Origin: an uncultured Bacteroidales bacterium
Lineage (GTDB): Bacteria > Bacteroidota > Bacteroidia > Bacteroidales > UBA932
DNA length: 52,630 bases
Assembly: GCA_900319975.1 (NCBI GenBank)
Contig: ONQP01000019.1
Span: 1 to 52,630, forward strand
Direction: 5' to 3'
Positions 1-52,630 of the stretch are shown here, piece by piece. The notes below the pieces were generated by a model. It had not been told where the DNA came from, did not search any database, and was given only the letters and a program-made list of their open reading frames with translations. The first letter of the stretch is position 1. Every line of letters begins with the position of its first letter. The position numbers and the translations under genes were made by a program.

Positions 1-113
1 GTGCCTCCCATCTTGACAACGGCGGAGCCGGCGGCCTGCTTGGCCAGTTTGCCGGTCTCGATCTCGATCACGCGGCCGTCCGCGAGTTCGATCTTCTTGT
101 TGATTACGTTCAT
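1..113 (-). CDS. pnp: Polyribonucleotide nucleotidyltransferase, N-terminal fragment
   Basis: The gene runs off the left edge; only its first 37 codons are here. They begin MNVINKKIELADG and continue with an ETGKLAKQA stretch, which is the characteristic start of Bacteroidota PNPase. The enzyme degrades RNA 3' to 5' by phosphorolysis. It follows rpsO on the same strand, the conserved rpsO-pnp order seen in many bacteria, with a strong hairpin between the two genes. The family assignment rests on a short but distinctive segment. Confidence 0.85.
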   Translation of the reverse strand, partial: MNVINKKIELADGRVIEIETGKLAKQAAGSAVVKMGG

Positions 114-149
114 TACTGTTTCTCTATTGCGTCTTTTACGTCTTCTATC

Positions 150-182
150 AAAAAGGGGATGGTCCCGATGGGCACCATCCCC
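150..182 (-). terminator. Hairpin with T-tract between rpsO and pnp
   Basis: Read on the minus strand, GGGGATGGT (174-182) and ACCATCCCC (155-163) form a perfect 9-bp stem around a GC-rich loop, followed by TTTTT (150-154). It lies between the rpsO stop and the pnp start. It could terminate or attenuate rpsO transcription before pnp. Confidence 0.7.
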
Positions 183-200
183 CAGTTGTTTCCTATCTGC

Positions 201-422
201 TTATCGACGGAGACCGAGCTCCTTGACGATATGGCGGTATCTCTCAATGTCCATCTCCTGGAGGTAGTCCAGGATCTGGCGGCGCTTACCGACGAGGCGG
301 AGAAGGGAACGACGCGTGACAACGTCCTTCTTGTTCTTCTTCACGTGCTCGGTAAGGTGAGCGATACGGTAGGAAAATAAAGCAACCTGACTCTCAGGAG
401 AGCCGGTGTCCTTATTGGACAA
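201..422 (-). CDS. rpsO: Ribosomal protein S15, N-terminally truncated
   Basis: The readable part matches S15 well ([16 protein letters not shown], then a C-terminal KELGLRR). S15 is a primary 16S rRNA-binding protein of the 30S subunit. S15 normally has about 89 residues and starts with roughly 16 residues forming helix 1 (in Bacteroides, a MYLDAAKK-type start ending ...KYGKSN). Here only 73 codons can be read, from a TTG at 422, and an in-frame TAG lies three codons upstream. No frame upstream encodes the missing helix. A near-perfect promoter sits exactly across the expected position of the missing codons, so the predicted transcript would start inside the readable frame. This looks like a deletion, real or from assembly, rather than an alternative start. 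Confidence 0.8.
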
Positions 423-450
423 ATTTAGCTATATTTCGCGAAATTCCAAA
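420..450 (-). promoter_or_regulatory. Bacteroidota promoter TTTG-N19-TAAATTTG
   Basis: On the minus strand TTTG (447-450) is followed after exactly 19 bases by TAAATTTG (420-427), matching the TTTG/TAnnTTTG consensus of the primary sigma factor of this phylum. It points into rpsO but abuts and overlaps the truncated reading frame, which makes the expected 5' leader impossible. Confidence 0.75.
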
Positions 451-547
451 GCATTGCGGGAATTTCCTCGGACTACGCAGTATTCCCGGCCCCGCATCGT
501 TATAAAGGAGACAATTGAATACTAATACCACATTTTCATACCCCCAG

Positions 548-1273
548 ATGAAAAAACTAACTGTCCTGGCCGGAATCTTCATCTCATTGCTGGTCAGCCC
601 ATCGCCCGCCTGCGCGCAGGACTCCGACGCCATCCGGGCGTACCAGCGCACGGCCGGCGCCCGGTCCATCCTGTTCCGCGGCAAGCAGGCGGCGGGCTAC
701 TCGTTCCCCTTCAACGGGACCCCGTTCCTGGAAGACGGCCGATATATGGTCGGCGACATCACCTTCGAAGGGAACGTCTATTACGACATCCCCTTCAGGA
801 TCGACGCCTACACGCAACGCATCTGCGTGAAGCCGGAGTCGCTGCCCCTGGCCGTCGAACTCACGCCCGGGCGGACCTCCTCCATCGTGGCGGGCGACCG
901 CCGCTTCGAGGGCTTCGGCCCGGACGCGGCGTTGCCGGAAGGCTTCTATGAAGTCTTCGGGACGGGCCCTGAACGGGTCTACAAACAGATCCAGAAAGAA
1001 CTGTCGTCCTCCCTCAACGACGTCAACGGCGAGCCGATCGGCTACATCGACCCCAGATACCATGACAACATCCACCAGTATTTCTCCATCAACACGGCCT
1101 ATTATTTCCGCGACGCGGAGGGCGGGTTCAAGCGCATCCGGAGCATCGGCGCGCTGATCCGCCAGTTCCCGGAGCGCAAGCGCGAACTCCGCAAGGCCGT
1201 CGACCGGGCCGGATATGACCGGAAGCGGTTCGATGCCGCCTGCCAACTCGTACTTAACCTGACCAGCCGATGA
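548..1273 (+). CDS. Exported protein of unknown function ahead of a TonB receptor
   Basis: The 241-residue product starts MKKLTVLAG and has a clear signal peptide ending ...SPACAQ, so it should be exported to the periplasm or beyond. I do not recognise a family. It is rich in Gly/Phe/Tyr turns with a basic, helical C-terminus. An upstream in-frame ATG at 515 would put extra polar residues ahead of the signal peptide, so the ATG at 548 is preferred. Its stop overlaps the start of the TonB receptor (ATGA), so the two are translationally coupled and likely work in the same outer-membrane system. An acid-protease-like or Gln/Tyr-rich accessory role cannot be decided from the sequence. Confidence 0.7.
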   Translation: MKKLTVLAGIFISLLVSPSPACAQDSDAIRAYQRTAGARSILFRGKQAAGYSFPFNGTPFLEDGRYMVGDITFEGNVYYDIPFRIDAYTQRICVKPESLPLAVELTPGRTSSIVAGDRRFEGFGPDAALPEGFYEVFGTGPERVYKQIQKELSSSLNDVNGEPIGYIDPRYHDNIHQYFSINTAYYFRDAEGGFKRIRSIGALIRQFPERKRELRKAVDRAGYDRKRFDAACQLVLNLTSR

Positions 1274-3921
1274 AAAAGATCCTTCTCAGCATCCTGCTGA
1301 CCGCCGCCGGCCTGGGCGGCACCCTGTCCGCGCAGCCCTCCGTGGAAGTCCGGCGCGTCAGCCTGGATTCGCTCGTCAACTTCCTGCGCAAGGAATTCCG
1401 GCAAGAACTCTATTATGTCAAGGACGACGCCGAGCAGTCCACCTTCACCGTGAGCGCTCCGCGTCCGCAGTTCCCGGACGCCGCATTCGACGCCCTGCGC
1501 GAAAAGGGCTACGTCATCAGCAGCTACGGCTCCGCCCGCTTCATCCTGCACGGCAAGACCGTCTACACTTCCCTGCCCGCCGGCTATTTCGACGACGGGC
1601 CGAAGCTCGGGGACGACAGCGGACTGCAGCGCTACCTGGCGGAGCAGAACGCCGTCGTGACCTTCCAGAACAAGGTCTATGAGATCGGCGACAGTTCGGC
1701 CAACCGCCACGGCAAGGTCTATGTCAGCGGACACGTCCGCGACGTCTCGAGCGGTGAGCCGCTCGTCGGCGTGTCGGTCTACGACGACAAGACGGGCGCC
1801 TACGCGACCACGGACGGCGCCGGCTTCTACCGCCTGGCCCTGCCCGTCGGCGACAACACGCTCAACCTGAGCGGCTACTCGCTGGACGACATGCACCTCA
1901 CGCTCAAGGTCTGGGACGACGGCGTCCTGGACGTCGTCATGAAGGAGAAGGTCCTTTCGCTGAAAGGCGCCACGATCTCCGCCGACGCCGTCTCGCACCA
2001 CCGCACCGCCAAGATCGGCATCGAGCGCGTGCGGATGGAAGTGATCAACAAGATTCCCTCCGCCTTCGGCGAAGGCGACATCATCCACGCCGTCCTCACC
2101 CTGCCGGGCGTGAAATCCGTGGGCGAGGCTTCCAGCGGTTTCAACGTCCGCGGCGGTTCCACCGACCAGAACCTCATCCTGTTCAACGACGGCACGATCT
2201 ACAACCCCACGCATCTGTTCGGCATCTTCTCCGCCTTCAACCCCGACGTCGTCAGCGAAGTGGAGCTCTACAAGAGCAGCATCCCCGCCGAGTTCGGCGG
2301 GCGCATCTCCTCCGTCCTCGACGTCCACTCCCGCGAAGGAAACGCCAAGAAGATCTCCGGCTCGATGGGCATCGGTCTGCTGACCAGCCGCGTCCAGCTC
2401 GAGGGCCCGATCGTGCCCGACCGGACGACTTTCGTCCTGGGCGCACGCACGTCCTATTCCAACTGGATCCTCAAGCTGCTTCCCGAAAGCAGCGAATATT
2501 CCGGCAGCAAGGCCAATTTCAGCGACATCAACGCCTCCCTGACCCACAAAATCGACGGGAACAACTCGCTGCACGCCTATTTCTACTGGTCCGTGGACGG
2601 CTTCGAATTCTCCCGGGACCCGGCCTTCCGCTACGCCAACCTCAACGCTTCGCTGAAATGGCGCAGCCGCCTGGGCCCCCGCCTCAACCTGGTCGCCACG
2701 GCCGGCTATGACCGCTACGGCGCCCGGCTGGACAACAGCCTGCGGCACAACCTCAAGTCCGGCTACCGCATCAACACGCGGATCGGGCAGGTCTTCGGCA
2801 AGCTGAATTTCCGCTATGCGCTGAACGAAAAGCACAACCTCTCCTTCGGCGCCAACGTCATCCGCTATGACGTGATGCCCGGCGCGATGTCCCCGCTCTA
2901 CGAGGGCGAATCACTCGTCAAGACCTGGTCGCTGCCCGCGCAGAACGCGCTCGAGCCGGCCCTGTTCGCCGGCGACAGCTGGACCGTCAACCCGCGCCTG
3001 TCCCTCGAGGGAGGCGTCCGCCTCAGCAGCCTGCTCGCCGGGCGGCCGGCCAAGTTCTACTTCTCCCCCGAATTCCGCGTCGCGGGCAAATACTCCTTCC
3101 GAGACAACCTGTCGTTCAAGGCGGGATTCAACACGATGAGCCAGCACATCCACCTCATCTCCAACACGTCCTCCATCTCCCCGATCGACACCTGGCAGCT
3201 CTCCGACAGCCGCATCCGGCCCCAGTACGGCTGGCAGACGGCCGCCGGCCTGTACTGGACCGTCGCCGACGGCACCGTGGACCTGACCCTGGAAGGCTAC
3301 TACAAGCGCACCAGCCACCAGCTGGACTACAAGTCCGGCGCCACCACGATGATGAACCCGGACCTCGCGGACGACCTGGTGGAGACCTACGGCAAGGCCT
3401 ACGGCGTCGAGCTGATGGCCAAGAAGACCTCCGGCAAGCTGACCGGCTGGGCTTCCTACACCTTCTCCCGCTCGATGCTGCGCGAAATGCAGGACCGCGG
3501 CCCGGAGACCATCAACGGCGGCGCCTGGTACAACGCTCCTTATGACAAGCCGCACGAGGTCAAGATCACGGGCAACTACAAGTTCACCCACCGCTACTCC
3601 ATGTCGGTCAACCTCGACTACGCGACCGGGCGCCCCGTCACCATCCCCATCGGCACGTTCATCTATGGCGGCAGCGAACGGCTTGCCTATTCGCGGCGCA
3701 ACACCTACCGCATCCCGGACTACTTCCGGCTGGACCTGGCGGTAAACATCGAGCCGGGACACTATCTCAAGCAGTTCTCGCACATGTCCTGGACGATCGG
3801 CGTCTACAACGTGACCGCCCACAAGAACGCCTACTCGGTCTTCTTCGACGGGAAGAAAAGCTATCTCCTCTCGGTCTTCGCCTATCCGATCCCTTACATC
3901 AACCTTAACCTGAAGTTCTGA
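1270..3921 (+). CDS. TonB-dependent outer-membrane receptor with STN and carboxypeptidase-like N-domains
   Basis: The 883-residue protein has a signal peptide (MKKILLSILL...LSAQ), then an STN-like secretin/TonB short N-terminal domain at about residues 22-105, a carboxypeptidase-regulatory-like domain at about 145-220 (HVRDVSSGEPLVGVSVYDD), a plug at about 235-350 (FNVRGGSTDQNLILFNDGTI, FGGRISSVLDV) and a beta-barrel ending in an aromatic-rich IPYINLNLKF. Such receptors import ligands through the outer membrane using the TonB/ExbBD motor. An STN domain is often linked to signalling or to gating. No sigma/anti-sigma pair lies beside it. The downstream DUF4249 gene overlaps its stop codon by one base, which fits the conserved TonB-DUF4249 pairing of Bacteroidota. 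The substrate is unknown. Confidence 0.9.
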   Translation: MKKILLSILLTAAGLGGTLSAQPSVEVRRVSLDSLVNFLRKEFRQELYYVKDDAEQSTFTVSAPRPQFPDAAFDALREKGYVISSYGSARFILHGKTVYTSLPAGYFDDGPKLGDDSGLQRYLAEQNAVVTFQNKVYEIGDSSANRHGKVYVSGHVRDVSSGEPLVGVSVYDDKTGAYATTDGAGFYRLALPVGDNTLNLSGYSLDDMHLTLKVWDDGVLDVVMKEKVLSLKGATISADAVSHHRTAKIGIERVRMEVINKIPSAFGEGDIIHAVLTLPGVKSVGEASSGFNVRGGSTDQNLILFNDGTIYNPTHLFGIFSAFNPDVVSEVELYKSSIPAEFGGRISSVLDVHSREGNAKKISGSMGIGLLTSRVQLEGPIVPDRTTFVLGARTSYSNWILKLLPESSEYSGSKANFSDINASLTHKIDGNNSLHAYFYWSVDGFEFSRDPAFRYANLNASLKWRSRLGPRLNLVATAGYDRYGARLDNSLRHNLKSGYRINTRIGQVFGKLNFRYALNEKHNLSFGANVIRYDVMPGAMSPLYEGESLVKTWSLPAQNALEPALFAGDSWTVNPRLSLEGGVRLSSLLAGRPAKFYFSPEFRVAGKYSFRDNLSFKAGFNTMSQHIHLISNTSSISPIDTWQLSDSRIRPQYGWQTAAGLYWTVADGTVDLTLEGYYKRTSHQLDYKSGATTMMNPDLADDLVETYGKAYGVELMAKKTSGKLTGWASYTFSRSMLREMQDRGPETINGGAWYNAPYDKPHEVKITGNYKFTHRYSMSVNLDYATGRPVTIPIGTFIYGGSERLAYSRRNTYRIPDYFRLDLAVNIEPGHYLKQFSHMSWTIGVYNVTAHKNAYSVFFDGKKSYLLSVFAYPIPYINLNLKF

Positions 3922-5156
3922 TGACACCATACAAATTCCTCCGCGCCGCCGCATCCGCCATCCTGGCGCTGGCGATGAGCTCCTGCATCTTTCCCTTCGA
4001 GGTCGATTACGCGGAGCAGACCGGCAACCTGCCGCTCGTCGTAGAAGGAGACATCCAGGTCGGCGGCTCCACGATCATCCGCCTGGACCATGTCAGGCCC
4101 TTCCAGGAGCCGGAAGACGGAGAGTGGCAGCAATATGTTTTCCAGCACGTAACCGGCACCATCGAAGGAGAAGACGGCACCCAGGTCACAGACTCGTATT
4201 ACAACTATCTTCCCGAATTCCTCTCCTCCTATATGGGCCCTTCGACGAAAGGGAAGCTCTACTTCGACACCCGCGACCTTCGCCCCGACCAGCGCTATCG
4301 CCTGCTCCTGTCGGTCCAGGGCCCGGAAGACGCCTCGCCCACCCGGTACGAATCCGACTGGGTGCCGGTCAATCCGGCGCCGGTCATCGACGGGCTGAGC
4401 TACATCGCGAACATCCCGGACGAGGAGCTGCAGATTGGCCTGAGCATGCATTGCCGCGGCGCCCACCACTTCCGCTGGACCTTCGAAGAAGACTGGGAAT
4501 TCCACAGCGAACTCAATTCCTACTATATGTTCGACTGGCAGACACACTTTGTCCGGCCCTATGACGACTACCATACCGAAAACACCTACTATTGCTGGGC
4601 GCGCGAGGCGTCCTATGCGGCCCAGACCTTCAGCACGGCCTACCAGACGGATGACCGCTTCGAAGACCTGAACTTCCACGCCGTCAAGCTGAAGGACAAG
4701 CGGCTCCAGATGCTTTACCGGATCCGGGTCCACCTGTCGGCCATCAGCGACGCTTCCTACTCCTATTGGGAGACCATCCGGCAGAACAGCGAAGAGCAGG
4801 GATCCCTGTTCTCCCCCACCCCCAGCCAGGTCGCGGGCAACATCCATTGCACCTCGAACCCGGACGCCCTGGTGATCGGTTACATAGACGCCTGCCAGGA
4901 GGTCATGGGCGAGATGTATTACGACAACAGCAACGAGCATTACTTCATCCCCGGTCCTCCTGTCCAGTTCGACGCCATCGAGATGAGCAACATCCCGGAA
5001 ATCAATTACTCCTTGTACCGCAATTCCCTCCTTCCTTATCAGACCGTCTCCACAGGAGGCGGCGAGCCGAATTACATCTGGGCACCCGCCTACTGCGTCG
5101 ACTGCCGGCGCAACGGCGGCACCAAACACAAACCTGCAGACTGGCCCCGCGATTGA
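3921..5156 (+). CDS. DUF4249 lipoprotein partner of the TonB receptor
   Basis: The 411-residue product has a lipoprotein signal with lipobox ...LAMSSC (Cys22), followed by a region typical of DUF4249 (LPLVVEGDIQVGG, then IIRLDHVRPF). These proteins are predicted surface or periplasmic lipoproteins encoded next to STN-type TonB receptors and are thought to act with them. The exact role is not established. The start codon shares a base with the receptor's stop (TGATG). The C-terminus contains a CVDCRRNGGTK segment seen in many members of this family. Confidence 0.85.
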   Translation: MTPYKFLRAAASAILALAMSSCIFPFEVDYAEQTGNLPLVVEGDIQVGGSTIIRLDHVRPFQEPEDGEWQQYVFQHVTGTIEGEDGTQVTDSYYNYLPEFLSSYMGPSTKGKLYFDTRDLRPDQRYRLLLSVQGPEDASPTRYESDWVPVNPAPVIDGLSYIANIPDEELQIGLSMHCRGAHHFRWTFEEDWEFHSELNSYYMFDWQTHFVRPYDDYHTENTYYCWAREASYAAQTFSTAYQTDDRFEDLNFHAVKLKDKRLQMLYRIRVHLSAISDASYSYWETIRQNSEEQGSLFSPTPSQVAGNIHCTSNPDALVIGYIDACQEVMGEMYYDNSNEHYFIPGPPVQFDAIEMSNIPEINYSLYRNSLLPYQTVSTGGGEPNYIWAPAYCVDCRRNGGTKHKPADWPRD

Positions 5157-5164
5157 TCCCTGCC

Positions 5165-6838
5165 ATGAAAAAGATCCTGTTTTCCCTGTTTTTCCTGATC
5201 GGATTCCTGCCCGCCCTGCCGGGTGCGGAGCCGCTGCGCGAACGCGTATATATTTCGACCGACAAAGACGTCTATGTGGCCGGCGACGCCGTCTGGCTGT
5301 CCGCCTGGTGCCTGGACGCCAGCTCCGGCCGGCTGTCGGCCTTCAGCAAGACGGCCTACGTGGAGGTCCATTCCCCGACCGGGATGGTCCAGACGGCCAA
5401 GATCGCCCTGGACGGCGGTCGCGGAGCGGGACGGCTGACCCTGCCGAATTCCCTGCCCACCGGCAATTACCGGCTTTTCGCCTACACCCTGCAGGGCGCA
5501 TCCGAAGTGGGCTTCGACCCGCTCACCGGCGCCCGGACCCTGTCCGTGTTCAACACCCTCAGTTCCGAACGGACGGAGCGCGTGAAAGTCGTCGCGCAGG
5601 CGCCGCAGGCGCCGTCATTCCCCGTCAAGGGAGCGCTCGAGATCGAAGGGCGCCAGGCCGCGCGCAACGACACCGTGCGGATCGCGCTGACCAACCGCGG
5701 CGCGGAACCGGTCAGCTTCAGCCTGAGCGTCCGACACGACGACGGCATTCCCGCCCCGGCGGGCGCACACGTCGCCGACTTCGTCAGCGCGCTGCAGGCG
5801 CTGCCCGCCGCCCGCGCCTTTGACGCCGGCGTCATCCCCGAATACGAAGGCGAGATCATCCGCGCCCGCGTGACCGGCACCGACGAGCGTGGCCGCCAGT
5901 CCATGCCGGGCAAGAACGCCTTCCTCTCCGCGCCGGGTTCCGGCGAGAATTTCTACTCGGAAATGATCGACGACAACGGCCAGGTCGCTTTCTTCACGTC
6001 CAACATCTACGGCGACCGGGAACTCTTCCTCGAAATCGAGCAGTCCGAATCCGGACACCTGGAGCTGGTCAGTCCCTTCCTCAACCTGCCGGCCGGCGAG
6101 ATCGCGCCCCTGCAGCTCTGGTCCGGCTGGGGCCCCGCGCTGGAACAGCGCAGCCTGTCGATGCAGCTGGAGAAGAATTTCAACGCGGATACGCTCTACA
6201 CCCTCCTGCCCGCGCGCACGCACCCGCTGTTTGATGAACGCACGCGCACGCGCTATGTCCTGGACGATTATACCCGTTTCCCGCTGATGGAAGAGCTCTT
6301 CATCGAGTTCATCGCCGAGATCCGCGCCCGGACCGTGGACGGCCGCCGGGCCCTCCAGGTCCGCGAGCGGGACAAGCTGAACCGGTATTCCTTCTCCGCG
6401 AACAATGCCCTTATCCTGCTGGACGGCATCCCCGTCCTGGACCACGAGCGCATCTTCGGCTACGACCCGCTGCTCGTGCAGTATATCGACATCTATGAGA
6501 GTTCCTTCATCTTCGGCTCCCGGATCTACTCGGGCGTGGCCAATCTCGTGACCTACAAGGGCACGCTCCCTTCGATGCAGTTCGCGGACAACGTCCGCAT
6601 CGTCGACTTCCAGGGCTGCTCCCTGCCGCTCGCCTTCACCTGCAGCGACTTCGGCTCCGGTTATCCGGACTACCGGCAGACGCTCTACTGGCATCCGGCG
6701 CTTACGCTCGGCCCGGGCGAAAGCATGGTCATCACATGCAAAACGCCCGCGTATGGCGGACGTTTTGACGTGGTGGCCGAGGGTCTGACCCCCGACGGAG
6801 CGGCTGTCTGCAGCCAGGCTACGCTGGACGTTCGATAG
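5165..6838 (+). CDS. Periplasmic MG2-like protein with a TonB-plug-like C-terminal module
   Basis: The 557-residue protein begins MKKILFSLFFLIGF with a signal peptide cleaved near ALPGA. The first domain (about 20-120) resembles the macroglobulin MG2 fold (ERVYISTDKDVYVAGDAVWL, ending LPTGNYRLFAYTLQG). Residues of about 410-470 read like the end of a TonB receptor plug (ILLDGIPVLDHERIFGYDP, then IYSGVANLVTYKG), but no barrel follows. It lies 8 bases after the DUF4249 gene and should belong to the same outer-membrane operon. Its last 20 bases overlap the convergent glycosyltransferase gene. Role inferred: accessory or docking component of the receptor. Confidence 0.75.
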   Translation: MKKILFSLFFLIGFLPALPGAEPLRERVYISTDKDVYVAGDAVWLSAWCLDASSGRLSAFSKTAYVEVHSPTGMVQTAKIALDGGRGAGRLTLPNSLPTGNYRLFAYTLQGASEVGFDPLTGARTLSVFNTLSSERTERVKVVAQAPQAPSFPVKGALEIEGRQAARNDTVRIALTNRGAEPVSFSLSVRHDDGIPAPAGAHVADFVSALQALPAARAFDAGVIPEYEGEIIRARVTGTDERGRQSMPGKNAFLSAPGSGENFYSEMIDDNGQVAFFTSNIYGDRELFLEIEQSESGHLELVSPFLNLPAGEIAPLQLWSGWGPALEQRSLSMQLEKNFNADTLYTLLPARTHPLFDERTRTRYVLDDYTRFPLMEELFIEFIAEIRARTVDGRRALQVRERDKLNRYSFSANNALILLDGIPVLDHERIFGYDPLLVQYIDIYESSFIFGSRIYSGVANLVTYKGTLPSMQFADNVRIVDFQGCSLPLAFTCSDFGSGYPDYRQTLYWHPALTLGPGESMVITCKTPAYGGRFDVVAEGLTPDGAAVCSQATLDVR

Positions 6839-8021
6839 GCGGCAGCCCGCGGCTTTTCAGCAAGGCGTTGTAGCGGTCGAGCACTTCCTCGACGCAATCC
6901 TCCCAGGACCGGACGATGGTCTTGGAGGCCTGCACGCCCACGCGGTGCACGCGCTCCGGATCGTGGATCAGTTCGCGCAGCAGCTGCGCCATCTTGTCCG
7001 GATCGTTCTCCACGAGGAAACCGTTCTCGCCGTCCTTAAGGATGGTGGAGGCCGTGGCGCCCTCGGCCATGATGGAAGGGGTGTGCAGGGCCGCCGCCTC
7101 GCGCACGACGAGCGGCGCGTTGTCGTAGAGCGACGGGAAGAGGAACAGGTCGGAAGCGGCGTAGTAGTCGGTCAGCTTCGCGCGGTCCGTGATGGAGCCG
7201 ACGAAGGTCACCTTGTTGTCCAGCCCCCGCTCGCTGACGAGCTGCTTCATCTCCTCGGCGGCATAGCCGACGCCGACGAAATACATCCGGAACGGGATGT
7301 CCGGGATGCGGGCCAGGGATTCGATGACCAGACGGGGATTCTTCTCCCAGATATGCTGCCCGACGAAGAGCATCACGAACTCTTCCGGCTTGATGCCCAG
7401 GCGCTGACGCGCCTCCACGAAATACTTCTCGGGATAGTCCGCCACGAGGTCGGAGCCGTTGTCCATCACCTCCACGTGGCCCTTGAAGCCATATTCGCGG
7501 ATCACGTCCACGACGGACTCCTGCGGCACCCAGACCAGGTCTGCGCGTTCGTAGAAATCGATGATGCTGTCGATCCAGATGTCCACGGCGAGCTTCGGCA
7601 GGATGCGGGAGAAGTCGTCCCGGTACTTGGAGTGGAACGTGGCCACCATCGGGATCTTCTGCAGGCGCGAGATGCGGTAGGCCGCCGCGCCGGAAGTGAA
7701 GGGGCTGTGCGCATGCACGATCCGGAACCGGGTCGTGGCCACCTTGGCCAGGTAGGTCGGGTCGATCTCCGCGATGCCGGTCACATAGGGATGGCGCTTG
7801 GGCACGGGGATCGAGAAATAGTCGAAGACTTTGTAGTCGTGTACGCTATAGTCCGCACCCGGGACATTGGGCGTGACCACGCACACGCCGCCTACCTTCT
7901 TCTGCATCCAGTAGGCGTAGTTCTCCATGCACACGGACACGCCGTCCATCACGGGCGGGAAAACATCACAGAACAGGCCGACATTGGCCTGTTCCGGAGA
8001 AAAAATGGTTGGTCTGTCCAT
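6819..8021 (-). CDS. GT4-family glycosyltransferase
   Basis: The 400-residue GT-B enzyme has the N-terminal GT4 signature (VGLFCDVFPPVMDGVSVCME), a His-containing RIVHAHSPFTSG acceptor-side loop, and a C-terminal nucleotide-sugar half (VMLFVGQHIWEKNPRLVIE and LFLFPSLYDNAPLVVREAAA). GT4 enzymes transfer sugars from nucleotide or phospho-donors with retention, often to lipids such as diacylglycerol or to phosphatidylinositol. The N-terminal half resembles lipid mannosyl- or glucosyl-transferases. It starts 2 bases after the EF-hand membrane protein gene and is probably co-transcribed with it. The acceptor is unknown. Confidence 0.88.
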   Translation of the reverse strand: MDRPTIFSPEQANVGLFCDVFPPVMDGVSVCMENYAYWMQKKVGGVCVVTPNVPGADYSVHDYKVFDYFSIPVPKRHPYVTGIAEIDPTYLAKVATTRFRIVHAHSPFTSGAAAYRISRLQKIPMVATFHSKYRDDFSRILPKLAVDIWIDSIIDFYERADLVWVPQESVVDVIREYGFKGHVEVMDNGSDLVADYPEKYFVEARQRLGIKPEEFVMLFVGQHIWEKNPRLVIESLARIPDIPFRMYFVGVGYAAEEMKQLVSERGLDNKVTFVGSITDRAKLTDYYAASDLFLFPSLYDNAPLVVREAAALHTPSIMAEGATASTILKDGENGFLVENDPDKMAQLLRELIHDPERVHRVGVQASKTIVRSWEDCVEEVLDRYNALLKSRGLPPIERPA

Positions 8022-8023
8022 AA

Positions 8024-10234
8024 TTATTCAACTTCCTCGGCGGCGGGCTCCGCAGGGGCCTCCTCCACAGCTTCCACCTCCGCCTTGACCTTGGCCTTGC
8101 GCTCGATTCCCATCCACTTCAGGTTGTCGGTGAAATAGCCGACGCCGAAGGCCACGACCAGCAGGATGATCAGCCAACGCAGGCATTTGCGCCACCAGGG
8201 CGTCCGCTGGGCATACGGGTCTTCGAGTTTCAGCTTCGGATACTTGGCCACGCTGGTGAGCTTCTTGCCGAACAGGATGTTGACCAGGGCCTTGGAGTTG
8301 ATGGCCCAGCCGTTGGCGTTGAGCACCGGGCCGAGGTTGCGCTTGCGCAGCTTGCGCCAGGCAATGAAGCAGGCGGGGCCGGAGATGAGGAGCATCACGG
8401 CGACGATCACGATGAGGATCTTCCACCAGGCCATCTCGCTAAGCGTTTTGCCTATGGAGCCCAGCGCGACGCCGATCGCACCGATGGCCATGCCGACGGC
8501 GGCGAAGATGCCGACGTACTTGGCGATGTCGAACGGCTGCTTGACGGCCTCCGCGGGCTTGCTGTCAGCTGCCGCCGTCAGCTTGGCCATCGCGTCGGCG
8601 TCCTTCTCGGCCGCCGCCTTGTCTATCTTTTCGGAGACGAAGCGCGCCACCTTGCGGTAGGGGCTCCAGAAGGCCTCCTTGAGGTTGATCGGGTTCTCGA
8701 CCACCTTGGTGATGACGGCATCCCAGTCGCCGCCGTCGAGGTCATAGAACAGACCGTTCTTGCCGGGACGCAGGTCGGCGGTCTTGCCGTCGGTCATCAC
8801 GGCCACGATGTCCATCGTCTCGCCCTTGACCTTGGAGGTGCACTTGCAGTAGAGCAGGAACATCCCGCTGAGCTTGGGCATGTCGGCGTGGGCGCCCATG
8901 TCGGAGATCTTGATACAGAGGTCGCAGCAGCGCTCGTCAATGTAGAGCTTGCCGACCTCGAAGATACCGCGGGTGCCGGCCGCACGGCCATAGAAGTCCG
9001 TGAAGAGGACATAGTTGCGGAGCAGCTTCGCGAAATCGCGATAGTAGAGCATCAGCTTCTTGACGTCGTCGATCGACTTGGACTCCTCCTCGAGGGCCAG
9101 GTCGGCGTCGACCAGCGCGAGCAAGTCGGCCTTGCGGTCGGCCTTGAGCTGGGCCCTGACTTCGTCCAGGCCCAGGGCCTCGACGGCCGCGCCCTTCTTG
9201 TCCGCCAGCCAGGCGGTGTAGGCGCCGAACTTGGCGAGCACGCCCGCCCACTGCTCCTCGGTGATGCCGGCCGCCTTCGGGAAGTCGGCGTCCAGCGCCA
9301 GGGCCTTGACGGCGGCGAACTGCGCCTGCCAGGCCGGGTTGATGGCGTCGAAGGGCAGCACGCCCTCCTTGGTCGGGCGGGCCAGCGGGTAGGTCGCGAT
9401 CTCCTCGGACTGCGTGGCGAGGTTGTGGTCGCTGATGGCGCCCACGCGCTCCACCGACACGTCCACGGCGTCCGCCACGGCTTCGTCGAAGCGGATGAGC
9501 TTGCAACGCATGAAATAGTCGGCGACCTTGTCCTTGACGGCCTCGCAGGCGGCGAGGGCCGCGGCGGTATTGTCGCCATACGGGAAAATCTCTTTCTTGC
9601 CGGCCTCGGCGGCGTCCTGCCAGGCGGCATATTCCGCCAGGGCGGCGTAAAACGCTTCGATCTGTTCGGCCGTGACGCCCGGCTCGCCGCAGCGGTCGGT
9701 CGCGGAGCCGATCTTGTCGGCGATCTCGGCGATGAGGGTCTTGAGGGCCTCGTCGTCCGTGGAAATCGGCGTGATCACGCCGTCTCCGTTGAACTTCGTA
9801 CCGGCGAAGATGGCCACGCTGTCGGAGGCGTCGTCCACGCTGATCTCGTCCTTGTCCAGGCCGAGATGCTCCAGGATCTGCCGGGCCGACTTGTAGAGCT
9901 TCTGGCCCGCCTCGCATTCCGTGTTGATGCCGTCGAGCTTGAGGACGCTGTCGCCCTTGAGGATGGCATCCTTGTCCTTGACCACCGCGGTCAGCCACTG
10001 GGCCGCCGCTACAACCTCCTGCACACGGACCCGTCCGTCTCCGTCGGCATCGATCAGCTGCAGGGTGCGCTCGTCGAATGCCAGGTCCTTGGTCGGGCAG
10101 CTAAGCACCGTCCAGAGCTTCTGGTCGAGCTCGCCCAGATGGGCGATGTCCTCGCCCGAAGTGATGTTGACCCTGACCACTCCGCCAAGGGAGCAGTACT
10201 TCCAGGGATAGCCTTTGGTTTGATTCTTTGCCAT
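8024..10234 (-). CDS. Large conserved Bacteroidota membrane protein with an EF-hand
   Basis: The ATG at 10234 (MAKNQTKGYPWKY) is preferred over the upstream in-frame codon at 10303, because the -7 promoter box at 10265-10272 lies between them. The 736-residue product has one canonical EF-hand calcium loop at residues 62-73 (D62, D64, D66, E73). A long Ala/Asp/Lys-rich soluble region follows. Near residue 450 is a Cys-rich stretch (DERCCDLCIKI), and a LYCKCTSKVKG motif lies further on. Three hydrophobic segments lie in the last 200 residues (starting near YVGIFAAVG, WWKILIVIV and LRWLIILLV). The tail is acidic. I know of no assigned function. The GT4 gene directly downstream suggests an envelope role, but this is only context. 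Confidence 0.75.
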   Translation of the reverse strand: MAKNQTKGYPWKYCSLGGVVRVNITSGEDIAHLGELDQKLWTVLSCPTKDLAFDERTLQLIDADGDGRVRVQEVVAAAQWLTAVVKDKDAILKGDSVLKLDGINTECEAGQKLYKSARQILEHLGLDKDEISVDDASDSVAIFAGTKFNGDGVITPISTDDEALKTLIAEIADKIGSATDRCGEPGVTAEQIEAFYAALAEYAAWQDAAEAGKKEIFPYGDNTAAALAACEAVKDKVADYFMRCKLIRFDEAVADAVDVSVERVGAISDHNLATQSEEIATYPLARPTKEGVLPFDAINPAWQAQFAAVKALALDADFPKAAGITEEQWAGVLAKFGAYTAWLADKKGAAVEALGLDEVRAQLKADRKADLLALVDADLALEEESKSIDDVKKLMLYYRDFAKLLRNYVLFTDFYGRAAGTRGIFEVGKLYIDERCCDLCIKISDMGAHADMPKLSGMFLLYCKCTSKVKGETMDIVAVMTDGKTADLRPGKNGLFYDLDGGDWDAVITKVVENPINLKEAFWSPYRKVARFVSEKIDKAAAEKDADAMAKLTAAADSKPAEAVKQPFDIAKYVGIFAAVGMAIGAIGVALGSIGKTLSEMAWWKILIVIVAVMLLISGPACFIAWRKLRKRNLGPVLNANGWAINSKALVNILFGKKLTSVAKYPKLKLEDPYAQRTPWWRKCLRWLIILLVVAFGVGYFTDNLKWMGIERKAKVKAEVEAVEEAPAEPAAEEVE

Positions 10235-10264
10235 ATCAGAAGATTTGATTATTAGCGTTTCATA

Positions 10265-10272
10265 CAAAGATA
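10265..10272 (-). promoter_or_regulatory. -7 promoter box TATCTTTG for the EF-hand/GT4 pair
   Basis: The minus strand reads TATCTTTG, a full match to TAnnTTTG, 30 bases upstream of the chosen ATG at 10234. No clear TTG element is seen 19 bases further upstream, so only the -7 box is supported. Confidence 0.6.
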
Positions 10273-10321
10273 AGAATTTTCCATATAAATATAACCGCGA
10301 CACACGCCCTTCAGGGCCGTA

Positions 10322-10351
10322 TTGTCCCGTACGATTTTTGCTGTATATTTG
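10322..10351 (+). promoter_or_regulatory. Promoter TTG-N19-TATATTTG for the DUF389 gene
   Basis: TTG (10322-10324) is followed after 19 bases by TATATTTG (10344-10351), a consensus Bacteroidota promoter ending 21 bases before the DUF389 start codon. Confidence 0.75.
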
Positions 10352-10372
10352 TAAATCTTAAGATTAGCCTGA

Positions 10373-11716
10373 ATGAGCAAGTTTACCAAATTTTTCGCCA
10401 GCCTGGTGAACATGCGGGACCACGTCGACGTGCAGGCCGCATCGGCCAGCATCCGCGGGAGCATCGATTTCCGCGGTCCCAACGTCTTCATCCTCGCCTG
10501 CGCGATCGTCATAGCCTCCGTCGGCCTCAACCTCAACTCCATCCCGGTGATCATCGGTGCGATGCTCATCTCCCCGCTGATGGGGCCGATCCTCGGCTTC
10601 GGCCTGGGCCTGGGCACCAACGACACCGCGCTGGTCAAGGACGCGCTCAAGAACTTCGCCGTGATGGTGGTGATCAGCATCATCGCCTCCTCGCTCTTCT
10701 ACGTGCTCTCCCCGCTCCAGCTGGAGCAGCAGACGGAGCTGCTGGCCCGCACCAACCCGACCCTCTACGACGTCTTCATCGCCCTGTTCGGCGGCTTCGC
10801 CGGCATCCTGGAGAATTCCCGCAAGGACAAGGGCGGCACCGTAATCCCGGGCGTGGCCATCGCCACCGCCCTGATGCCGCCGCTCTGCACCGTCGGCTAC
10901 GGCATCGCGCATCTGGCGCCGAAGTTCATCTTCGGAGCCCTCTACCTGTTCATCATCAACACCGTGTTCATCACGCTCGCCACTTTCGTGACCGTCAAGT
11001 ACCTGCGCTTCCCGCACGCCTTCGGCCAGGACGAAGTGATGAACAGGCGCAGCGCCCGCTGGATCACCGTCATCCTGGTCATCCTGCTGGTGCCGAGCGT
11101 GCTCACCGCCATCCAGATGATCCGGGACAACAATTTCGCGCGCAGCGCGCAGGAGCTCGTCCTGGGCAACAAGAACCTGGGCAAGAGCTACATCTACGAC
11201 TACAAGATCGACCTGGAGCAGAAGCCGCGCATGCTCGAGCTGTACCTGGCCGGCGAGAAGATGGAGGCTGACGCCCGCGAGCGGATCTACCTGGCCGCCG
11301 AGGAGGCCGGCATCACCCGCAGCCAGATCACCATCCACGAAGACGCGGCCTACAAGTCCGAGGCCATGTCCGAGTCCGACCTCATCCGCGACCTGATGGA
11401 CGGGCATTCCCGCCAGGTCCGGCAGCTCGAGAGCCAGGTCGACTCGCTCTCGATGGCCATCGAATATTTCCAGGCGCAGGAGCTCCCGTCCGCGCTGATC
11501 ACCCGCGAGATCGCCGCCCAGTATGAAGGCGTGCAGGAGGTCACGCTCACCCGCGGCGAGAGCGTCCAGGCCGCCGACGGACAGGCCCGCCCGGCCGTCG
11601 TGGCCATCGTCCGCTGCACGCAGGCGCTCGGCGAGCCGGAGCGCGCCCGCATCGGCCAGTGGCTCCGCGTCCGCCTCGGCGTGGAAGACGTCACCGTCAT
11701 CGCCTCAGCCGAATAA
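10373..11716 (+). CDS. DUF389 family multi-pass membrane protein
   Basis: The 447-residue protein has the DUF389 hallmark (VGLNLNSIPVIIGAMLISPL followed by MGPILGFGLGLG). About six hydrophobic segments lie between residues 38 and 245, and a soluble C-terminal domain of about 190 residues follows. Family members are widespread and their transport or sensing role is not settled. It is a monocistronic gene between its own promoter and a strong bidirectional terminator. Start MSKFTKFF is supported by promoter position. Confidence 0.88.
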   Translation: MSKFTKFFASLVNMRDHVDVQAASASIRGSIDFRGPNVFILACAIVIASVGLNLNSIPVIIGAMLISPLMGPILGFGLGLGTNDTALVKDALKNFAVMVVISIIASSLFYVLSPLQLEQQTELLARTNPTLYDVFIALFGGFAGILENSRKDKGGTVIPGVAIATALMPPLCTVGYGIAHLAPKFIFGALYLFIINTVFITLATFVTVKYLRFPHAFGQDEVMNRRSARWITVILVILLVPSVLTAIQMIRDNNFARSAQELVLGNKNLGKSYIYDYKIDLEQKPRMLELYLAGEKMEADARERIYLAAEEAGITRSQITIHEDAAYKSEAMSESDLIRDLMDGHSRQVRQLESQVDSLSMAIEYFQAQELPSALITREIAAQYEGVQEVTLTRGESVQAADGQARPAVVAIVRCTQALGEPERARIGQWLRVRLGVEDVTVIASAE

Positions 11717-11731
11717 CCTTCCGGCAGACAC

Positions 11732-11765
11732 AAAAAAGGCACCTGCGCTTGCAGGTGCCTTTTTT
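11732..11765. terminator. Strong bidirectional intrinsic terminator
   Basis: AAAAAA-GGCACCTGC-GCTT-GCAGGTGCC-TTTTTT: a perfect 9-bp GC-rich stem flanked by A6 and T6. It can stop transcription of the DUF389 gene (plus) and of ppdK (minus), which converge here. Confidence 0.92.
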
Positions 11766-11807
11766 ATTGTATCCTGTATTGCTTCGAAGCAAAGCGCCGC
11801 AGGGGGT

Positions 11808-11866
11808 TCGGGGGGAACGCCCCCCCGACATCGAGCCTTCAGCAGGCCGCGTTTACGCGGCCTGCT
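11808..11866. repeat. Two GC-rich hairpins at the 3' end of ppdK
   Basis: TCGGGGGG/CCCCCCGA (11808-11815 with 11821-11828) is one inverted repeat. AGCAGGCCGCG/CGCGGCCTGCT (11841-11851 with 11856-11866) is a perfect 11-bp stem whose loop contains the ppdK stop codon. Neither is followed by a T-tract, so they may stabilise the mRNA 3' end rather than terminate. Confidence 0.55.
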
Positions 11867-14579
11867 TAATCGCGGCCTGCGCAGCAGCGAGGCGGGCGAT
11901 AGGCACGCGGAACGGAGAGCAGCTGACGTAGTCCACACCGATCTTGTTGAAGAAGTTGATGGAGTCAGGGTCGCCGCCGTGCTCGCCGCAGACGCCGCAC
12001 TTGAGCTCCGGACGACGGGCGCGGCCGCCCTGGATACCGATCTCGACCAGCTTGCCGACAGCCTTGGTGTCGATGGTCTGGAACGGGTCGGCGTCGAGGA
12101 TCTTGTGGCCGAGGTAGTCGCCCATGAAGGTGCCTACGTCGTCGCGGGAGAAGCCGAACGTCATCTGGGTCAGGTCGTTGGTACCGAAGGAGAAGAACTC
12201 GGCGGTACGGGCCATGCGGTCGCCGGTCAGGGCAGCGCGCGGGATCTCGATCATCGTACCGAACTTGTAGGTGATGATCATCTCGTTGTGCACCTCGACC
12301 TCAGCCTTGATGCGCTCGCAGATGGCGCGCTGGAAGCCCAGCTCGCGGGCGGACACCGTGACCGGGATCATGATCTCCGGCTGCGGGTGGAAGCCCTCGC
12401 GGCACAGTTCGGCGACAGCCGTGAAGATGGCGCGGTACTGCGTCTCGGCGATGAGCGGGTAGGCCACGTGCAGACGCACGCCGCGCAGACCCATCATCGG
12501 GTTGACCTCGTGGAGGCTGGCGCCGCGGCGGGTCACCTCAGCGGCGCTGATGCCCAGCTCCTTGGCGACCTCGGCGGTCTTCTCCTTGGTCGTCGGGACG
12601 AACTCGTGGAGAGGCGGGTCGAGCAGACGGAACACGACCGGCTTGCCGTCCATCACCTTGAGGGTGCTCTTGACGGAAGCCTTGATGAACGGCTCCAGCT
12701 CGGCCAGGGCGTCCTTACGCTCCTGGTCGGTGGTGCAGAGGATCATCTTGCGCAGCTTGGCGAGCGGGGTCTCGGAGTTCTTGCCGTAGAACATGTGCTC
12801 GATACGGAAGAGGCCGATGCCCTCGGCGCCGAAGTCGAGCGCCTTCTGGGCGTCCTCCGGCGTGTCGGCGTTGGTACGCACGCCGAGGCGGCGGTACTTG
12901 TCGACGATGCTCATGAACTTCAGGAAGGTAGGATTCTCGCTGGCGTCCATCATCTCGATCTGCTTGGCATACACGTTGCCCTTGGAACCGTTGAGGGAGA
13001 GCCAGTCGCCTTCCTTGTATACTTTCTTGTCACCGGCGAAGGTGAGCGTCTTGGCTTCGAAGTTGATCTTCATGGACTCGCAGCCGACGATGCAGCACTT
13101 GCCCCAGCCACGGGCCACGAGGGCGGCGTGGGAGGTCATACCGCCACGCATCGTGAGGATACCGGCGGAAGCGCGCATGCCCTGGATGTCCTCCGGGGAA
13201 GTCTCCTCACGGACGAGGATGGTCTTCTTGCCGGCGGCGGCAGCCTCCATGGCAGCCTCGGAAGTGAAGACGATGGTGCCCACGGCTCCGCCCGGAGAGG
13301 CGGGAAGACCCTTGGCGACCACCTTGGCTTCCTTCTCGGAGACCGGGTTGAGGATCGGGTGCAGGACTTCGTCGAGCTGGGAAGGAGAGACGCGCATCAC
13401 AGCGGTCTTCTCGTCGATCATGCCCTCCTCGAGCATGTCCATGGACATCTGCAGGGCGGCCATGCCGGTACGCTTGCCGATACGGCACTGCAGCATCCAG
13501 AGGGTGCCCTCCTGGATGGTGAACTCGATGTCCTGCATGTCGTGGAAGTGGTTCTCCAGGCGCTTGCGGATCTCGTCGAGCTCCTTGTAGACCTTCGGCA
13601 TCGCCTTCTCGAGGGACTCGAGGTTGCGGTTGTGGTCGTTCTTGGTGGCTTCGTTGAGCGGGTTCGGGGTGCGGATGCCCGCGACCACGTCCTCACCCTG
13701 GGCGTTGATCAGCCACTCGCCGTAGAAACGGTTGTCGCCGTTGGCCGGGTTGCGGGAGAACGCCACGCCGGTGGCGGAAGTGTTGCCCATGTTGCCGAAG
13801 ACCATGGACTGGACGTTGACGGCCGTGCCCCAGTCATCGGGAATCTTCTCGATGCGGCGGTACGCGATGGCGCGCTTGCCGTTCCAGGACTTGAAGACGC
13901 CGCCGATGGAACCCCAGAGCTGATCCTGGGCCGTGTCGGGGAAATCGACGCCAAGCACTTCCTTGACTTTCTTCTTGAACTTCTCGCAGAGGTCCTTGAG
14001 TTCCTCGGCGGTGATATCGGTATCGGAGGCGTAGCCCTTCTTCTCCTTCAGGTCGGCCATCATGCGGTCGAGCTGCTGGCGGATACCCTGACCGTCGGCG
14101 GGCTCGATGCCCTCGGCCTTCTCCATCACGACGTCGGAGTACATCATGATGAGACGGCGGTATGCGTCATAGACGAAACGGGGGTTGCCGGTCTTCTTGA
14201 TCATGCCCGGAATCGTGGCCGAGCAGAGGCCGATGTTGAGGATGGTATCCATCATACCCGGCATGGAGCTGCGTGCGCCGGAGCGGCAGCTCACGAGGAG
14301 GGGATCGTTGGGATCGCCGAATTTCTTGCCCATCAGGGCCTCCGTGGCGTTGAGGGCGCCGCGGACCTCCATTTTGAGATCTTCAGTATAGCCGCCGCCA
14401 AGCTCATAGTATTCGGCGCAGCATTCGGTCGTAATGGTAAAGCCGGCAGGCACCGGCATGCCGAGCTTGCTCATCTCGGCCAGATTGGCTCCCTTTCCAC
14501 CCAGGAGCTCACGCATGGTCCCGTCGCCTTCGGCCGTCTTTCCACCGAAGCGATAGACACGTTTTTTCATCTCGAACAT
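11853..14579 (-). CDS. ppdK: Pyruvate, phosphate dikinase
   Basis: The 908-residue enzyme interconverts pyruvate, ATP and phosphate with phosphoenolpyruvate, AMP and pyrophosphate, and links glycolysis and gluconeogenesis in the cytoplasm. The ATP-grasp domain starts GGKGANLAEM. The swivelling domain carries the phospho-histidine in GGMTSHAALVARG (His near residue 484). The TIM-barrel ends with the CGEHGGDP catalytic segment. Length is typical. Two ATGs (14579 and 14570) are possible starts; both give the conserved KKRVYRFG beginning. It follows phoH by 56 bases. A weaker TAAATTCG box in that gap may give it its own promoter. Confidence 0.96.
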   Translation of the reverse strand: MFEMKKRVYRFGGKTAEGDGTMRELLGGKGANLAEMSKLGMPVPAGFTITTECCAEYYELGGGYTEDLKMEVRGALNATEALMGKKFGDPNDPLLVSCRSGARSSMPGMMDTILNIGLCSATIPGMIKKTGNPRFVYDAYRRLIMMYSDVVMEKAEGIEPADGQGIRQQLDRMMADLKEKKGYASDTDITAEELKDLCEKFKKKVKEVLGVDFPDTAQDQLWGSIGGVFKSWNGKRAIAYRRIEKIPDDWGTAVNVQSMVFGNMGNTSATGVAFSRNPANGDNRFYGEWLINAQGEDVVAGIRTPNPLNEATKNDHNRNLESLEKAMPKVYKELDEIRKRLENHFHDMQDIEFTIQEGTLWMLQCRIGKRTGMAALQMSMDMLEEGMIDEKTAVMRVSPSQLDEVLHPILNPVSEKEAKVVAKGLPASPGGAVGTIVFTSEAAMEAAAAGKKTILVREETSPEDIQGMRASAGILTMRGGMTSHAALVARGWGKCCIVGCESMKINFEAKTLTFAGDKKVYKEGDWLSLNGSKGNVYAKQIEMMDASENPTFLKFMSIVDKYRRLGVRTNADTPEDAQKALDFGAEGIGLFRIEHMFYGKNSETPLAKLRKMILCTTDQERKDALAELEPFIKASVKSTLKVMDGKPVVFRLLDPPLHEFVPTTKEKTAEVAKELGISAAEVTRRGASLHEVNPMMGLRGVRLHVAYPLIAETQYRAIFTAVAELCREGFHPQPEIMIPVTVSARELGFQRAICERIKAEVEVHNEMIITYKFGTMIEIPRAALTGDRMARTAEFFSFGTNDLTQMTFGFSRDDVGTFMGDYLGHKILDADPFQTIDTKAVGKLVEIGIQGGRARRPELKCGVCGEHGGDPDSINFFNKIGVDYVSCSPFRVPIARLAAAQAAIKQAA

Positions 14580-14635
14580 AGATTATTGACTATTGTAATT
14601 TTGTTTCGGACCGCGAATTTAAGATAATTTTCTCA

Positions 14636-15976
14636 TTATAGCAATTTTGCAGCCATTTCTGAGAGTTCGCTGCGCTCTCCCTTCCGAAGGAAGACGTGCT
14701 GGAAGAGCGGCTGGCCGTAGAGTTTCTCGCCCAGATGCGTCAGACCGTTGGACCACTGGTCCAGATAGGGCTGGTCGATCTGAAAGATGTCGCCCGTGAA
14801 GACCATCTTGGTCCCCTCGCCCGCCCGGGTGATGATGGTCTTCATTTCGTGCGGAGTGAGGTTCTGCGCCTCGTCGATGATGAAGAAGCATCTGCCGAGG
14901 CTGCGGCCGCGGATGTAGGCCAGCGGCTCGATGATCAGCTTCTCCTGGGAGAGCATCGCCTCGATGCGCTGGGCCTCGCGCGAAGCCGGGCGGAACTGCG
15001 ACTTGATCACGTTGAGGTTGTCCATCAGCGGCTGGAGGAAGGGGCTCATCTTCTGCTTCTGGTCGCCGGGCAGGAATCCGATGTCCTGATTGCCCAGGAT
15101 CACGGTCGGCCTGGACAGGTAGATCTGTTCGTAGTCCTGCTCCTGGGCCAGGGCGGCGGCGAGGGCGAGCAGGGTCTTGCCCGTGCCGGCGCCGCCCGTC
15201 AGGGAGACCAGCTCCACCTTCGGGTTCATCAGCGCCTCCAGGGCGAACTTCTGTTCGTCGTTGCGCGGGCGGATGCCGTAGGCTTCGTGGCCCTTAACGA
15301 GCACGATGCGGTCGCGCGTGGCGTCATAGCGCGCGCAGACGATCGCCTCCTGGGCCTGCTCCCAGCGGAACTTGAACATCTGGTTGGCTTTCGGCTGCAC
15401 CTTGACGGCGCGCCTCCACTCGACGGCATTCTCCGGCCCATAGGCCAGGTCCTGCAGGACGTCGGCGGGCGCCGTCATCACCTGCACCTCGCGCTGGGCC
15501 TCCTCGACCCGCTCGTCTTCGATCTTGTCGGTCAGGTAGTCCTGGACCGCCATCCCGATGGCCTTGGCCTTCATGCGCAGGTTGATGTCCTTGGTCACGA
15601 GGGCAACGAAGCGCTCCGGATGGTGGTCGCGCACCCACATGGCGGTGGACAGGATGCGGTGGTCGGGAATGTCGTCCGCGAAGAAGCCGGCGTACTCGCC
15701 CTCGAAGGGGTGGTTCGGCTCGACCTTGATCCGCCCGAGGTCCTTGCCGATCGGCAGGCCCTCCGGGCCGAATTCCTTGCCGTTGGTGATCCGGTCCAGG
15801 TCGCGCATGAAGCCGCGCGCATTGTAGGAAAGGGTGTCTGTGCCCTTCTTGAAGTTGTCGATCTCCTCGATCACGGCCACCGGGATCACGAGGTCGTTGT
15901 CGCGGAACTTGCGGATCGCCTTGTGGTCATGCAGGATGACGTTCGTGTCGAGGACGAAAATCTTTGGTTTGCCCAT
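14636..15976 (-). CDS. phoH: PhoH2-type protein: PIN domain fused to PhoH ATPase
   Basis: Residues 1-140 form a PIN nuclease domain (IFVLDTNVILHD with acidic active-site residues). The C-terminal half is a PhoH P-loop ATPase with Walker A GGAGTGKT near residue 260 and Walker B FFIIDEAQ, followed by VFTGDIFQID. PhoH2 proteins couple RNA unwinding with RNA cleavage. At 446 residues it is the usual length. It lies 15 bases upstream of nothing but the PurM-like gene's end, and ahead of ppdK, all in one direction, so co-transcription is likely. Confidence 0.93.
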   Translation of the reverse strand: MGKPKIFVLDTNVILHDHKAIRKFRDNDLVIPVAVIEEIDNFKKGTDTLSYNARGFMRDLDRITNGKEFGPEGLPIGKDLGRIKVEPNHPFEGEYAGFFADDIPDHRILSTAMWVRDHHPERFVALVTKDINLRMKAKAIGMAVQDYLTDKIEDERVEEAQREVQVMTAPADVLQDLAYGPENAVEWRRAVKVQPKANQMFKFRWEQAQEAIVCARYDATRDRIVLVKGHEAYGIRPRNDEQKFALEALMNPKVELVSLTGGAGTGKTLLALAAALAQEQDYEQIYLSRPTVILGNQDIGFLPGDQKQKMSPFLQPLMDNLNVIKSQFRPASREAQRIEAMLSQEKLIIEPLAYIRGRSLGRCFFIIDEAQNLTPHEMKTIITRAGEGTKMVFTGDIFQIDQPYLDQWSNGLTHLGEKLYGQPLFQHVFLRKGERSELSEMAAKLL

Positions 15977-15991
15977 ACAGTGTTATGTGGT

Positions 15992-17119
15992 TCAGTCTTC
16001 TCCCTCCGCGTTCTGCATGAGGGATTCCAAAATGGTCTGGATGCCGGATTTGGCGGAGGCCTTGACCCGGACGTCCGTCCGGCCGGGAACGGGATGTCCC
16101 AGCGGGAAGAAGGCGACGTCCTGCAGCAGCAGTTCGGCGTCGAGGTAGTCGAAGTCCGCGTCGTGGATCTGGATCACGGCGCCGGGCACTTCGGCGAACA
16201 GGATCCGCATCACGTCCTGCTCCTGGTAGGCGCGCATCACGTCGGACACGTCGACGGTCAGGCCCACGCCGTCGGCCATCTGGCGGACGGTCTTGAGCAG
16301 GCCGCCCTCGCCGACCGTGGCGCCGGAGAGCAGGATGCCGTCCTCGACCAGCTCGCGGATGACTTCGTGGCAGTCGAGGAAATAGTCGGCGTCCGTGATC
16401 TGCGGGGCGGGGCCGCCGCCCACGTCGAGGATCTGCGCGAGCAGCGAGCCGCCGAGGCGGAAATCGGTCGTGTCGAAGGGAACGTAGATCACCCAGCTCT
16501 GCGGATCGGGAGCCAGGGTGGCGGGGCAGGAGCGGCGCGCGCCGAGCACGGGATGCTCCGAGCGGAAAGGCTCGCTGACGAAGCCGTAGTCCTCCTCGTC
16601 GGCATCGCGGGCGATGCGCGTGCGGAGGGTGAGCTCGGAAGCGCCCGTGGTCCGGGCATAGCGGTAGCCGCTGAATTTCAGGCCGAGCGCGTCGACGTAG
16701 TCGGCGGCGGCACGCACCGATTCGTAGAAGGCGGCGCGGGCGCCGACGGGCTTCTCGTCCCAGCGCCAGGAGGCCTCCAGCCGCAGGTCGCCGAGGCGGA
16801 AATGCCCCGTGCGCCAGAGCGCGTCGATGAGCGCGGCGGCCACCCGCACACGGGTGTAGGCGTCGGCCGAGGCGGCCGGGACCTGCTTGCGGGCGGCGAG
16901 GACCGCCTCCAGATAGGCGTCCGTGCACCCGGGCTCCAGGGCGATCCCGCGGAACACGGGGTCCAGCGTCTCGTCCACGGCACGCTCTTCCGCCGGAGCG
17001 GTCAGCGGGTGCCGCCCCTCGGGCTCGGTCACTGCATCCAGAAGCTGCGCAGGGGTGTATTCCTCCTGCACGCCGTCGAGGACGTAGGTCGCGTGCAAAG
17101 CAGTCAGTTTTTCGGCCAT
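15992..17119 (-). CDS. PurM/PurL-like AIR-synthase-related protein
   Basis: The 375-residue product has a C-terminal half reminiscent of the AIR synthase/FGAM synthase ATP-binding fold (DADYFLDCHEVIRELVEDG, SGATVGEGGLLKTVRQM, and AEVPGAVIQIHDADF). The N-terminal half could match the PurL inter-domain region (HPVLGARRSCPATLAPD). It is far shorter than a PurL, so it is a stand-alone homologue rather than the purine enzyme. A GTG at 17122 precedes the ATG at 17119; the ATG is chosen. It is divergent from folC across a 17-bp palindrome. Bacteroidota genomes often carry such orphan AIR-synthase-like genes of unknown function. Confidence 0.6.
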   Translation of the reverse strand: MAEKLTALHATYVLDGVQEEYTPAQLLDAVTEPEGRHPLTAPAEERAVDETLDPVFRGIALEPGCTDAYLEAVLAARKQVPAASADAYTRVRVAAALIDALWRTGHFRLGDLRLEASWRWDEKPVGARAAFYESVRAAADYVDALGLKFSGYRYARTTGASELTLRTRIARDADEEDYGFVSEPFRSEHPVLGARRSCPATLAPDPQSWVIYVPFDTTDFRLGGSLLAQILDVGGGPAPQITDADYFLDCHEVIRELVEDGILLSGATVGEGGLLKTVRQMADGVGLTVDVSDVMRAYQEQDVMRILFAEVPGAVIQIHDADFDYLDAELLLQDVAFFPLGHPVPGRTDVRVKASAKSGIQTILESLMQNAEGED

Positions 17120-17136
17120 CACGTTTTAAAAACGTG
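17120..17136. promoter_or_regulatory. Perfect 17-bp palindrome between divergent genes
   Basis: CACGTTTTAAAAACGTG has 8-bp arms around a single central base. It touches the start codon of the PurM-like gene and lies 10 bases upstream of the folC -7 box. The position suits an operator, but no cognate regulator is identified. Confidence 0.45.
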
Positions 17137-17146
17137 TAAAATTAAT

Positions 17147-17154
17147 TATTTTTG
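17147..17154 (+). promoter_or_regulatory. -7 box TATTTTTG for folC
   Basis: TATTTTTG matches TAnnTTTG and ends 15 bases before the folC ATG at 17170. No clear TTG lies at the expected -33 position. Confidence 0.55.
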
Positions 17155-17169
17155 GATTCAGTTGCAACT

Positions 17170-18408
17170 ATGGACCTGACAGAAGCTACCTACCACCGGC
17201 TCCTCGAGGAGCTTTACGCCCGCCATCCGAGCGTACAGAACCAAGGCTTCACGACCGGCGCCTACAAGCCGGGACTGGACGGGATGCGGCGCCTGGACGC
17301 CGCCCTGGGCCATCCGGCGCAGCGGCTCCGTGCCGTGCACGTGGCCGGGACCAACGGCAAGGGCTCGGTGAGCTCGATGCTCGCGGCCGCCCTCGCCGGG
17401 GCGGGGCTTCGCGTGGGTCTCTACACCTCGCCGCACCTGGTGGATTTCCGCGAGCGGATCAAGCTCGTGGAGCCCGGCGGCTGGTCGATGATCCCGCGCG
17501 AGGAGGTCTTCCGCTTCCTCACGGAGCGGGAGCGCGACCTGGAGGGTCTCTCTTTCTTCGAAATCACCACCGGCCTGGCCTTCAAGTGGTTCGCCGACAT
17601 TGACGTGGACATCGCCGTGATCGAGGTCGGCCTCGGCGGCCGGCTGGACAGCACCAACATCCTCACGCCCGAGCTCGCCGTCGTGACCAGCATCGGCCTG
17701 GACCACTGCGCCCTGCTGGGCAATACGCGCGGCGCCATCGCCGCCGAGAAGGCGGGCATCTTCAAGCCCGGCGTCCCGGCGCTCTGCGGCGAGCGCGACG
17801 CCGAGACGGAGCCGGTCTTCGAGGCCCGCGCGAGCGTCGTCCCCTGCCCCCTCTTCTTCGCCGAAGATTTCGATGTCGAGCCGTTCAACACCGACCTCAC
17901 CGGCCCCTACCAGGCCGCCAACCTCCGCACGGCCCTCGCCGCGCTGGAGTTGCTCGGCATCGGGGCGGACCGCGAGGCGCTGGCGCACACCGCCGCCCGC
18001 ACCGGCCTGCGCGGCCGCTGGGAGCGCCTCTGCGCCGACCCCGAGGTCATCTGCGACATCGGCCACAACCCGCCGGCGCTGGCGATCAACTTCCGGCGCC
18101 TGCGCGAGAGCGGCCGTCCCCTGCTGATCGTGTATGGCATCATGGCCGACAAGGACCTGGATGCCATCCGCCCCCTGATGCCGCCCGACGCGCACTACTT
18201 CCTCGTAGCGCCCCGGGGCGAGCGAGCCCTCCCCGTCGCGGCCCTCGCCGCCCGGATGGACGGCTTCCGCTGCACCGTCTGCAGCAGCGTGCAAGACGGT
18301 GTGAATCAAGCTCTTGACGAAGCAAAGACCACCCCCGGATGCCTCGTCTATATCGGTGGCAGCAATTTTGTTGTAGCGGAAGCCATCGACATGTTTGAAC
18401 CTTTATAA
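17170..18408 (+). CDS. folC: Bifunctional folylpolyglutamate synthase/dihydrofolate synthase
   Basis: The 412-residue Mur-ligase-type enzyme adds glutamate to dihydropteroate and to folates in the cytoplasm. It has the P-loop GTNGKGSVSS (residues 60-69), the YTSPHLVDFRERI folate-binding stretch, the acidic VGLGGRLDSTN motif and the C-terminal CDIGHNPPA domain start. The ATG at 17170 is preferred to an upstream TTG-type codon at 17152 because that one overlaps the promoter box. The alpha-2-macroglobulin gene follows after only 10 bases. Confidence 0.95.
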   Translation: MDLTEATYHRLLEELYARHPSVQNQGFTTGAYKPGLDGMRRLDAALGHPAQRLRAVHVAGTNGKGSVSSMLAAALAGAGLRVGLYTSPHLVDFRERIKLVEPGGWSMIPREEVFRFLTERERDLEGLSFFEITTGLAFKWFADIDVDIAVIEVGLGGRLDSTNILTPELAVVTSIGLDHCALLGNTRGAIAAEKAGIFKPGVPALCGERDAETEPVFEARASVVPCPLFFAEDFDVEPFNTDLTGPYQAANLRTALAALELLGIGADREALAHTAARTGLRGRWERLCADPEVICDIGHNPPALAINFRRLRESGRPLLIVYGIMADKDLDAIRPLMPPDAHYFLVAPRGERALPVAALAARMDGFRCTVCSSVQDGVNQALDEAKTTPGCLVYIGGSNFVVAEAIDMFEPL

Positions 18409-18418
18409 AACACGCACT

Positions 18419-21400
18419 ATGAGAGCGATCCGTTTGATAACACTAGCACTTCTGACCGTAATGAACCTACCCCACAACGCTTTCGCCCAGGACAAGGACG
18501 GCCACATCCTGACCCGCCTTTGGGCCGACTACGAAAAGGCCGAGCAAGCCGACCGTCCCCAGGACCAGGTCCGCATCCTCGAGCAGATCAAGAAAGAAGC
18601 CACGGACAAACACCTGCCGTGGGATTTCTACGAAGCCTGCACCGAGTATGTCGATGTCCGGGAGGATATCAACTGGAAAGACCGGGCCGAAGTCCGCAGG
18701 CAGGCGACGGAAGAGATCGACCGCTTCGGCGAGCCGATTGTCTACTTCTTTTACCGGCTGGACGAGGATTATGCCTATGAAGAAGAGTACACGCCCCAGG
18801 AAGAGCGCCTGCCGGGACTCCTGGCATACGTGCAGGAGCACAAGGAGCAGATGGAGCGCGCGTGCAACCGGCAATTCCTTGAGCGGATCTTCTGGCTGCA
18901 CAACCTGCCTTATCACAAGGCACTGCTGCCCCTCATCAAGAACGACTACGAATACGCGCTGTGGAGCCTTCTGAGCGTAAGCCCGGACGTCGACTGGGCC
19001 CGGCAGATTGCCGGCCTCTTCCCGCCACAGGGCTACCCCCTCGACGCCTTCATCGCGTTCACCCTCCTCCAGGAGGATGACGCCACCGCCGACGCGGCGT
19101 ATGAAAAATATGTCGCCGACCATGCCGGACAGGCGGTCGCCCTGATGGCCCGCGACTGGCTGCTGGACCGCCGCTTCATCGAACTCAACCGCAAGGATGC
19201 ATCTCAGGAGGAATACCTCCGCCTCTCAGAAGACTGCAAGGCGCTGCAGGCCGACCGCAAGAAGTTCTCCGGCAACGAAAAGCTCATCGCCGATTGCTGC
19301 ACCCGGGCAGGCAGGATCTTCAGCCAGCTGAACGAGAAGGAAATCTTTGCAAGAATCAAAAAGGGCACCGTCACCATCCGGTTGCGCAACCTCCCCCAGG
19401 TCCGCGTCACCCTCGCCAGGGAAGGCGACGACAAGAAGAAACCGGTCTTCGAGCGGACGATCGCCAACACGCGCCACAGTTTCTATGTCCATGACACGCT
19501 CGTCTTCGACCTGCCGGTCATCGACGACGGCGCATATGTCCTCTACTGCGAAGAGGACGTGGCCACCTGCCGGACGGAATACACCAAGAACACGCTCTCC
19601 ATCGCCCTCAAGCGCGACCATGACGGCTTCGGCGCCTATGTAGCCGACTACATCACCGGCAAGCCCGTGTCCCGCTGCGACATCCTGCTCCTGCGCGACG
19701 GCAAGCAGGTCGACGAGATCAAGGACCTGCCGATCGACGGATTCACCTACCTGCCGGAGCGTTTCGCCACCCAGCTGGAGAAGGACAAGCGGCATCACTA
19801 CACCGTCCAGGCCACCCTGCAGGAAAACGGCCGGAAGCGTTCTTCGAGAGAGGAAAGCATCTATTCCGTCGAGCAGGAGCCGCTCAGCACCGACAACCCC
19901 GCCCGGCACCACGCCACGATCCTGACCGACCGCAGCGCGTTCACGCCCGGCGAGACCGTCCAGTTCAAGGTCCTGCTCTATGAAGGAACCTTCGCATTCG
20001 CGACGCGCCCGGAAGGCATCCGGCTGCACGCCACGCTCACCGACCCGTCCGGCAAGCTGGTCGGCGAGACGGACCTCGTCACGGGCGAATTCGGCTCCGC
20101 CGCCGGTTCCTTCGTGCTCAAGAAGGCCGAGCGCGGCGGCATGTACACCATCGCCGTCCAGGAGTCCGGAGACCATATCGCCAGCACCCGCGTCCGGGTC
20201 GACGAATTCGTCCTGCCGACCTTCGACCTCACCTGGGAGCCGGACCCGCGCTTCTATTTCCCGCAGGACACCGTCACGGTCCGGGGCAACATCAAGAGCT
20301 ATTCCGGGCACAACCTCGGCACGGCCAAAGCCACGTTCGAGGCCAATGAATACGGGGTGTCGCTGGCCAGCGGCCCGCTGGAGATTTCCGACTCAGGCGA
20401 CTTCGAGGCCCGTTTCGTCATACCCAAAAACGACGACCGCTCCTATTATGGCAACATTTCCTTCCGCGTCACCGTCGTCGACGGCACGGGCGAGACGCTG
20501 TCGTTCACGAAGACGGTTCCCATCAAAAGATATCTGTCTCTCTCCATCGATATCCGCAACAGGGCCAAGGGACGCGTCCACATGGTCTCCGAGAGCGGCA
20601 ACGTCCTCGTTGGAGAAAACGTCCTCCGGGTCTGTTTCCAATCCGGCAGCTCGGGACTGGGTCATCCGACCCTGAAGATCTCCTACAAAGTCATGCGAGG
20701 CGTATCGACGGTCCTTTCCGGCGAGGCGCCTGTCGACCAGCCCGTCGACCTGTCCCTGGCCGGCCTCCCTTCAGGCCTGTATACCGTAGAAGCCATCGCC
20801 ACGGCCAGGAGTGACGGCGGCAAAGAATACACGGAGACGGTTAGGCGGTCGTTCCTCAAGTGTTCCGACACCGACAAGGTGCTGGATGCGGATGTCAGCT
20901 GCTTCTTCAAGGAGCTGCCGGACGACGGCAAGGGCATCGCGCTGCAGATCGGCACCACCACCGGCCCCGCCTGGGTGGTGGTGGAACTCTACGGCAACGG
21001 CGACCGCCTGCTAGAGAAGCGCATGGTCCGGCTCGCCGGCATCCGCGGCCAGGCCGGCTCGCTGGAGACGGTCCGCTTCGAGCGCAAGCCCGGCTATCCC
21101 GAAGCGTTGACGCTCGAAGTCTTCTGGTTCCGCGACGCGAAGAGCTTCGCTTATACCGTTTCCTCCTACAAGGCCCCCGCGGCCTTCCAGCTCCCGCTCA
21201 GCTTCAGCCGCTTCCTGGACACGACGCTGCCGCACACGGACTACAGCTTCACGATCCGCACCGGCGCCGGCACGGAAGTCGCCGCCACCGTCTTCGACAA
21301 GAGCACGGAGACCATCCAGCCCAATGTCTGGAGCACCGTCTCGCCCTTGACGCGGAACCTTCCCCGGACCATCTATTTCTTATGCCCGGGAGATGAACGC

Positions 21401-23650
21401 GACTTCGGATACTATGAAGTCGAAACGAAAGTCCGGGGCGTGGCAGCCACGGCGGCGAGGAACGCCGTCAGCGACGTCGCTTACGAATCGTATGACGACG
21501 AGCTGGGCGAGACGGTCGTGATCGGCTACGGCACCATGCGGAAATCCGACCTGACCGGGTCGGTCACGACGGTGATCGACGCCCCTGTCCGGGCGAATTT
21601 CGCCAACACGGTCGCCTGGGAGCCGTTCCTGCGCGCCGACGACAACGGCGAGGTGACCTTCCGCTTCACCACCGCCGACAAGCTCTCGACCTATTACGTG
21701 CAGCTCTTCGCGCACGACAAGGCCTTCCACAACGCCACGCTCCGCCAGGAGATGGTCATCACCCTGCCGGTCAAGGTAGCCATCGTGCAGCCGCAATACC
21801 TCTATGAGGGCGACCGCTACGTGGCGCGCGTGAGCGTGGCCAACAGCCTGGACAAGCCCGTCTCCGGCCGCATCAACGTCTGCTTCCTCGACGGCAAGGA
21901 CCACAAGACCGCGCCGCTCATCTCCGAGGAGGAGCAGGCGGTCACGGTGCCGGCCGGCGGCAGCGCCGACTTCAGCTGCGCCATCTCCGCGCCGGCCGTC
22001 GCCGACCTGGGCCTGCTGGTCAGCTTCGTCGCCGACGAGGCGGACTACGGCTCCGACGCCGTGTTCGTGACGCTGCCGGTCAAGCCGGCGGTGCAGACGA
22101 TCACCGAGGCGCACTCCGCCCTGATGCTCTCCTGGATGGACCGCGAAGCGATCCTCACCGCCCTGCGCGGCCAGTTCGTCAACGTACCTGGCAGCGCGGC
22201 CAGCCTGCGCGAGATCTCCATCCTCGACATGATCCGGGAGGCCATCCCGGAGAAGGCCGTGCCGACCAGCGACAACCTGGTGTCCCAGTCCGAGGCCCTC
22301 TTCGCCAACTGCCTGATCGACAAACTGCCCGATTCGCCGGGCTCCACCGCCACGCCGGAACAGCGCGCGGAAATGTGCGCCAAGATCCTGGCCTGCCGCA
22401 ACGAAGACGGCGGCTTCGGCTGGTTCCCCGAGATGCGCTCGTCGCCGCTGCTGACCAGCGTGCTGCTCGAGCGGCTCGCCGCGATGGGCGACGCCTGCCC
22501 GCAGCAGCTCGCCGACGCCATCCCCGAAGCAGTCAAATATCTGGATACCACCTATTTCGGCGATCCCGTCAGATCCTTCTGGTACGGCGGCATCAGCATG
22601 GATCAATACCTGCACGTGCGTTCGCTGTTCCCGGAAGTCGCTTTCGCTCCGAAGGCGGAAGCCAAGGTGATGCGTGAATTCAAGAAAGCCGCCAAGGCCT
22701 ACCTCGTGCCGGGTTCGAAGCGCGGCCTCAACGGGCAGGTCTTCGCCAAGGCCCGTCGGATGAAGACGCTCCGCGCCCTGCTGCAGAGCGAGGCCGGCGC
22801 AGCGCTGGCCCGCGACTGGGGTGTCTCGCTCTTCGCCAAGCGCCGCCTCGCCCGCTCGCTGGACAAGGACGTCGCTTCCCTGCTGCAATATGCCGTGCCG
22901 CACCAGAGCGGCGGCACCTACTACCCCAACGCCGTGATGCCGTGGCGCGGCCTGCTCGAGAGCGAGCTCTACGCCCACACGCTGATCTGCAACCTGCTGA
23001 CCGACTGCGGTCACAGCGAGGTCGCGGAGGGCATCCGCCTCTGGACCATGGTCCAGAAGGAGACGCAGCATTGGGCGGACGACGCGGCCTACCTCGAGGC
23101 CATCGACTGCGTGCTGCGCGGCTCGGAAGAGACCCTGCAGACCCGGGTCCTCGCGCTGAGCGCCACCACGACCCTGCCGCTGCGCCAGGTCAAGGCCGCC
23201 GGCAACGGATTCACCGTCTCCCGGACCTACACCCGCGACGGCATTCACATGCTGCAGGACGGTGACACGCTTCACGTCGGCGACCATATTCTGGCGATCT
23301 ACCACATTTGGAACGAGGAGAACCGCAGCTTCGTTCGGCTCAGCGTGCCGCGCCCCGCTGCCTTCCGCCCCGTCGAGCAGCGCTCCGGCCGTTGGGGCGA
23401 CAACATCGGCCGCGTGTTCTATTCTCTGGGCTATGGGAGCTTCCGCCCGCAGGGCTACCGCAGCGTCCTGGCCGACCGCACCGAGTACTGGTACGACGTC
23501 TATCCGGAGGAGAATACTACGATCTCCGAAGAATTTTTCGTCACCCAGGAAGGCACCTTCCAGAGCCCAGTCCCTGAAATTGAATCCCTTTACGCGCCGC
23601 ACTACCGCGCCAACGACGCCGGCCACCCCGCCGTCGTCGTGGCGCCGTAA
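18419..23650 (+). CDS. Alpha-2-macroglobulin-family protein with an embedded SusC-type TonB motif
   Basis: The 1743-residue exported protein starts MRAIRLITLALL with a signal peptide ending AFAQ. It has a helical N-domain, then an MG2 domain near residue 500 (ILTDRSAFTPGETVQFKVLL), an A2M domain near 1060-1100 (WEPFLRADDNGEVTFRFTTA) and a TED-like helical toroid near 1250-1600 (NEDGGFGWFPEMRSSPLL). Bacterial A2Ms are periplasmic protease traps or envelope factors. No CxEQ thioester motif is visible, so it is probably of the non-thioester type. Just ahead of the A2M domain, at residues 1031-1049, is ETVVIGYGTMRKSDLTGSV, which is nearly identical to the TonB box/plug start of SusC receptors. 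It is probably co-transcribed with folC. Confidence 0.9.
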   Translation: MRAIRLITLALLTVMNLPHNAFAQDKDGHILTRLWADYEKAEQADRPQDQVRILEQIKKEATDKHLPWDFYEACTEYVDVREDINWKDRAEVRRQATEEIDRFGEPIVYFFYRLDEDYAYEEEYTPQEERLPGLLAYVQEHKEQMERACNRQFLERIFWLHNLPYHKALLPLIKNDYEYALWSLLSVSPDVDWARQIAGLFPPQGYPLDAFIAFTLLQEDDATADAAYEKYVADHAGQAVALMARDWLLDRRFIELNRKDASQEEYLRLSEDCKALQADRKKFSGNEKLIADCCTRAGRIFSQLNEKEIFARIKKGTVTIRLRNLPQVRVTLAREGDDKKKPVFERTIANTRHSFYVHDTLVFDLPVIDDGAYVLYCEEDVATCRTEYTKNTLSIALKRDHDGFGAYVADYITGKPVSRCDILLLRDGKQVDEIKDLPIDGFTYLPERFATQLEKDKRHHYTVQATLQENGRKRSSREESIYSVEQEPLSTDNPARHHATILTDRSAFTPGETVQFKVLLYEGTFAFATRPEGIRLHATLTDPSGKLVGETDLVTGEFGSAAGSFVLKKAERGGMYTIAVQESGDHIASTRVRVDEFVLPTFDLTWEPDPRFYFPQDTVTVRGNIKSYSGHNLGTAKATFEANEYGVSLASGPLEISDSGDFEARFVIPKNDDRSYYGNISFRVTVVDGTGETLSFTKTVPIKRYLSLSIDIRNRAKGRVHMVSESGNVLVGENVLRVCFQSGSSGLGHPTLKISYKVMRGVSTVLSGEAPVDQPVDLSLAGLPSGLYTVEAIATARSDGGKEYTETVRRSFLKCSDTDKVLDADVSCFFKELPDDGKGIALQIGTTTGPAWVVVELYGNGDRLLEKRMVRLAGIRGQAGSLETVRFERKPGYPEALTLEVFWFRDAKSFAYTVSSYKAPAAFQLPLSFSRFLDTTLPHTDYSFTIRTGAGTEVAATVFDKSTETIQPNVWSTVSPLTRNLPRTIYFLCPGDERDFGYYEVETKVRGVAATAARNAVSDVAYESYDDELGETVVIGYGTMRKSDLTGSVTTVIDAPVRANFANTVAWEPFLRADDNGEVTFRFTTADKLSTYYVQLFAHDKAFHNATLRQEMVITLPVKVAIVQPQYLYEGDRYVARVSVANSLDKPVSGRINVCFLDGKDHKTAPLISEEEQAVTVPAGGSADFSCAISAPAVADLGLLVSFVADEADYGSDAVFVTLPVKPAVQTITEAHSALMLSWMDREAILTALRGQFVNVPGSAASLREISILDMIREAIPEKAVPTSDNLVSQSEALFANCLIDKLPDSPGSTATPEQRAEMCAKILACRNEDGGFGWFPEMRSSPLLTSVLLERLAAMGDACPQQLADAIPEAVKYLDTTYFGDPVRSFWYGGISMDQYLHVRSLFPEVAFAPKAEAKVMREFKKAAKAYLVPGSKRGLNGQVFAKARRMKTLRALLQSEAGAALARDWGVSLFAKRRLARSLDKDVASLLQYAVPHQSGGTYYPNAVMPWRGLLESELYAHTLICNLLTDCGHSEVAEGIRLWTMVQKETQHWADDAAYLEAIDCVLRGSEETLQTRVLALSATTTLPLRQVKAAGNGFTVSRTYTRDGIHMLQDGDTLHVGDHILAIYHIWNEENRSFVRLSVPRPAAFRPVEQRSGRWGDNIGRVFYSLGYGSFRPQGYRSVLADRTEYWYDVYPEENTTISEEFFVTQEGTFQSPVPEIESLYAPHYRANDAGHPAVVVAP

Positions 23651-23702
23651 GGCGCGGTATCATTTTTGCACACGCTCCCGGCAATAAATCTTCTTACAAA
23701 TT

Positions 23703-24227
23703 ATGAGAAAACTCATCTTTATTTGTGCGCTTCTTCTCTCTTGCGCATGCGTGGCTTCCGCCCAGAACAACCGCGCCTTCAAGAAAGGCTACGAGGGCAG
23801 TATCGAACTTGGCAACTATGCCGTCTTCGGAAAGGAAAAGGCCGGCGCCATGATCCAGGCCGCCACGACCCACGGCTATCGCTTCGGCAACGGCATGTTC
23901 TTCGGTGTCGGTATCGGACTCGGTTATGACTTCGACTCGCGTGGGGCTGTGATCCCGGCCTTCCTGGATGCCAAATACAACTTCGTGGATGCCGGCGTCA
24001 GTCCGTTCATTTCCGCCCGGACAGGTCTTCGTATCTGGGAGGACGGGCCCGAGTATGGACGTCAGCCGTTCATCGCCGTTGCCGCCGGTGTCGATGCGGG
24101 ACATCTCTCCGTCAAGCTCGGCTACGACTATGGCGACCGCTACGTGGAGAAGGTCGCTGCGGGCCAGCGTGTCTCGGGATTCATCAAGCCCAGCCAGTTG
24201 TACTGCTCCTTCGCCTTCAAGTTCTAG
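23703..24227 (+). CDS. Small outer-membrane beta-barrel protein
   Basis: The 174-residue product has a signal peptide (MRKLIFICALLL...VASAQ) and alternating aromatic/Gly strands ending LYCSFAFKF with a terminal Phe, as in eight-stranded outer-membrane barrels. A near-consensus CATTTTTG box lies about 40 bases upstream. It is followed by a strong terminator. Function is unknown. Confidence 0.8.
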   Translation: MRKLIFICALLLSCACVASAQNNRAFKKGYEGSIELGNYAVFGKEKAGAMIQAATTHGYRFGNGMFFGVGIGLGYDFDSRGAVIPAFLDAKYNFVDAGVSPFISARTGLRIWEDGPEYGRQPFIAVAAGVDAGHLSVKLGYDYGDRYVEKVAAGQRVSGFIKPSQLYCSFAFKF

Positions 24228-24245
24228 CAGCACGCCTGATACAAG

Positions 24246-24276
24246 AAAAAAGCAGCCCCGACGGGCTGCTTTTTCT
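24246..24276. terminator. Bidirectional intrinsic terminator
   Basis: AAAAA-AGCAGCCC-CGAC-GGGCTGCT-TTTT: an 8-bp perfect stem with A and T tracts, between the convergent barrel-protein gene and the end of the bat operon. Confidence 0.88.
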
Positions 24277-24296
24277 GTTTGATGCGGACCGGAGGG

Positions 24297-25406
24297 TCAG
24301 ATGACCTCCAGCGATTCGGCGGAGAGCCAGCCCTGGCGGCCGTCGGCGAGTTCGATGTTGCGCCAGGCGCCGACGGAGTCGAGGACCTTGACTTTCGTGC
24401 CCTCGTGGAGCACGAAGAGGTCCTTGGCGGAGTCGCGGCCCGGGGCGCTCTGGACCGTGGCGACAGGGCGCGTGACGATAGCGCCGTCGGCCTTGCGGTA
24501 GTCGGAGCGCTGCCAGCAGGCGAAGTCCAGGCATAGCAGCGTGAGCAGCAGGGCCGCGATGCCGGCGATGAAGCCGCCGCGGCGCACCGCCACGCGGCGC
24601 CCGAGCAGGAAGAGCAGCACGCAGACGAGCGTAAGCGCCAGGAACACCAGGAACAGCACGCCCCACGTGTCGGACGGGAGCAGCCAGCAGAGCTTGCGGC
24701 CCCAGGCTTCGAGGAAGAATTCCGGGACGGATTCGATCTTGTCCTGCACCTGCGTCTGGGCGAATGCCAGGTTGTGGCGCGCGTCCGCATAGGAAGGATC
24801 CAGCTTGAGCGCCCGCTCATAGTTGAGGATCGCGTGGGCGAGGTCGTCCTGCTTGAACAGGGCGTCGCCCAGGTTGCAATACAGCTGCGGCGACTCCAGG
24901 CCGAGGGCGCGCAGGTCCGACCAGGCGCGCGCGGCGCCGGCCCAGTCGCCGTCGGAATAGGCGGCGACACCCGCCGTCCACAGCGAGTCGGCGCTGGCGG
25001 CCGGCTGCGCCGCGCCGCGCTGGGCGGGCAGCAGCAGGAGCAGCGCCAGCAGGGCGGCGGCAGCGCCGGAGCCCTTGCGGGGATTTCTCTTCATATGCTC
25101 GTCGATGGCGGAAATGACCGAGACCGCCTGCTCGTAATGGGTATTCATCGCCTCGTGGCCGGCATCCGGCGCGTAGCGAGCGAACTCGCACGCGTCCAGC
25201 AGGCCGGTGAATTCGGCCGCCAGCGCTTCGCCGGCGCCGCTTTCGACCAGCCGGGCCGAAATGTTTTCCTTGCTCATGTCCGCGGCATCCAGGTTGAGCT
25301 TGTCCGAGACGAAGCCCAGCAGGGCGCGGTGCAGCTCCTCATAGAAGGCGGTGTAGAGATTGCCCTTCAGGAAGGCACCCGCCTGGGCGAGCCGCTTGCG
25401 GGCCAT
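24297..25406 (-). CDS. batE: BatE-like TPR/SH3 protein, in frame with the BatD C-terminal domain
   Basis: The frame is open from the BatD cytoplasmic tail (ARKRLAQAGAFLKGNLYTAF, about residues 2-105) straight into BatE without a stop. BatE itself would start at ATG 25094 (MKRNPRKG), giving 265 residues: a hydrophobic leader, a TPR region (SLWTAGVAAYSDGDWAGAAR), two transmembrane helices (VLFLVFLALTLVCVLLFLL and GIAALLLTLLCLDFA) and an SH3-like C-terminus (LHEGTKVKVLDSVGAW). BatE acts with BatA-D in an envelope complex linked to aerotolerance in Bacteroides. Whether BatD-BatE is a natural fusion or whether BatE starts internally is not settled by the sequence. Confidence 0.75.
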   Translation of the reverse strand: MARKRLAQAGAFLKGNLYTAFYEELHRALLGFVSDKLNLDAADMSKENISARLVESGAGEALAAEFTGLLDACEFARYAPDAGHEAMNTHYEQAVSVISAIDEHMKRNPRKGSGAAAALLALLLLLPAQRGAAQPAASADSLWTAGVAAYSDGDWAGAARAWSDLRALGLESPQLYCNLGDALFKQDDLAHAILNYERALKLDPSYADARHNLAFAQTQVQDKIESVPEFFLEAWGRKLCWLLPSDTWGVLFLVFLALTLVCVLLFLLGRRVAVRRGGFIAGIAALLLTLLCLDFACWQRSDYRKADGAIVTRPVATVQSAPGRDSAKDLFVLHEGTKVKVLDSVGAWRNIELADGRQGWLSAESLEVI

Positions 25407-26788
25407 CTTGGTGGCAAGAAATAGCCGACGGACGAGAGCGTGCCCGGGGTGGTGGCGATGAAGCGGATGTCGCTGCCCAGGTCGCGCACGTCCTTGCGGT
25501 TCACGCCGGCGACGAGCTGGCCGCCGGTCGAGGAGCCGGTGTCAGCGCCCTTGCCCACCCGGATCGGGAGCGGCTGGCTGCGCAGGGTCACGTATTTCCG
25601 CGCGGAAAGGTCGAAATAGGTATATTCCACGGGGCCGAGCGTGAATTCGCCGTGGCTGCGCGGAATGAACGGATATTCGAATACCTTGCCGCCGGCCACG
25701 TCGGAAGTCTTGACGTCATAGACCTCGAAATCGGCCGGGAATGAGATCTTCGGGGCCTCCAGCAGCGAGGTGTTGCCGCTGCCCGTGACCGTGACGCGCA
25801 GCGAGGCCGCGTCGTGGGTCAGGAGCGAGTCGCGCGTCAGCGCCGCGCTCATCTTGAACGAGCCCACGCCGCCGCCGAACGAGGCTGGGGCACCGGCCGG
25901 CAGGGCGCTCACGTGGACCGTCACCGGCTGCGTGGTCACCCGTTTGCGGATGGTCTGGTAGTCGTCCTGGAAGAAATCGTCGAAGATGCTGCCCGTCGAG
26001 CGCCGCTGGGTGCGGACGTTGACCAGGCACACCAGCTCGGCGGCGTCGATGGTCAGCTCGCCGGACTTCTGCGGGATGAGGTTCCAGCTGCGGAGCACGG
26101 CGGCGTTGTAGATCTTGTCCCCCACGTTCTCGCGGCGGAACTCGATCTGGCTCGGCGCCTGCACTTCCTGGTTCCAGAAGCCGTTGAACGTCGGGAATTT
26201 GGCATCCTCGAACCCGCCGATGTTGACCCGCTGGTAGAGCTTGAGCGTGGCCGTGACCGGCTCGCCCACCGTCACGCTCCGCTTGCTGAGCGTCAGGCGC
26301 ATGAACAGGTCGTCCGCCGCCACGGTGCCGGTCTGGGCGCTTTCACCGCCCTGCCGGCTCCCCTGCGCGGCCTGGCCGCCGCCCTGGCCCTGCTGGGCCG
26401 CGGCGCCGTCGGTCACCACTTCGACCGTCGCCCGGTTGGAGACGAGTTTCTCGCCCTTGACCGTGGCCTCGGCGGCCGCAAGCTGGAAACGCCCGGTGTT
26501 CTTGGGCAGCAGGATGTAGGTATAGGTGGTCTGCGAGGAATGCGTGCGCTTGCCGTTGATGATGCTGGTAGAGGACGACGTCCCCTTCTGGGGGCCCCAG
26601 ACCAGCTGGAAATCGCTGCCCGGATCCCATTGGAACTCACTCGGGGCATGCTCCCCACTGATGACGAAAGTAACGTTGAACTGTTCGTTCACGCCAACCA
26701 GATTGGGCGCCTGGACCTTGATCGTGGTCTGGGCGGAAGCGGCCAGCACGCTGAAGGCCGCAATGAGGACGAGTACTATCTTGCGCAT
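25367..26788 (-). pseudogene. batD: BatD, truncated by a deletion and frameshift before its membrane helix
   Basis: The N-terminal periplasmic part is intact: signal peptide MRKIVLVLIAAF...ASAQ, VGVNEQFNVTFVISG, LTLSKRSVTVGEPVTATLKLY and DLGSDIRFIA. BatD normally continues with a transmembrane helix and a cytoplasmic helical domain of about 150 residues. Here the frame goes SSVGYFL and then out of frame to a stop at 25367. The cytoplasmic domain reappears in another frame from about 25418 as FLATKMARKRL. The membrane helix is missing altogether, so bases have been lost, not just one base shifted. BatC's stop overlaps this gene's start (TGATG). Confidence 0.8.
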
Positions 26789-27495
26789 CACCAATTCTTT
26801 TCTTTCTGACGGGACTTCAGCAGGGCAGCCTTCTCCTTGTTCACCTTGTCCTGGGTCGCCTTTTCCTGGGCCTGGATGGCCTTCAGCATCTGCTGGACCT
26901 GCTGCGGCGAGATCTCCTGCTGCTTCTGGCCGTCACCCTGGTCCTGCCGGTCCTGGTCCTGGTTCTGGTCTTGGTCCTGGTCCTGCTGGTCCTGGTTTTG
27001 ATTCTGGTTCTGTTGATTCTGCTGATTCTGCTGGTTTTGCTGGTTCTGCTGATTCTGGCGGTTCTGGTCTCCCCCTCCCTCATTCTCCAGCATCTTCTTG
27101 GCGTAGATGTAATTCTCCTTGGCCTCCAGGTCGCCGGGATCACGCAGCAAGGCCGCCTTGTACATATCGACGGCGTTCTGCCAGTCTTTCTGCTGCGCGG
27201 CGGCATTGCCGGCATTGTAGCAGTATTGCGCCGGCACGAGCGGGTGCTGGACGCCGTTCAGCGTCTTGAACGCCCCCTCGAAGTCCTCCTGCCGGTACAG
27301 GGCCGATGCCAGGTCGTAGCGCGCGGTCACGGACATGGAGTCCTTGACCAGCGCCTTGCGATAGTCGATCTCCGCTTCCTTGAACTGGTCGCGGCGGAAC
27401 TTGCGGTTGCCAGCCCGCACGTCGTGGCGGTCTGCCTGCGCGAAGGCGGACAGACTGCAGAACAGCAGCAGGATGGCCAGTAAACTATTTCTCAT
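26788..27495 (-). CDS. batC: BatC-like tetratricopeptide protein
   Basis: The 235-residue product starts MRNSLLAILLLF with a signal peptide ending AFAQ. TPR repeats follow (EAEIDYRKALVKDSMSVTAR; AQYCYNAGNAAAQQKDWQNA). A long Gln/Asn/Asp low-complexity tract runs through the C-terminal third, before a helical QQVQQMLKAIQAQEK end. BatC is a periplasmic adaptor in the Bat complex. The start at ATG 27495 is inside the end of batB (11-base overlap). Confidence 0.85.
   Translation of the reverse strand: MRNSLLAILLLFCSLSAFAQADRHDVRAGNRKFRRDQFKEAEIDYRKALVKDSMSVTARYDLASALYRQEDFEGAFKTLNGVQHPLVPAQYCYNAGNAAAQQKDWQNAVDMYKAALLRDPGDLEAKENYIYAKKMLENEGGGDQNRQNQQNQQNQQNQQNQQNQNQNQDQQDQDQDQNQDQDRQDQGDGQKQQEISPQQVQQMLKAIQAQEKATQDKVNKEKAALLKSRQKEKNW
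26925..27068 (-). repeat. Coding Gln/Asn/Asp-rich tandem tract in batC
   Basis: Tandem short units encode repeated QNQ, QDQ and NQQ triplets. The DNA is a run of CAG/AAT/GAC-type codons (read on the minus strand) in imperfect 9-12 base units. Such tracts change length easily by slippage. Confidence 0.8.
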
Positions 27496-28492
27496 CGAAC
27501 AACCTCCTTTTGGCGCGACGCTCGCCGACCAGCATCTCCAGCACGAAGAAGAAGAGCGCCGCCGCGAAGAAATACATATACTGTTCGTCATACTCCTCGA
27601 AGACGGTGCTGTTGAAGCGCTCGTCCTCGAGCTTGCGGATCTCGGAGAGGATGGGGTTGAGACCGAACTCCTCGCTGCCCGCATGGACATAGGCGCCGTT
27701 GCCCTCGGACGCGACGCGCTTGAGTGTCTCTTCGTCCAGGCGGGTCACGACGATGTTGCCGTCCTTGTCCTTCATCAGGTCGCCGTCCAGCGGGATCGGC
27801 TGGCCGCGCAGCGAGCCCACGCCGACCGTGTAGACGCGGATCCCCGTCGACGCCACCTGGCGGGCGGCTTCCACGGGATCGTCTTCGTGGTTCTCGCCGT
27901 CGGTGATCACGATGATGGCGCGGCTCTTCTCGCTCTGCACGCTGAAGCTCTTGGCGGCCGTGAGGATGGCGTCACCGATGGCGGTGCCCTGCACGGGCAC
28001 GGACTGGGTGTCGATCATGTTCAAGAACATCTTGGCGGACACATAGTCCGTCGTGATCGGCAGTTGCACGAAGGACGTGCCGGCAAAGATGATCAGGCCG
28101 ATCCGGTCGCCGTCCAGCCGGTCCACGATGCGGGAGATGGCCAGCTTGGCCCGCGACAGGCGGTCGGGGGAATAGTCCTGGGCGAGCATCGAGTTGGACA
28201 CGTCCAGGCAGATCATGATCTCGGCTCCCTTGGTCTCGCGCTCGACGAGCTTGGCGCCCAGCAGCGGGCGGGCCAGGCCGATCGCGAAGCAGGCGAAGCC
28301 GATGCAGAAGAGGACGGTCCGCCACCAGCCCTTGGCCGAAGACCAGGAGGGCATCAGGGCGGCGACGAGCTTCTCGTCGCCGAAACGGCGGATGCGGGCG
28401 CGGCGGGCGCGGCGCAGGAGCGCGTATCCGGCCAGGATCAGCGGCACGAGCAGCAGCAGCCACAGGAAATAGGCACGGGCAAACATCAACAT
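27485..28492 (-). CDS. batB: BatB, von Willebrand factor A membrane protein
   Basis: The 335-residue protein has two N-terminal transmembrane helices (FLWLLLLVPLILAGYALL and TVLFCIGFACFAIGLA), a VWA domain with MIDAS motif DVSNSMLAQD plus distal Thr and Asp (TDGENHEDD), and a C-terminal helix (MYFFAAALFFFVLEML). VWA domains bind metal and protein partners. It lies 1 base after batA and overlaps batC. A second ATG at 28486 is also possible. Confidence 0.92.
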   Translation of the reverse strand: MLMFARAYFLWLLLLVPLILAGYALLRRARRARIRRFGDEKLVAALMPSWSSAKGWWRTVLFCIGFACFAIGLARPLLGAKLVERETKGAEIMICLDVSNSMLAQDYSPDRLSRAKLAISRIVDRLDGDRIGLIIFAGTSFVQLPITTDYVSAKMFLNMIDTQSVPVQGTAIGDAILTAAKSFSVQSEKSRAIIVITDGENHEDDPVEAARQVASTGIRVYTVGVGSLRGQPIPLDGDLMKDKDGNIVVTRLDEETLKRVASEGNGAYVHAGSEEFGLNPILSEIRKLEDERFNSTVFEEYDEQYMYFFAAALFFFVLEMLVGERRAKRRLFDEK

Positions 28493-28493
28493 A

Positions 28494-29477
28494 CTACGGC
28501 ATCCTCCTCAATAAAAGTCCTACGAACAGTTCGAGAAGCAGGCAGATGAGCGCCGCCACGCCGAAACGTCCGAACAATTCCTTATAGACGGGGAAGCTGT
28601 CCACCGACGTGCGGGCCTTCTCCATCTTGTTGATCTCCGAATAGATCTCCGCGAGCTTGGTGTTGTCCGTGGCGCGGAAATAGCGGCCGCCGGTGCTCTC
28701 GGAAATCTGCTTGAGCAGGTTCTCGTCGATCTCGACCTGCATCTTGCGCATCTCCACGCCCCAGGGCGTCATCACCGGATAGGGCGCGAGCCCGTTGGCG
28801 CCCACGCCGATCGTATAGACGCGGATGCCATAGGTCCTGGCGATCTCGGCCGCCGTGAGCGGGGCCACCTCGCCGGTGTTGTTGACGCCGTCCGTCAGCA
28901 GGATGACCACGCGGCTCGGCGCGTCGGAATCCATCATGCGGGTCACCGCCGTGCCAAGGCCGTTGCCGATGGCGGTGCCGTCCTCGATCAGGTCGGTCTG
29001 CACCTCCTTCATCAGGTTGATCAGCGTGGCGCGGTCGGTCGTCAGCGGGCACTGCGTGTAGCTCTCGCCCGCAAAGACCACGATGCCCATCCGGTCAGTC
29101 GGCCGCTGGGCGATGAATTCGATGGCGATGTCCTTGGCCGCGCTGATGCGGTCGGGCGTGAAGTCACGCGCCAGCATACTCGTGGAGACGTCCATCACCA
29201 GCATGATGTCGATGCCCTCCGTGTCGCGCTTCTCGACCTCGGAGGTCGAGCGCGGACGGGCCAGCGCCACCACGATCAGGCAGAGCGCGGCGGTGCGCAG
29301 CACCATCGGGACGTGGCGCAAGACGGATTTGAGGTTGCGGCCGGCCTGCATCCAGGGCGCGAGCGTCGCGACGCGCAGGTGCGGGCGCCGCTCCGCCAGC
29401 TCCCGGTAGAGATAGAGGCCGGCGAGCAGCAGCGGTACGAGGAGCAGCCACAGAAGGGAAGGATACTCAAAGTTCAT
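28494..29477 (-). CDS. batA: BatA, von Willebrand factor A membrane protein
   Basis: The 327-residue paralogue of BatB starts MNFEYPSLLWLLLVP. It has two N-terminal membrane helices, MIDAS DVSTSMLARD, a TDGVNNTGE loop, and a C-terminal helix (VAALICLLLELFVGLLL). BatA and BatB are thought to form a heteromeric inner-membrane complex in Bacteroidota. An upstream in-frame start at 29501 would lie deeper inside the preceding gene. The chosen ATG overlaps that gene by 11 bases, which is typical of this operon. Confidence 0.92.
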   Translation of the reverse strand: MNFEYPSLLWLLLVPLLLAGLYLYRELAERRPHLRVATLAPWMQAGRNLKSVLRHVPMVLRTAALCLIVVALARPRSTSEVEKRDTEGIDIMLVMDVSTSMLARDFTPDRISAAKDIAIEFIAQRPTDRMGIVVFAGESYTQCPLTTDRATLINLMKEVQTDLIEDGTAIGNGLGTAVTRMMDSDAPSRVVILLTDGVNNTGEVAPLTAAEIARTYGIRVYTIGVGANGLAPYPVMTPWGVEMRKMQVEIDENLLKQISESTGGRYFRATDNTKLAEIYSEINKMEKARTSVDSFPVYKELFGRFGVAALICLLLELFVGLLLRRMP

Positions 29478-30429
29478 CCGGATTCTTCTGCTCCTCCTCA
29501 AGCACGGTCTGGTAGGTGGAAGTCACGAAACGGACGGCCGTCGGCAGCGCACGGGCGTTGTCCTCGTCGGAAGCCACGTGCTTGGCGAACTTGACGAAGT
29601 CGGCGCACTCGAAGACGCCGCGCAGGTCCTCGCGCAAGTCCGCCGGCAGGTCCTTCTCGCCCTTCAGGGCGTCGAAGAGCTCGGCCGTGGTCATCTCCGG
29701 CGCATCCACGCCGAAGCGGTCCGCGATATAGAATTTCAGGGCATCGGTGATGCCCGAATAATAGGCTTTCTGCTTGTCTGCGGCCCAGAACTTCTCGCCG
29801 CGCCACTTGTCCAGCTCGCGCAGCGCCACGATGTAGGCCGGGTCACGGCTCACCGGCGTGCCGTCCGCGCGCCGCCGCCGGATGATCACCAGGCAAACGG
29901 TCAGGGCCACGAGGCCCGCGACCAGCCAGAGCAGCATCACCCAGGGGACGACCTCTTTGGCCGTCAGCGGATAGCGCATCTGACCCTTGATGTCGTGAAG
30001 CTGGTAGGTCGCCGTGTCGACCGGCATGGTCTTCACGTCCAGGTCCAGTCCTTCGAACACCAGGGTATCCTTGTCGCGCAGCACGCGGATGTCGGGCAGC
30101 CGGTAGATACCCTCCTCGAACGGTGCGATCACGACGCTGCCGCGCAGGTTGTACCGCCGCACGCGCTCCTTCGAGCCCGGCTGGCGGACGCGCAGGCGCG
30201 CCGTCGTGTCGAGCTGCCAGTTGCGCAGGAGCAGCAGCGAATCGGTGGCATGCTCCCGGTAATCAAACAGGAGGATGGAGGTCCCCTCCGGCACGCTGTC
30301 CAGCTGGAACCCGTATTCGATCTGGTCCGCGATCAGGATGGAATCCCGGGGCTGGAGCTGCTTGATCCAGGCAGGTCCAGCCGGAACGGTCTCCAGCAAC
30401 GCGGCCAGTATGAGCGTCAAAATCTTCAT
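29467..30429 (-). CDS. Bat-operon membrane protein of unknown function
   Basis: The 320-residue product begins with a hydrophobic leader (MKILTLILAALLETV), then a beta-rich periplasmic domain (IEYGFQLDSVPEGTSILLFD), one transmembrane helix near residues 170-190 (VMLLWLVAGLVALTVCLVII) and a cytoplasmic helical domain (YYSGITDALKFYIADRFGV, MTTAELFDAL). The last domain resembles the cytoplasmic tail of BatD. Position between DUF58 and batA is the conserved place for this otherwise unnamed component. Confidence 0.8.
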   Translation of the reverse strand: MKILTLILAALLETVPAGPAWIKQLQPRDSILIADQIEYGFQLDSVPEGTSILLFDYREHATDSLLLLRNWQLDTTARLRVRQPGSKERVRRYNLRGSVVIAPFEEGIYRLPDIRVLRDKDTLVFEGLDLDVKTMPVDTATYQLHDIKGQMRYPLTAKEVVPWVMLLWLVAGLVALTVCLVIIRRRRADGTPVSRDPAYIVALRELDKWRGEKFWAADKQKAYYSGITDALKFYIADRFGVDAPEMTTAELFDALKGEKDLPADLREDLRGVFECADFVKFAKHVASDEDNARALPTAVRFVTSTYQTVLEEEQKNPDEL

Positions 30430-31328
30430 CTGCGGTTAAACAGGGCCATCAGGCCTTTGACATAGTCGTCGTCCGTGGCAATGTCCACGTGGTCGACCTG
30501 GTATTTGTTGAACAGGGCGTCCTGCCGGGCGGTCAGGTCGGCGAACCAGCGCTCGTACGCCACGCGGACCTTGCGGCTGTCGGTATCGATCCAGGCGGCC
30601 GCGCCGGTCTCGCTGTCCTTGACGTGGACGAAGCCCACGGCAGGCAGCGAGCGCTCGCGCGGGTCGTGCACCTGGATGACGCTCAGGTCGTGGCGGTTCA
30701 CCGCCACCTTGAGCGCCTCCTCGTAGCGCGGGTTGCCCTGCGCGTCCGCGTCCAGCAGGTCGCTGAGCAGGAATGCCGTGCATTTCTTCTTGATCGCGTT
30801 GGTCAGGAACTTCAGCGCGGCGCCGACGTCCGTGCCATCGGAAACGGGCTGCAGCTCCAGCATCTCGCGGATGATGTGCAGCAGGTGCGAGCGGCCCTTG
30901 CCCGGCGGGATGAATTTCTCGACCCGGTCGGAGAAGAACAGCGCGCCCACCTTGTCGTTGTTGAGGATGGCGCTGAACGAGAGCACGGCCGCGATCTCCG
31001 CGAGGCGCTCGCGCTTGGTGCACTCCGCCGTGCCGAACAGGCCCGAGCGGCTCACGTCAACGAGCAGCACCACCGTCAGTTCGCGCTCCTCTTCGTAGAC
31101 CTTGACGTAGGGCGTGCGCAGGCGCGCCGTGACGTTCCAGTCCATGGCGCGCACGTCGTCCCCCCACTGGTACTCCCGCACCTCGCTGAATGCCATGCCA
31201 CGGCCCTTGAAGGCCGAATGGTACTCGCCGGCGAAAATCTGGTGGGAGAGCGCCTTGGTCTTGATCTCGATCTTCCTGACTTTCTTCAGGAGCTCGGTCG
31301 CGCGGGTATTACGGGACGATGACGGCAT
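30426..31328 (-). CDS. DUF58 domain protein of the MoxR/Bat operon
   Basis: The 300-residue protein carries the DUF58 signature (FKGRGMAFSEVREYQWGDD with DWNVTARLRTPYVKVY) and a degenerate VWA-like fold (VVLLVDVSRSGLFG). DUF58 proteins are encoded next to MoxR ATPases and are believed to act as their partners. The start overlaps the end of moxR by 20 bases, and its end overlaps the next gene by 4. Confidence 0.92.
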   Translation of the reverse strand: MPSSSRNTRATELLKKVRKIEIKTKALSHQIFAGEYHSAFKGRGMAFSEVREYQWGDDVRAMDWNVTARLRTPYVKVYEEERELTVVLLVDVSRSGLFGTAECTKRERLAEIAAVLSFSAILNNDKVGALFFSDRVEKFIPPGKGRSHLLHIIREMLELQPVSDGTDVGAALKFLTNAIKKKCTAFLLSDLLDADAQGNPRYEEALKVAVNRHDLSVIQVHDPRERSLPAVGFVHVKDSETGAAAWIDTDSRKVRVAYERWFADLTARQDALFNKYQVDHVDIATDDDYVKGLMALFNRR

Positions 31329-32286
31329 TGATGACCTGCTCGATGATCTCTTCCTCGTAGGTCAGGCCGATACGGTGGCGCAGCACCTCCGGGCACACGG
31401 CACGGACATCCTCGGGGATGACGTAGCCGCGGCGCTTGATGAACGCATAGGCCTTGGCCGCCATCGACAGGCTGATGCTCGCACGCGGCGAGCCGCCATA
31501 GGCGATCAGGTCCTTCAGATTCTTCAGGCCATACTCCTCGGGAGTACGGGTCGCATAGACGATGTCTACGATATAGCGCTCGATCTTCTCGTCCATATAG
31601 ACTTCACGCACGAGGTCGCGGGCGCGGGCGATGTCCTCGGGGCGCACGACGGGCGTGGCCTTGGGGAACTCCCCGCTGTTGTTCATCCGGATGATGAGCT
31701 TCTCCTCTTCCTTCTTGGGATAGCCCACGACGACCTTCAGCATGAAACGGTCCACCTGGGCCTCCGGGAGGGGGTAGGTGCCTTCCTGCTCGATCGGGTT
31801 CTGCGTGGCCATCACGAGGAAGGGACGCGGCAGCGGGAAGGTCTGGTCGCCCAGGGTCACCTGCCGCTCCTGCATCGCCTCGAGCAGGGCGGACTGGACC
31901 TTGGCCGGGGCGCGGTTGATTTCGTCCGCGAGGACGAAGTTGGCGAACACGGGGCCCTTATGCACTTCGAACTGCTCTTTCTTCTGGGAGTAGATCAGGG
32001 TGCCGGTCACGTCGGCCGGCAGGAGGTCAGGGGTGAACTGGATGCGGCTGAACTTGCCGTCGACAGCCTGGGCGAGGGTGCTGATCGCCAGGGTCTTGGC
32101 CAGACCCGGCACGCCTTCGAGCAGGATGTGCCCGTCGGCGAGCATCGCGATCATCAGGTTCTCCACCAGGTGCTTCTGCCCGACGATCACCTTGCCCATT
32201 TCCAGCGACAGGAGGTCGACGAACGCGCTCTCTTTCTGGATGCGTTCATTCAACTCCTTGATGTTTACACTTTCCATATAATTCAT
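31309..32286 (-). CDS. moxR: MoxR-family AAA+ ATPase
   Basis: The 325-residue ATPase has Walker A GVPGLAKT, Walker B FVLADEINRA, sensor 1 MATQNPIE and the GGSPRAS arginine-finger region. MoxR proteins are chaperone-like AAA+ ATPases that act on VWA-containing complexes, here presumably BatA/BatB. It is the first gene of the operon. A second ATG nine bases downstream (32277) is also possible. No -7 box was found for it, so its promoter is unassigned. Confidence 0.95.
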   Translation of the reverse strand: MNYMESVNIKELNERIQKESAFVDLLSLEMGKVIVGQKHLVENLMIAMLADGHILLEGVPGLAKTLAISTLAQAVDGKFSRIQFTPDLLPADVTGTLIYSQKKEQFEVHKGPVFANFVLADEINRAPAKVQSALLEAMQERQVTLGDQTFPLPRPFLVMATQNPIEQEGTYPLPEAQVDRFMLKVVVGYPKKEEEKLIIRMNNSGEFPKATPVVRPEDIARARDLVREVYMDEKIERYIVDIVYATRTPEEYGLKNLKDLIAYGGSPRASISLSMAAKAYAFIKRRGYVIPEDVRAVCPEVLRHRIGLTYEEEIIEQVINAVIVP

Positions 32287-32294
32287 TAATTTTG
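32287..32294 (+). promoter_or_regulatory. -7 box TAATTTTG for truA
   Basis: TAATTTTG matches TAnnTTTG and lies 11 bases before the truA start, in the divergent gap with moxR. No good -33 element. Confidence 0.55.
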
Positions 32295-32305
32295 CGGTCA
32301 GTTTT

Positions 32306-33103
32306 ATGCGTTACCTCATCAAGCTCTCCTACAACGGCGCGGACTTCTGCGGATGGCAGGTCCAACCGGACGCCCCGAGTGTCCAACAGGCGCTCGAAAA
32401 CGCCCTGTCCACGCTGCTGCACGCTTCCGTGGCCGTGACCGGCGCAGGCCGGACCGATACGGGCGTCAACGCCATCGGCTACGTCGCTCATTTCGACGCA
32501 GCCGGGGAGCTTGACACGCATCAATTGCGCTACAAATTGAATGCCATCCTGCCCCGTTCCGTGGTCATTCACGAAATCGCTCCGGCAGCCCCGGAATTCC
32601 ACGCCAGGTTCGACGCCACGAGACGCGAATATACATATTTTCTGCATCGCGTCAAAGACCCTTTCGTGGACGCCTTTTCCTATCTCTACACCTTTCCCGG
32701 GGTGGATTTCGAAGCGATGGACCGGGCCGCGCAAGCGCTTCTGGGACAGCACGATTTCCGTTGCTTCGAGAAGACGGGCGCCGACTCCAAGACCTCGCTC
32801 TGCACGGTCTTCGAGGCCGGCTGGCACCGCTACACGCCGACCCACCTCGCCCTGACGGGCCGGCAGGGCGGCGACGACTACTGGTACTTCCGCATCGCAG
32901 CCGACCGTTTCCTGCGCAACATGGTCCGCGCCGTGGTCGGGACGCTGCTCGAGGTCGGCCGCGGCAAGCGCAGCGTCGAGGACTTCGCAGCGCTCGTCCT
33001 GCCCCCGGATTACGACCTTTCCGGCGAGAAGGTATCGAGACGTAGTCTCGCGGGCGAAAGCGCCCCCGCGGAGGCCCTCTTCCTCAGCGAAGTCGATTAT
33101 TGA
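32306..33103 (+). CDS. truA: tRNA pseudouridine(38-40) synthase
   Basis: The 265-residue enzyme makes pseudouridine at positions 38-40 of the tRNA anticodon arm. The catalytic aspartate is D51 in GAGRTDTGVNA. The FHARFDATRREYTYFL and RFLRNMVRAVVGTLLEVG motifs are intact. Length and start (MRYLIKLSYNG) are typical. Confidence 0.95.
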   Translation: MRYLIKLSYNGADFCGWQVQPDAPSVQQALENALSTLLHASVAVTGAGRTDTGVNAIGYVAHFDAAGELDTHQLRYKLNAILPRSVVIHEIAPAAPEFHARFDATRREYTYFLHRVKDPFVDAFSYLYTFPGVDFEAMDRAAQALLGQHDFRCFEKTGADSKTSLCTVFEAGWHRYTPTHLALTGRQGGDDYWYFRIAADRFLRNMVRAVVGTLLEVGRGKRSVEDFAALVLPPDYDLSGEKVSRRSLAGESAPAEALFLSEVDY

Positions 33104-33158
33104 TTACAGATTTCTTGATTATCAGGCCAAAAACGGCCAAAAATCCCAAAAATCTCCG

Positions 33159-33166
33159 TATATTTG
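33159..33166 (+). promoter_or_regulatory. -7 box TATATTTG for the exbB-exbD-tonB operon
   Basis: TATATTTG is a full match to TAnnTTTG, 60 bases upstream of the exbB ATG. No TTG at the -33 position. It is the likely promoter for exbB through to parC. Confidence 0.65.
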
Positions 33167-33226
33167 TACGATTATGCCCTAATGGGCAGATTTTTTGCAA
33201 TTGTTGGTTACAAAAAGAACCTAAAT

Positions 33227-33925
33227 ATGTTTACGATTCTCCTCCAGACAGACATCACGCCGGCGGTCCCCGTCCAGCAGGAGATGTCCTATTCGCTCAT
33301 CGAGATGGCAGCCAAGGGCGGCCCCCTGATGTGGGTCCTCCTCGCCCTCTCGATCATCGCCATCTACATCTTCGGCAAGAAGTGGTGGATCATCCGCCAG
33401 GCCGGCAAGATCGACAAGGATTTCATCAACGACATCCGCGACTACATCCACGAAGGCAAGACCAAGTCCGCCCGGACGCTGTGCGAGAAGTACGACGCGC
33501 CCGTCGCCCGGATGGTCGAGGCCGGCATCGCCCGCCTGGGCAAGCCCGCCACCGACGTGCAGGCCGCCATCGAGAATGTCGGCAACGTGGAGGTGGCCCG
33601 CCTGGAGAAGGGCCTTCCCTACCTCGCGACCATCGCGGGCGGCGCCCCGATGATCGGCTTCCTCGGCACCGTGATCGGTATGGTGCAGGCGTTCTTCAAC
33701 ATGTCCAACGCCGGCAACAACATCGACATCACCCTGCTGTCGAGCGGCATCTACACCGCCATGATCACCACGGTCGGCGGTCTGATCGTGGGTATCCTCG
33801 CCTACTTCGGCTACAACTTCCTGACGGCGCGCGTCTCCAACCTCGTGTACAGCATGGAGAACGCCACCATCCAGTTCATGGACATGCTCGGCGAGCCCGT
33901 CGCCGATGCCGCTAAAGCAGAATAA
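33227..33925 (+). CDS. exbB: MotA/TolQ/ExbB proton channel protein
   Basis: The 232-residue protein has three membrane helices (LMWVLLALSIIAIYIFG; ATIAGGAPMIGFLGTVIGMV; AMITTVGGLIVGILAYFGY) with the conserved ExbB/TolQ pore motifs. It forms the inner-membrane motor with ExbD that powers TonB receptors such as those in this window. ATG 33227 is chosen; an upstream in-frame codon at 33164 lies inside the promoter box. The stop is followed after one base by exbD. Confidence 0.92.
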   Translation: MFTILLQTDITPAVPVQQEMSYSLIEMAAKGGPLMWVLLALSIIAIYIFGKKWWIIRQAGKIDKDFINDIRDYIHEGKTKSARTLCEKYDAPVARMVEAGIARLGKPATDVQAAIENVGNVEVARLEKGLPYLATIAGGAPMIGFLGTVIGMVQAFFNMSNAGNNIDITLLSSGIYTAMITTVGGLIVGILAYFGYNFLTARVSNLVYSMENATIQFMDMLGEPVADAAKAE

Positions 33926-33926
33926 G

Positions 33927-34523
33927 ATGGCCCTCAAGCGTATCACCAAGGCGGATCCCAACATCGCGATGTCCTCGATGACGGACATCGTGTTCCTGCT
34001 GCTGATCTTCTTCCTGGTGACTTCCACCCTGGTCAATCCCAACGCCCTCAAGCTCCTGCTCCCCAAGAGCACCGGCCAGGTGGGCGCCAAGGCCACGGTG
34101 AGCGTCTCCATCAAGGACTGGGGCGAGGACCGCTTCACCTACCACATCAACGGAGCCCAGGAGCCCGTGGCCTTCGCCGAGGTGGAGGACGAGCTGGTGG
34201 ACCTGCTCCAGAGCGAGGAGGACCCCACCTTCTCCATCTACTCCGACGAGACCGTCCCCATCGGCGAGATCGTCCAGGTGATGAACATCGCCAACCGGCA
34301 TCATCCTGTCGGCGATCGCCCACGTGTGCGCCCTCGCCCTGGTGTCGACGTCCGGTCTGAAGTACATCTACCCCCCTCCCCAGGAGCAGTCGATGCTGAT
34401 CGACTTCACCGAGGCCCCCGAGCTGGTACAGCAGCTTCAGGGACAGGAGCCCCTCGCGGAAGAGGTCGACCTCACGCGTCCCGTCGAGCTGGCGCAGCGG
34501 AGCGAGTCCCCCTATGTGGCTGA
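33927..34523 (+). CDS. exbD: ExbD, with its natural C-terminus lost
   Basis: The first 124 or so residues are a normal ExbD: MALKRITKADPNIAMSSMTD, one membrane helix (IVFLLLIFFLVTSTL) with the conserved Asp, and a periplasmic domain ending IGEIVQVMNIANR. ExbD usually runs on for a dozen residues and stops. Here, from about base 34298, the frame continues into Arg/Pro-rich sequence (HHPVGDRPRVRPRPG...) that is just the tonB gene read out of frame, up to 34523. This marks a deletion that joins exbD to tonB. The true protein end is therefore not present. Confidence 0.82.
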   Translation: MALKRITKADPNIAMSSMTDIVFLLLIFFLVTSTLVNPNALKLLLPKSTGQVGAKATVSVSIKDWGEDRFTYHINGAQEPVAFAEVEDELVDLLQSEEDPTFSIYSDETVPIGEIVQVMNIANRHHPVGDRPRVRPRPGVDVRSEVHLPPSPGAVDADRLHRGPRAGTAASGTGAPRGRGRPHASRRAGAAERVPLCG

Positions 34524-35019
34524 CAAGCCCAACGAGACCCCGCAGACGCAGCCGGACCCGGTCGGCGACGTAGAGGTGCCTGCCCCCGAGCCGAAAGAGC
34601 CAGCCCTGGACCCCAGGGCCTCCTTCCCCGGGATGTCCCGCAAAGACACCAGCCACACGGCGCCGCACGCGGCGGCCGAGGCTGGGGAGGCCTTCAAGGC
34701 CGGTCAACCGCAGGGCAATACTGACCATGGCCGCACAGACGGCAAGCCCAACGCACACGTCGAAGGACGCAGCACGGTGGGCAACATCCCACGTCCCGTG
34801 TATAACGTACAGGAAAGCGGAGACGTGGTCGTTACCATTTGGGTGGACAACTACGGCAACGTAGTCAGAGCCGTGCCGGGAGGCGACGGCACCACCGTTA
34901 CAGACAACGCCCTCTGGGCGGCGGCGCGAAAGGCCGCGCTCGAGACGCACTTCAACATGAGCGCCGACGCTCCCGCAATGCAGGAGGGCACAATTACTTA
35001 TCATTTTAAACTCAAGTAG
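34297..35019 (+). pseudogene. tonB: TonB-family protein lacking its start codon and first residues
   Basis: The frame reads GIILSAIAHVCALALVSTSG (membrane helix), a Pro/Glu-rich spacer (PPPQEQSM...; PVGDVEVPAPEPKEPALD) and a TonB-C-like domain (VVVTIWVDNYGNVV, ALETHFN, ITYHFKLK). TonB spans the periplasm and couples ExbBD to receptors. No start codon lies upstream in this frame before a TGA at 34282; the first usable codon, GTG 34324, falls inside the membrane helix. So the N-terminal cytoplasmic tip is missing. It is followed 2 bases later by rluB. Confidence 0.8.
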
Positions 35020-35021
35020 TG

Positions 35022-36413
35022 ATGGACCAATTTACCAAAGAAGGCCGAAAACTTAGACCCAGAAAGACGGCGGGACCCCGTCCCAGCTCCGAGAAAGTGG
35101 AGTACACGCCCGGCGCGCACAGAAGCGAGGGCGAACACAGAAGCAACAATTATGAAGGACACCGCAGCTATGGCGAAGGCCGTCCGCAGCGCCCCTACGG
35201 CGAGAGCCGTGGCAACTACGGCGGCAACCGCGGCGGCAGCTACGGCAACCGCGACAACCGCGGGTTCGGCGGTCGCAACAGCTACGGCGACAACCGCGGC
35301 GGCTACGGTGAGAACCGCGGCTACGGCGAGCGTCGCAGCTATGGCGACAACCGCGAGGGCGGCGAGCGCCGCTCCTACGGCGAGAACCGTTCCTACGGCG
35401 AGGGCCGCAGCAATTACGGCGAGAACCGCGGCAACAGCTACGGCGAGCGCCGGCCGCGCCAGTACGGCGAGAACCGCGGCGGCTACGGCAACCGCAACGA
35501 AGGCCGCAGCTACGGCGAGGGCCGCAGTTTCGGCGGCCGCAAGCCGATGGGCGCCGGCAAGCCGAAGAGCAAGAAGCCGGGCCGCAAGCCCAACTTCACC
35601 CGTGAATCCACGGAAGGCATCAACCGCATGATCAGCCGCCGTCCCGTCGTGAACGGCAGCGAGAGCACCGAGGCACCGTATCCGATGCCCATCCAGGACA
35701 CCGTCCGCCTCAACAAGTTCATCGCCAATTCGGGCGTCTGCTCCCGCCGGGAGGCCGACACCCTCATCCAGGCCGGTGTCGTGACCGTCAACGGCGAGGT
35801 GGTGACCGAGCTCGGTACCAAAGTCAATATCTTCACCGACGACATCCGTTTCAACGGCCAGCGTCTCAAGGGCGAGGAGAAGGTCTACATCGTGATGAAC
35901 AAGCCCAAGGGCTTCGTGACCACGGCCAGCGACCCCCACGCCGAGAAGACCGTCGTCGACCTCGTCAAGAACTGCCCCGCCCGCGTCTATCCGGTGGGCC
36001 GTCTGGACAAGAACACGACCGGCGTGCTGATGCTGACCAACGACGGCGAGATCGCCGAACGCCTCACGCATCCTTCCTACGATAAGAAGAAGATTTACCA
36101 GGTCGCCCTCGACCGCCCGCTCAGCCAGGAAGACTTCGACAAGATCCTGTCCGGCATCGAGCTCTCCGACGGCGAGGTCAAGGCCGACGAGCTGGAATAC
36201 ATCGACGAGAAAGACAAGCGCAAGCTCGGCATCGAGATCCACTCCGGCAAGAACCGCATCGTCCGCCGCATCTTCGAGACCCTGGGCTACACCGTCAAGG
36301 CGCTGGACCGCGTCTATTTCGCGGGCCTGACCAAGAAGGGCCTCAAGAAGGGTGAGTGGCGCTACCTCACCGAGGGCGAGACCAACATTCTGAAGATGGG
36401 GGCTTACGTATAA
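35022..36413 (+). CDS. rluB: RluB/RsuA-type 23S rRNA pseudouridine synthase with a long RGY-rich N-terminus
   Basis: The 463-residue protein carries the enzyme in its second half: an S4 RNA-binding domain at about 228-275 (RLNKFIANSGVCSRREAD) and the synthase domain with catalytic Asp in VGRLDKNTTGVLMLTNDG (near residue 328) and the C-terminal IHSGKNRIVRRIFE. Roughly residues 40-190 are a repetitive Tyr-Gly-Glu-Asn-Arg extension resembling RGG RNA-binding tails. ATG 35022 is used; a GTG just before it overlaps the tonB stop. era overlaps its stop (TAATG). Confidence 0.93.
   Translation: MDQFTKEGRKLRPRKTAGPRPSSEKVEYTPGAHRSEGEHRSNNYEGHRSYGEGRPQRPYGESRGNYGGNRGGSYGNRDNRGFGGRNSYGDNRGGYGENRGYGERRSYGDNREGGERRSYGENRSYGEGRSNYGENRGNSYGERRPRQYGENRGGYGNRNEGRSYGEGRSFGGRKPMGAGKPKSKKPGRKPNFTRESTEGINRMISRRPVVNGSESTEAPYPMPIQDTVRLNKFIANSGVCSRREADTLIQAGVVTVNGEVVTELGTKVNIFTDDIRFNGQRLKGEEKVYIVMNKPKGFVTTASDPHAEKTVVDLVKNCPARVYPVGRLDKNTTGVLMLTNDGEIAERLTHPSYDKKKIYQVALDRPLSQEDFDKILSGIELSDGEVKADELEYIDEKDKRKLGIEIHSGKNRIVRRIFETLGYTVKALDRVYFAGLTKKGLKKGEWRYLTEGETNILKMGAYV
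35190..35545 (+). repeat. Coding RGY/YGE tandem tract in rluB
   Basis: Imperfect units of about 15-24 bases encode repeated YGEN-R-G, SYGE-R and GGYG-N-R motifs. The DNA is dominated by TACGGCGAG and AACCGCGGC. This is low-complexity coding sequence, likely to vary in length between strains. Confidence 0.85.
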
Positions 36414-37294
36414 TGGCGCACCGCTCGGGATTCGTTTGCATCATCGGCAACCCGAACGTCGGGAAATCGACGCTGATGAACGCGCTGGTGGGCGAGAAGC
36501 TCTCCATCGTGACGGCGAAGGCGCAGACGACGCGCCATCGCATCATGGGCATCGTGAACGGGGATGACTGGCAGATCGTTTACTCCGATACGCCGGGCAT
36601 CCTCAAGCCCAACTACCGGCTCCAGCAGAACATGATGAATTTTGTCGACGGCGCCATCGGCGACGCCGACATCATCCTCTATGTCACGGACACGGTCGAG
36701 ACGCCCGACAAGAACAGCGAGTACGTGGAGAAGCTCTCCCACGTGGAGTGCCCCGTCATCGTGGTCGTCAACAAGATCGACGTCAGCGACCAGGCCCGTG
36801 TCGTGGAGCTGCTCGGCTACTGGAAGGAGAAACTCCCCGCGGCGACGGTCATCCCCGCCTCCGCGCAGGAGCGCTTCAACCTCGAGAGCATCCTCGACGC
36901 CGTGCTGGAGCGCCTGCCCGAGTGCCCGCCGTGGTTCGACAAGGACGCCTTCACGGACAAGAACCTCCGTTTCTTCGCATCGGAGATCATCCGGGAGAAG
37001 ATCCTCCTCAACTACAAGGAGGAGATCCCCTACTGCTGCGAAGTCGGCATCGAGTCCTTCAAGGAAGGCGCGGAACGCTACGACATCGGCGCCGTCATCT
37101 ATGTGATGCGCGAGTCACAGAAAGGCATCATCATCGGCCGCCAGGGAGCCGCCCTGAAGAAGGTCGGCACCCAGGCCCGCATCGAGATGGAAGACTTCTT
37201 CCAGAAGAAGGTCTTCCTGCAGATATACGTCAAGGTGGATCCCGACTGGCGGGAGAGCCGGCGCGAATTGCGCAAATTCGGATACGAAGAGTAG
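36413..37294 (+). CDS. era: GTPase Era
   Basis: The 293-residue essential GTPase binds 16S rRNA and helps mature the 30S subunit. G1 is GNPNVGKST, G3 SDTPGI, G4 NKID. The C-terminal KH domain contains GIIIGRQGAALKKVG. ATG 36413 overlaps the rluB stop and gives the usual MAHRSGFV start; the longer frame reaching back to 36356 is not needed. Confidence 0.97.
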   Translation: MAHRSGFVCIIGNPNVGKSTLMNALVGEKLSIVTAKAQTTRHRIMGIVNGDDWQIVYSDTPGILKPNYRLQQNMMNFVDGAIGDADIILYVTDTVETPDKNSEYVEKLSHVECPVIVVVNKIDVSDQARVVELLGYWKEKLPAATVIPASAQERFNLESILDAVLERLPECPPWFDKDAFTDKNLRFFASEIIREKILLNYKEEIPYCCEVGIESFKEGAERYDIGAVIYVMRESQKGIIIGRQGAALKKVGTQARIEMEDFFQKKVFLQIYVKVDPDWRESRRELRKFGYEE

Positions 37295-37297
37295 AAT

Positions 37298-40063
37298 ATG
37301 GAAGAAGAGAACATCATCACCCCCGAAGAAACCGTAGAAGAAGAACAGATCATCGAAGAGGAAGGCCCTTCCTCGGGGCGCTTTGACAGGCTGCTCGGCA
37401 GCGACGCACGCAAGTTCAAGCTCTCCGGGATGTTCAAGGACTGGTACCTGGATTACGCGTCTTACGTGATCCTGCACCGCGCCGTCCCCCACATCGTGGA
37501 CGGCCTCAAGCCGGTGCAGCGCCGCGTGCTGCACGCCATGTACAGGATGGACGACGGCGCCTACACCAAGGTCGCCAACATCGTCGGCCAGGCCATGCAA
37601 TACCATCCCCACGGCGACCAGTCCATCCTCGGCGCCCTCGTCCAGCTGGGCCAGAAAGGCCTCACCGTGGACTGCCAGGGAAACTGGGGTAGCATCCTCA
37701 CGGGCGACTCCAACGCCGCGCCCCGATACATCGAAGCCCGGCTCAGCAAGTTTGCCAAAGAGGTGGTGTTCGACCCGAAGGTGACCCACTGGATGAACTC
37801 CTACGACGGGCGCAACCAGGAGCCGACCGAGCTCCCGGTACGTTTCCCGCTCCTGCTCGCGCAGGGCACGGAGGGCATCGGCGTAGGCCTCGCCTCCAAG
37901 ATCCTTCCGCACAACTTCAACGAGCTGCTCGACGCCTCCGTGGCCATCCTCGAAGGCAAGCCGTACGAGATCTATCCCGATTTCCCGACGGGCGGCTTCG
38001 CCGACTGCAGCAAATATATGCAGGGCAAGCGCGGCGGCTCCGTCAAGGTGCGCGCCCGCATCGAGAAGATCGACAAGAACACGGTCGCCATCACGGAGAT
38101 CCCCTACGGCAAATACACCCGCGACCTGATCGATTCCATCCTCAAGGCCAAGGACAAGGGCAAGATCAAGATCAAGAAGATCGAAGACATGACCACGGAC
38201 AAGGTGGACATCCTGATCCACCTGCCCAACGACGTGTCCCCCGACAAGACCATCGACGCGCTCTACGCGTTCACGGACTGCGAGATCAACATCGCCCCCA
38301 ACGCCTGCGTGATCAAGGACAACAAGCCGGTGTTCATCACGGTCAACGAGATCCTCGAATACGGCACCTTCCACACCCGCGACCTGCTGCTCCAGGAGCT
38401 GCAGATCAAGCTGGACGAGCTGGAGGCCGACTGGCACTACAGCTCCCTGGAGCGCATCTTCTTCGAGAACCGCATCTACAAGGTCCTCGAGCAGGACCAG
38501 CGCGACTGGGACACCCAGATCCAGGACATCTTCACGCAGATGAAGATGTACCAGGACCTCTTCCGCCGCGAGATCATCCTGGACGACATCCTCAAGCTCG
38601 TGGAGAAGCCGGTGCGCAAGATCTCCAAGTTCGACACCAAGGCCATCGACGAGAAGATCCTCGCCCTGGAGGAGCAGATGGCGGTCGTGCGCGACAACAT
38701 CGAGCACATCGACCGCTACACCATCGACTGGTTCAAGGCGCTGAAGAAGAAATACGGCAAGGACTTCCCGCGCCGCACCGAGCTGACCGGCTTCGAGACC
38801 ATCACGGCCACCAAGGTCATCAACAACAACGCCAAGCTCCAGGCCAACCTGGCCGAGGGCTTCGTGGGCATCGGGCTCAAGCGCGACGACGGCGGCGAGT
38901 TCATCTGCGACTGCTCCGACCTTTCCGAGATCATCGTCATCGGCAAGGACGGCAAGTACCGCATCACCAAGGTCGAGGACAAGGCCTTCTTCGGCAAGGA
39001 CCTGCTCTACGTGGGCCTGTTCAACCGCGGCGACTCCCGGACGATCTACAACGTCATCTACCGCGAGGGCAAGACCTCCATCTACTACGCCAAGCGTTTC
39101 GCCATCACGTCCGTGACGCGCGACAAGGAATACGACATCACCACCGGCGCCGCCGGCTCGCAGATCGTCTGGTTCTCCGCCAACCACAACGGCGAGGCCG
39201 AGACCGTGCGCGTGCAGCTGCGTCCGAAACCGAAGCTCAAGAAGACGAGCTTCGAGTACGATTTCTCCACGCTCGCGGTCAAGAGCAAGACGGCCCGCGG
39301 CAACCTGGTGAGCAAGAACGTCATCAGCCGCATCACGCTCAAGAGCAAGGGCGTCAGCACCATCGCCGGCAAGGACATCTGGTACGACACCGACATCCAG
39401 AAGCTCAACGACGACGGCCACGGCATCTACCTGGGCCAGTTCAAGGACGACGACAAGGTGCTCGCCGTGTTCAAGAACGGCACCTTCTACACCACTTCCT
39501 ACGACCTGGTCAACCGCTACCAGGGAGACGTGCTGCTGATCGAGAAATTCGATCCGGACAAAACCTTCACCGCCCTCTACTGGGACGGCGCCGTGAAGAG
39601 CTTCTACGTCAAGCGCTTCTCCTTCGTGCCCAGCGACAACACCCCGGTCAGCTTCATCTCCGACGCTCCCAAGTCCTATCTCGTGGAGCTCAGCGGCGAC
39701 CGCCACCCGCGCTACGAGGTGGTCTGGAAGCTCTCGGACAAGGAGCCCGAGGCCATCGTGGCCGAGGACTGGATCGGCAAGAAGGGCATCGCCGCCAAGG
39801 GCAAGAAGTGCGCCGAGCGCGGCGAGGTCAAGACCGTGCGATTCATAGAGCCGCTCATCGTGGAAGAACCGGAGGAGGAGATCCCCGATCAGGTCGGGGA
39901 TGACGAGGCCATCCAGCCGGAGGACAATGCCGCCCCGGGCAGCTCCCCTGTCGTTCCGGGCGGTTCCCCTGTCATTCTGAGCGACAGCGAAGAATCTCCC
40001 GAGGCCCTCGACGATGTCCCGGACCTCCCCGGCGACCTCTTCGACGAGCCGACGCTGTTCTAG
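37298..40063 (+). CDS. parC: DNA topoisomerase IV subunit A
   Basis: The 921-residue type IIA topoisomerase subunit decatenates chromosomes. The breakage-reunion domain contains VDGLKPVQRRVLHAMY and catalytic Tyr144 in PRYIEARLS. The helical tower and C-terminal beta-pinwheel follow (LYVGLFNRGDSRTIYNVIYR). An acidic N-terminal extension of about 30 residues is present. The last 60 residues (from PDQVGDDE) are low-complexity and appear to be translated repeat DNA rather than part of the fold. It is most likely ParC of the Bacteroidota type; its start follows era by 3 bases. Confidence 0.9.
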   Translation: MEEENIITPEETVEEEQIIEEEGPSSGRFDRLLGSDARKFKLSGMFKDWYLDYASYVILHRAVPHIVDGLKPVQRRVLHAMYRMDDGAYTKVANIVGQAMQYHPHGDQSILGALVQLGQKGLTVDCQGNWGSILTGDSNAAPRYIEARLSKFAKEVVFDPKVTHWMNSYDGRNQEPTELPVRFPLLLAQGTEGIGVGLASKILPHNFNELLDASVAILEGKPYEIYPDFPTGGFADCSKYMQGKRGGSVKVRARIEKIDKNTVAITEIPYGKYTRDLIDSILKAKDKGKIKIKKIEDMTTDKVDILIHLPNDVSPDKTIDALYAFTDCEINIAPNACVIKDNKPVFITVNEILEYGTFHTRDLLLQELQIKLDELEADWHYSSLERIFFENRIYKVLEQDQRDWDTQIQDIFTQMKMYQDLFRREIILDDILKLVEKPVRKISKFDTKAIDEKILALEEQMAVVRDNIEHIDRYTIDWFKALKKKYGKDFPRRTELTGFETITATKVINNNAKLQANLAEGFVGIGLKRDDGGEFICDCSDLSEIIVIGKDGKYRITKVEDKAFFGKDLLYVGLFNRGDSRTIYNVIYREGKTSIYYAKRFAITSVTRDKEYDITTGAAGSQIVWFSANHNGEAETVRVQLRPKPKLKKTSFEYDFSTLAVKSKTARGNLVSKNVISRITLKSKGVSTIAGKDIWYDTDIQKLNDDGHGIYLGQFKDDDKVLAVFKNGTFYTTSYDLVNRYQGDVLLIEKFDPDKTFTALYWDGAVKSFYVKRFSFVPSDNTPVSFISDAPKSYLVELSGDRHPRYEVVWKLSDKEPEAIVAEDWIGKKGIAAKGKKCAERGEVKTVRFIEPLIVEEPEEEIPDQVGDDEAIQPEDNAAPGSSPVVPGGSPVILSDSEESPEALDDVPDLPGDLFDEPTLF
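39881..39901 (+). repeat. Repeat-like inverted sequence inside the parC 3' end
   Basis: ATCCCCGA-TCAGG-TCGGGGAT is a perfect 8-bp inverted repeat, encoding IPDQVGD in the parC frame. The same type of ATCCCCGA...TCGGGGAT unit is a familiar dispersed palindrome in many bacterial genomes. Confidence 0.6.
39971..40000 (+). repeat. Dispersed-repeat-like segment inside the parC 3' end
   Basis: The segment contains GTCATTCTGAGCGACAGCGA followed by AGAATCTCCC, close to a repeat commonly seen scattered through Bacteroidota genomes (CATTCTGAGCG...GAAGAATCTC). In the parC frame it encodes VILSDSEESP. Confidence 0.6.
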
Positions 40064-40118
40064 CCCTCCCCTCCATCCTCAAATAAGGCCATTTTTGAGG
40101 ACATACCCCAATTAATAC

Positions 40119-40147
40119 GCCTCCCGTCCTCACGGGAGGCTGTTTTT
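40119..40147 (+). terminator. Intrinsic terminator after parC
   Basis: GCCTCCCGT-CCTC-ACGGGAGGC followed by TGTTTTT: a 9-bp perfect stem. An extra weaker CCTCAAA/TTTGAGG stem (40077-40100) precedes it. The rest of 40064-40246 holds no gene that I can support. Confidence 0.85.
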
Positions 40148-40246
40148 GAGGATAGGTAGTAATCGCTCCTGAAGCTTCTTAAAAAATTGTGTTGGAGCGA
40201 GGACAGTCATCCAGGCCATTCCCTGTAAATGACGGAGATTTGAACA

Positions 40247-40375
40247 TCATGATTTTGAAGAATCACGCGTATTCTTGACGAGGCCTTTCTTGGAGAGCCA
40301 ACGAACCACAACGGGAGTAAGGACTCCAGCCATAATCGCTGCGAAGACAATGACGAGAATTTGTTTCCAGTCCAT
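40247..40375 (-). CDS. 42-residue single-pass membrane peptide
   Basis: The short frame starts MDWKQILVIVFAAIMAGV, gives one hydrophobic helix of about 20 residues, then a Pro and a basic cytoplasmic-type tail (VVVRWLSKKGLVKNTRDSSKS). A full TAnnTTTG box (40400-40407) lies 25 bases upstream, supporting expression. It is similar in style to small TM peptides or type I toxin-like peptides, but I do not recognise a family, and no antisense RNA is evident. Confidence 0.55.
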   Translation of the reverse strand: MDWKQILVIVFAAIMAGVLTPVVVRWLSKKGLVKNTRDSSKS

Positions 40376-40399
40376 ATAATATTGATTATTATTTCATCG

Positions 40400-40407
40400 C
40401 AAAAGTA
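40400..40407 (-). promoter_or_regulatory. -7 box TACTTTTG for the 42-residue peptide
   Basis: TACTTTTG on the minus strand is a full TAnnTTTG match. No TTG at the expected -33 distance; it lies immediately beyond the terminator of the upstream operon. Confidence 0.55.
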
Positions 40408-40451
40408 AAAAAACAAAATGCGTGACGCCGTCTTGACAAAATGGCCGTCAC
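40408..40451 (-). terminator. Probable terminator of the YcaO/ABC operon
   Basis: On the minus strand GTGACG (40446-40451) pairs with CGTCAC (40422-40427), extended by two more pairs with a bulge, and is followed by a T-rich stretch (ATTTTGTTTTTTT). It lies 18 bases after the stop of the barrel receptor gene. Confidence 0.6.
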
Positions 40452-40468
40452 CAAGGGAAAAGGATTCC

Positions 40469-43111
40469 TTACAAATAATACTTGACTCTCAGAAGCAAGT
40501 TCCCTGGAATCGTATACAACGAACGGAAGCTCCGTATATTGTCCTCCATCACGATCTCATTCCAGGTGTTGTCGTATAGATGCGTCAGGTTATTTCCCTC
40601 CAGCTCAAACTGGAGTTTCTGGTTCTTTAACGTATAACTGCAGCGGGCCCCTACGTTGAGCAGTTTCTGGTCCATCTTGTCCGTAACATTGTACGTATAC
40701 GTTAGGGAAGAGGCTATCCGAAACCTTCCGTTGGTCCAGGATAATTGCAGGAAGGGATCGATCCACCATTGCGACGTCTCGAAATAGTTCCGGAAAACGC
40801 TGTAGTGATACCCCATCCTCGCTTTCGCATTCAGGCCGCGCTTGAAATACGTTTCAACCGACACCTGGACGGAAGGAGACATCGAGGCGCAATCCACCGG
40901 GTTACCCTGGAACAGGCATTGGTAGTTCAACTGGTTGTACTCGACGGTAGACTCGCAGCCCAGGGGGGCGAACGCGAAGCGGCGGGAATATTCCAGGTCG
41001 GCGAACAGCGAGGTCTGATGCCCGCCTCTGCGCGGAACCGCCTCCGTCACGAACCCGGTCGTGCGATAATCGTAAGAGACCACATCGTCGGAGACGCTGT
41101 AGAAACAGCTTGCCTTCACCTGCGTCCCCCTGAACTGGTCGACGAGGACGTAGATAGCCTGCAGACGTTGCCGGCGTTCGAATCCGGCGACATCCAGGTC
41201 CGTCCAGTAATATTTGTCATAGGAGCCGATACGCACACCCGCCAGATAATCATCCAGGGAATACGGAGTATAGGTCCGGGTATAACTCAGGGTCAGTTTG
41301 CCGAACGAGACGGCGTCCACGGTAATCCCGACATGCGGATCGAACCGGACGGCAGACTCCGACAGGCGCCTGTCCTTATTGTTGACCGACAATTGCAGGA
41401 AACGCAAGGCGCCACCGACCTGGAACTGGAAGACCCCCTTGTTCTTGTGAAGTCTCAGGGTCAGCTGTTGCTGCCGGTAATCCCTCTCGACCGACTGGTC
41501 GTGGAACGTTCTTTCGCCATCCTCCAGCAGCAGGATCCCTTCCCTTGACTTCTGGAAATCAGCCTTGAGGCTTGTACGCAGGTAATACTTCGGGGCCAGC
41601 GTCAGGAGGTAGCTGGCTTCGGCGGCCAGCTGGTGCCGGCTTTCCGGATTCTCCTGACGGAGGTTCAGCATCCCGACCGGGAAATGCGGCATGAACGGGA
41701 AGTGGACCGTATCCGCCACCATGACCAGCGTCGTCGGCGAGGACGAGTATTGCTGGGTGACATTCAGGGACAGGATATCATCCCGGATTTTCCTGATGAA
41801 GGTCAGGGACTGATTGGCCGTCAGGCCCTTCTTCTTCCAGACCGGGGAGTAGGTATGTCCGGACTGCGCGATTCCCGTTCCGTGCAGCTTGTCGTTGTAG
41901 AACACGTCGCCGCGGTAATGCAGATTGGTTTTCTGCGAAGGAGAGTACAGGACATCCAGCATCCCGTAGAAGGAACTGACCCGGTTCGTATCGCGGACGT
42001 CCTTCAAGTTCGCCGCCAGGCCGTCCAGGAAAGAGTACTCTTCCTGGACCTGGGAGAAAGTCCTGTTCAGGTTGACCCAGGCGGATCCCTCCAGCTTCAG
42101 TTTCGAATTCGGCTGCGAATAGAAGTTGAGCGCAGCCAGGCCGTTGTCGTTCCGGTAGATGTTGCTGTCCGTCGTCAGGAAATCAAGCAGGTTGTCGTCC
42201 ACTTCCAGATTGTCGTTCATGCTGGAAATCACGGACGAGATGCCACCTTTCATACTGAAATAGTCCGAAAGGGAAAGGAGCGGGACGCCCGTGTTGTTGG
42301 CCGTCGCGGACACCGACCACATCGTCTTCTCCCGCAGGAGGAGGAGATTGTTGTTGGTCTCGAACTTGCTGGCGATGCCGCCCGCGAGATTCAGATGCCC
42401 CGAAAGCCGGCCGATGAACGTGTCCTTCACCTTGATGTTGATAGCCTTTGCCTCATGCGTCTGGAACCCGTTGAGGATATCGAAATCTGAATAATTGTTG
42501 ATGACCTCGACTTTATCCGCCAGGTCGGCCGAGAGATTGTTCGTGGCGATCTGCACGTTATCCTTGAACAGATTGTTGCCGTTCAGCAGGATCGTCTGCA
42601 CCTGCTCTCCCTGCGCCTGTACGCGCCCCGTCTTGTCGACGCTGATTCCCGGGAGTTTGTCCAGCAGGTCTCCCAGCGTTTCCTCGCCGCCATCCATGAA
42701 GGCCCCCGGATTGTACCGGAGCGTATCCCCGATGATCTGGACCGGCATGAATTTCTCCTCGACGACGGCCCCTTCCAGGAATAGCGCCGATGTTTTCAAG
42801 GGGAAATCGATGACCAGCTCGCTTTCCGGGAACAAGTATGCATTCTCCCGCCGCGTATCATAACCCAGGCACGAAACCGTCAAGGAATACGCGCCGGGGG
42901 CCAGCGCAGGGAATTCATACCTTCCGGCGCCGTCTGTCACAGACACCTGATAACGGGCCGTATCTTTCTGCGGAGCGGCGATCACGGGGATTCCCGACAG
43001 GACCGCTCCCGTATCATCACGTACCCGCCCGCGGATGGCACCGCTCTGGGCGAAAGCCGGGACGAAGGAAGAGATGACCAGAAAGATGGATATGAGCGCA
43101 TTCCGCTTCAT
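40469..43111 (-). CDS. Large outer-membrane barrel/TonB-receptor-like protein of the peptide cluster
   Basis: The 880-residue protein has a signal peptide (MKRNALISIFLVISSF...AFAQ). Next is a carboxypeptidase-regulatory-like domain (AIRGRVRDDTGAVLSGIPVI; about residues 25-110) and a plug-like region (LGDLLDKLPGISVDKTGRVQ, TILLNGNNLFKDNVQ; about 130-215). The rest is a barrel rich in Tyr/Phe strands and ends LLLRVKYYL. This fits the outer-membrane beta-barrel receptors found next to GLPGLI genes. It lies 2 bases after the GLPGLI gene. Role inferred: uptake or export of the cluster's product across the outer membrane, or sensing of it. Confidence 0.85.
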   Translation of the reverse strand: MKRNALISIFLVISSFVPAFAQSGAIRGRVRDDTGAVLSGIPVIAAPQKDTARYQVSVTDGAGRYEFPALAPGAYSLTVSCLGYDTRRENAYLFPESELVIDFPLKTSALFLEGAVVEEKFMPVQIIGDTLRYNPGAFMDGGEETLGDLLDKLPGISVDKTGRVQAQGEQVQTILLNGNNLFKDNVQIATNNLSADLADKVEVINNYSDFDILNGFQTHEAKAINIKVKDTFIGRLSGHLNLAGGIASKFETNNNLLLLREKTMWSVSATANNTGVPLLSLSDYFSMKGGISSVISSMNDNLEVDDNLLDFLTTDSNIYRNDNGLAALNFYSQPNSKLKLEGSAWVNLNRTFSQVQEEYSFLDGLAANLKDVRDTNRVSSFYGMLDVLYSPSQKTNLHYRGDVFYNDKLHGTGIAQSGHTYSPVWKKKGLTANQSLTFIRKIRDDILSLNVTQQYSSSPTTLVMVADTVHFPFMPHFPVGMLNLRQENPESRHQLAAEASYLLTLAPKYYLRTSLKADFQKSREGILLLEDGERTFHDQSVERDYRQQQLTLRLHKNKGVFQFQVGGALRFLQLSVNNKDRRLSESAVRFDPHVGITVDAVSFGKLTLSYTRTYTPYSLDDYLAGVRIGSYDKYYWTDLDVAGFERRQRLQAIYVLVDQFRGTQVKASCFYSVSDDVVSYDYRTTGFVTEAVPRRGGHQTSLFADLEYSRRFAFAPLGCESTVEYNQLNYQCLFQGNPVDCASMSPSVQVSVETYFKRGLNAKARMGYHYSVFRNYFETSQWWIDPFLQLSWTNGRFRIASSLTYTYNVTDKMDQKLLNVGARCSYTLKNQKLQFELEGNNLTHLYDNTWNEIVMEDNIRSFRSLYTIPGNLLLRVKYYL

Positions 43112-43113
43112 CT

Positions 43114-43866
43114 TTACATGCCCATGCTGAACACCGGTCCGGATACGTTCACCATGGCCATCTTTCTCTTGGCCATCTTGATGAACTCCTCCTTGGATAT
43201 TTGTTTCCCCTTGGAGGGCGGCACGATCGGCGTGTTTCCGGCTTCGCCGACACTGTTCGCTATGATATGGCGTTCTTTGCTCTTCAGCTCAAGCACGAGC
43301 CCGGGGAGACCGGTATAAACAGGGCCGTCGGATACGGGTATATTCCTCGTGAACCAGACTTCCGTGGAATCCGTCGTCGAGATGGCCTTGACGCAGGAGT
43401 AACCGGCGATCATCTTCGTCTCGTCGTCCAGGATCTGCCACTGATCCGCCTCCAGGGCGCTCTCGACCAGGTACCTCTTCCCCATCATTTCCTTCTGCTG
43501 GATCTCTTTATGGGCATTGTGGTCCCTATAGGTGATGTCTTCCGGAAGCCGGGAGCTGATGTCCACGGTCTGCCCCATGACCGTCACCTCAAGTTTATCG
43601 ACCTTTTGGCTCTTATATAGACTCTTCCCTTTGTTGTAAGTCAGGACATAGGGCACCTTGACCCCCTGCATGGCCGACTGGATCTGGGCCATGACTCCGC
43701 GACCCATCTCGCCCATCCCCATCTGTTCCTGGGCGGAGCGCATATTGTTGGCAACGTTGGGAACCATCTCGTAGTGGACTTCGATTCCCTGCGACATCAT
43801 TGTTATCGATTGCATGACAAGAAAAATTATTAGACAGATTTTCAATAGAAGGTTTTTGTTATTCAT
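43114..43866 (-). CDS. GLPGLI family exported protein
   Basis: The 250-residue product starts MNNKNLLLKICLIIFLVMQS with a signal peptide ending near MMSQG. It has the family-naming motif GLPGLVLEL near residue 186 and the upstream GYSCVKA and EVWFTRNIPVSDGP segments. GLPGLI proteins (TIGR01200) are secreted Bacteroidota proteins of unknown function, often near peptide-modification genes. ATG 43866 is chosen since longer frames run through the permease gene. It is 11 bases after the permease stop. Confidence 0.88.
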   Translation of the reverse strand: MNNKNLLLKICLIIFLVMQSITMMSQGIEVHYEMVPNVANNMRSAQEQMGMGEMGRGVMAQIQSAMQGVKVPYVLTYNKGKSLYKSQKVDKLEVTVMGQTVDISSRLPEDITYRDHNAHKEIQQKEMMGKRYLVESALEADQWQILDDETKMIAGYSCVKAISTTDSTEVWFTRNIPVSDGPVYTGLPGLVLELKSKERHIIANSVGEAGNTPIVPPSKGKQISKEEFIKMAKRKMAMVNVSGPVFSMGM

Positions 43867-43877
43867 GGCTTTAAATA

Positions 43878-44627
43878 TTAATGGATTCCGAGTTTTCCGT
43901 GTTTTTTCGCGTTCTTTTCTGCTATCTTGAACACCAGGATGCCGAGAATCATATATGCCGCGCTGTTGGCGGCGATCGTGAGCGCCTCGCCCAGCTCTAT
44001 CCCGAAAGACGGATCCTTGATGATGGCGACGGACAGTTTGTTCGCCAGGCAGAAAGGAAGTGCCGTACTCAACGTTTCGTTCAGGGAGGCGAAGGACATC
44101 CCGATGAACAGGAGCGTACTGAGGATGGAGACGAGCGTTCCCGCCTGCTTGAAACGCAGGATCAAGGCGCCTGCCATCAGGGCCAACCCCCAGATGGCCG
44201 GGATTCCGAGCAGGATGACCGGCGCGGCGTTTAGGAACGGAAGCAGGGAAATCTTCGAAGAGACGGACACGATGCCCAGGATGATCGTGAGCGGGATCAT
44301 GTTCAGGCAGAAAGATGACATCGCCCGGCACAGCAAGACTTTAATGTAACTTGACGCGTTCACATACAGCTGCTCAAGGATACCCGTCACGCAGTCGCTC
44401 GATATTCCTTCCGTGATGGAGTTGAAATTATACATCATCACCAGCCACATGAAATAGGGAGCGATCATCGTCAGCTTTGAGCCGCCGGTCATCTGCATGG
44501 CCATGGCAAAGCGCTGCGACGATGTGATGGCGATGCAGATTACGGACATCAGCACGATACTGGAGATTGTATTCACCTTGTATCGCCACAGGTATATGAG
44601 TTCTTTTCTAAAGATTTGTGCTATCAT
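43878..44627 (-). CDS. ABC-2-type transporter permease
   Basis: The 249-residue protein has about six hydrophobic segments (KVNTISSIVLMSVICIAI; MIAPYFMWLVMMYN; MIPLTIILGIVSVSS; APVILLGIPAIWGLALM). This fits an ABC-2 exporter permease with cytoplasmic N-terminus. Its start overlaps the ATPase stop (ATGA), so the two form one exporter. Substrate inferred: the small peptide encoded upstream. Confidence 0.85.
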   Translation of the reverse strand: MIAQIFRKELIYLWRYKVNTISSIVLMSVICIAITSSQRFAMAMQMTGGSKLTMIAPYFMWLVMMYNFNSITEGISSDCVTGILEQLYVNASSYIKVLLCRAMSSFCLNMIPLTIILGIVSVSSKISLLPFLNAAPVILLGIPAIWGLALMAGALILRFKQAGTLVSILSTLLFIGMSFASLNETLSTALPFCLANKLSVAIIKDPSFGIELGEALTIAANSAAYMILGILVFKIAEKNAKKHGKLGIH

Positions 44628-45532
44628 AACGAAAATTCATCAACGCCAAGATAAATGGATTCCAGGTCACGGTTCAACTGCAGCACCTCCAGGACAGAAA
44701 CGCCAGCCGATTCCAGCTTTCCAAGACAGTCCGGCAGACGGGTGTCCGCCGTATCTATGATCAATTCCGTTTCGCGGTCATTGACAGCCGTCGCCCGCAG
44801 GACGGCGACGCCGCCCCAGCCCGCATCGGAAGAAGAGACGCGTACTTTGTATAAAGTATCTTTCAGGTCATTGATGTCAAGCAACGACAAGGCGCCCGCT
44901 TTCAGGTAGAGGTGTTTCTCGGTGATGTTCCGGATAAACCCCATGTCATGGGAACTTACAAGGACAATCCTGTTGCGCAGGTACTCGGAATTGGCCAGGA
45001 AGGTTTCCAGCTGCTTCCGCGACTCCACGTCCAGACCCAGGGTGGGTTCATCCAGGAAAAGCAGGCGCGGATTGGACAGGAGGGCGCAGGCGATCGCCAC
45101 TTTCTGCTGCATTCCCCGGGAAAGGTTCGCGACGATCGTATCCTTCTTCTCATAGAGGGCGAGGTCGGACAGCATTTTCTCGCAGTCCGCCTTGATCGTG
45201 CCGAAGCGGATTCCGCGGATTCCGGTGAAGAACCGGATATTCTCCAGGGGGGTCAGTCTCCAGTAGACGTTCCTGTTTCCTTCCAGGACGGCGCTATAGT
45301 CCTTACAGCCGAGCGGCCGGAGGCCGTGCTCATCTTCCAACCGGATGGAGCCCTCATACGTAATGAGGTTCGTGCACGCCTTTATCAGCGTGGTCTTGCC
45401 GGAGCCGTTCTTTCCCAAAAGCCCGTATATGTGGTTGTCTTCCATCTTGACCGACACGTTGCGGAGCGCCTGCACGCTTTTTCCCCTGTCGGAATAGACT
45501 TTTGACAGATTGTCGATTATAAGGGAACTCAT
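44624..45532 (-). CDS. ABC transporter ATP-binding protein
   Basis: The 302-residue ATPase has Walker A GLLGKNGSGKTTL, signature LSRGMQQKVA, Walker B LLFLDEPTLGLD and H-loop VLVSSHD, plus a C-terminal extension of about 90 residues. It resembles the NatA/drug-export subgroup. It overlaps both its neighbours by 4 bases. Confidence 0.93.
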   Translation of the reverse strand: MSSLIIDNLSKVYSDRGKSVQALRNVSVKMEDNHIYGLLGKNGSGKTTLIKACTNLITYEGSIRLEDEHGLRPLGCKDYSAVLEGNRNVYWRLTPLENIRFFTGIRGIRFGTIKADCEKMLSDLALYEKKDTIVANLSRGMQQKVAIACALLSNPRLLFLDEPTLGLDVESRKQLETFLANSEYLRNRIVLVSSHDMGFIRNITEKHLYLKAGALSLLDINDLKDTLYKVRVSSSDAGWGGVAVLRATAVNDRETELIIDTADTRLPDCLGKLESAGVSVLEVLQLNRDLESIYLGVDEFSL

Positions 45533-46659
45533 GATTCTTTATTGTTTTGTATCCTGCCCATCCGTTCTTCCCGGTAAGGATGATCGGCGAAGATGACATA
45601 ATGGAGACGGTGGGTCTGATAGATGTCCTGATCCAGGTCTGCCAGGAAACTCAGGTATTTCTCCACACCGACTTTCGAGACCGCATAGCGGTCGGCGCTG
45701 AACTCGAAATTCCTTTTCATATTGTTGAACAGGATGGTGGAGAGCAGCATCAGCGGGGCTATAAAGACAACGAAGCTCAATACCGCAGATGGAAAGTCCA
45801 GACCAGGCAGACCGTGTGCGTAAAAATAGAATGCCGTCAAAAGAAGGATGTAATACCCCACCCGGAGAAATGAAGCAATGCGCATGTGGCCTTTCCTGTG
45901 GTGACCGGACTCATGGGCGACGATACATTGAAGCGTTTCATCGCTGCCCTGCAGGGTCATCCCCATCCCGATGATGACCATCGGATGGATGATTCCGAGC
46001 AGGAACGAGTTCTGGTAAAATGAGCGCATAGACACAAGATAGACCGGGAGCCCATTGCTTCCACTTCCCGGAGACGGCACGATCGCATCGTCCTGACTGC
46101 CGACATACCCCAGCCGGAAACCTTTCCTGGCGTTCCGCTTCTGGAATGACACGGCGACGATGGAGACCACCCCTGCCACCAGGAAAGCTACGATGCAGAA
46201 AAGCAAGGCGCTGCTGTCAAACAGGAACATACCGGCCGCAAGGAAGGCGGAAAGCAGGACGAAGATGGCCAATGTCTTGACCATCAGGAAAGCCCCGGGC
46301 ATAACGTCCGGGACACAGTCTCCCATCTTGCTGTTGAGGATCGAGTTCAGCCCCTTCTTGATGAAAGAGCACAACGCGATGCCTCCGGCGATGAAAGCAA
46401 TCCGGCAAAAGGATGCGCCATAAACCCGCACGCCATGGATGTCGTATGAATTGCCTCCGAACGGGAAAAAGGCGACCAGGGACAGGATAATGCCAAACAA
46501 CAGTATTTTAATCCCGTAAAGGATAATGAATATCTTCCTTATTTCCCTCCTGCCAAATTGTTTGGCGATATGCACACAATTCGCGATCTCCTCATACATC
46601 ATGAGAAGTGCCAACACGAGCACGATGCAGCGATAGGCGGTCAGCAGGGTTTCGGTCAC
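45529..46659 (-). CDS. M48-type membrane metalloprotease
   Basis: The 376-residue protein has many hydrophobic helices, a zinc-binding HESGHH motif near residue 250 and a downstream EFSADRYAV that fits the third ligand Glu of M48 proteases. It starts at GTG 46659, 24 bases after the YcaO stop. In this context it could cleave the leader of the small peptide at the membrane, though that is inference; it might instead be a general envelope protease. Its stop overlaps the ABC ATPase start. Confidence 0.85.
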   Translation of the reverse strand: MTETLLTAYRCIVLVLALLMMYEEIANCVHIAKQFGRREIRKIFIILYGIKILLFGIILSLVAFFPFGGNSYDIHGVRVYGASFCRIAFIAGGIALCSFIKKGLNSILNSKMGDCVPDVMPGAFLMVKTLAIFVLLSAFLAAGMFLFDSSALLFCIVAFLVAGVVSIVAVSFQKRNARKGFRLGYVGSQDDAIVPSPGSGSNGLPVYLVSMRSFYQNSFLLGIIHPMVIIGMGMTLQGSDETLQCIVAHESGHHRKGHMRIASFLRVGYYILLLTAFYFYAHGLPGLDFPSAVLSFVVFIAPLMLLSTILFNNMKRNFEFSADRYAVSKVGVEKYLSFLADLDQDIYQTHRLHYVIFADHPYREERMGRIQNNKES

Positions 46660-46683
46660 GGGATTAAAATGCTGTTCGTTAAA

Positions 46684-48528
46684 CTAGGACGAGAAATCAC
46701 TGAAGGAGCCGAACTGGTCGAGTTTGGTCGCCATCATGGTCTTGTTGAGCGTGATGGTCTTCTCGAGCAGGTTCTTGGTCATACAGTCTTTATTCAGCGG
46801 GCAGTTCTCGCAGTCCGGGCAGGACGGGAGATTGATCTGCTTGAAGACGGACTTGATGTCTTTGATACCGCTCTCCAGTTCCTCGATGACCCGGGCGTCG
46901 AGGCGCTCCTTGGGATCCTTCCCGTTCGCCTTGCACTCCAGATAGACATCCAGGTTCTTGTAGTACGGCACTTCCGTCGTGTTGGTCGCTCGCGTGAATT
47001 CATCCAGATACCTTCTGGCCTTCTGGTATTCCTTGACGACGCAGGCGAATCCAAGGAGGAAGAAGTTGACGGGCACCGAGTGCCAGGGCGTCTTGGACTT
47101 GAATTCGAGCTTCAGCAGTTCTTCCATCAGAAGTTTGGGGCTCCGGACCTCGCCCTCGTCGATGTCGAGCAGGTGGATCAGGGAGCGGATCTTGTCATCA
47201 TCCCAGGTGTTCGTCGGGAAGAAGATGTCCTCGATATGGTCGGTCTCGATCTGCGCCTCAAGCAGGCCGGATTCCAGCTTGCCGGGGATATTCTTCCGCC
47301 CGAGTCCCGAGACATAGGGAACATAGATGTAGACTGTCGGGAAACCGAGGAACGAGGAATTGCGCATGTAAACCTCGCGGCCGCTGTTCAGGAAATATCG
47401 CACGAGCCGGATGGCATCCTCCCGATAGGATTCGGCGGGAGTGAAGACTTCGGGAGAGAATTCATACGAAGGCTCGTCGCCGAAAATCGAGATCGGGAAA
47501 TACCCGCTGCCGTCCTTCGTGAACTTGGAGAGCTGCAGCGCACGCTCCTTGACGCACTGCGGATCCGAACTGAGGAAGAAAGGACGCTCCTCGGTAGCGA
47601 GGTCGAGCATCCGCTTCTGGAAGCCGGCTTCGTCTTCATAACCCTGGTAGATTTCCGTCAGGGCACGACCCAGCGCCACCGGCAGGGAGGTATCGGAACC
47701 GATGTTCAGTTTGTACTTCTTATCGTCCCGGGAACGGATGATCACACCGATGGAAGGGAGGCCTTCTCCGGCGGAGAAGTCTTTCACGGTCACCTTGAAG
47801 AGGCCGGAACGCTCGATGTCACAGATCATACCGTACTCTTTCGGGCAGTGCTCCTTCAGATAAGAGACCGGGATCGTGGGCGGCGTCAGGCGTTTGTTGA
47901 AGATCTGCGCGGAGGCATATCGCTCGCAAAGCTCGCAAAGGGCCTGGAACGAGGCTTCATAAATCGAGTTGCCGGCAGCCATTCCGTTCGAACCCGTATG
48001 CATCAGCAGCAGATTGTAAGGGATATACTGAACCCGCTTGTTCTTTACATCATAGAACGGGATCGAGAGGATTCCATCATAGCCATTGTGATTGGCCCTG
48101 TCATAATATCTATCCACCTCAGCTTCAGTCGGGATACCGCGAAGGATGTCCTTCAGGATGGCCTCAGGCAGCTGCCTGAACTCATCTTTCTTCAGCACCT
48201 TCTCATCCGGGAAATAGACGATCCCGGAACGGTCCTTGATCTGATTCAGGAAGAAACGGTTGAACGAGTTGCCTCCTGCGAGGAAACCGTTCTGCAGTCT
48301 CTCCGCGTATTCGGCGTATGCGCTTGCCAAGGCAAACTGCATGGTGCGGCCTTTTCCGTTCGTACCGAAGGCTCCGCTGTCATCGTCAGCCTGGACTCTC
48401 ACGGAAAACGTGTTTTGATACGGTGCTCCCCAAAAGCTTTCATAAACGAAATAATCCAGATTGGACAGGATGGATCTGATCTTATGAACAGTGTTGATTG
48501 GAGAATCTTCTTTATATACCCTTGCCAT
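46684..48528 (-). CDS. YcaO-domain protein, E. coli YcaO-type
   Basis: The 614-residue protein matches the E. coli YcaO layout. It has TNGKGRTMQFALASAYAEYA with E73 and E76, then SNGMAAGNSIYEASFQALCE with E191, Q195, E199, and ER at 202-203, which are the ATP/Mg-binding positions of YcaO. YcaO enzymes use ATP to activate peptide amides (azoline, thioamide or amidine formation). There is no PxPxP C-terminus typical of azoline-forming RiPP YcaOs. Instead the tail is TPR-like helical and carries a Cys cluster C-x2-C-x2-C-x5-C (CPDCENCPLNKDC). Immediately upstream is a stem-loop and then the Ala-rich peptide gene, so peptide modification is the natural inference. Confidence 0.9.
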   Translation of the reverse strand: MARVYKEDSPINTVHKIRSILSNLDYFVYESFWGAPYQNTFSVRVQADDDSGAFGTNGKGRTMQFALASAYAEYAERLQNGFLAGGNSFNRFFLNQIKDRSGIVYFPDEKVLKKDEFRQLPEAILKDILRGIPTEAEVDRYYDRANHNGYDGILSIPFYDVKNKRVQYIPYNLLLMHTGSNGMAAGNSIYEASFQALCELCERYASAQIFNKRLTPPTIPVSYLKEHCPKEYGMICDIERSGLFKVTVKDFSAGEGLPSIGVIIRSRDDKKYKLNIGSDTSLPVALGRALTEIYQGYEDEAGFQKRMLDLATEERPFFLSSDPQCVKERALQLSKFTKDGSGYFPISIFGDEPSYEFSPEVFTPAESYREDAIRLVRYFLNSGREVYMRNSSFLGFPTVYIYVPYVSGLGRKNIPGKLESGLLEAQIETDHIEDIFFPTNTWDDDKIRSLIHLLDIDEGEVRSPKLLMEELLKLEFKSKTPWHSVPVNFFLLGFACVVKEYQKARRYLDEFTRATNTTEVPYYKNLDVYLECKANGKDPKERLDARVIEELESGIKDIKSVFKQINLPSCPDCENCPLNKDCMTKNLLEKTITLNKTMMATKLDQFGSFSDFSS

Positions 48529-48561
48529 TATATTGATTGTTTAATGATTTTCCGATAATAA

Positions 48562-48601
48562 GAGGAGAGCGTCTCTTGTTGATCCTGGGGACGCTCTCCT
48601 C
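48562..48601 (-). terminator. Stem-loop between peptide gene and ycaO
   Basis: GAGGAGAGCGTC/GACGCTCTCCTC forms a 12-bp stem (48562-48573 with 48590-48601; inner positions fully paired apart from one outer mismatch region) around a 16-base loop, followed on the minus strand by TTATTA. It could be an attenuator or processing site that raises peptide mRNA over the downstream enzymes. The T-tract is weak, so read-through is expected. Confidence 0.65.
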
Positions 48602-48617
48602 CCCCAAAGAATTTGGA

Positions 48618-48785
48618 TTAAATCAAAGCACGGTTCTGAGTTGCCACAGCAATGGCAGCTTCAAGAGCGTACGTTGCGGCAGCAAGCGCTGCTTCCGCGG
48701 CCTTAACGGCTTTCTGTCCGCCGTCATTGGGCTGTTCATCTTGTGCTAAGTACAGCATGGTTTTAGAGTTAAAAGGGTTAAACAT
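48618..48785 (-). CDS. Ala-rich 55-residue candidate precursor peptide
   Basis: The frame starts MFNPFNSKTMLYLAQDEQPN, then DGG, then a core-like part beginning QKAVKAAEAALAAATYALEA and ending TQNRALI. About 14 of the last 32 residues are Ala. No Cys or Ser is found after the DGG; two Thr and one Tyr are present. A DGG ahead of the Ala-rich part resembles a double-glycine leader end. A second ATG at 48758 would give 46 residues. It sits just upstream of ycaO, separated by a stem-loop, and 43 bases after a small exported protein. Role as precursor is inferred from size, position and composition. Confidence 0.6.
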   Translation of the reverse strand: MFNPFNSKTMLYLAQDEQPNDGGQKAVKAAEAALAAATYALEAAIAVATQNRALI

Positions 48786-48828
48786 TAATTTATATTGCGT
48801 CAAATAACGCCAAACTAAAAGGGATTGA

Positions 48829-49173
48829 TCAGTCCTCGTCAATTTGCTCGAACATCACATAACCGCCGAAAGAGCTTTCGTCCGGGAGGGGAATCAATGC
48901 ATAAGTATGACACGTATATTCCTGCACCTCCGGAAGATCGTCGCTTACAATGGTCACCTTGACGGATGTTCCCGGATCGGCTATGACCAGAACCAAACCC
49001 AGGTCGAGACGGATCTCCGCAACAGAGGAAAGGTAGATCTCCGGCCGGTGGACACCGACACCAGGTTTCGGGATGTTGACGACAATCGGGCTGTGCGTTC
49101 TTTCGGCCGTGCATACGGCAAAAGGAGCCGTTAACGCGATCACGCAAAATAAAAGGAATAGTGTTTTCTTCAT
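48829..49173 (-). CDS. Small exported DUF3244-like protein
   Basis: The 114-residue product has a signal peptide (MKKTLFLLFCVIALTAP...AVCTA). A beta-sandwich-like body follows (SVAEIRLDLGLVLVIADPGT, SVKVTIVSDD, YALIPLPDESSFGGYV), which resembles DUF3244, a small immunoglobulin-like secreted family of Bacteroidota. It is the first gene after the island's -7 box at 49198-49205, and the peptide gene follows after 43 bases. An immunity or surface role is possible but unsupported. Confidence 0.65.
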   Translation of the reverse strand: MKKTLFLLFCVIALTAPFAVCTAERTHSPIVVNIPKPGVGVHRPEIYLSSVAEIRLDLGLVLVIADPGTSVKVTIVSDDLPEVQEYTCHTYALIPLPDESSFGGYVMFEQIDED

Positions 49174-49197
49174 CTTGTGGTGAATTAATTTTCATCA

Positions 49198-49205
49198 CAA
49201 AGATA
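49198..49205 (-). promoter_or_regulatory. -7 box TATCTTTG upstream of the peptide operon
   Basis: TATCTTTG on the minus strand is a full TAnnTTTG match, 25 bases ahead of the small exported protein's ATG. No -33 TTG is visible, which fits an activator-dependent promoter. Confidence 0.65.
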
Positions 49206-49238
49206 GAGGGAGAATCCCGAAAGATCGTATTACGGACC

Positions 49239-49258
49239 GTTACAAATTAAATTGTAAC
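49239..49258. promoter_or_regulatory. Inverted repeat, candidate operator
   Basis: GTTACAA-ATTAAA-TTGTAAC: 7-bp perfect arms with a 6-base spacer, about 34-53 bases upstream of the -7 box on the minus strand. The neighbouring gene encodes an HTH regulator, so this is a likely binding site. Confidence 0.5.
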
Positions 49259-49312
49259 AGTTTGATTTTCAAGAACATCGAAAAAAGTTGCGTAACAAGA
49301 ATGCAACAGGGA

Positions 49313-50980
49313 TCAGGCAAGGTGGGAAATGAACTCCTCTCCGGCTCCTTCCATGGACTGGAAGAGCTTTTTATACCTGCTTTTACGCGTACGGACCGAC
49401 TCCTCGGTCATATCCATGATGAAGCTGATACTCTTGGGCGTGAAGCCGGCAAAGAACAGAGTCAGCAGCTTGAAATCCATGTCCTTCATCTTGTGTTCGG
49501 AGGCACCGGAGAAAGTCGCACGCAGGCGGCTCATTATGTTCTGGTTGTTGATATCCAGCGTTTTCTCAAGCGAAGGAATGAAATATTCATCGTTGCGCAG
49601 CGACCGGAGTGTCGAACGGAACTCGGAGATAACGTCTTCTTTCAAAGATTTCCCCTGCAACCTTTCCCGCAGGTACAAGGCCTCGTCCGTCCAGGAGAAA
49701 TACGAATCCGTCAGTTTCTGCATGAGGCATATCTTGTCCTGGACCAGCGAAGACAGGATGGCGCCGGCGCCTTTCTGCTTCTCCTGGAGCAGCTGCATGT
49801 CCTGGCTGAGGCCTTCCACCTTCTCCATCTCCTCCAGGATCTGGACCTTCCGCTTCTTCAGGAGGCTGAATGCGGCCAGGATAATGATCAGCATGAACGA
49901 GACCAACAGGAAGGCGATCAGCACGACCGTCCACTTCTGCTCCATTTCCGAAGAATAGCGCTCTTCATAATAGGTTGACTGCAGATGCGTGATCGAACGG
50001 GCCAGCAAAGAAGACACGATCTTGTTCTGGGTGCTCGTTGCGTCTTCCAAAAGATGATACGCCCCCCGCACGTCTCCACGATGCAGGAGGATAGCGCTCT
50101 CACAGTCATAGAAAGCAGCGCTGTCAATCGGAGAATTGAGTTGTTGCCGAATCAGGTTCAGACAGCTGTCCGCATCAGCACTTCGCCCCTTTATTTCGTT
50201 TATAAAAGCCAAATTACTCAAAGAGGCCAAGTCAAGGGAATAGCCATCCTCACGGGCCAGTTCGTAATAGCTTTCGGCCTCCGAATAGTTCCGGTTCCAA
50301 TAGAATAGATCTGCCTTCAAAACATACAGACAGTAGCGCAGGCCGGGATTCATGGTGGCACGGAATGTCAGCAGGGAATCGACGATCCGGGTCGAGCGGT
50401 CGATCTCGCCCAGGTGGAAGAGCTGGCGCGCCATATCCATCCGCGAGAAATCGGCAGATAACGGCTCGCCGGCCGTTTCGAATGCATCGACAGCCTTTTC
50501 CGCATAGTTGCAGGCCGCCTGTGCATCATAATTCTCCGCGTACAGCGCGCATAGATGCTGCCGCGAGAGACCCAGATAATGATATTGCTTTGTCCGCTCG
50601 GCCAGGACTTCGGCCTCGCTGAACAGCAGCGACGGTTCGATGGTCTCCCCGGCATTCTGCAGGACAACGCCCCAATAGTACGCGGAGCGCAACCGGTCCT
50701 GGGCCGTTCCATGCCGGCGATAATAGCTGTAAGCGCTGCTGATAAGCGAATCGCTCCGGACATCCAGATAATTCTTGACCTGTGACGCCGTCAGGACGAG
50801 GGCATAGCGAGCCCGCAAACCGCGATGGAAGGGAGTCTCCTCAATCCGGTTCATAATAAGAAGAGCGCTGTCCGGATGGGATTCAAGCAAATGTTCCGCC
50901 TGTACGATTGCCTTCCGGGACGCCGAGGAGCAGGCGACCAGGCATAGTACACCGATAGAAAAAAACAGCAGTCTTTTCAT
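49313..50980 (-). CDS. Membrane-spanning TPR lipoprotein-like regulator with C-terminal HTH
   Basis: The 555-residue protein begins with a lipobox-like leader (MKRLLFFSIGVLCLVACSS; Cys17). TPR-type helical repeats follow through about residue 330 and then a membrane helix (WTVVLIAFLLVSFMLIIILA). A coiled-coil stretch (ILEEMEKVEGLSQDMQLLQE) leads to a C-terminal LuxR-like helix-turn-helix (LLTLFFAGFTPKSISFIMDM then ESVRTRKSRY). This is a one-protein sensor/regulator: sensing outside, DNA binding inside. It lies directly upstream of the peptide operon on the same strand, with an inverted repeat in the gap. Confidence 0.8.
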   Translation of the reverse strand: MKRLLFFSIGVLCLVACSSASRKAIVQAEHLLESHPDSALLIMNRIEETPFHRGLRARYALVLTASQVKNYLDVRSDSLISSAYSYYRRHGTAQDRLRSAYYWGVVLQNAGETIEPSLLFSEAEVLAERTKQYHYLGLSRQHLCALYAENYDAQAACNYAEKAVDAFETAGEPLSADFSRMDMARQLFHLGEIDRSTRIVDSLLTFRATMNPGLRYCLYVLKADLFYWNRNYSEAESYYELAREDGYSLDLASLSNLAFINEIKGRSADADSCLNLIRQQLNSPIDSAAFYDCESAILLHRGDVRGAYHLLEDATSTQNKIVSSLLARSITHLQSTYYEERYSSEMEQKWTVVLIAFLLVSFMLIIILAAFSLLKKRKVQILEEMEKVEGLSQDMQLLQEKQKGAGAILSSLVQDKICLMQKLTDSYFSWTDEALYLRERLQGKSLKEDVISEFRSTLRSLRNDEYFIPSLEKTLDINNQNIMSRLRATFSGASEHKMKDMDFKLLTLFFAGFTPKSISFIMDMTEESVRTRKSRYKKLFQSMEGAGEEFISHLA

Positions 50981-51002
50981 ATCTTAAGGGGGAGGCGTCA
51001 CA

Positions 51003-51010
51003 CAAATATA
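51003..51010 (-). promoter_or_regulatory. -7 box TATATTTG for the regulator gene
   Basis: TATATTTG on the minus strand is a full TAnnTTTG match, 23 bases upstream of the regulator ATG. No -33 element at 19 bases. Confidence 0.6.
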
Positions 51011-51011
51011 A

Positions 51012-51061
51012 TTAATTCTGAGAAAAAAACAGCCCCCTAAGGAGCATATTTTCAGAATTAA
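51012..51061. repeat. Wide 10-bp inverted repeat flanking a terminator
   Basis: TTAATTCTGA (51012-51021) and TCAGAATTAA (51052-51061) are perfect inverted copies 30 bases apart, overlapping the aroE stop on one side and touching the regulator's -7 box on the other. It encloses the aroE terminator and could extend it or act as an operator for the regulator gene. Confidence 0.5.
51023..51045 (-). terminator. Terminator after aroE
   Basis: On the minus strand GCTCC-TTAG-GGGGC, a 5-bp stem with one G-U pair, is followed by TGTTTTTTT. It lies 13 bases after the aroE stop. Confidence 0.65.
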
Positions 51062-51720
51062 CCGCGAAAAACGGCCTCCATCGCGGAGGCGTCCGGCTCC
51101 TCGCCGGTCATCAGGGCGTAGCCCGTGACCGCCTGCATCAGCAGCCAGGAGGAGCCGGGGATGTAGCCCGGACGGCCTGCGAGGCAGGGATCCTTGTAGT
51201 TGGCTTCCAGCAGATGGGCGCAGTCGAGCCGGTCGATGCCCTCGACGGCGCGCGGCAGGGTGTAGATGATGACGTCGGCCTGCACGCCGCCCGCCACCTC
51301 GGCGTGGCGATAGAGCCGCGTGTCGAGGCCGAGGTCCTCGGCGGCGGCGAGGGCGGCCTTGCCCGCCCCGCCGTAGCCGACCACGGCCGCAGAGCGGCAA
51401 CCGAGCGGCGCCAGCAGGGCCTTCACGCCCCGGTAATCGGAATTGTAGGCCTTCGTCCCCTCGGGCGTCTTGACCACGAGGTTGGTCGCGCCGGCGCGCT
51501 CGCACTCGGGGCTGCGCCAGTCCACCCGCGCAAAGGCGTCGCCCTTGAAGGGCGCGGTGACGTTGATCGCCCGGTAACCGGCCAGGAAGCGCCGCCAGGC
51601 TTCGTCGAAATCGGGCGTCTCGATCAGGTCATAGACATATCTGCCGCCATAGGCGGCGGTGAACAGCGCAGGGCTGAGCGAATGGGCGATCGGATGCCCG
51701 ATGAGTCCGAACTTATCCAT
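51058..51720 (-). CDS. aroE: Shikimate dehydrogenase
   Basis: The 220-residue enzyme reduces 3-dehydroshikimate with NADPH in aromatic amino-acid synthesis. Substrate motif GHPIAHSLSP, catalytic Lys in NVTAPFKG, Asp in YNSDYRG and the nucleotide loop GYGGAGKAA are all present. It is shorter than the usual 245-280 residues: the domain after the nucleotide loop is compact, but no internal break is seen. It overlaps the end of the methyltransferase gene by 8 bases. Confidence 0.9.
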   Translation of the reverse strand: MDKFGLIGHPIAHSLSPALFTAAYGGRYVYDLIETPDFDEAWRRFLAGYRAINVTAPFKGDAFARVDWRSPECERAGATNLVVKTPEGTKAYNSDYRGVKALLAPLGCRSAAVVGYGGAGKAALAAAEDLGLDTRLYRHAEVAGGVQADVIIYTLPRAVEGIDRLDCAHLLEANYKDPCLAGRPGYIPGSSWLLMQAVTGYALMTGEEPDASAMEAVFRG

Positions 51721-52584
51721 TCTGGCGCTGTCTGACGGCTTCGAAAAGCAGGATGGCGGCCGACACGGACACGTTGAGCGAGTCCAGGCGGCCGAGCATC
51801 GGGATGCGGATATGCGCGTCGGCGGCTTCGCGCCAGACGTCGGTCAGCCCGGTGGACTCCGTGCCCATCACGAGGGCGGTGCCGACGGTCATGTCGCAAT
51901 CATAATAAAGGGAAGAATCCTGCAGCTGCGCCGTCAGGATGCGGATGCCGCGCGCCTTCAGGAAGGCGATGGCCTCGGCCGAGCTGCAAGCCACGCAGGG
52001 CACCGTGAACACGGCGCCGATCGATGCGCGGATCAGATTGGGATTCCAGAGGTCGGTCAGCGGGTCGCAGAACAGCACCGCGTCCACCCCGGCGGCGTCG
52101 GCGCTGCGCAGCACCGCGCCCAGGTTGCCGGGCTTCTCCACGCTCTCCAGCACGACCACCAGCGGCCGCTCCGGCAGCGCGAGGTCTTCGAGCCTGCGCT
52201 CCTTCGCCCGCACCTCCGCGATCACCCCCTCGGTCCCCTCCCGCATCGCGATCTTCGCATAAATTCTTTCGGGGATGCGGCAACTGCCTCGGAAAACCGT
52301 AGCCACCCTCGGCTCCGTAAGAGGGAGGGGCCCGCTTCCGAAGGAAGTGGGAGGGGTCCGGCGCAGCCGGACGTTTTCAGAGGCAGTTCGCCGCTCCCCG
52401 AAGCAAGAAACGAAGGACAGTAGAAGACGGTATCGATCTCGAAACCGGCGTCGATGCAATGCTGGAGCTCACGCCGCCCTTCGACCACGAAAAGACCGGC
52501 CTCGCGCCGCGCAGAGGACTTCTGCTGCAGCGCGAGCAACCGTTTGATCTTCGGATTCGAAGGAGAGGTGATCACTTCCGGCAT
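51713..52584 (-). pseudogene. SpoU/TrmH-family RNA 2'-O-methyltransferase, split by a repeat insertion
   Basis: The N-terminal substrate domain reads from ATG 52584 (MPEVITSPSNPKIKRLLALQ ... AGLFVVEGRRE ... IDTVFYCPSF). It then runs into a palindromic element (52269-52402). The rest continues in a different frame (RIPERIYAKIAMREGTEGV) through the complete SPOUT knot: VVVLESVEKPGNLGAVLRSA, NPNLIRASIGAVF, LVMGTESTGL and LNVSVSAAILLFE. The product would methylate a ribose in rRNA or tRNA. The element is about 134 bp (3n+2), which explains the frame change. Unless read by frameshifting, the gene is inactive; an independent C-terminal protein from 52459 is open but starts out of context. Confidence 0.75.
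52269..52402. mobile_element. Palindromic MITE/REP-like element in the methyltransferase gene
   Basis: The ends are inverted copies: TTCGGGGATGCGGCAACTGC (left, 52269 on) against the reverse complement of the right end, TTCGGGGAGCGGCGAACTGC, continuing CTCGGAAAAC against CTCTGAAAAC. Inside are more hairpins: GTCCGGC-GCA-GCCGGAC and CCCGCTTCC-GAA-GGAAGTGGG. It carries no gene. It is consistent with a non-autonomous palindromic repeat. No target-site duplication was identified with certainty. Confidence 0.65.
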
Positions 52585-52596
52585 AAGGCGTCGGAA

Positions 52597-52630
52597 TTAT
52601 TCTGCCTGGTCCTTGTTCTCTTTCTTCAGC
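52597..52630 (-). CDS. C-terminal end of an unidentified gene
   Basis: The last codons of a minus-strand gene cut by the window edge read LKKENKDQAE then TAA. Too short to identify. It precedes the methyltransferase gene by 12 bases. Confidence 0.4.
   Translation of the reverse strand, partial: LKKENKDQAE

Follow-up and report, generated by a model that had tools for sequence, protein, structure and literature searches.

The closest described counterparts of the system analyzed here are the ItfA/ItfB peptides of Bacteroidales, RiPPs associated with radical SAM and YcaO enzymes, for which the available parts of two reports describe ItfB beside double-glycine-leader peptides and report that it forms a backbone amidine at the last amide of ItfA (PMC10352776, PMC11002830). 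An outer-membrane or TonB-type protein beside a RiPP YcaO is also known from the accessible text on these clusters, as ItfF (PMC11002830) and as the OMP genes in BGC6-8 (PMC10352776). The YcaO of E. coli has been linked to thioamidation of uL16; in the available portion of that paper its pI is given as 4.4 and E202A is used as a variant enzyme (PMC13063428), and the thioamide site of uL16 has been reported, in a paper accessible in part, as Met82-Gly83, following Arg81 (PMC7550191). Enzymes that read a conserved C-terminal motif while the N-termini vary have been described for DAG-RiPPs and DybH-type RiPPs, which employ MNIO enzymes; according to the available part of a preprint, the conserved C-terminal motif of DybH-type precursors frees the N-terminus, and some of these N-termini are lipoprotein signal peptides (PMC12636315). 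The daptide YcaO, DapY, acts at the peptide C-terminus, requires this end to be decarboxylated and aminated, and retains PxPxP, as stated in the accessible part of the report (PMC12670281). YcaO has also been noted in graspetide loci, and the arrangement given in the available text is not the one presented below (PMC8939145).

In this study, a stretch of 52,630 nucleotides from an uncultured Bacteroidales bacterium, hereafter referred to as the window, was analyzed, and the features of an island found in it are listed in Table 1. The first-pass annotation of this DNA had placed a modification enzyme, a protease, an exporter and an outer-membrane gene on one strand, with the genes from ycaO to the last one overlapping or at most 24 bases apart. 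ORFs together with Pfam and NCBIfam matches confirmed the genes and their order: eight protein genes and a short peptide gene lie within 40469-50980, and consecutive genes from ycaO onward are separated by 24, -4, -4, 11 and 2 bp. By eye, the regulator consists of a TPR-like part, one membrane segment and a C-terminal HTH-like part; it scores 42.5 bits against the BT3442 family (cut-off 940).

Table 1. Island and features identified in the window.
Feature	Position	Strand	Evidence and remarks
Island	40064-51078	.	homology with G1193 ends at 40063 and restarts at 51079; missing in closest sampled congener
Outer-membrane-type protein, 880 aa, plug-like segment, probable barrel	40469..43111	-	PF13620 carboxypeptidase-regulatory domain, 9.3e-16
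GLPGLI protein, N-terminal signal-like segment	43114..43866	-	TIGR01200, 132.6 bits (cut-off 50)
ABC-2-like permease	43878..44627	-	weak CcmB match, below cut-off
ABC transporter ATPase	44624..45532	-	Pfam/NCBIfam
Membrane M48 metalloprotease, candidate peptide trimmer	45529..46659	-	Pfam M48, 6.8e-13
YcaO amide-activating enzyme, 614 aa	46684..48528	-	Pfam YcaO, 5.5e-45; C-terminal Cx2Cx2Cx5C motif; no PxPxP end
Stem-loop, possible attenuator or partial terminator	48560..48603	-	intergenic fold, z -4.3
Precursor peptide, 46 aa MLYLAQDEQPNDGGQKAVKAAEAALAAATYALEAAIAVATQNRALI	48618..48758	-	ORF; ends R-A-L-I; 55 aa if started at ATG 48785
Small exported protein, 114 aa	48829..49173	-	ORF; signal segment by eye; no Pfam or NCBIfam family; part of island
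Membrane TPR/HTH regulator, 555 aa	49313..50980	-	weak DUF6377 and BT3442-family matches; part of island

Relatives of the window YcaO were sought by a scan of genome contigs with four YcaOs, which yielded 368 relatives; the best 80 of the 368 were retained and correspond to 78 loci, 14 at 38-48% identity (L040-L053) and 64 at 35% or less. A contig scan with one YcaO as query returned no relative, and since the contig scan needs an exact short pattern, further members of the group may exist. No relative was found in viral contigs; 24 plasmid records matched, and among the 20 matches listed identity was 27-32% and coverage of the query stayed below 80%. The window genome itself has one YcaO. 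Among family genomes, 11 of 299 matched it at E 1e-3, four of them (G000, G082, G170 and G007) at 44% identity or more, and a profile of the clade described below matched nine of 398 at 1e-60, the same four exceeding 500 bits. Four of 393 order genomes matched, including G584, in which only the C-terminal part of a clade YcaO is present (clade profile score 226 bits), and in 395 phylum genomes a match at 1e-60 was seen in the window's own genome only. With identical loci counted once (L040 and G082/L024; L042 and G170/L026; L053 and G007/L027), 16 clade members are known, namely the window, L040-L053 and G584. The upstream DNA is unreadable in three of the 16: L047 and L053 are located at the beginning of their contigs, and the ycaO of G584 is without its N-terminal half. 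L051 comes from Desulforhopalus sp. IMCC35007, all others of L040-L053 apparently from metagenome bins. By record labels, the clade spans Bacteroidota, Spirochaetota, Acidobacteriota, Myxococcota, Thermodesulfobacteriota, Mcinerneyibacteriota and Bacillota; the YcaOs of the last two are very alike (branches 0.07-0.08), and one of these labels may therefore be wrong.

The window YcaO carries the domain and the ATP-binding residues of the YcaO superfamily. S69, E73, E76, R77, E191, E199, E202, R203, R288, E292 and Q295, which we take to be ATP-site residues, are invariant in 15 aligned YcaO rows, and the window's E202 coincides in the alignment with E202 of the E. coli enzyme. The AlphaFold model (pLDDT 90.3) has E. 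coli YcaO as its best PDB match (4q86, TM 0.76/0.80). In a tree of 42 sequences, built from 14 full-length YcaOs of the group plus 28 of the 64 at lower identity, the 14, including the window YcaO, formed a clade of their own (support 100/100), six Bacteroidota YcaOs were placed as its sister (100/99), and the E. coli-like YcaOs were far off. GG-leader-like ORFs stand directly upstream of ycaO in four of the six sister YcaOs; none was present in the 900 bp upstream in the other two, L057 and L058. KGG peptides occur some kb upstream of ycaO in L058. If the leader peptides near four of them and the published descriptions are a guide, the six may be ItfB-like, and the ItfA/ItfB systems would then be the sister branch of the clade; the window YcaO is sister to, and outside, this possible ItfB-type group (100/99), in a tree from which the ItfB sequence is absent. 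The pI is 5.0-7.0 in the 14 clade members (window 5.5) versus 4.4-5.0 in eight E. coli-like rows, the ranges touching at 5.0; L093, the ninth row on that branch, has a pI of 9.5. The best NCBIfam match of the window YcaO is the E. coli equivalog, at 192 bits against a cut-off of 700, which together with the branch and the pI sets it outside the E. coli/uL16 group. The label 'E. coli-type YcaO' given earlier is apt for the fold and the absent PxPxP end, but not for the position in the tree, beside Bacteroidota YcaOs with GG-leader peptides.

Upstream of ycaO and on the same strand, all 13 readable clade loci contain a short ORF with a common C-terminal tag, ending R-[P/S/A/V]-[V/I/L/A]-[L/I/V/F]; a script counted the tag in 12 of 14 clade loci, and L045, whose ORF is cut by the contig end, was added by hand. 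The tag pattern was derived from the very loci used for the count and was widened for L046 (RVII) and L051 (RPVF). Among ORFs of 25-180 aa it matched 29 of 123 within 2.2 kb upstream of ycaO in clade loci versus 9 of 1986 in the remainder of these loci. Upstream of other ycaO genes it was found in none of 63 loci from the best 80 of the 368 relatives, six of them with less than 2.2 kb upstream and L061, whose match starts at contig base 16, left out. One of the 29 matches is a chance overlapping frame in the window (28 without it). Because of the origin and widening of the pattern, a motif-free test was added, in which the mean best between-locus score of C-terminal 5-mers in 12 loci was 12.8 versus 9.08 in the controls (sd 0.42, maximum of 500 draws 10.68), the draws being ORFs from elsewhere in the loci and the near relatives L044/L048 making one of 66 pairs. 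Tandem arrays of nine and eight peptides are present in L044 and L048, respectively, with differing middles and a common ETGRPVL-type end. The N-terminal parts vary widely across the clade, many starting M-[K/D/E]-[Y/F], and outside the tag no residue is conserved across loci. Pfam and NCBIfam searches with 10 peptides each gave no family above cut-off, the two weak matches having E values of 0.049 and 0.017.

The C-terminal residues are TQNRALI in the window peptide and FHENRSLI and FHFQNRSVI in the two peptides of L040. A ATGTTTAA stretch is located 27-28 nt upstream of the peptide in the window and before both L040/L024 peptides, and because it is out of frame before one of the latter, the inner ATG (48758) is the likelier start. 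The gene of the 55-residue Ala-rich peptide is where the first-pass annotation put it, with a start that is probably the one giving 46 aa; Ala-richness is not what the peptides have in common, the common feature being the R-x-aliphatic-aliphatic tag. The same annotation had named homologous loci without a small peptide gene as the observation that would speak against it; such a gene was present in 12 of 12 readable relatives. As in RiPPs, a gene-encoded precursor is linked to a modifying enzyme across species, in the 13 readable of 16 members. At the level of genes and their order, this multi-phylum YcaO clade goes together with short peptides whose N-terminal parts are mostly unrelated but whose tag is common. 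Between the last tagged peptide and ycaO, a stem-loop was folded in 13 of 13 loci, with z from -1.9 to -6.8 for the first 160 nt of the interval and 100 shuffles each, in these intervals only, and stem-loops may be common generally.

The best explanation, in our judgment a probable one, is a RiPP-like family in several phyla whose YcaO recognizes the C-terminal tag and changes a backbone amide at this position, with the product of the window version being exported; its chemistry is inferred. YcaO would bind the peptide through the tag with no N-terminal leader-binding partner, phosphorylate the oxygen of a backbone amide within the tag or next to it, and then replace this oxygen. The likeliest product would be a backbone amidine from ammonia, the change reported for ItfB, which acts at the last amide of ItfA, and a thioamide would come second. 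The stem-loop would let the peptide be produced in excess over YcaO. From family and position, the M48 protease of the window may trim the N-terminal part of the peptide, the ABC ATPase and permease may move the product across the inner membrane, and the outer-membrane protein and GLPGLI protein may pass or rebind it. A role in antagonism or signalling is our guess. The Arg-Pro bond found in many members would be an unusual amide for YcaO chemistry and counts against this explanation; further points against it are that the full export set was found in one other genome only and that the M48 proteins of the window and L024 share just 21% identity. For the wider proposal, a new RiPP class, spread over phyla, in which a stand-alone YcaO edits a backbone amide in a C-terminal R-[P/S/A]-aliphatic-aliphatic tag, some members being lipoprotein hybrids that bring an Lgt or LspA and the window member a secreted form equipped with a protease, ABC exporter, GLPGLI and outer-membrane protein, we see the chances as evenly balanced.

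The main competitor is that the tag serves as a recognition follower that is cut off later, YcaO modifying residues further upstream, as with the follower peptide of bottromycin. That the tag is much better kept than the rest of the peptide and that the operon encodes a protease would fit, but none of the residues before the tag is conserved between loci and the L049 and L052 peptides have only 12 residues after a lipobox-like Cys, tag included, and we regard this reading as unlikely. An ATP-dependent peptidase like MusD, for which the tag would be a cleavage signal, or a macrocyclase appears very improbable: MusD (7u58, with an entry title of YcaO-mediated ATP-dependent peptidase activity) does appear in the fold search, but at TM 0.40 it is distant and far below E. 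coli YcaO, and the likely sister group has been reported as amidine makers.

Modification of a ribosomal protein by uL16-type thioamidation, with the peptide unrelated, is more improbable still. The shared fold and the equivalog as best NCBIfam match speak for it; against it stand the score of 192 bits versus 700, the separate clade, the mostly higher pI (5.0-7.0 versus 4.4-5.0, with 5.0 common to both ranges and L093 at 9.5), the sparse occurrence of clade members (four of 299 family genomes, and the window only at 1e-60 in 395 phylum genomes) and the tagged peptide beside ycaO in every readable clade locus. A conserved YcaO neighbourhood pointing to a ribosomal substrate had been named beforehand as contrary evidence, and tree, pI and gene context all argue against one. 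Least credible is an azol(in)e-type TOMM peptide; a YcaO domain and a small peptide are present, but the 46-aa peptide has no Cys or Ser and two Thr only, the SagD model gives 45.6 bits against a cut-off of 219, the PxPxP end is absent, and no E1-like or dehydrogenase partner was found among nine proteins scanned. A TfuA-dependent thioamide was discarded, as no TfuA match was obtained among the nine island proteins, and a thioamide may instead form from free sulfide without TfuA. An Arg-adjacent thioamide modelled on uL16 was also set aside, the analogy being weak in view of the reported Met82-Gly83 site (PMC7550191).

In five clade members the gene next after ycaO belongs to the lipoprotein pathway, lgt in L041, L042 and G584 and lspA in L049 and L052; no lgt or lspA homologue was found in the locus DNA of the 64 other loci (L054-L117, from the best 80 of the 368 relatives). 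At least one further copy is present in the genome of four of the five, the L041 bin being without another lgt. The ycaO-linked Lgts of G584 and G1077 are not sister to the other Lgt of the same genome, and the linked Lgts form no group of their own, G1082 and G1084 copies falling among them; the LspAs of L049 and L052 group (0.98) with a third copy of G1082, apart from the other copies. Lipoboxes and signal segments were judged by eye, and a lipobox, LASC, was recognized in the L049 and L052 peptides only. Cys stands in a poor context in the L041 peptide and is absent from that of L042, so simple lipidation is disfavoured there. A second lgt-ABC-membrane protein-lspA cluster, in G1082, was without a tagged peptide over the 0.5 kb preceding lspA.

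The first-pass annotation had treated modification, protease, export and outer-membrane genes as one system, and the search for their co-occurrence bears this out for the window and G082 but not as a general rule. G082/L024 has, in order, two tagged peptides, YcaO, M48 (Pfam 1.1e-22, same place as in the window), ABC, permease, a 315-aa protein with no Pfam family, a second ABC ATPase, GLPGLI and the outer-membrane protein; identities to the window are 48% for YcaO, 21% for M48, 45% for ABC, 46% for the permease, 38% for GLPGLI and 31% for the outer-membrane protein. L037 is partial, with the genes from ABC to the outer-membrane protein kept (ABC 46%, permease 46%, outer-membrane protein 31%), a 42-residue M48 remnant and no ycaO. 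GLPGLI homologues in L024/L040 and L037 share 37-39% identity with that of the window. L041 has ABC (45%) and permease (28%) only, directly before the peptide. A fused ABC exporter follows ycaO in L044, L045 and L048 (checked with Pfam on L044 only), and ORF lists of L042, L043, L046, L050, L051 and L052 gave no ABC exporter directly beside ycaO. In 393 sampled order genomes the window permease matched only itself at E 1e-8. The outer-membrane barrel 'receptor' could not be established: the TonB plug match reached E 0.24 only, the AlphaFold model has a pLDDT of 33.9, and a profile run against PDB sequences gave one match, a tail fibre at E 0.022. GLPGLI proteins are a Bacteroidota family for which we know of no function.

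Compared with the described systems, the island shares with the ItfA/ItfB clusters, as far as their available descriptions go, a C-terminal Fe-S/Cys-type region of YcaO, a conserved precursor C-terminus and an outer-membrane/TonB protein (PMC10352776, PMC11002830). In contrast to them, the window has no radical SAM enzyme, double-glycine leader or C39-peptidase transporter, and the clade has another C-terminal motif and occurs in several phyla. The window YcaO resembles that of E. coli, in the accessible account, in fold, ATP-site residues and the absent PxPxP end (PMC13063428), but differs in its separate clade, the mostly higher clade pI and the adjoining peptide gene. Like DAG-RiPPs and DybH-type RiPPs, the clade appears to combine a conserved C-terminal motif read by the enzyme with variable N-termini; unlike in DAG-RiPPs, the enzyme is YcaO and not MNIO, lgt or lspA lies directly behind ycaO in five members, and the window peptide, having no Cys, lacks a lipoprotein signal peptide with lipobox. 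The proposed action at the peptide C-terminus is shared with DapY, whereas no decarboxylation or amination companion enzymes were found among the nine island proteins scanned. The partial coverage of the open PubMed Central literature returned no YcaO with such tagged peptides, no GLPGLI in a RiPP cluster and no linked lgt/lspA, and the networks of PMC13063428 and PMC12670281 may include the clade. The first-pass annotation did not recognize the link between an E. coli-type YcaO, a GLPGLI protein and a receptor as described; an outer-membrane protein beside a RiPP YcaO is known from ItfF. YcaO RiPPs are a known kind; the clade, the tag and the lipid-gene link look new. If the proposal is true, it would provide a defined pair of enzyme and substrate in which the C-terminal tag has four residues and in which chemistry and tag can be tested jointly by co-expression, a YcaO counterpart to the MNIO enzymes reading C-terminal motifs, a connection of YcaO peptides with the lipoprotein pathway through linked lgt/lspA, a context for a GLPGLI protein and a portable C-terminal tagging chemistry on otherwise free peptide sequences.

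The origin of the island was assessed in congeners. ParC was sought in 20 congeners and the window's own genome and was present in 19 of the 20; G1193 is the closest one sampled (ParC identity 90%), and parC and aroE are 99 bp apart there. In seven other congeners, aroE directly follows parC in none, and BLAST detected no island genes around parC (neighbourhoods of 6-16 kb each). It follows that the whole island, with the regulator and the exported protein, was either gained recently or lost locally in G1193. No flanking repeats were recognized and no integrase gene was noticed among the island ORFs. As had been proposed for acquired DNA, the island is more AT-rich than its flanks, with GC of 0.52-0.56 in its genes versus 0.615 in parC and 0.689 in aroE. 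A peptide modification and export island in DNA of foreign composition is thereby supported. GC3 is 0.59-0.76 in the eight protein genes and 0.45 in the peptide, versus 0.93 in parC and 0.88 in aroE, and on account of these values gain is favoured over local loss.

In the L037 locus, ycaO and most of the M48 protease gene were missing, a 42-residue M48 remnant being left, and this locus is likely a deletion derivative. The clade ycaO of L039 adjoined a gene resembling, by eye, a tyrosine integrase, and was still followed by a second lgt. At L137, the lspA of the cluster was 80% identical to the ycaO-linked lspA, both from G1082, and clade ycaO was absent from the L137 contig.

Features of the window island and of related loci
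Feature	Position	Strand	Remarks
42-aa ORF MDWKQILVIVFAAIMAGVLTPVVVRWLSKKGLVKNTRDSSKS	window 40247-40375	-	inside island, behind outer-membrane gene
Split lgt, ABC ATPase, membrane protein, lspA cluster	L137 6568-9822 (G1082:C22)
ABC, permease, GLPGLI and outer-membrane genes still present	L037 3163-7329
Clade ycaO without N-terminal half	L039 8532-10573 (G584)
1370-aa subtilase-VWA protein	L051 4323-8435		upstream of peptide and ycaO, Desulforhopalus
Additional sister-type YcaOs, Prevotellaceae bins	L024 4311-10626 and 7464-7661; L028 6506-18646

Several peptide systems adjoin one another in the Prevotellaceae bins L024 and L028, where the sister-type YcaOs were accompanied by KGG-leader peptides, outer-membrane proteins and, as assigned by eye, radical-SAM-like proteins. 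In G082, the genome of L024, a sister-type YcaO system and the clade-type cluster were located on one contig, and an 87-aa stump of another YcaO, comprising the N-terminal part only, was found at L024 18729-18992. The precursors of the clade loci L050 and L051 were Gln-rich and long, and their tag was nevertheless unchanged. Genes that by eye look like polyketide-type tailoring enzymes were situated close to the Spirochaetales ycaO (L043 3441-13311). The 42-aa ORF of the window, with a basic tail and one hydrophobic segment, could be an immunity protein or other small membrane protein.
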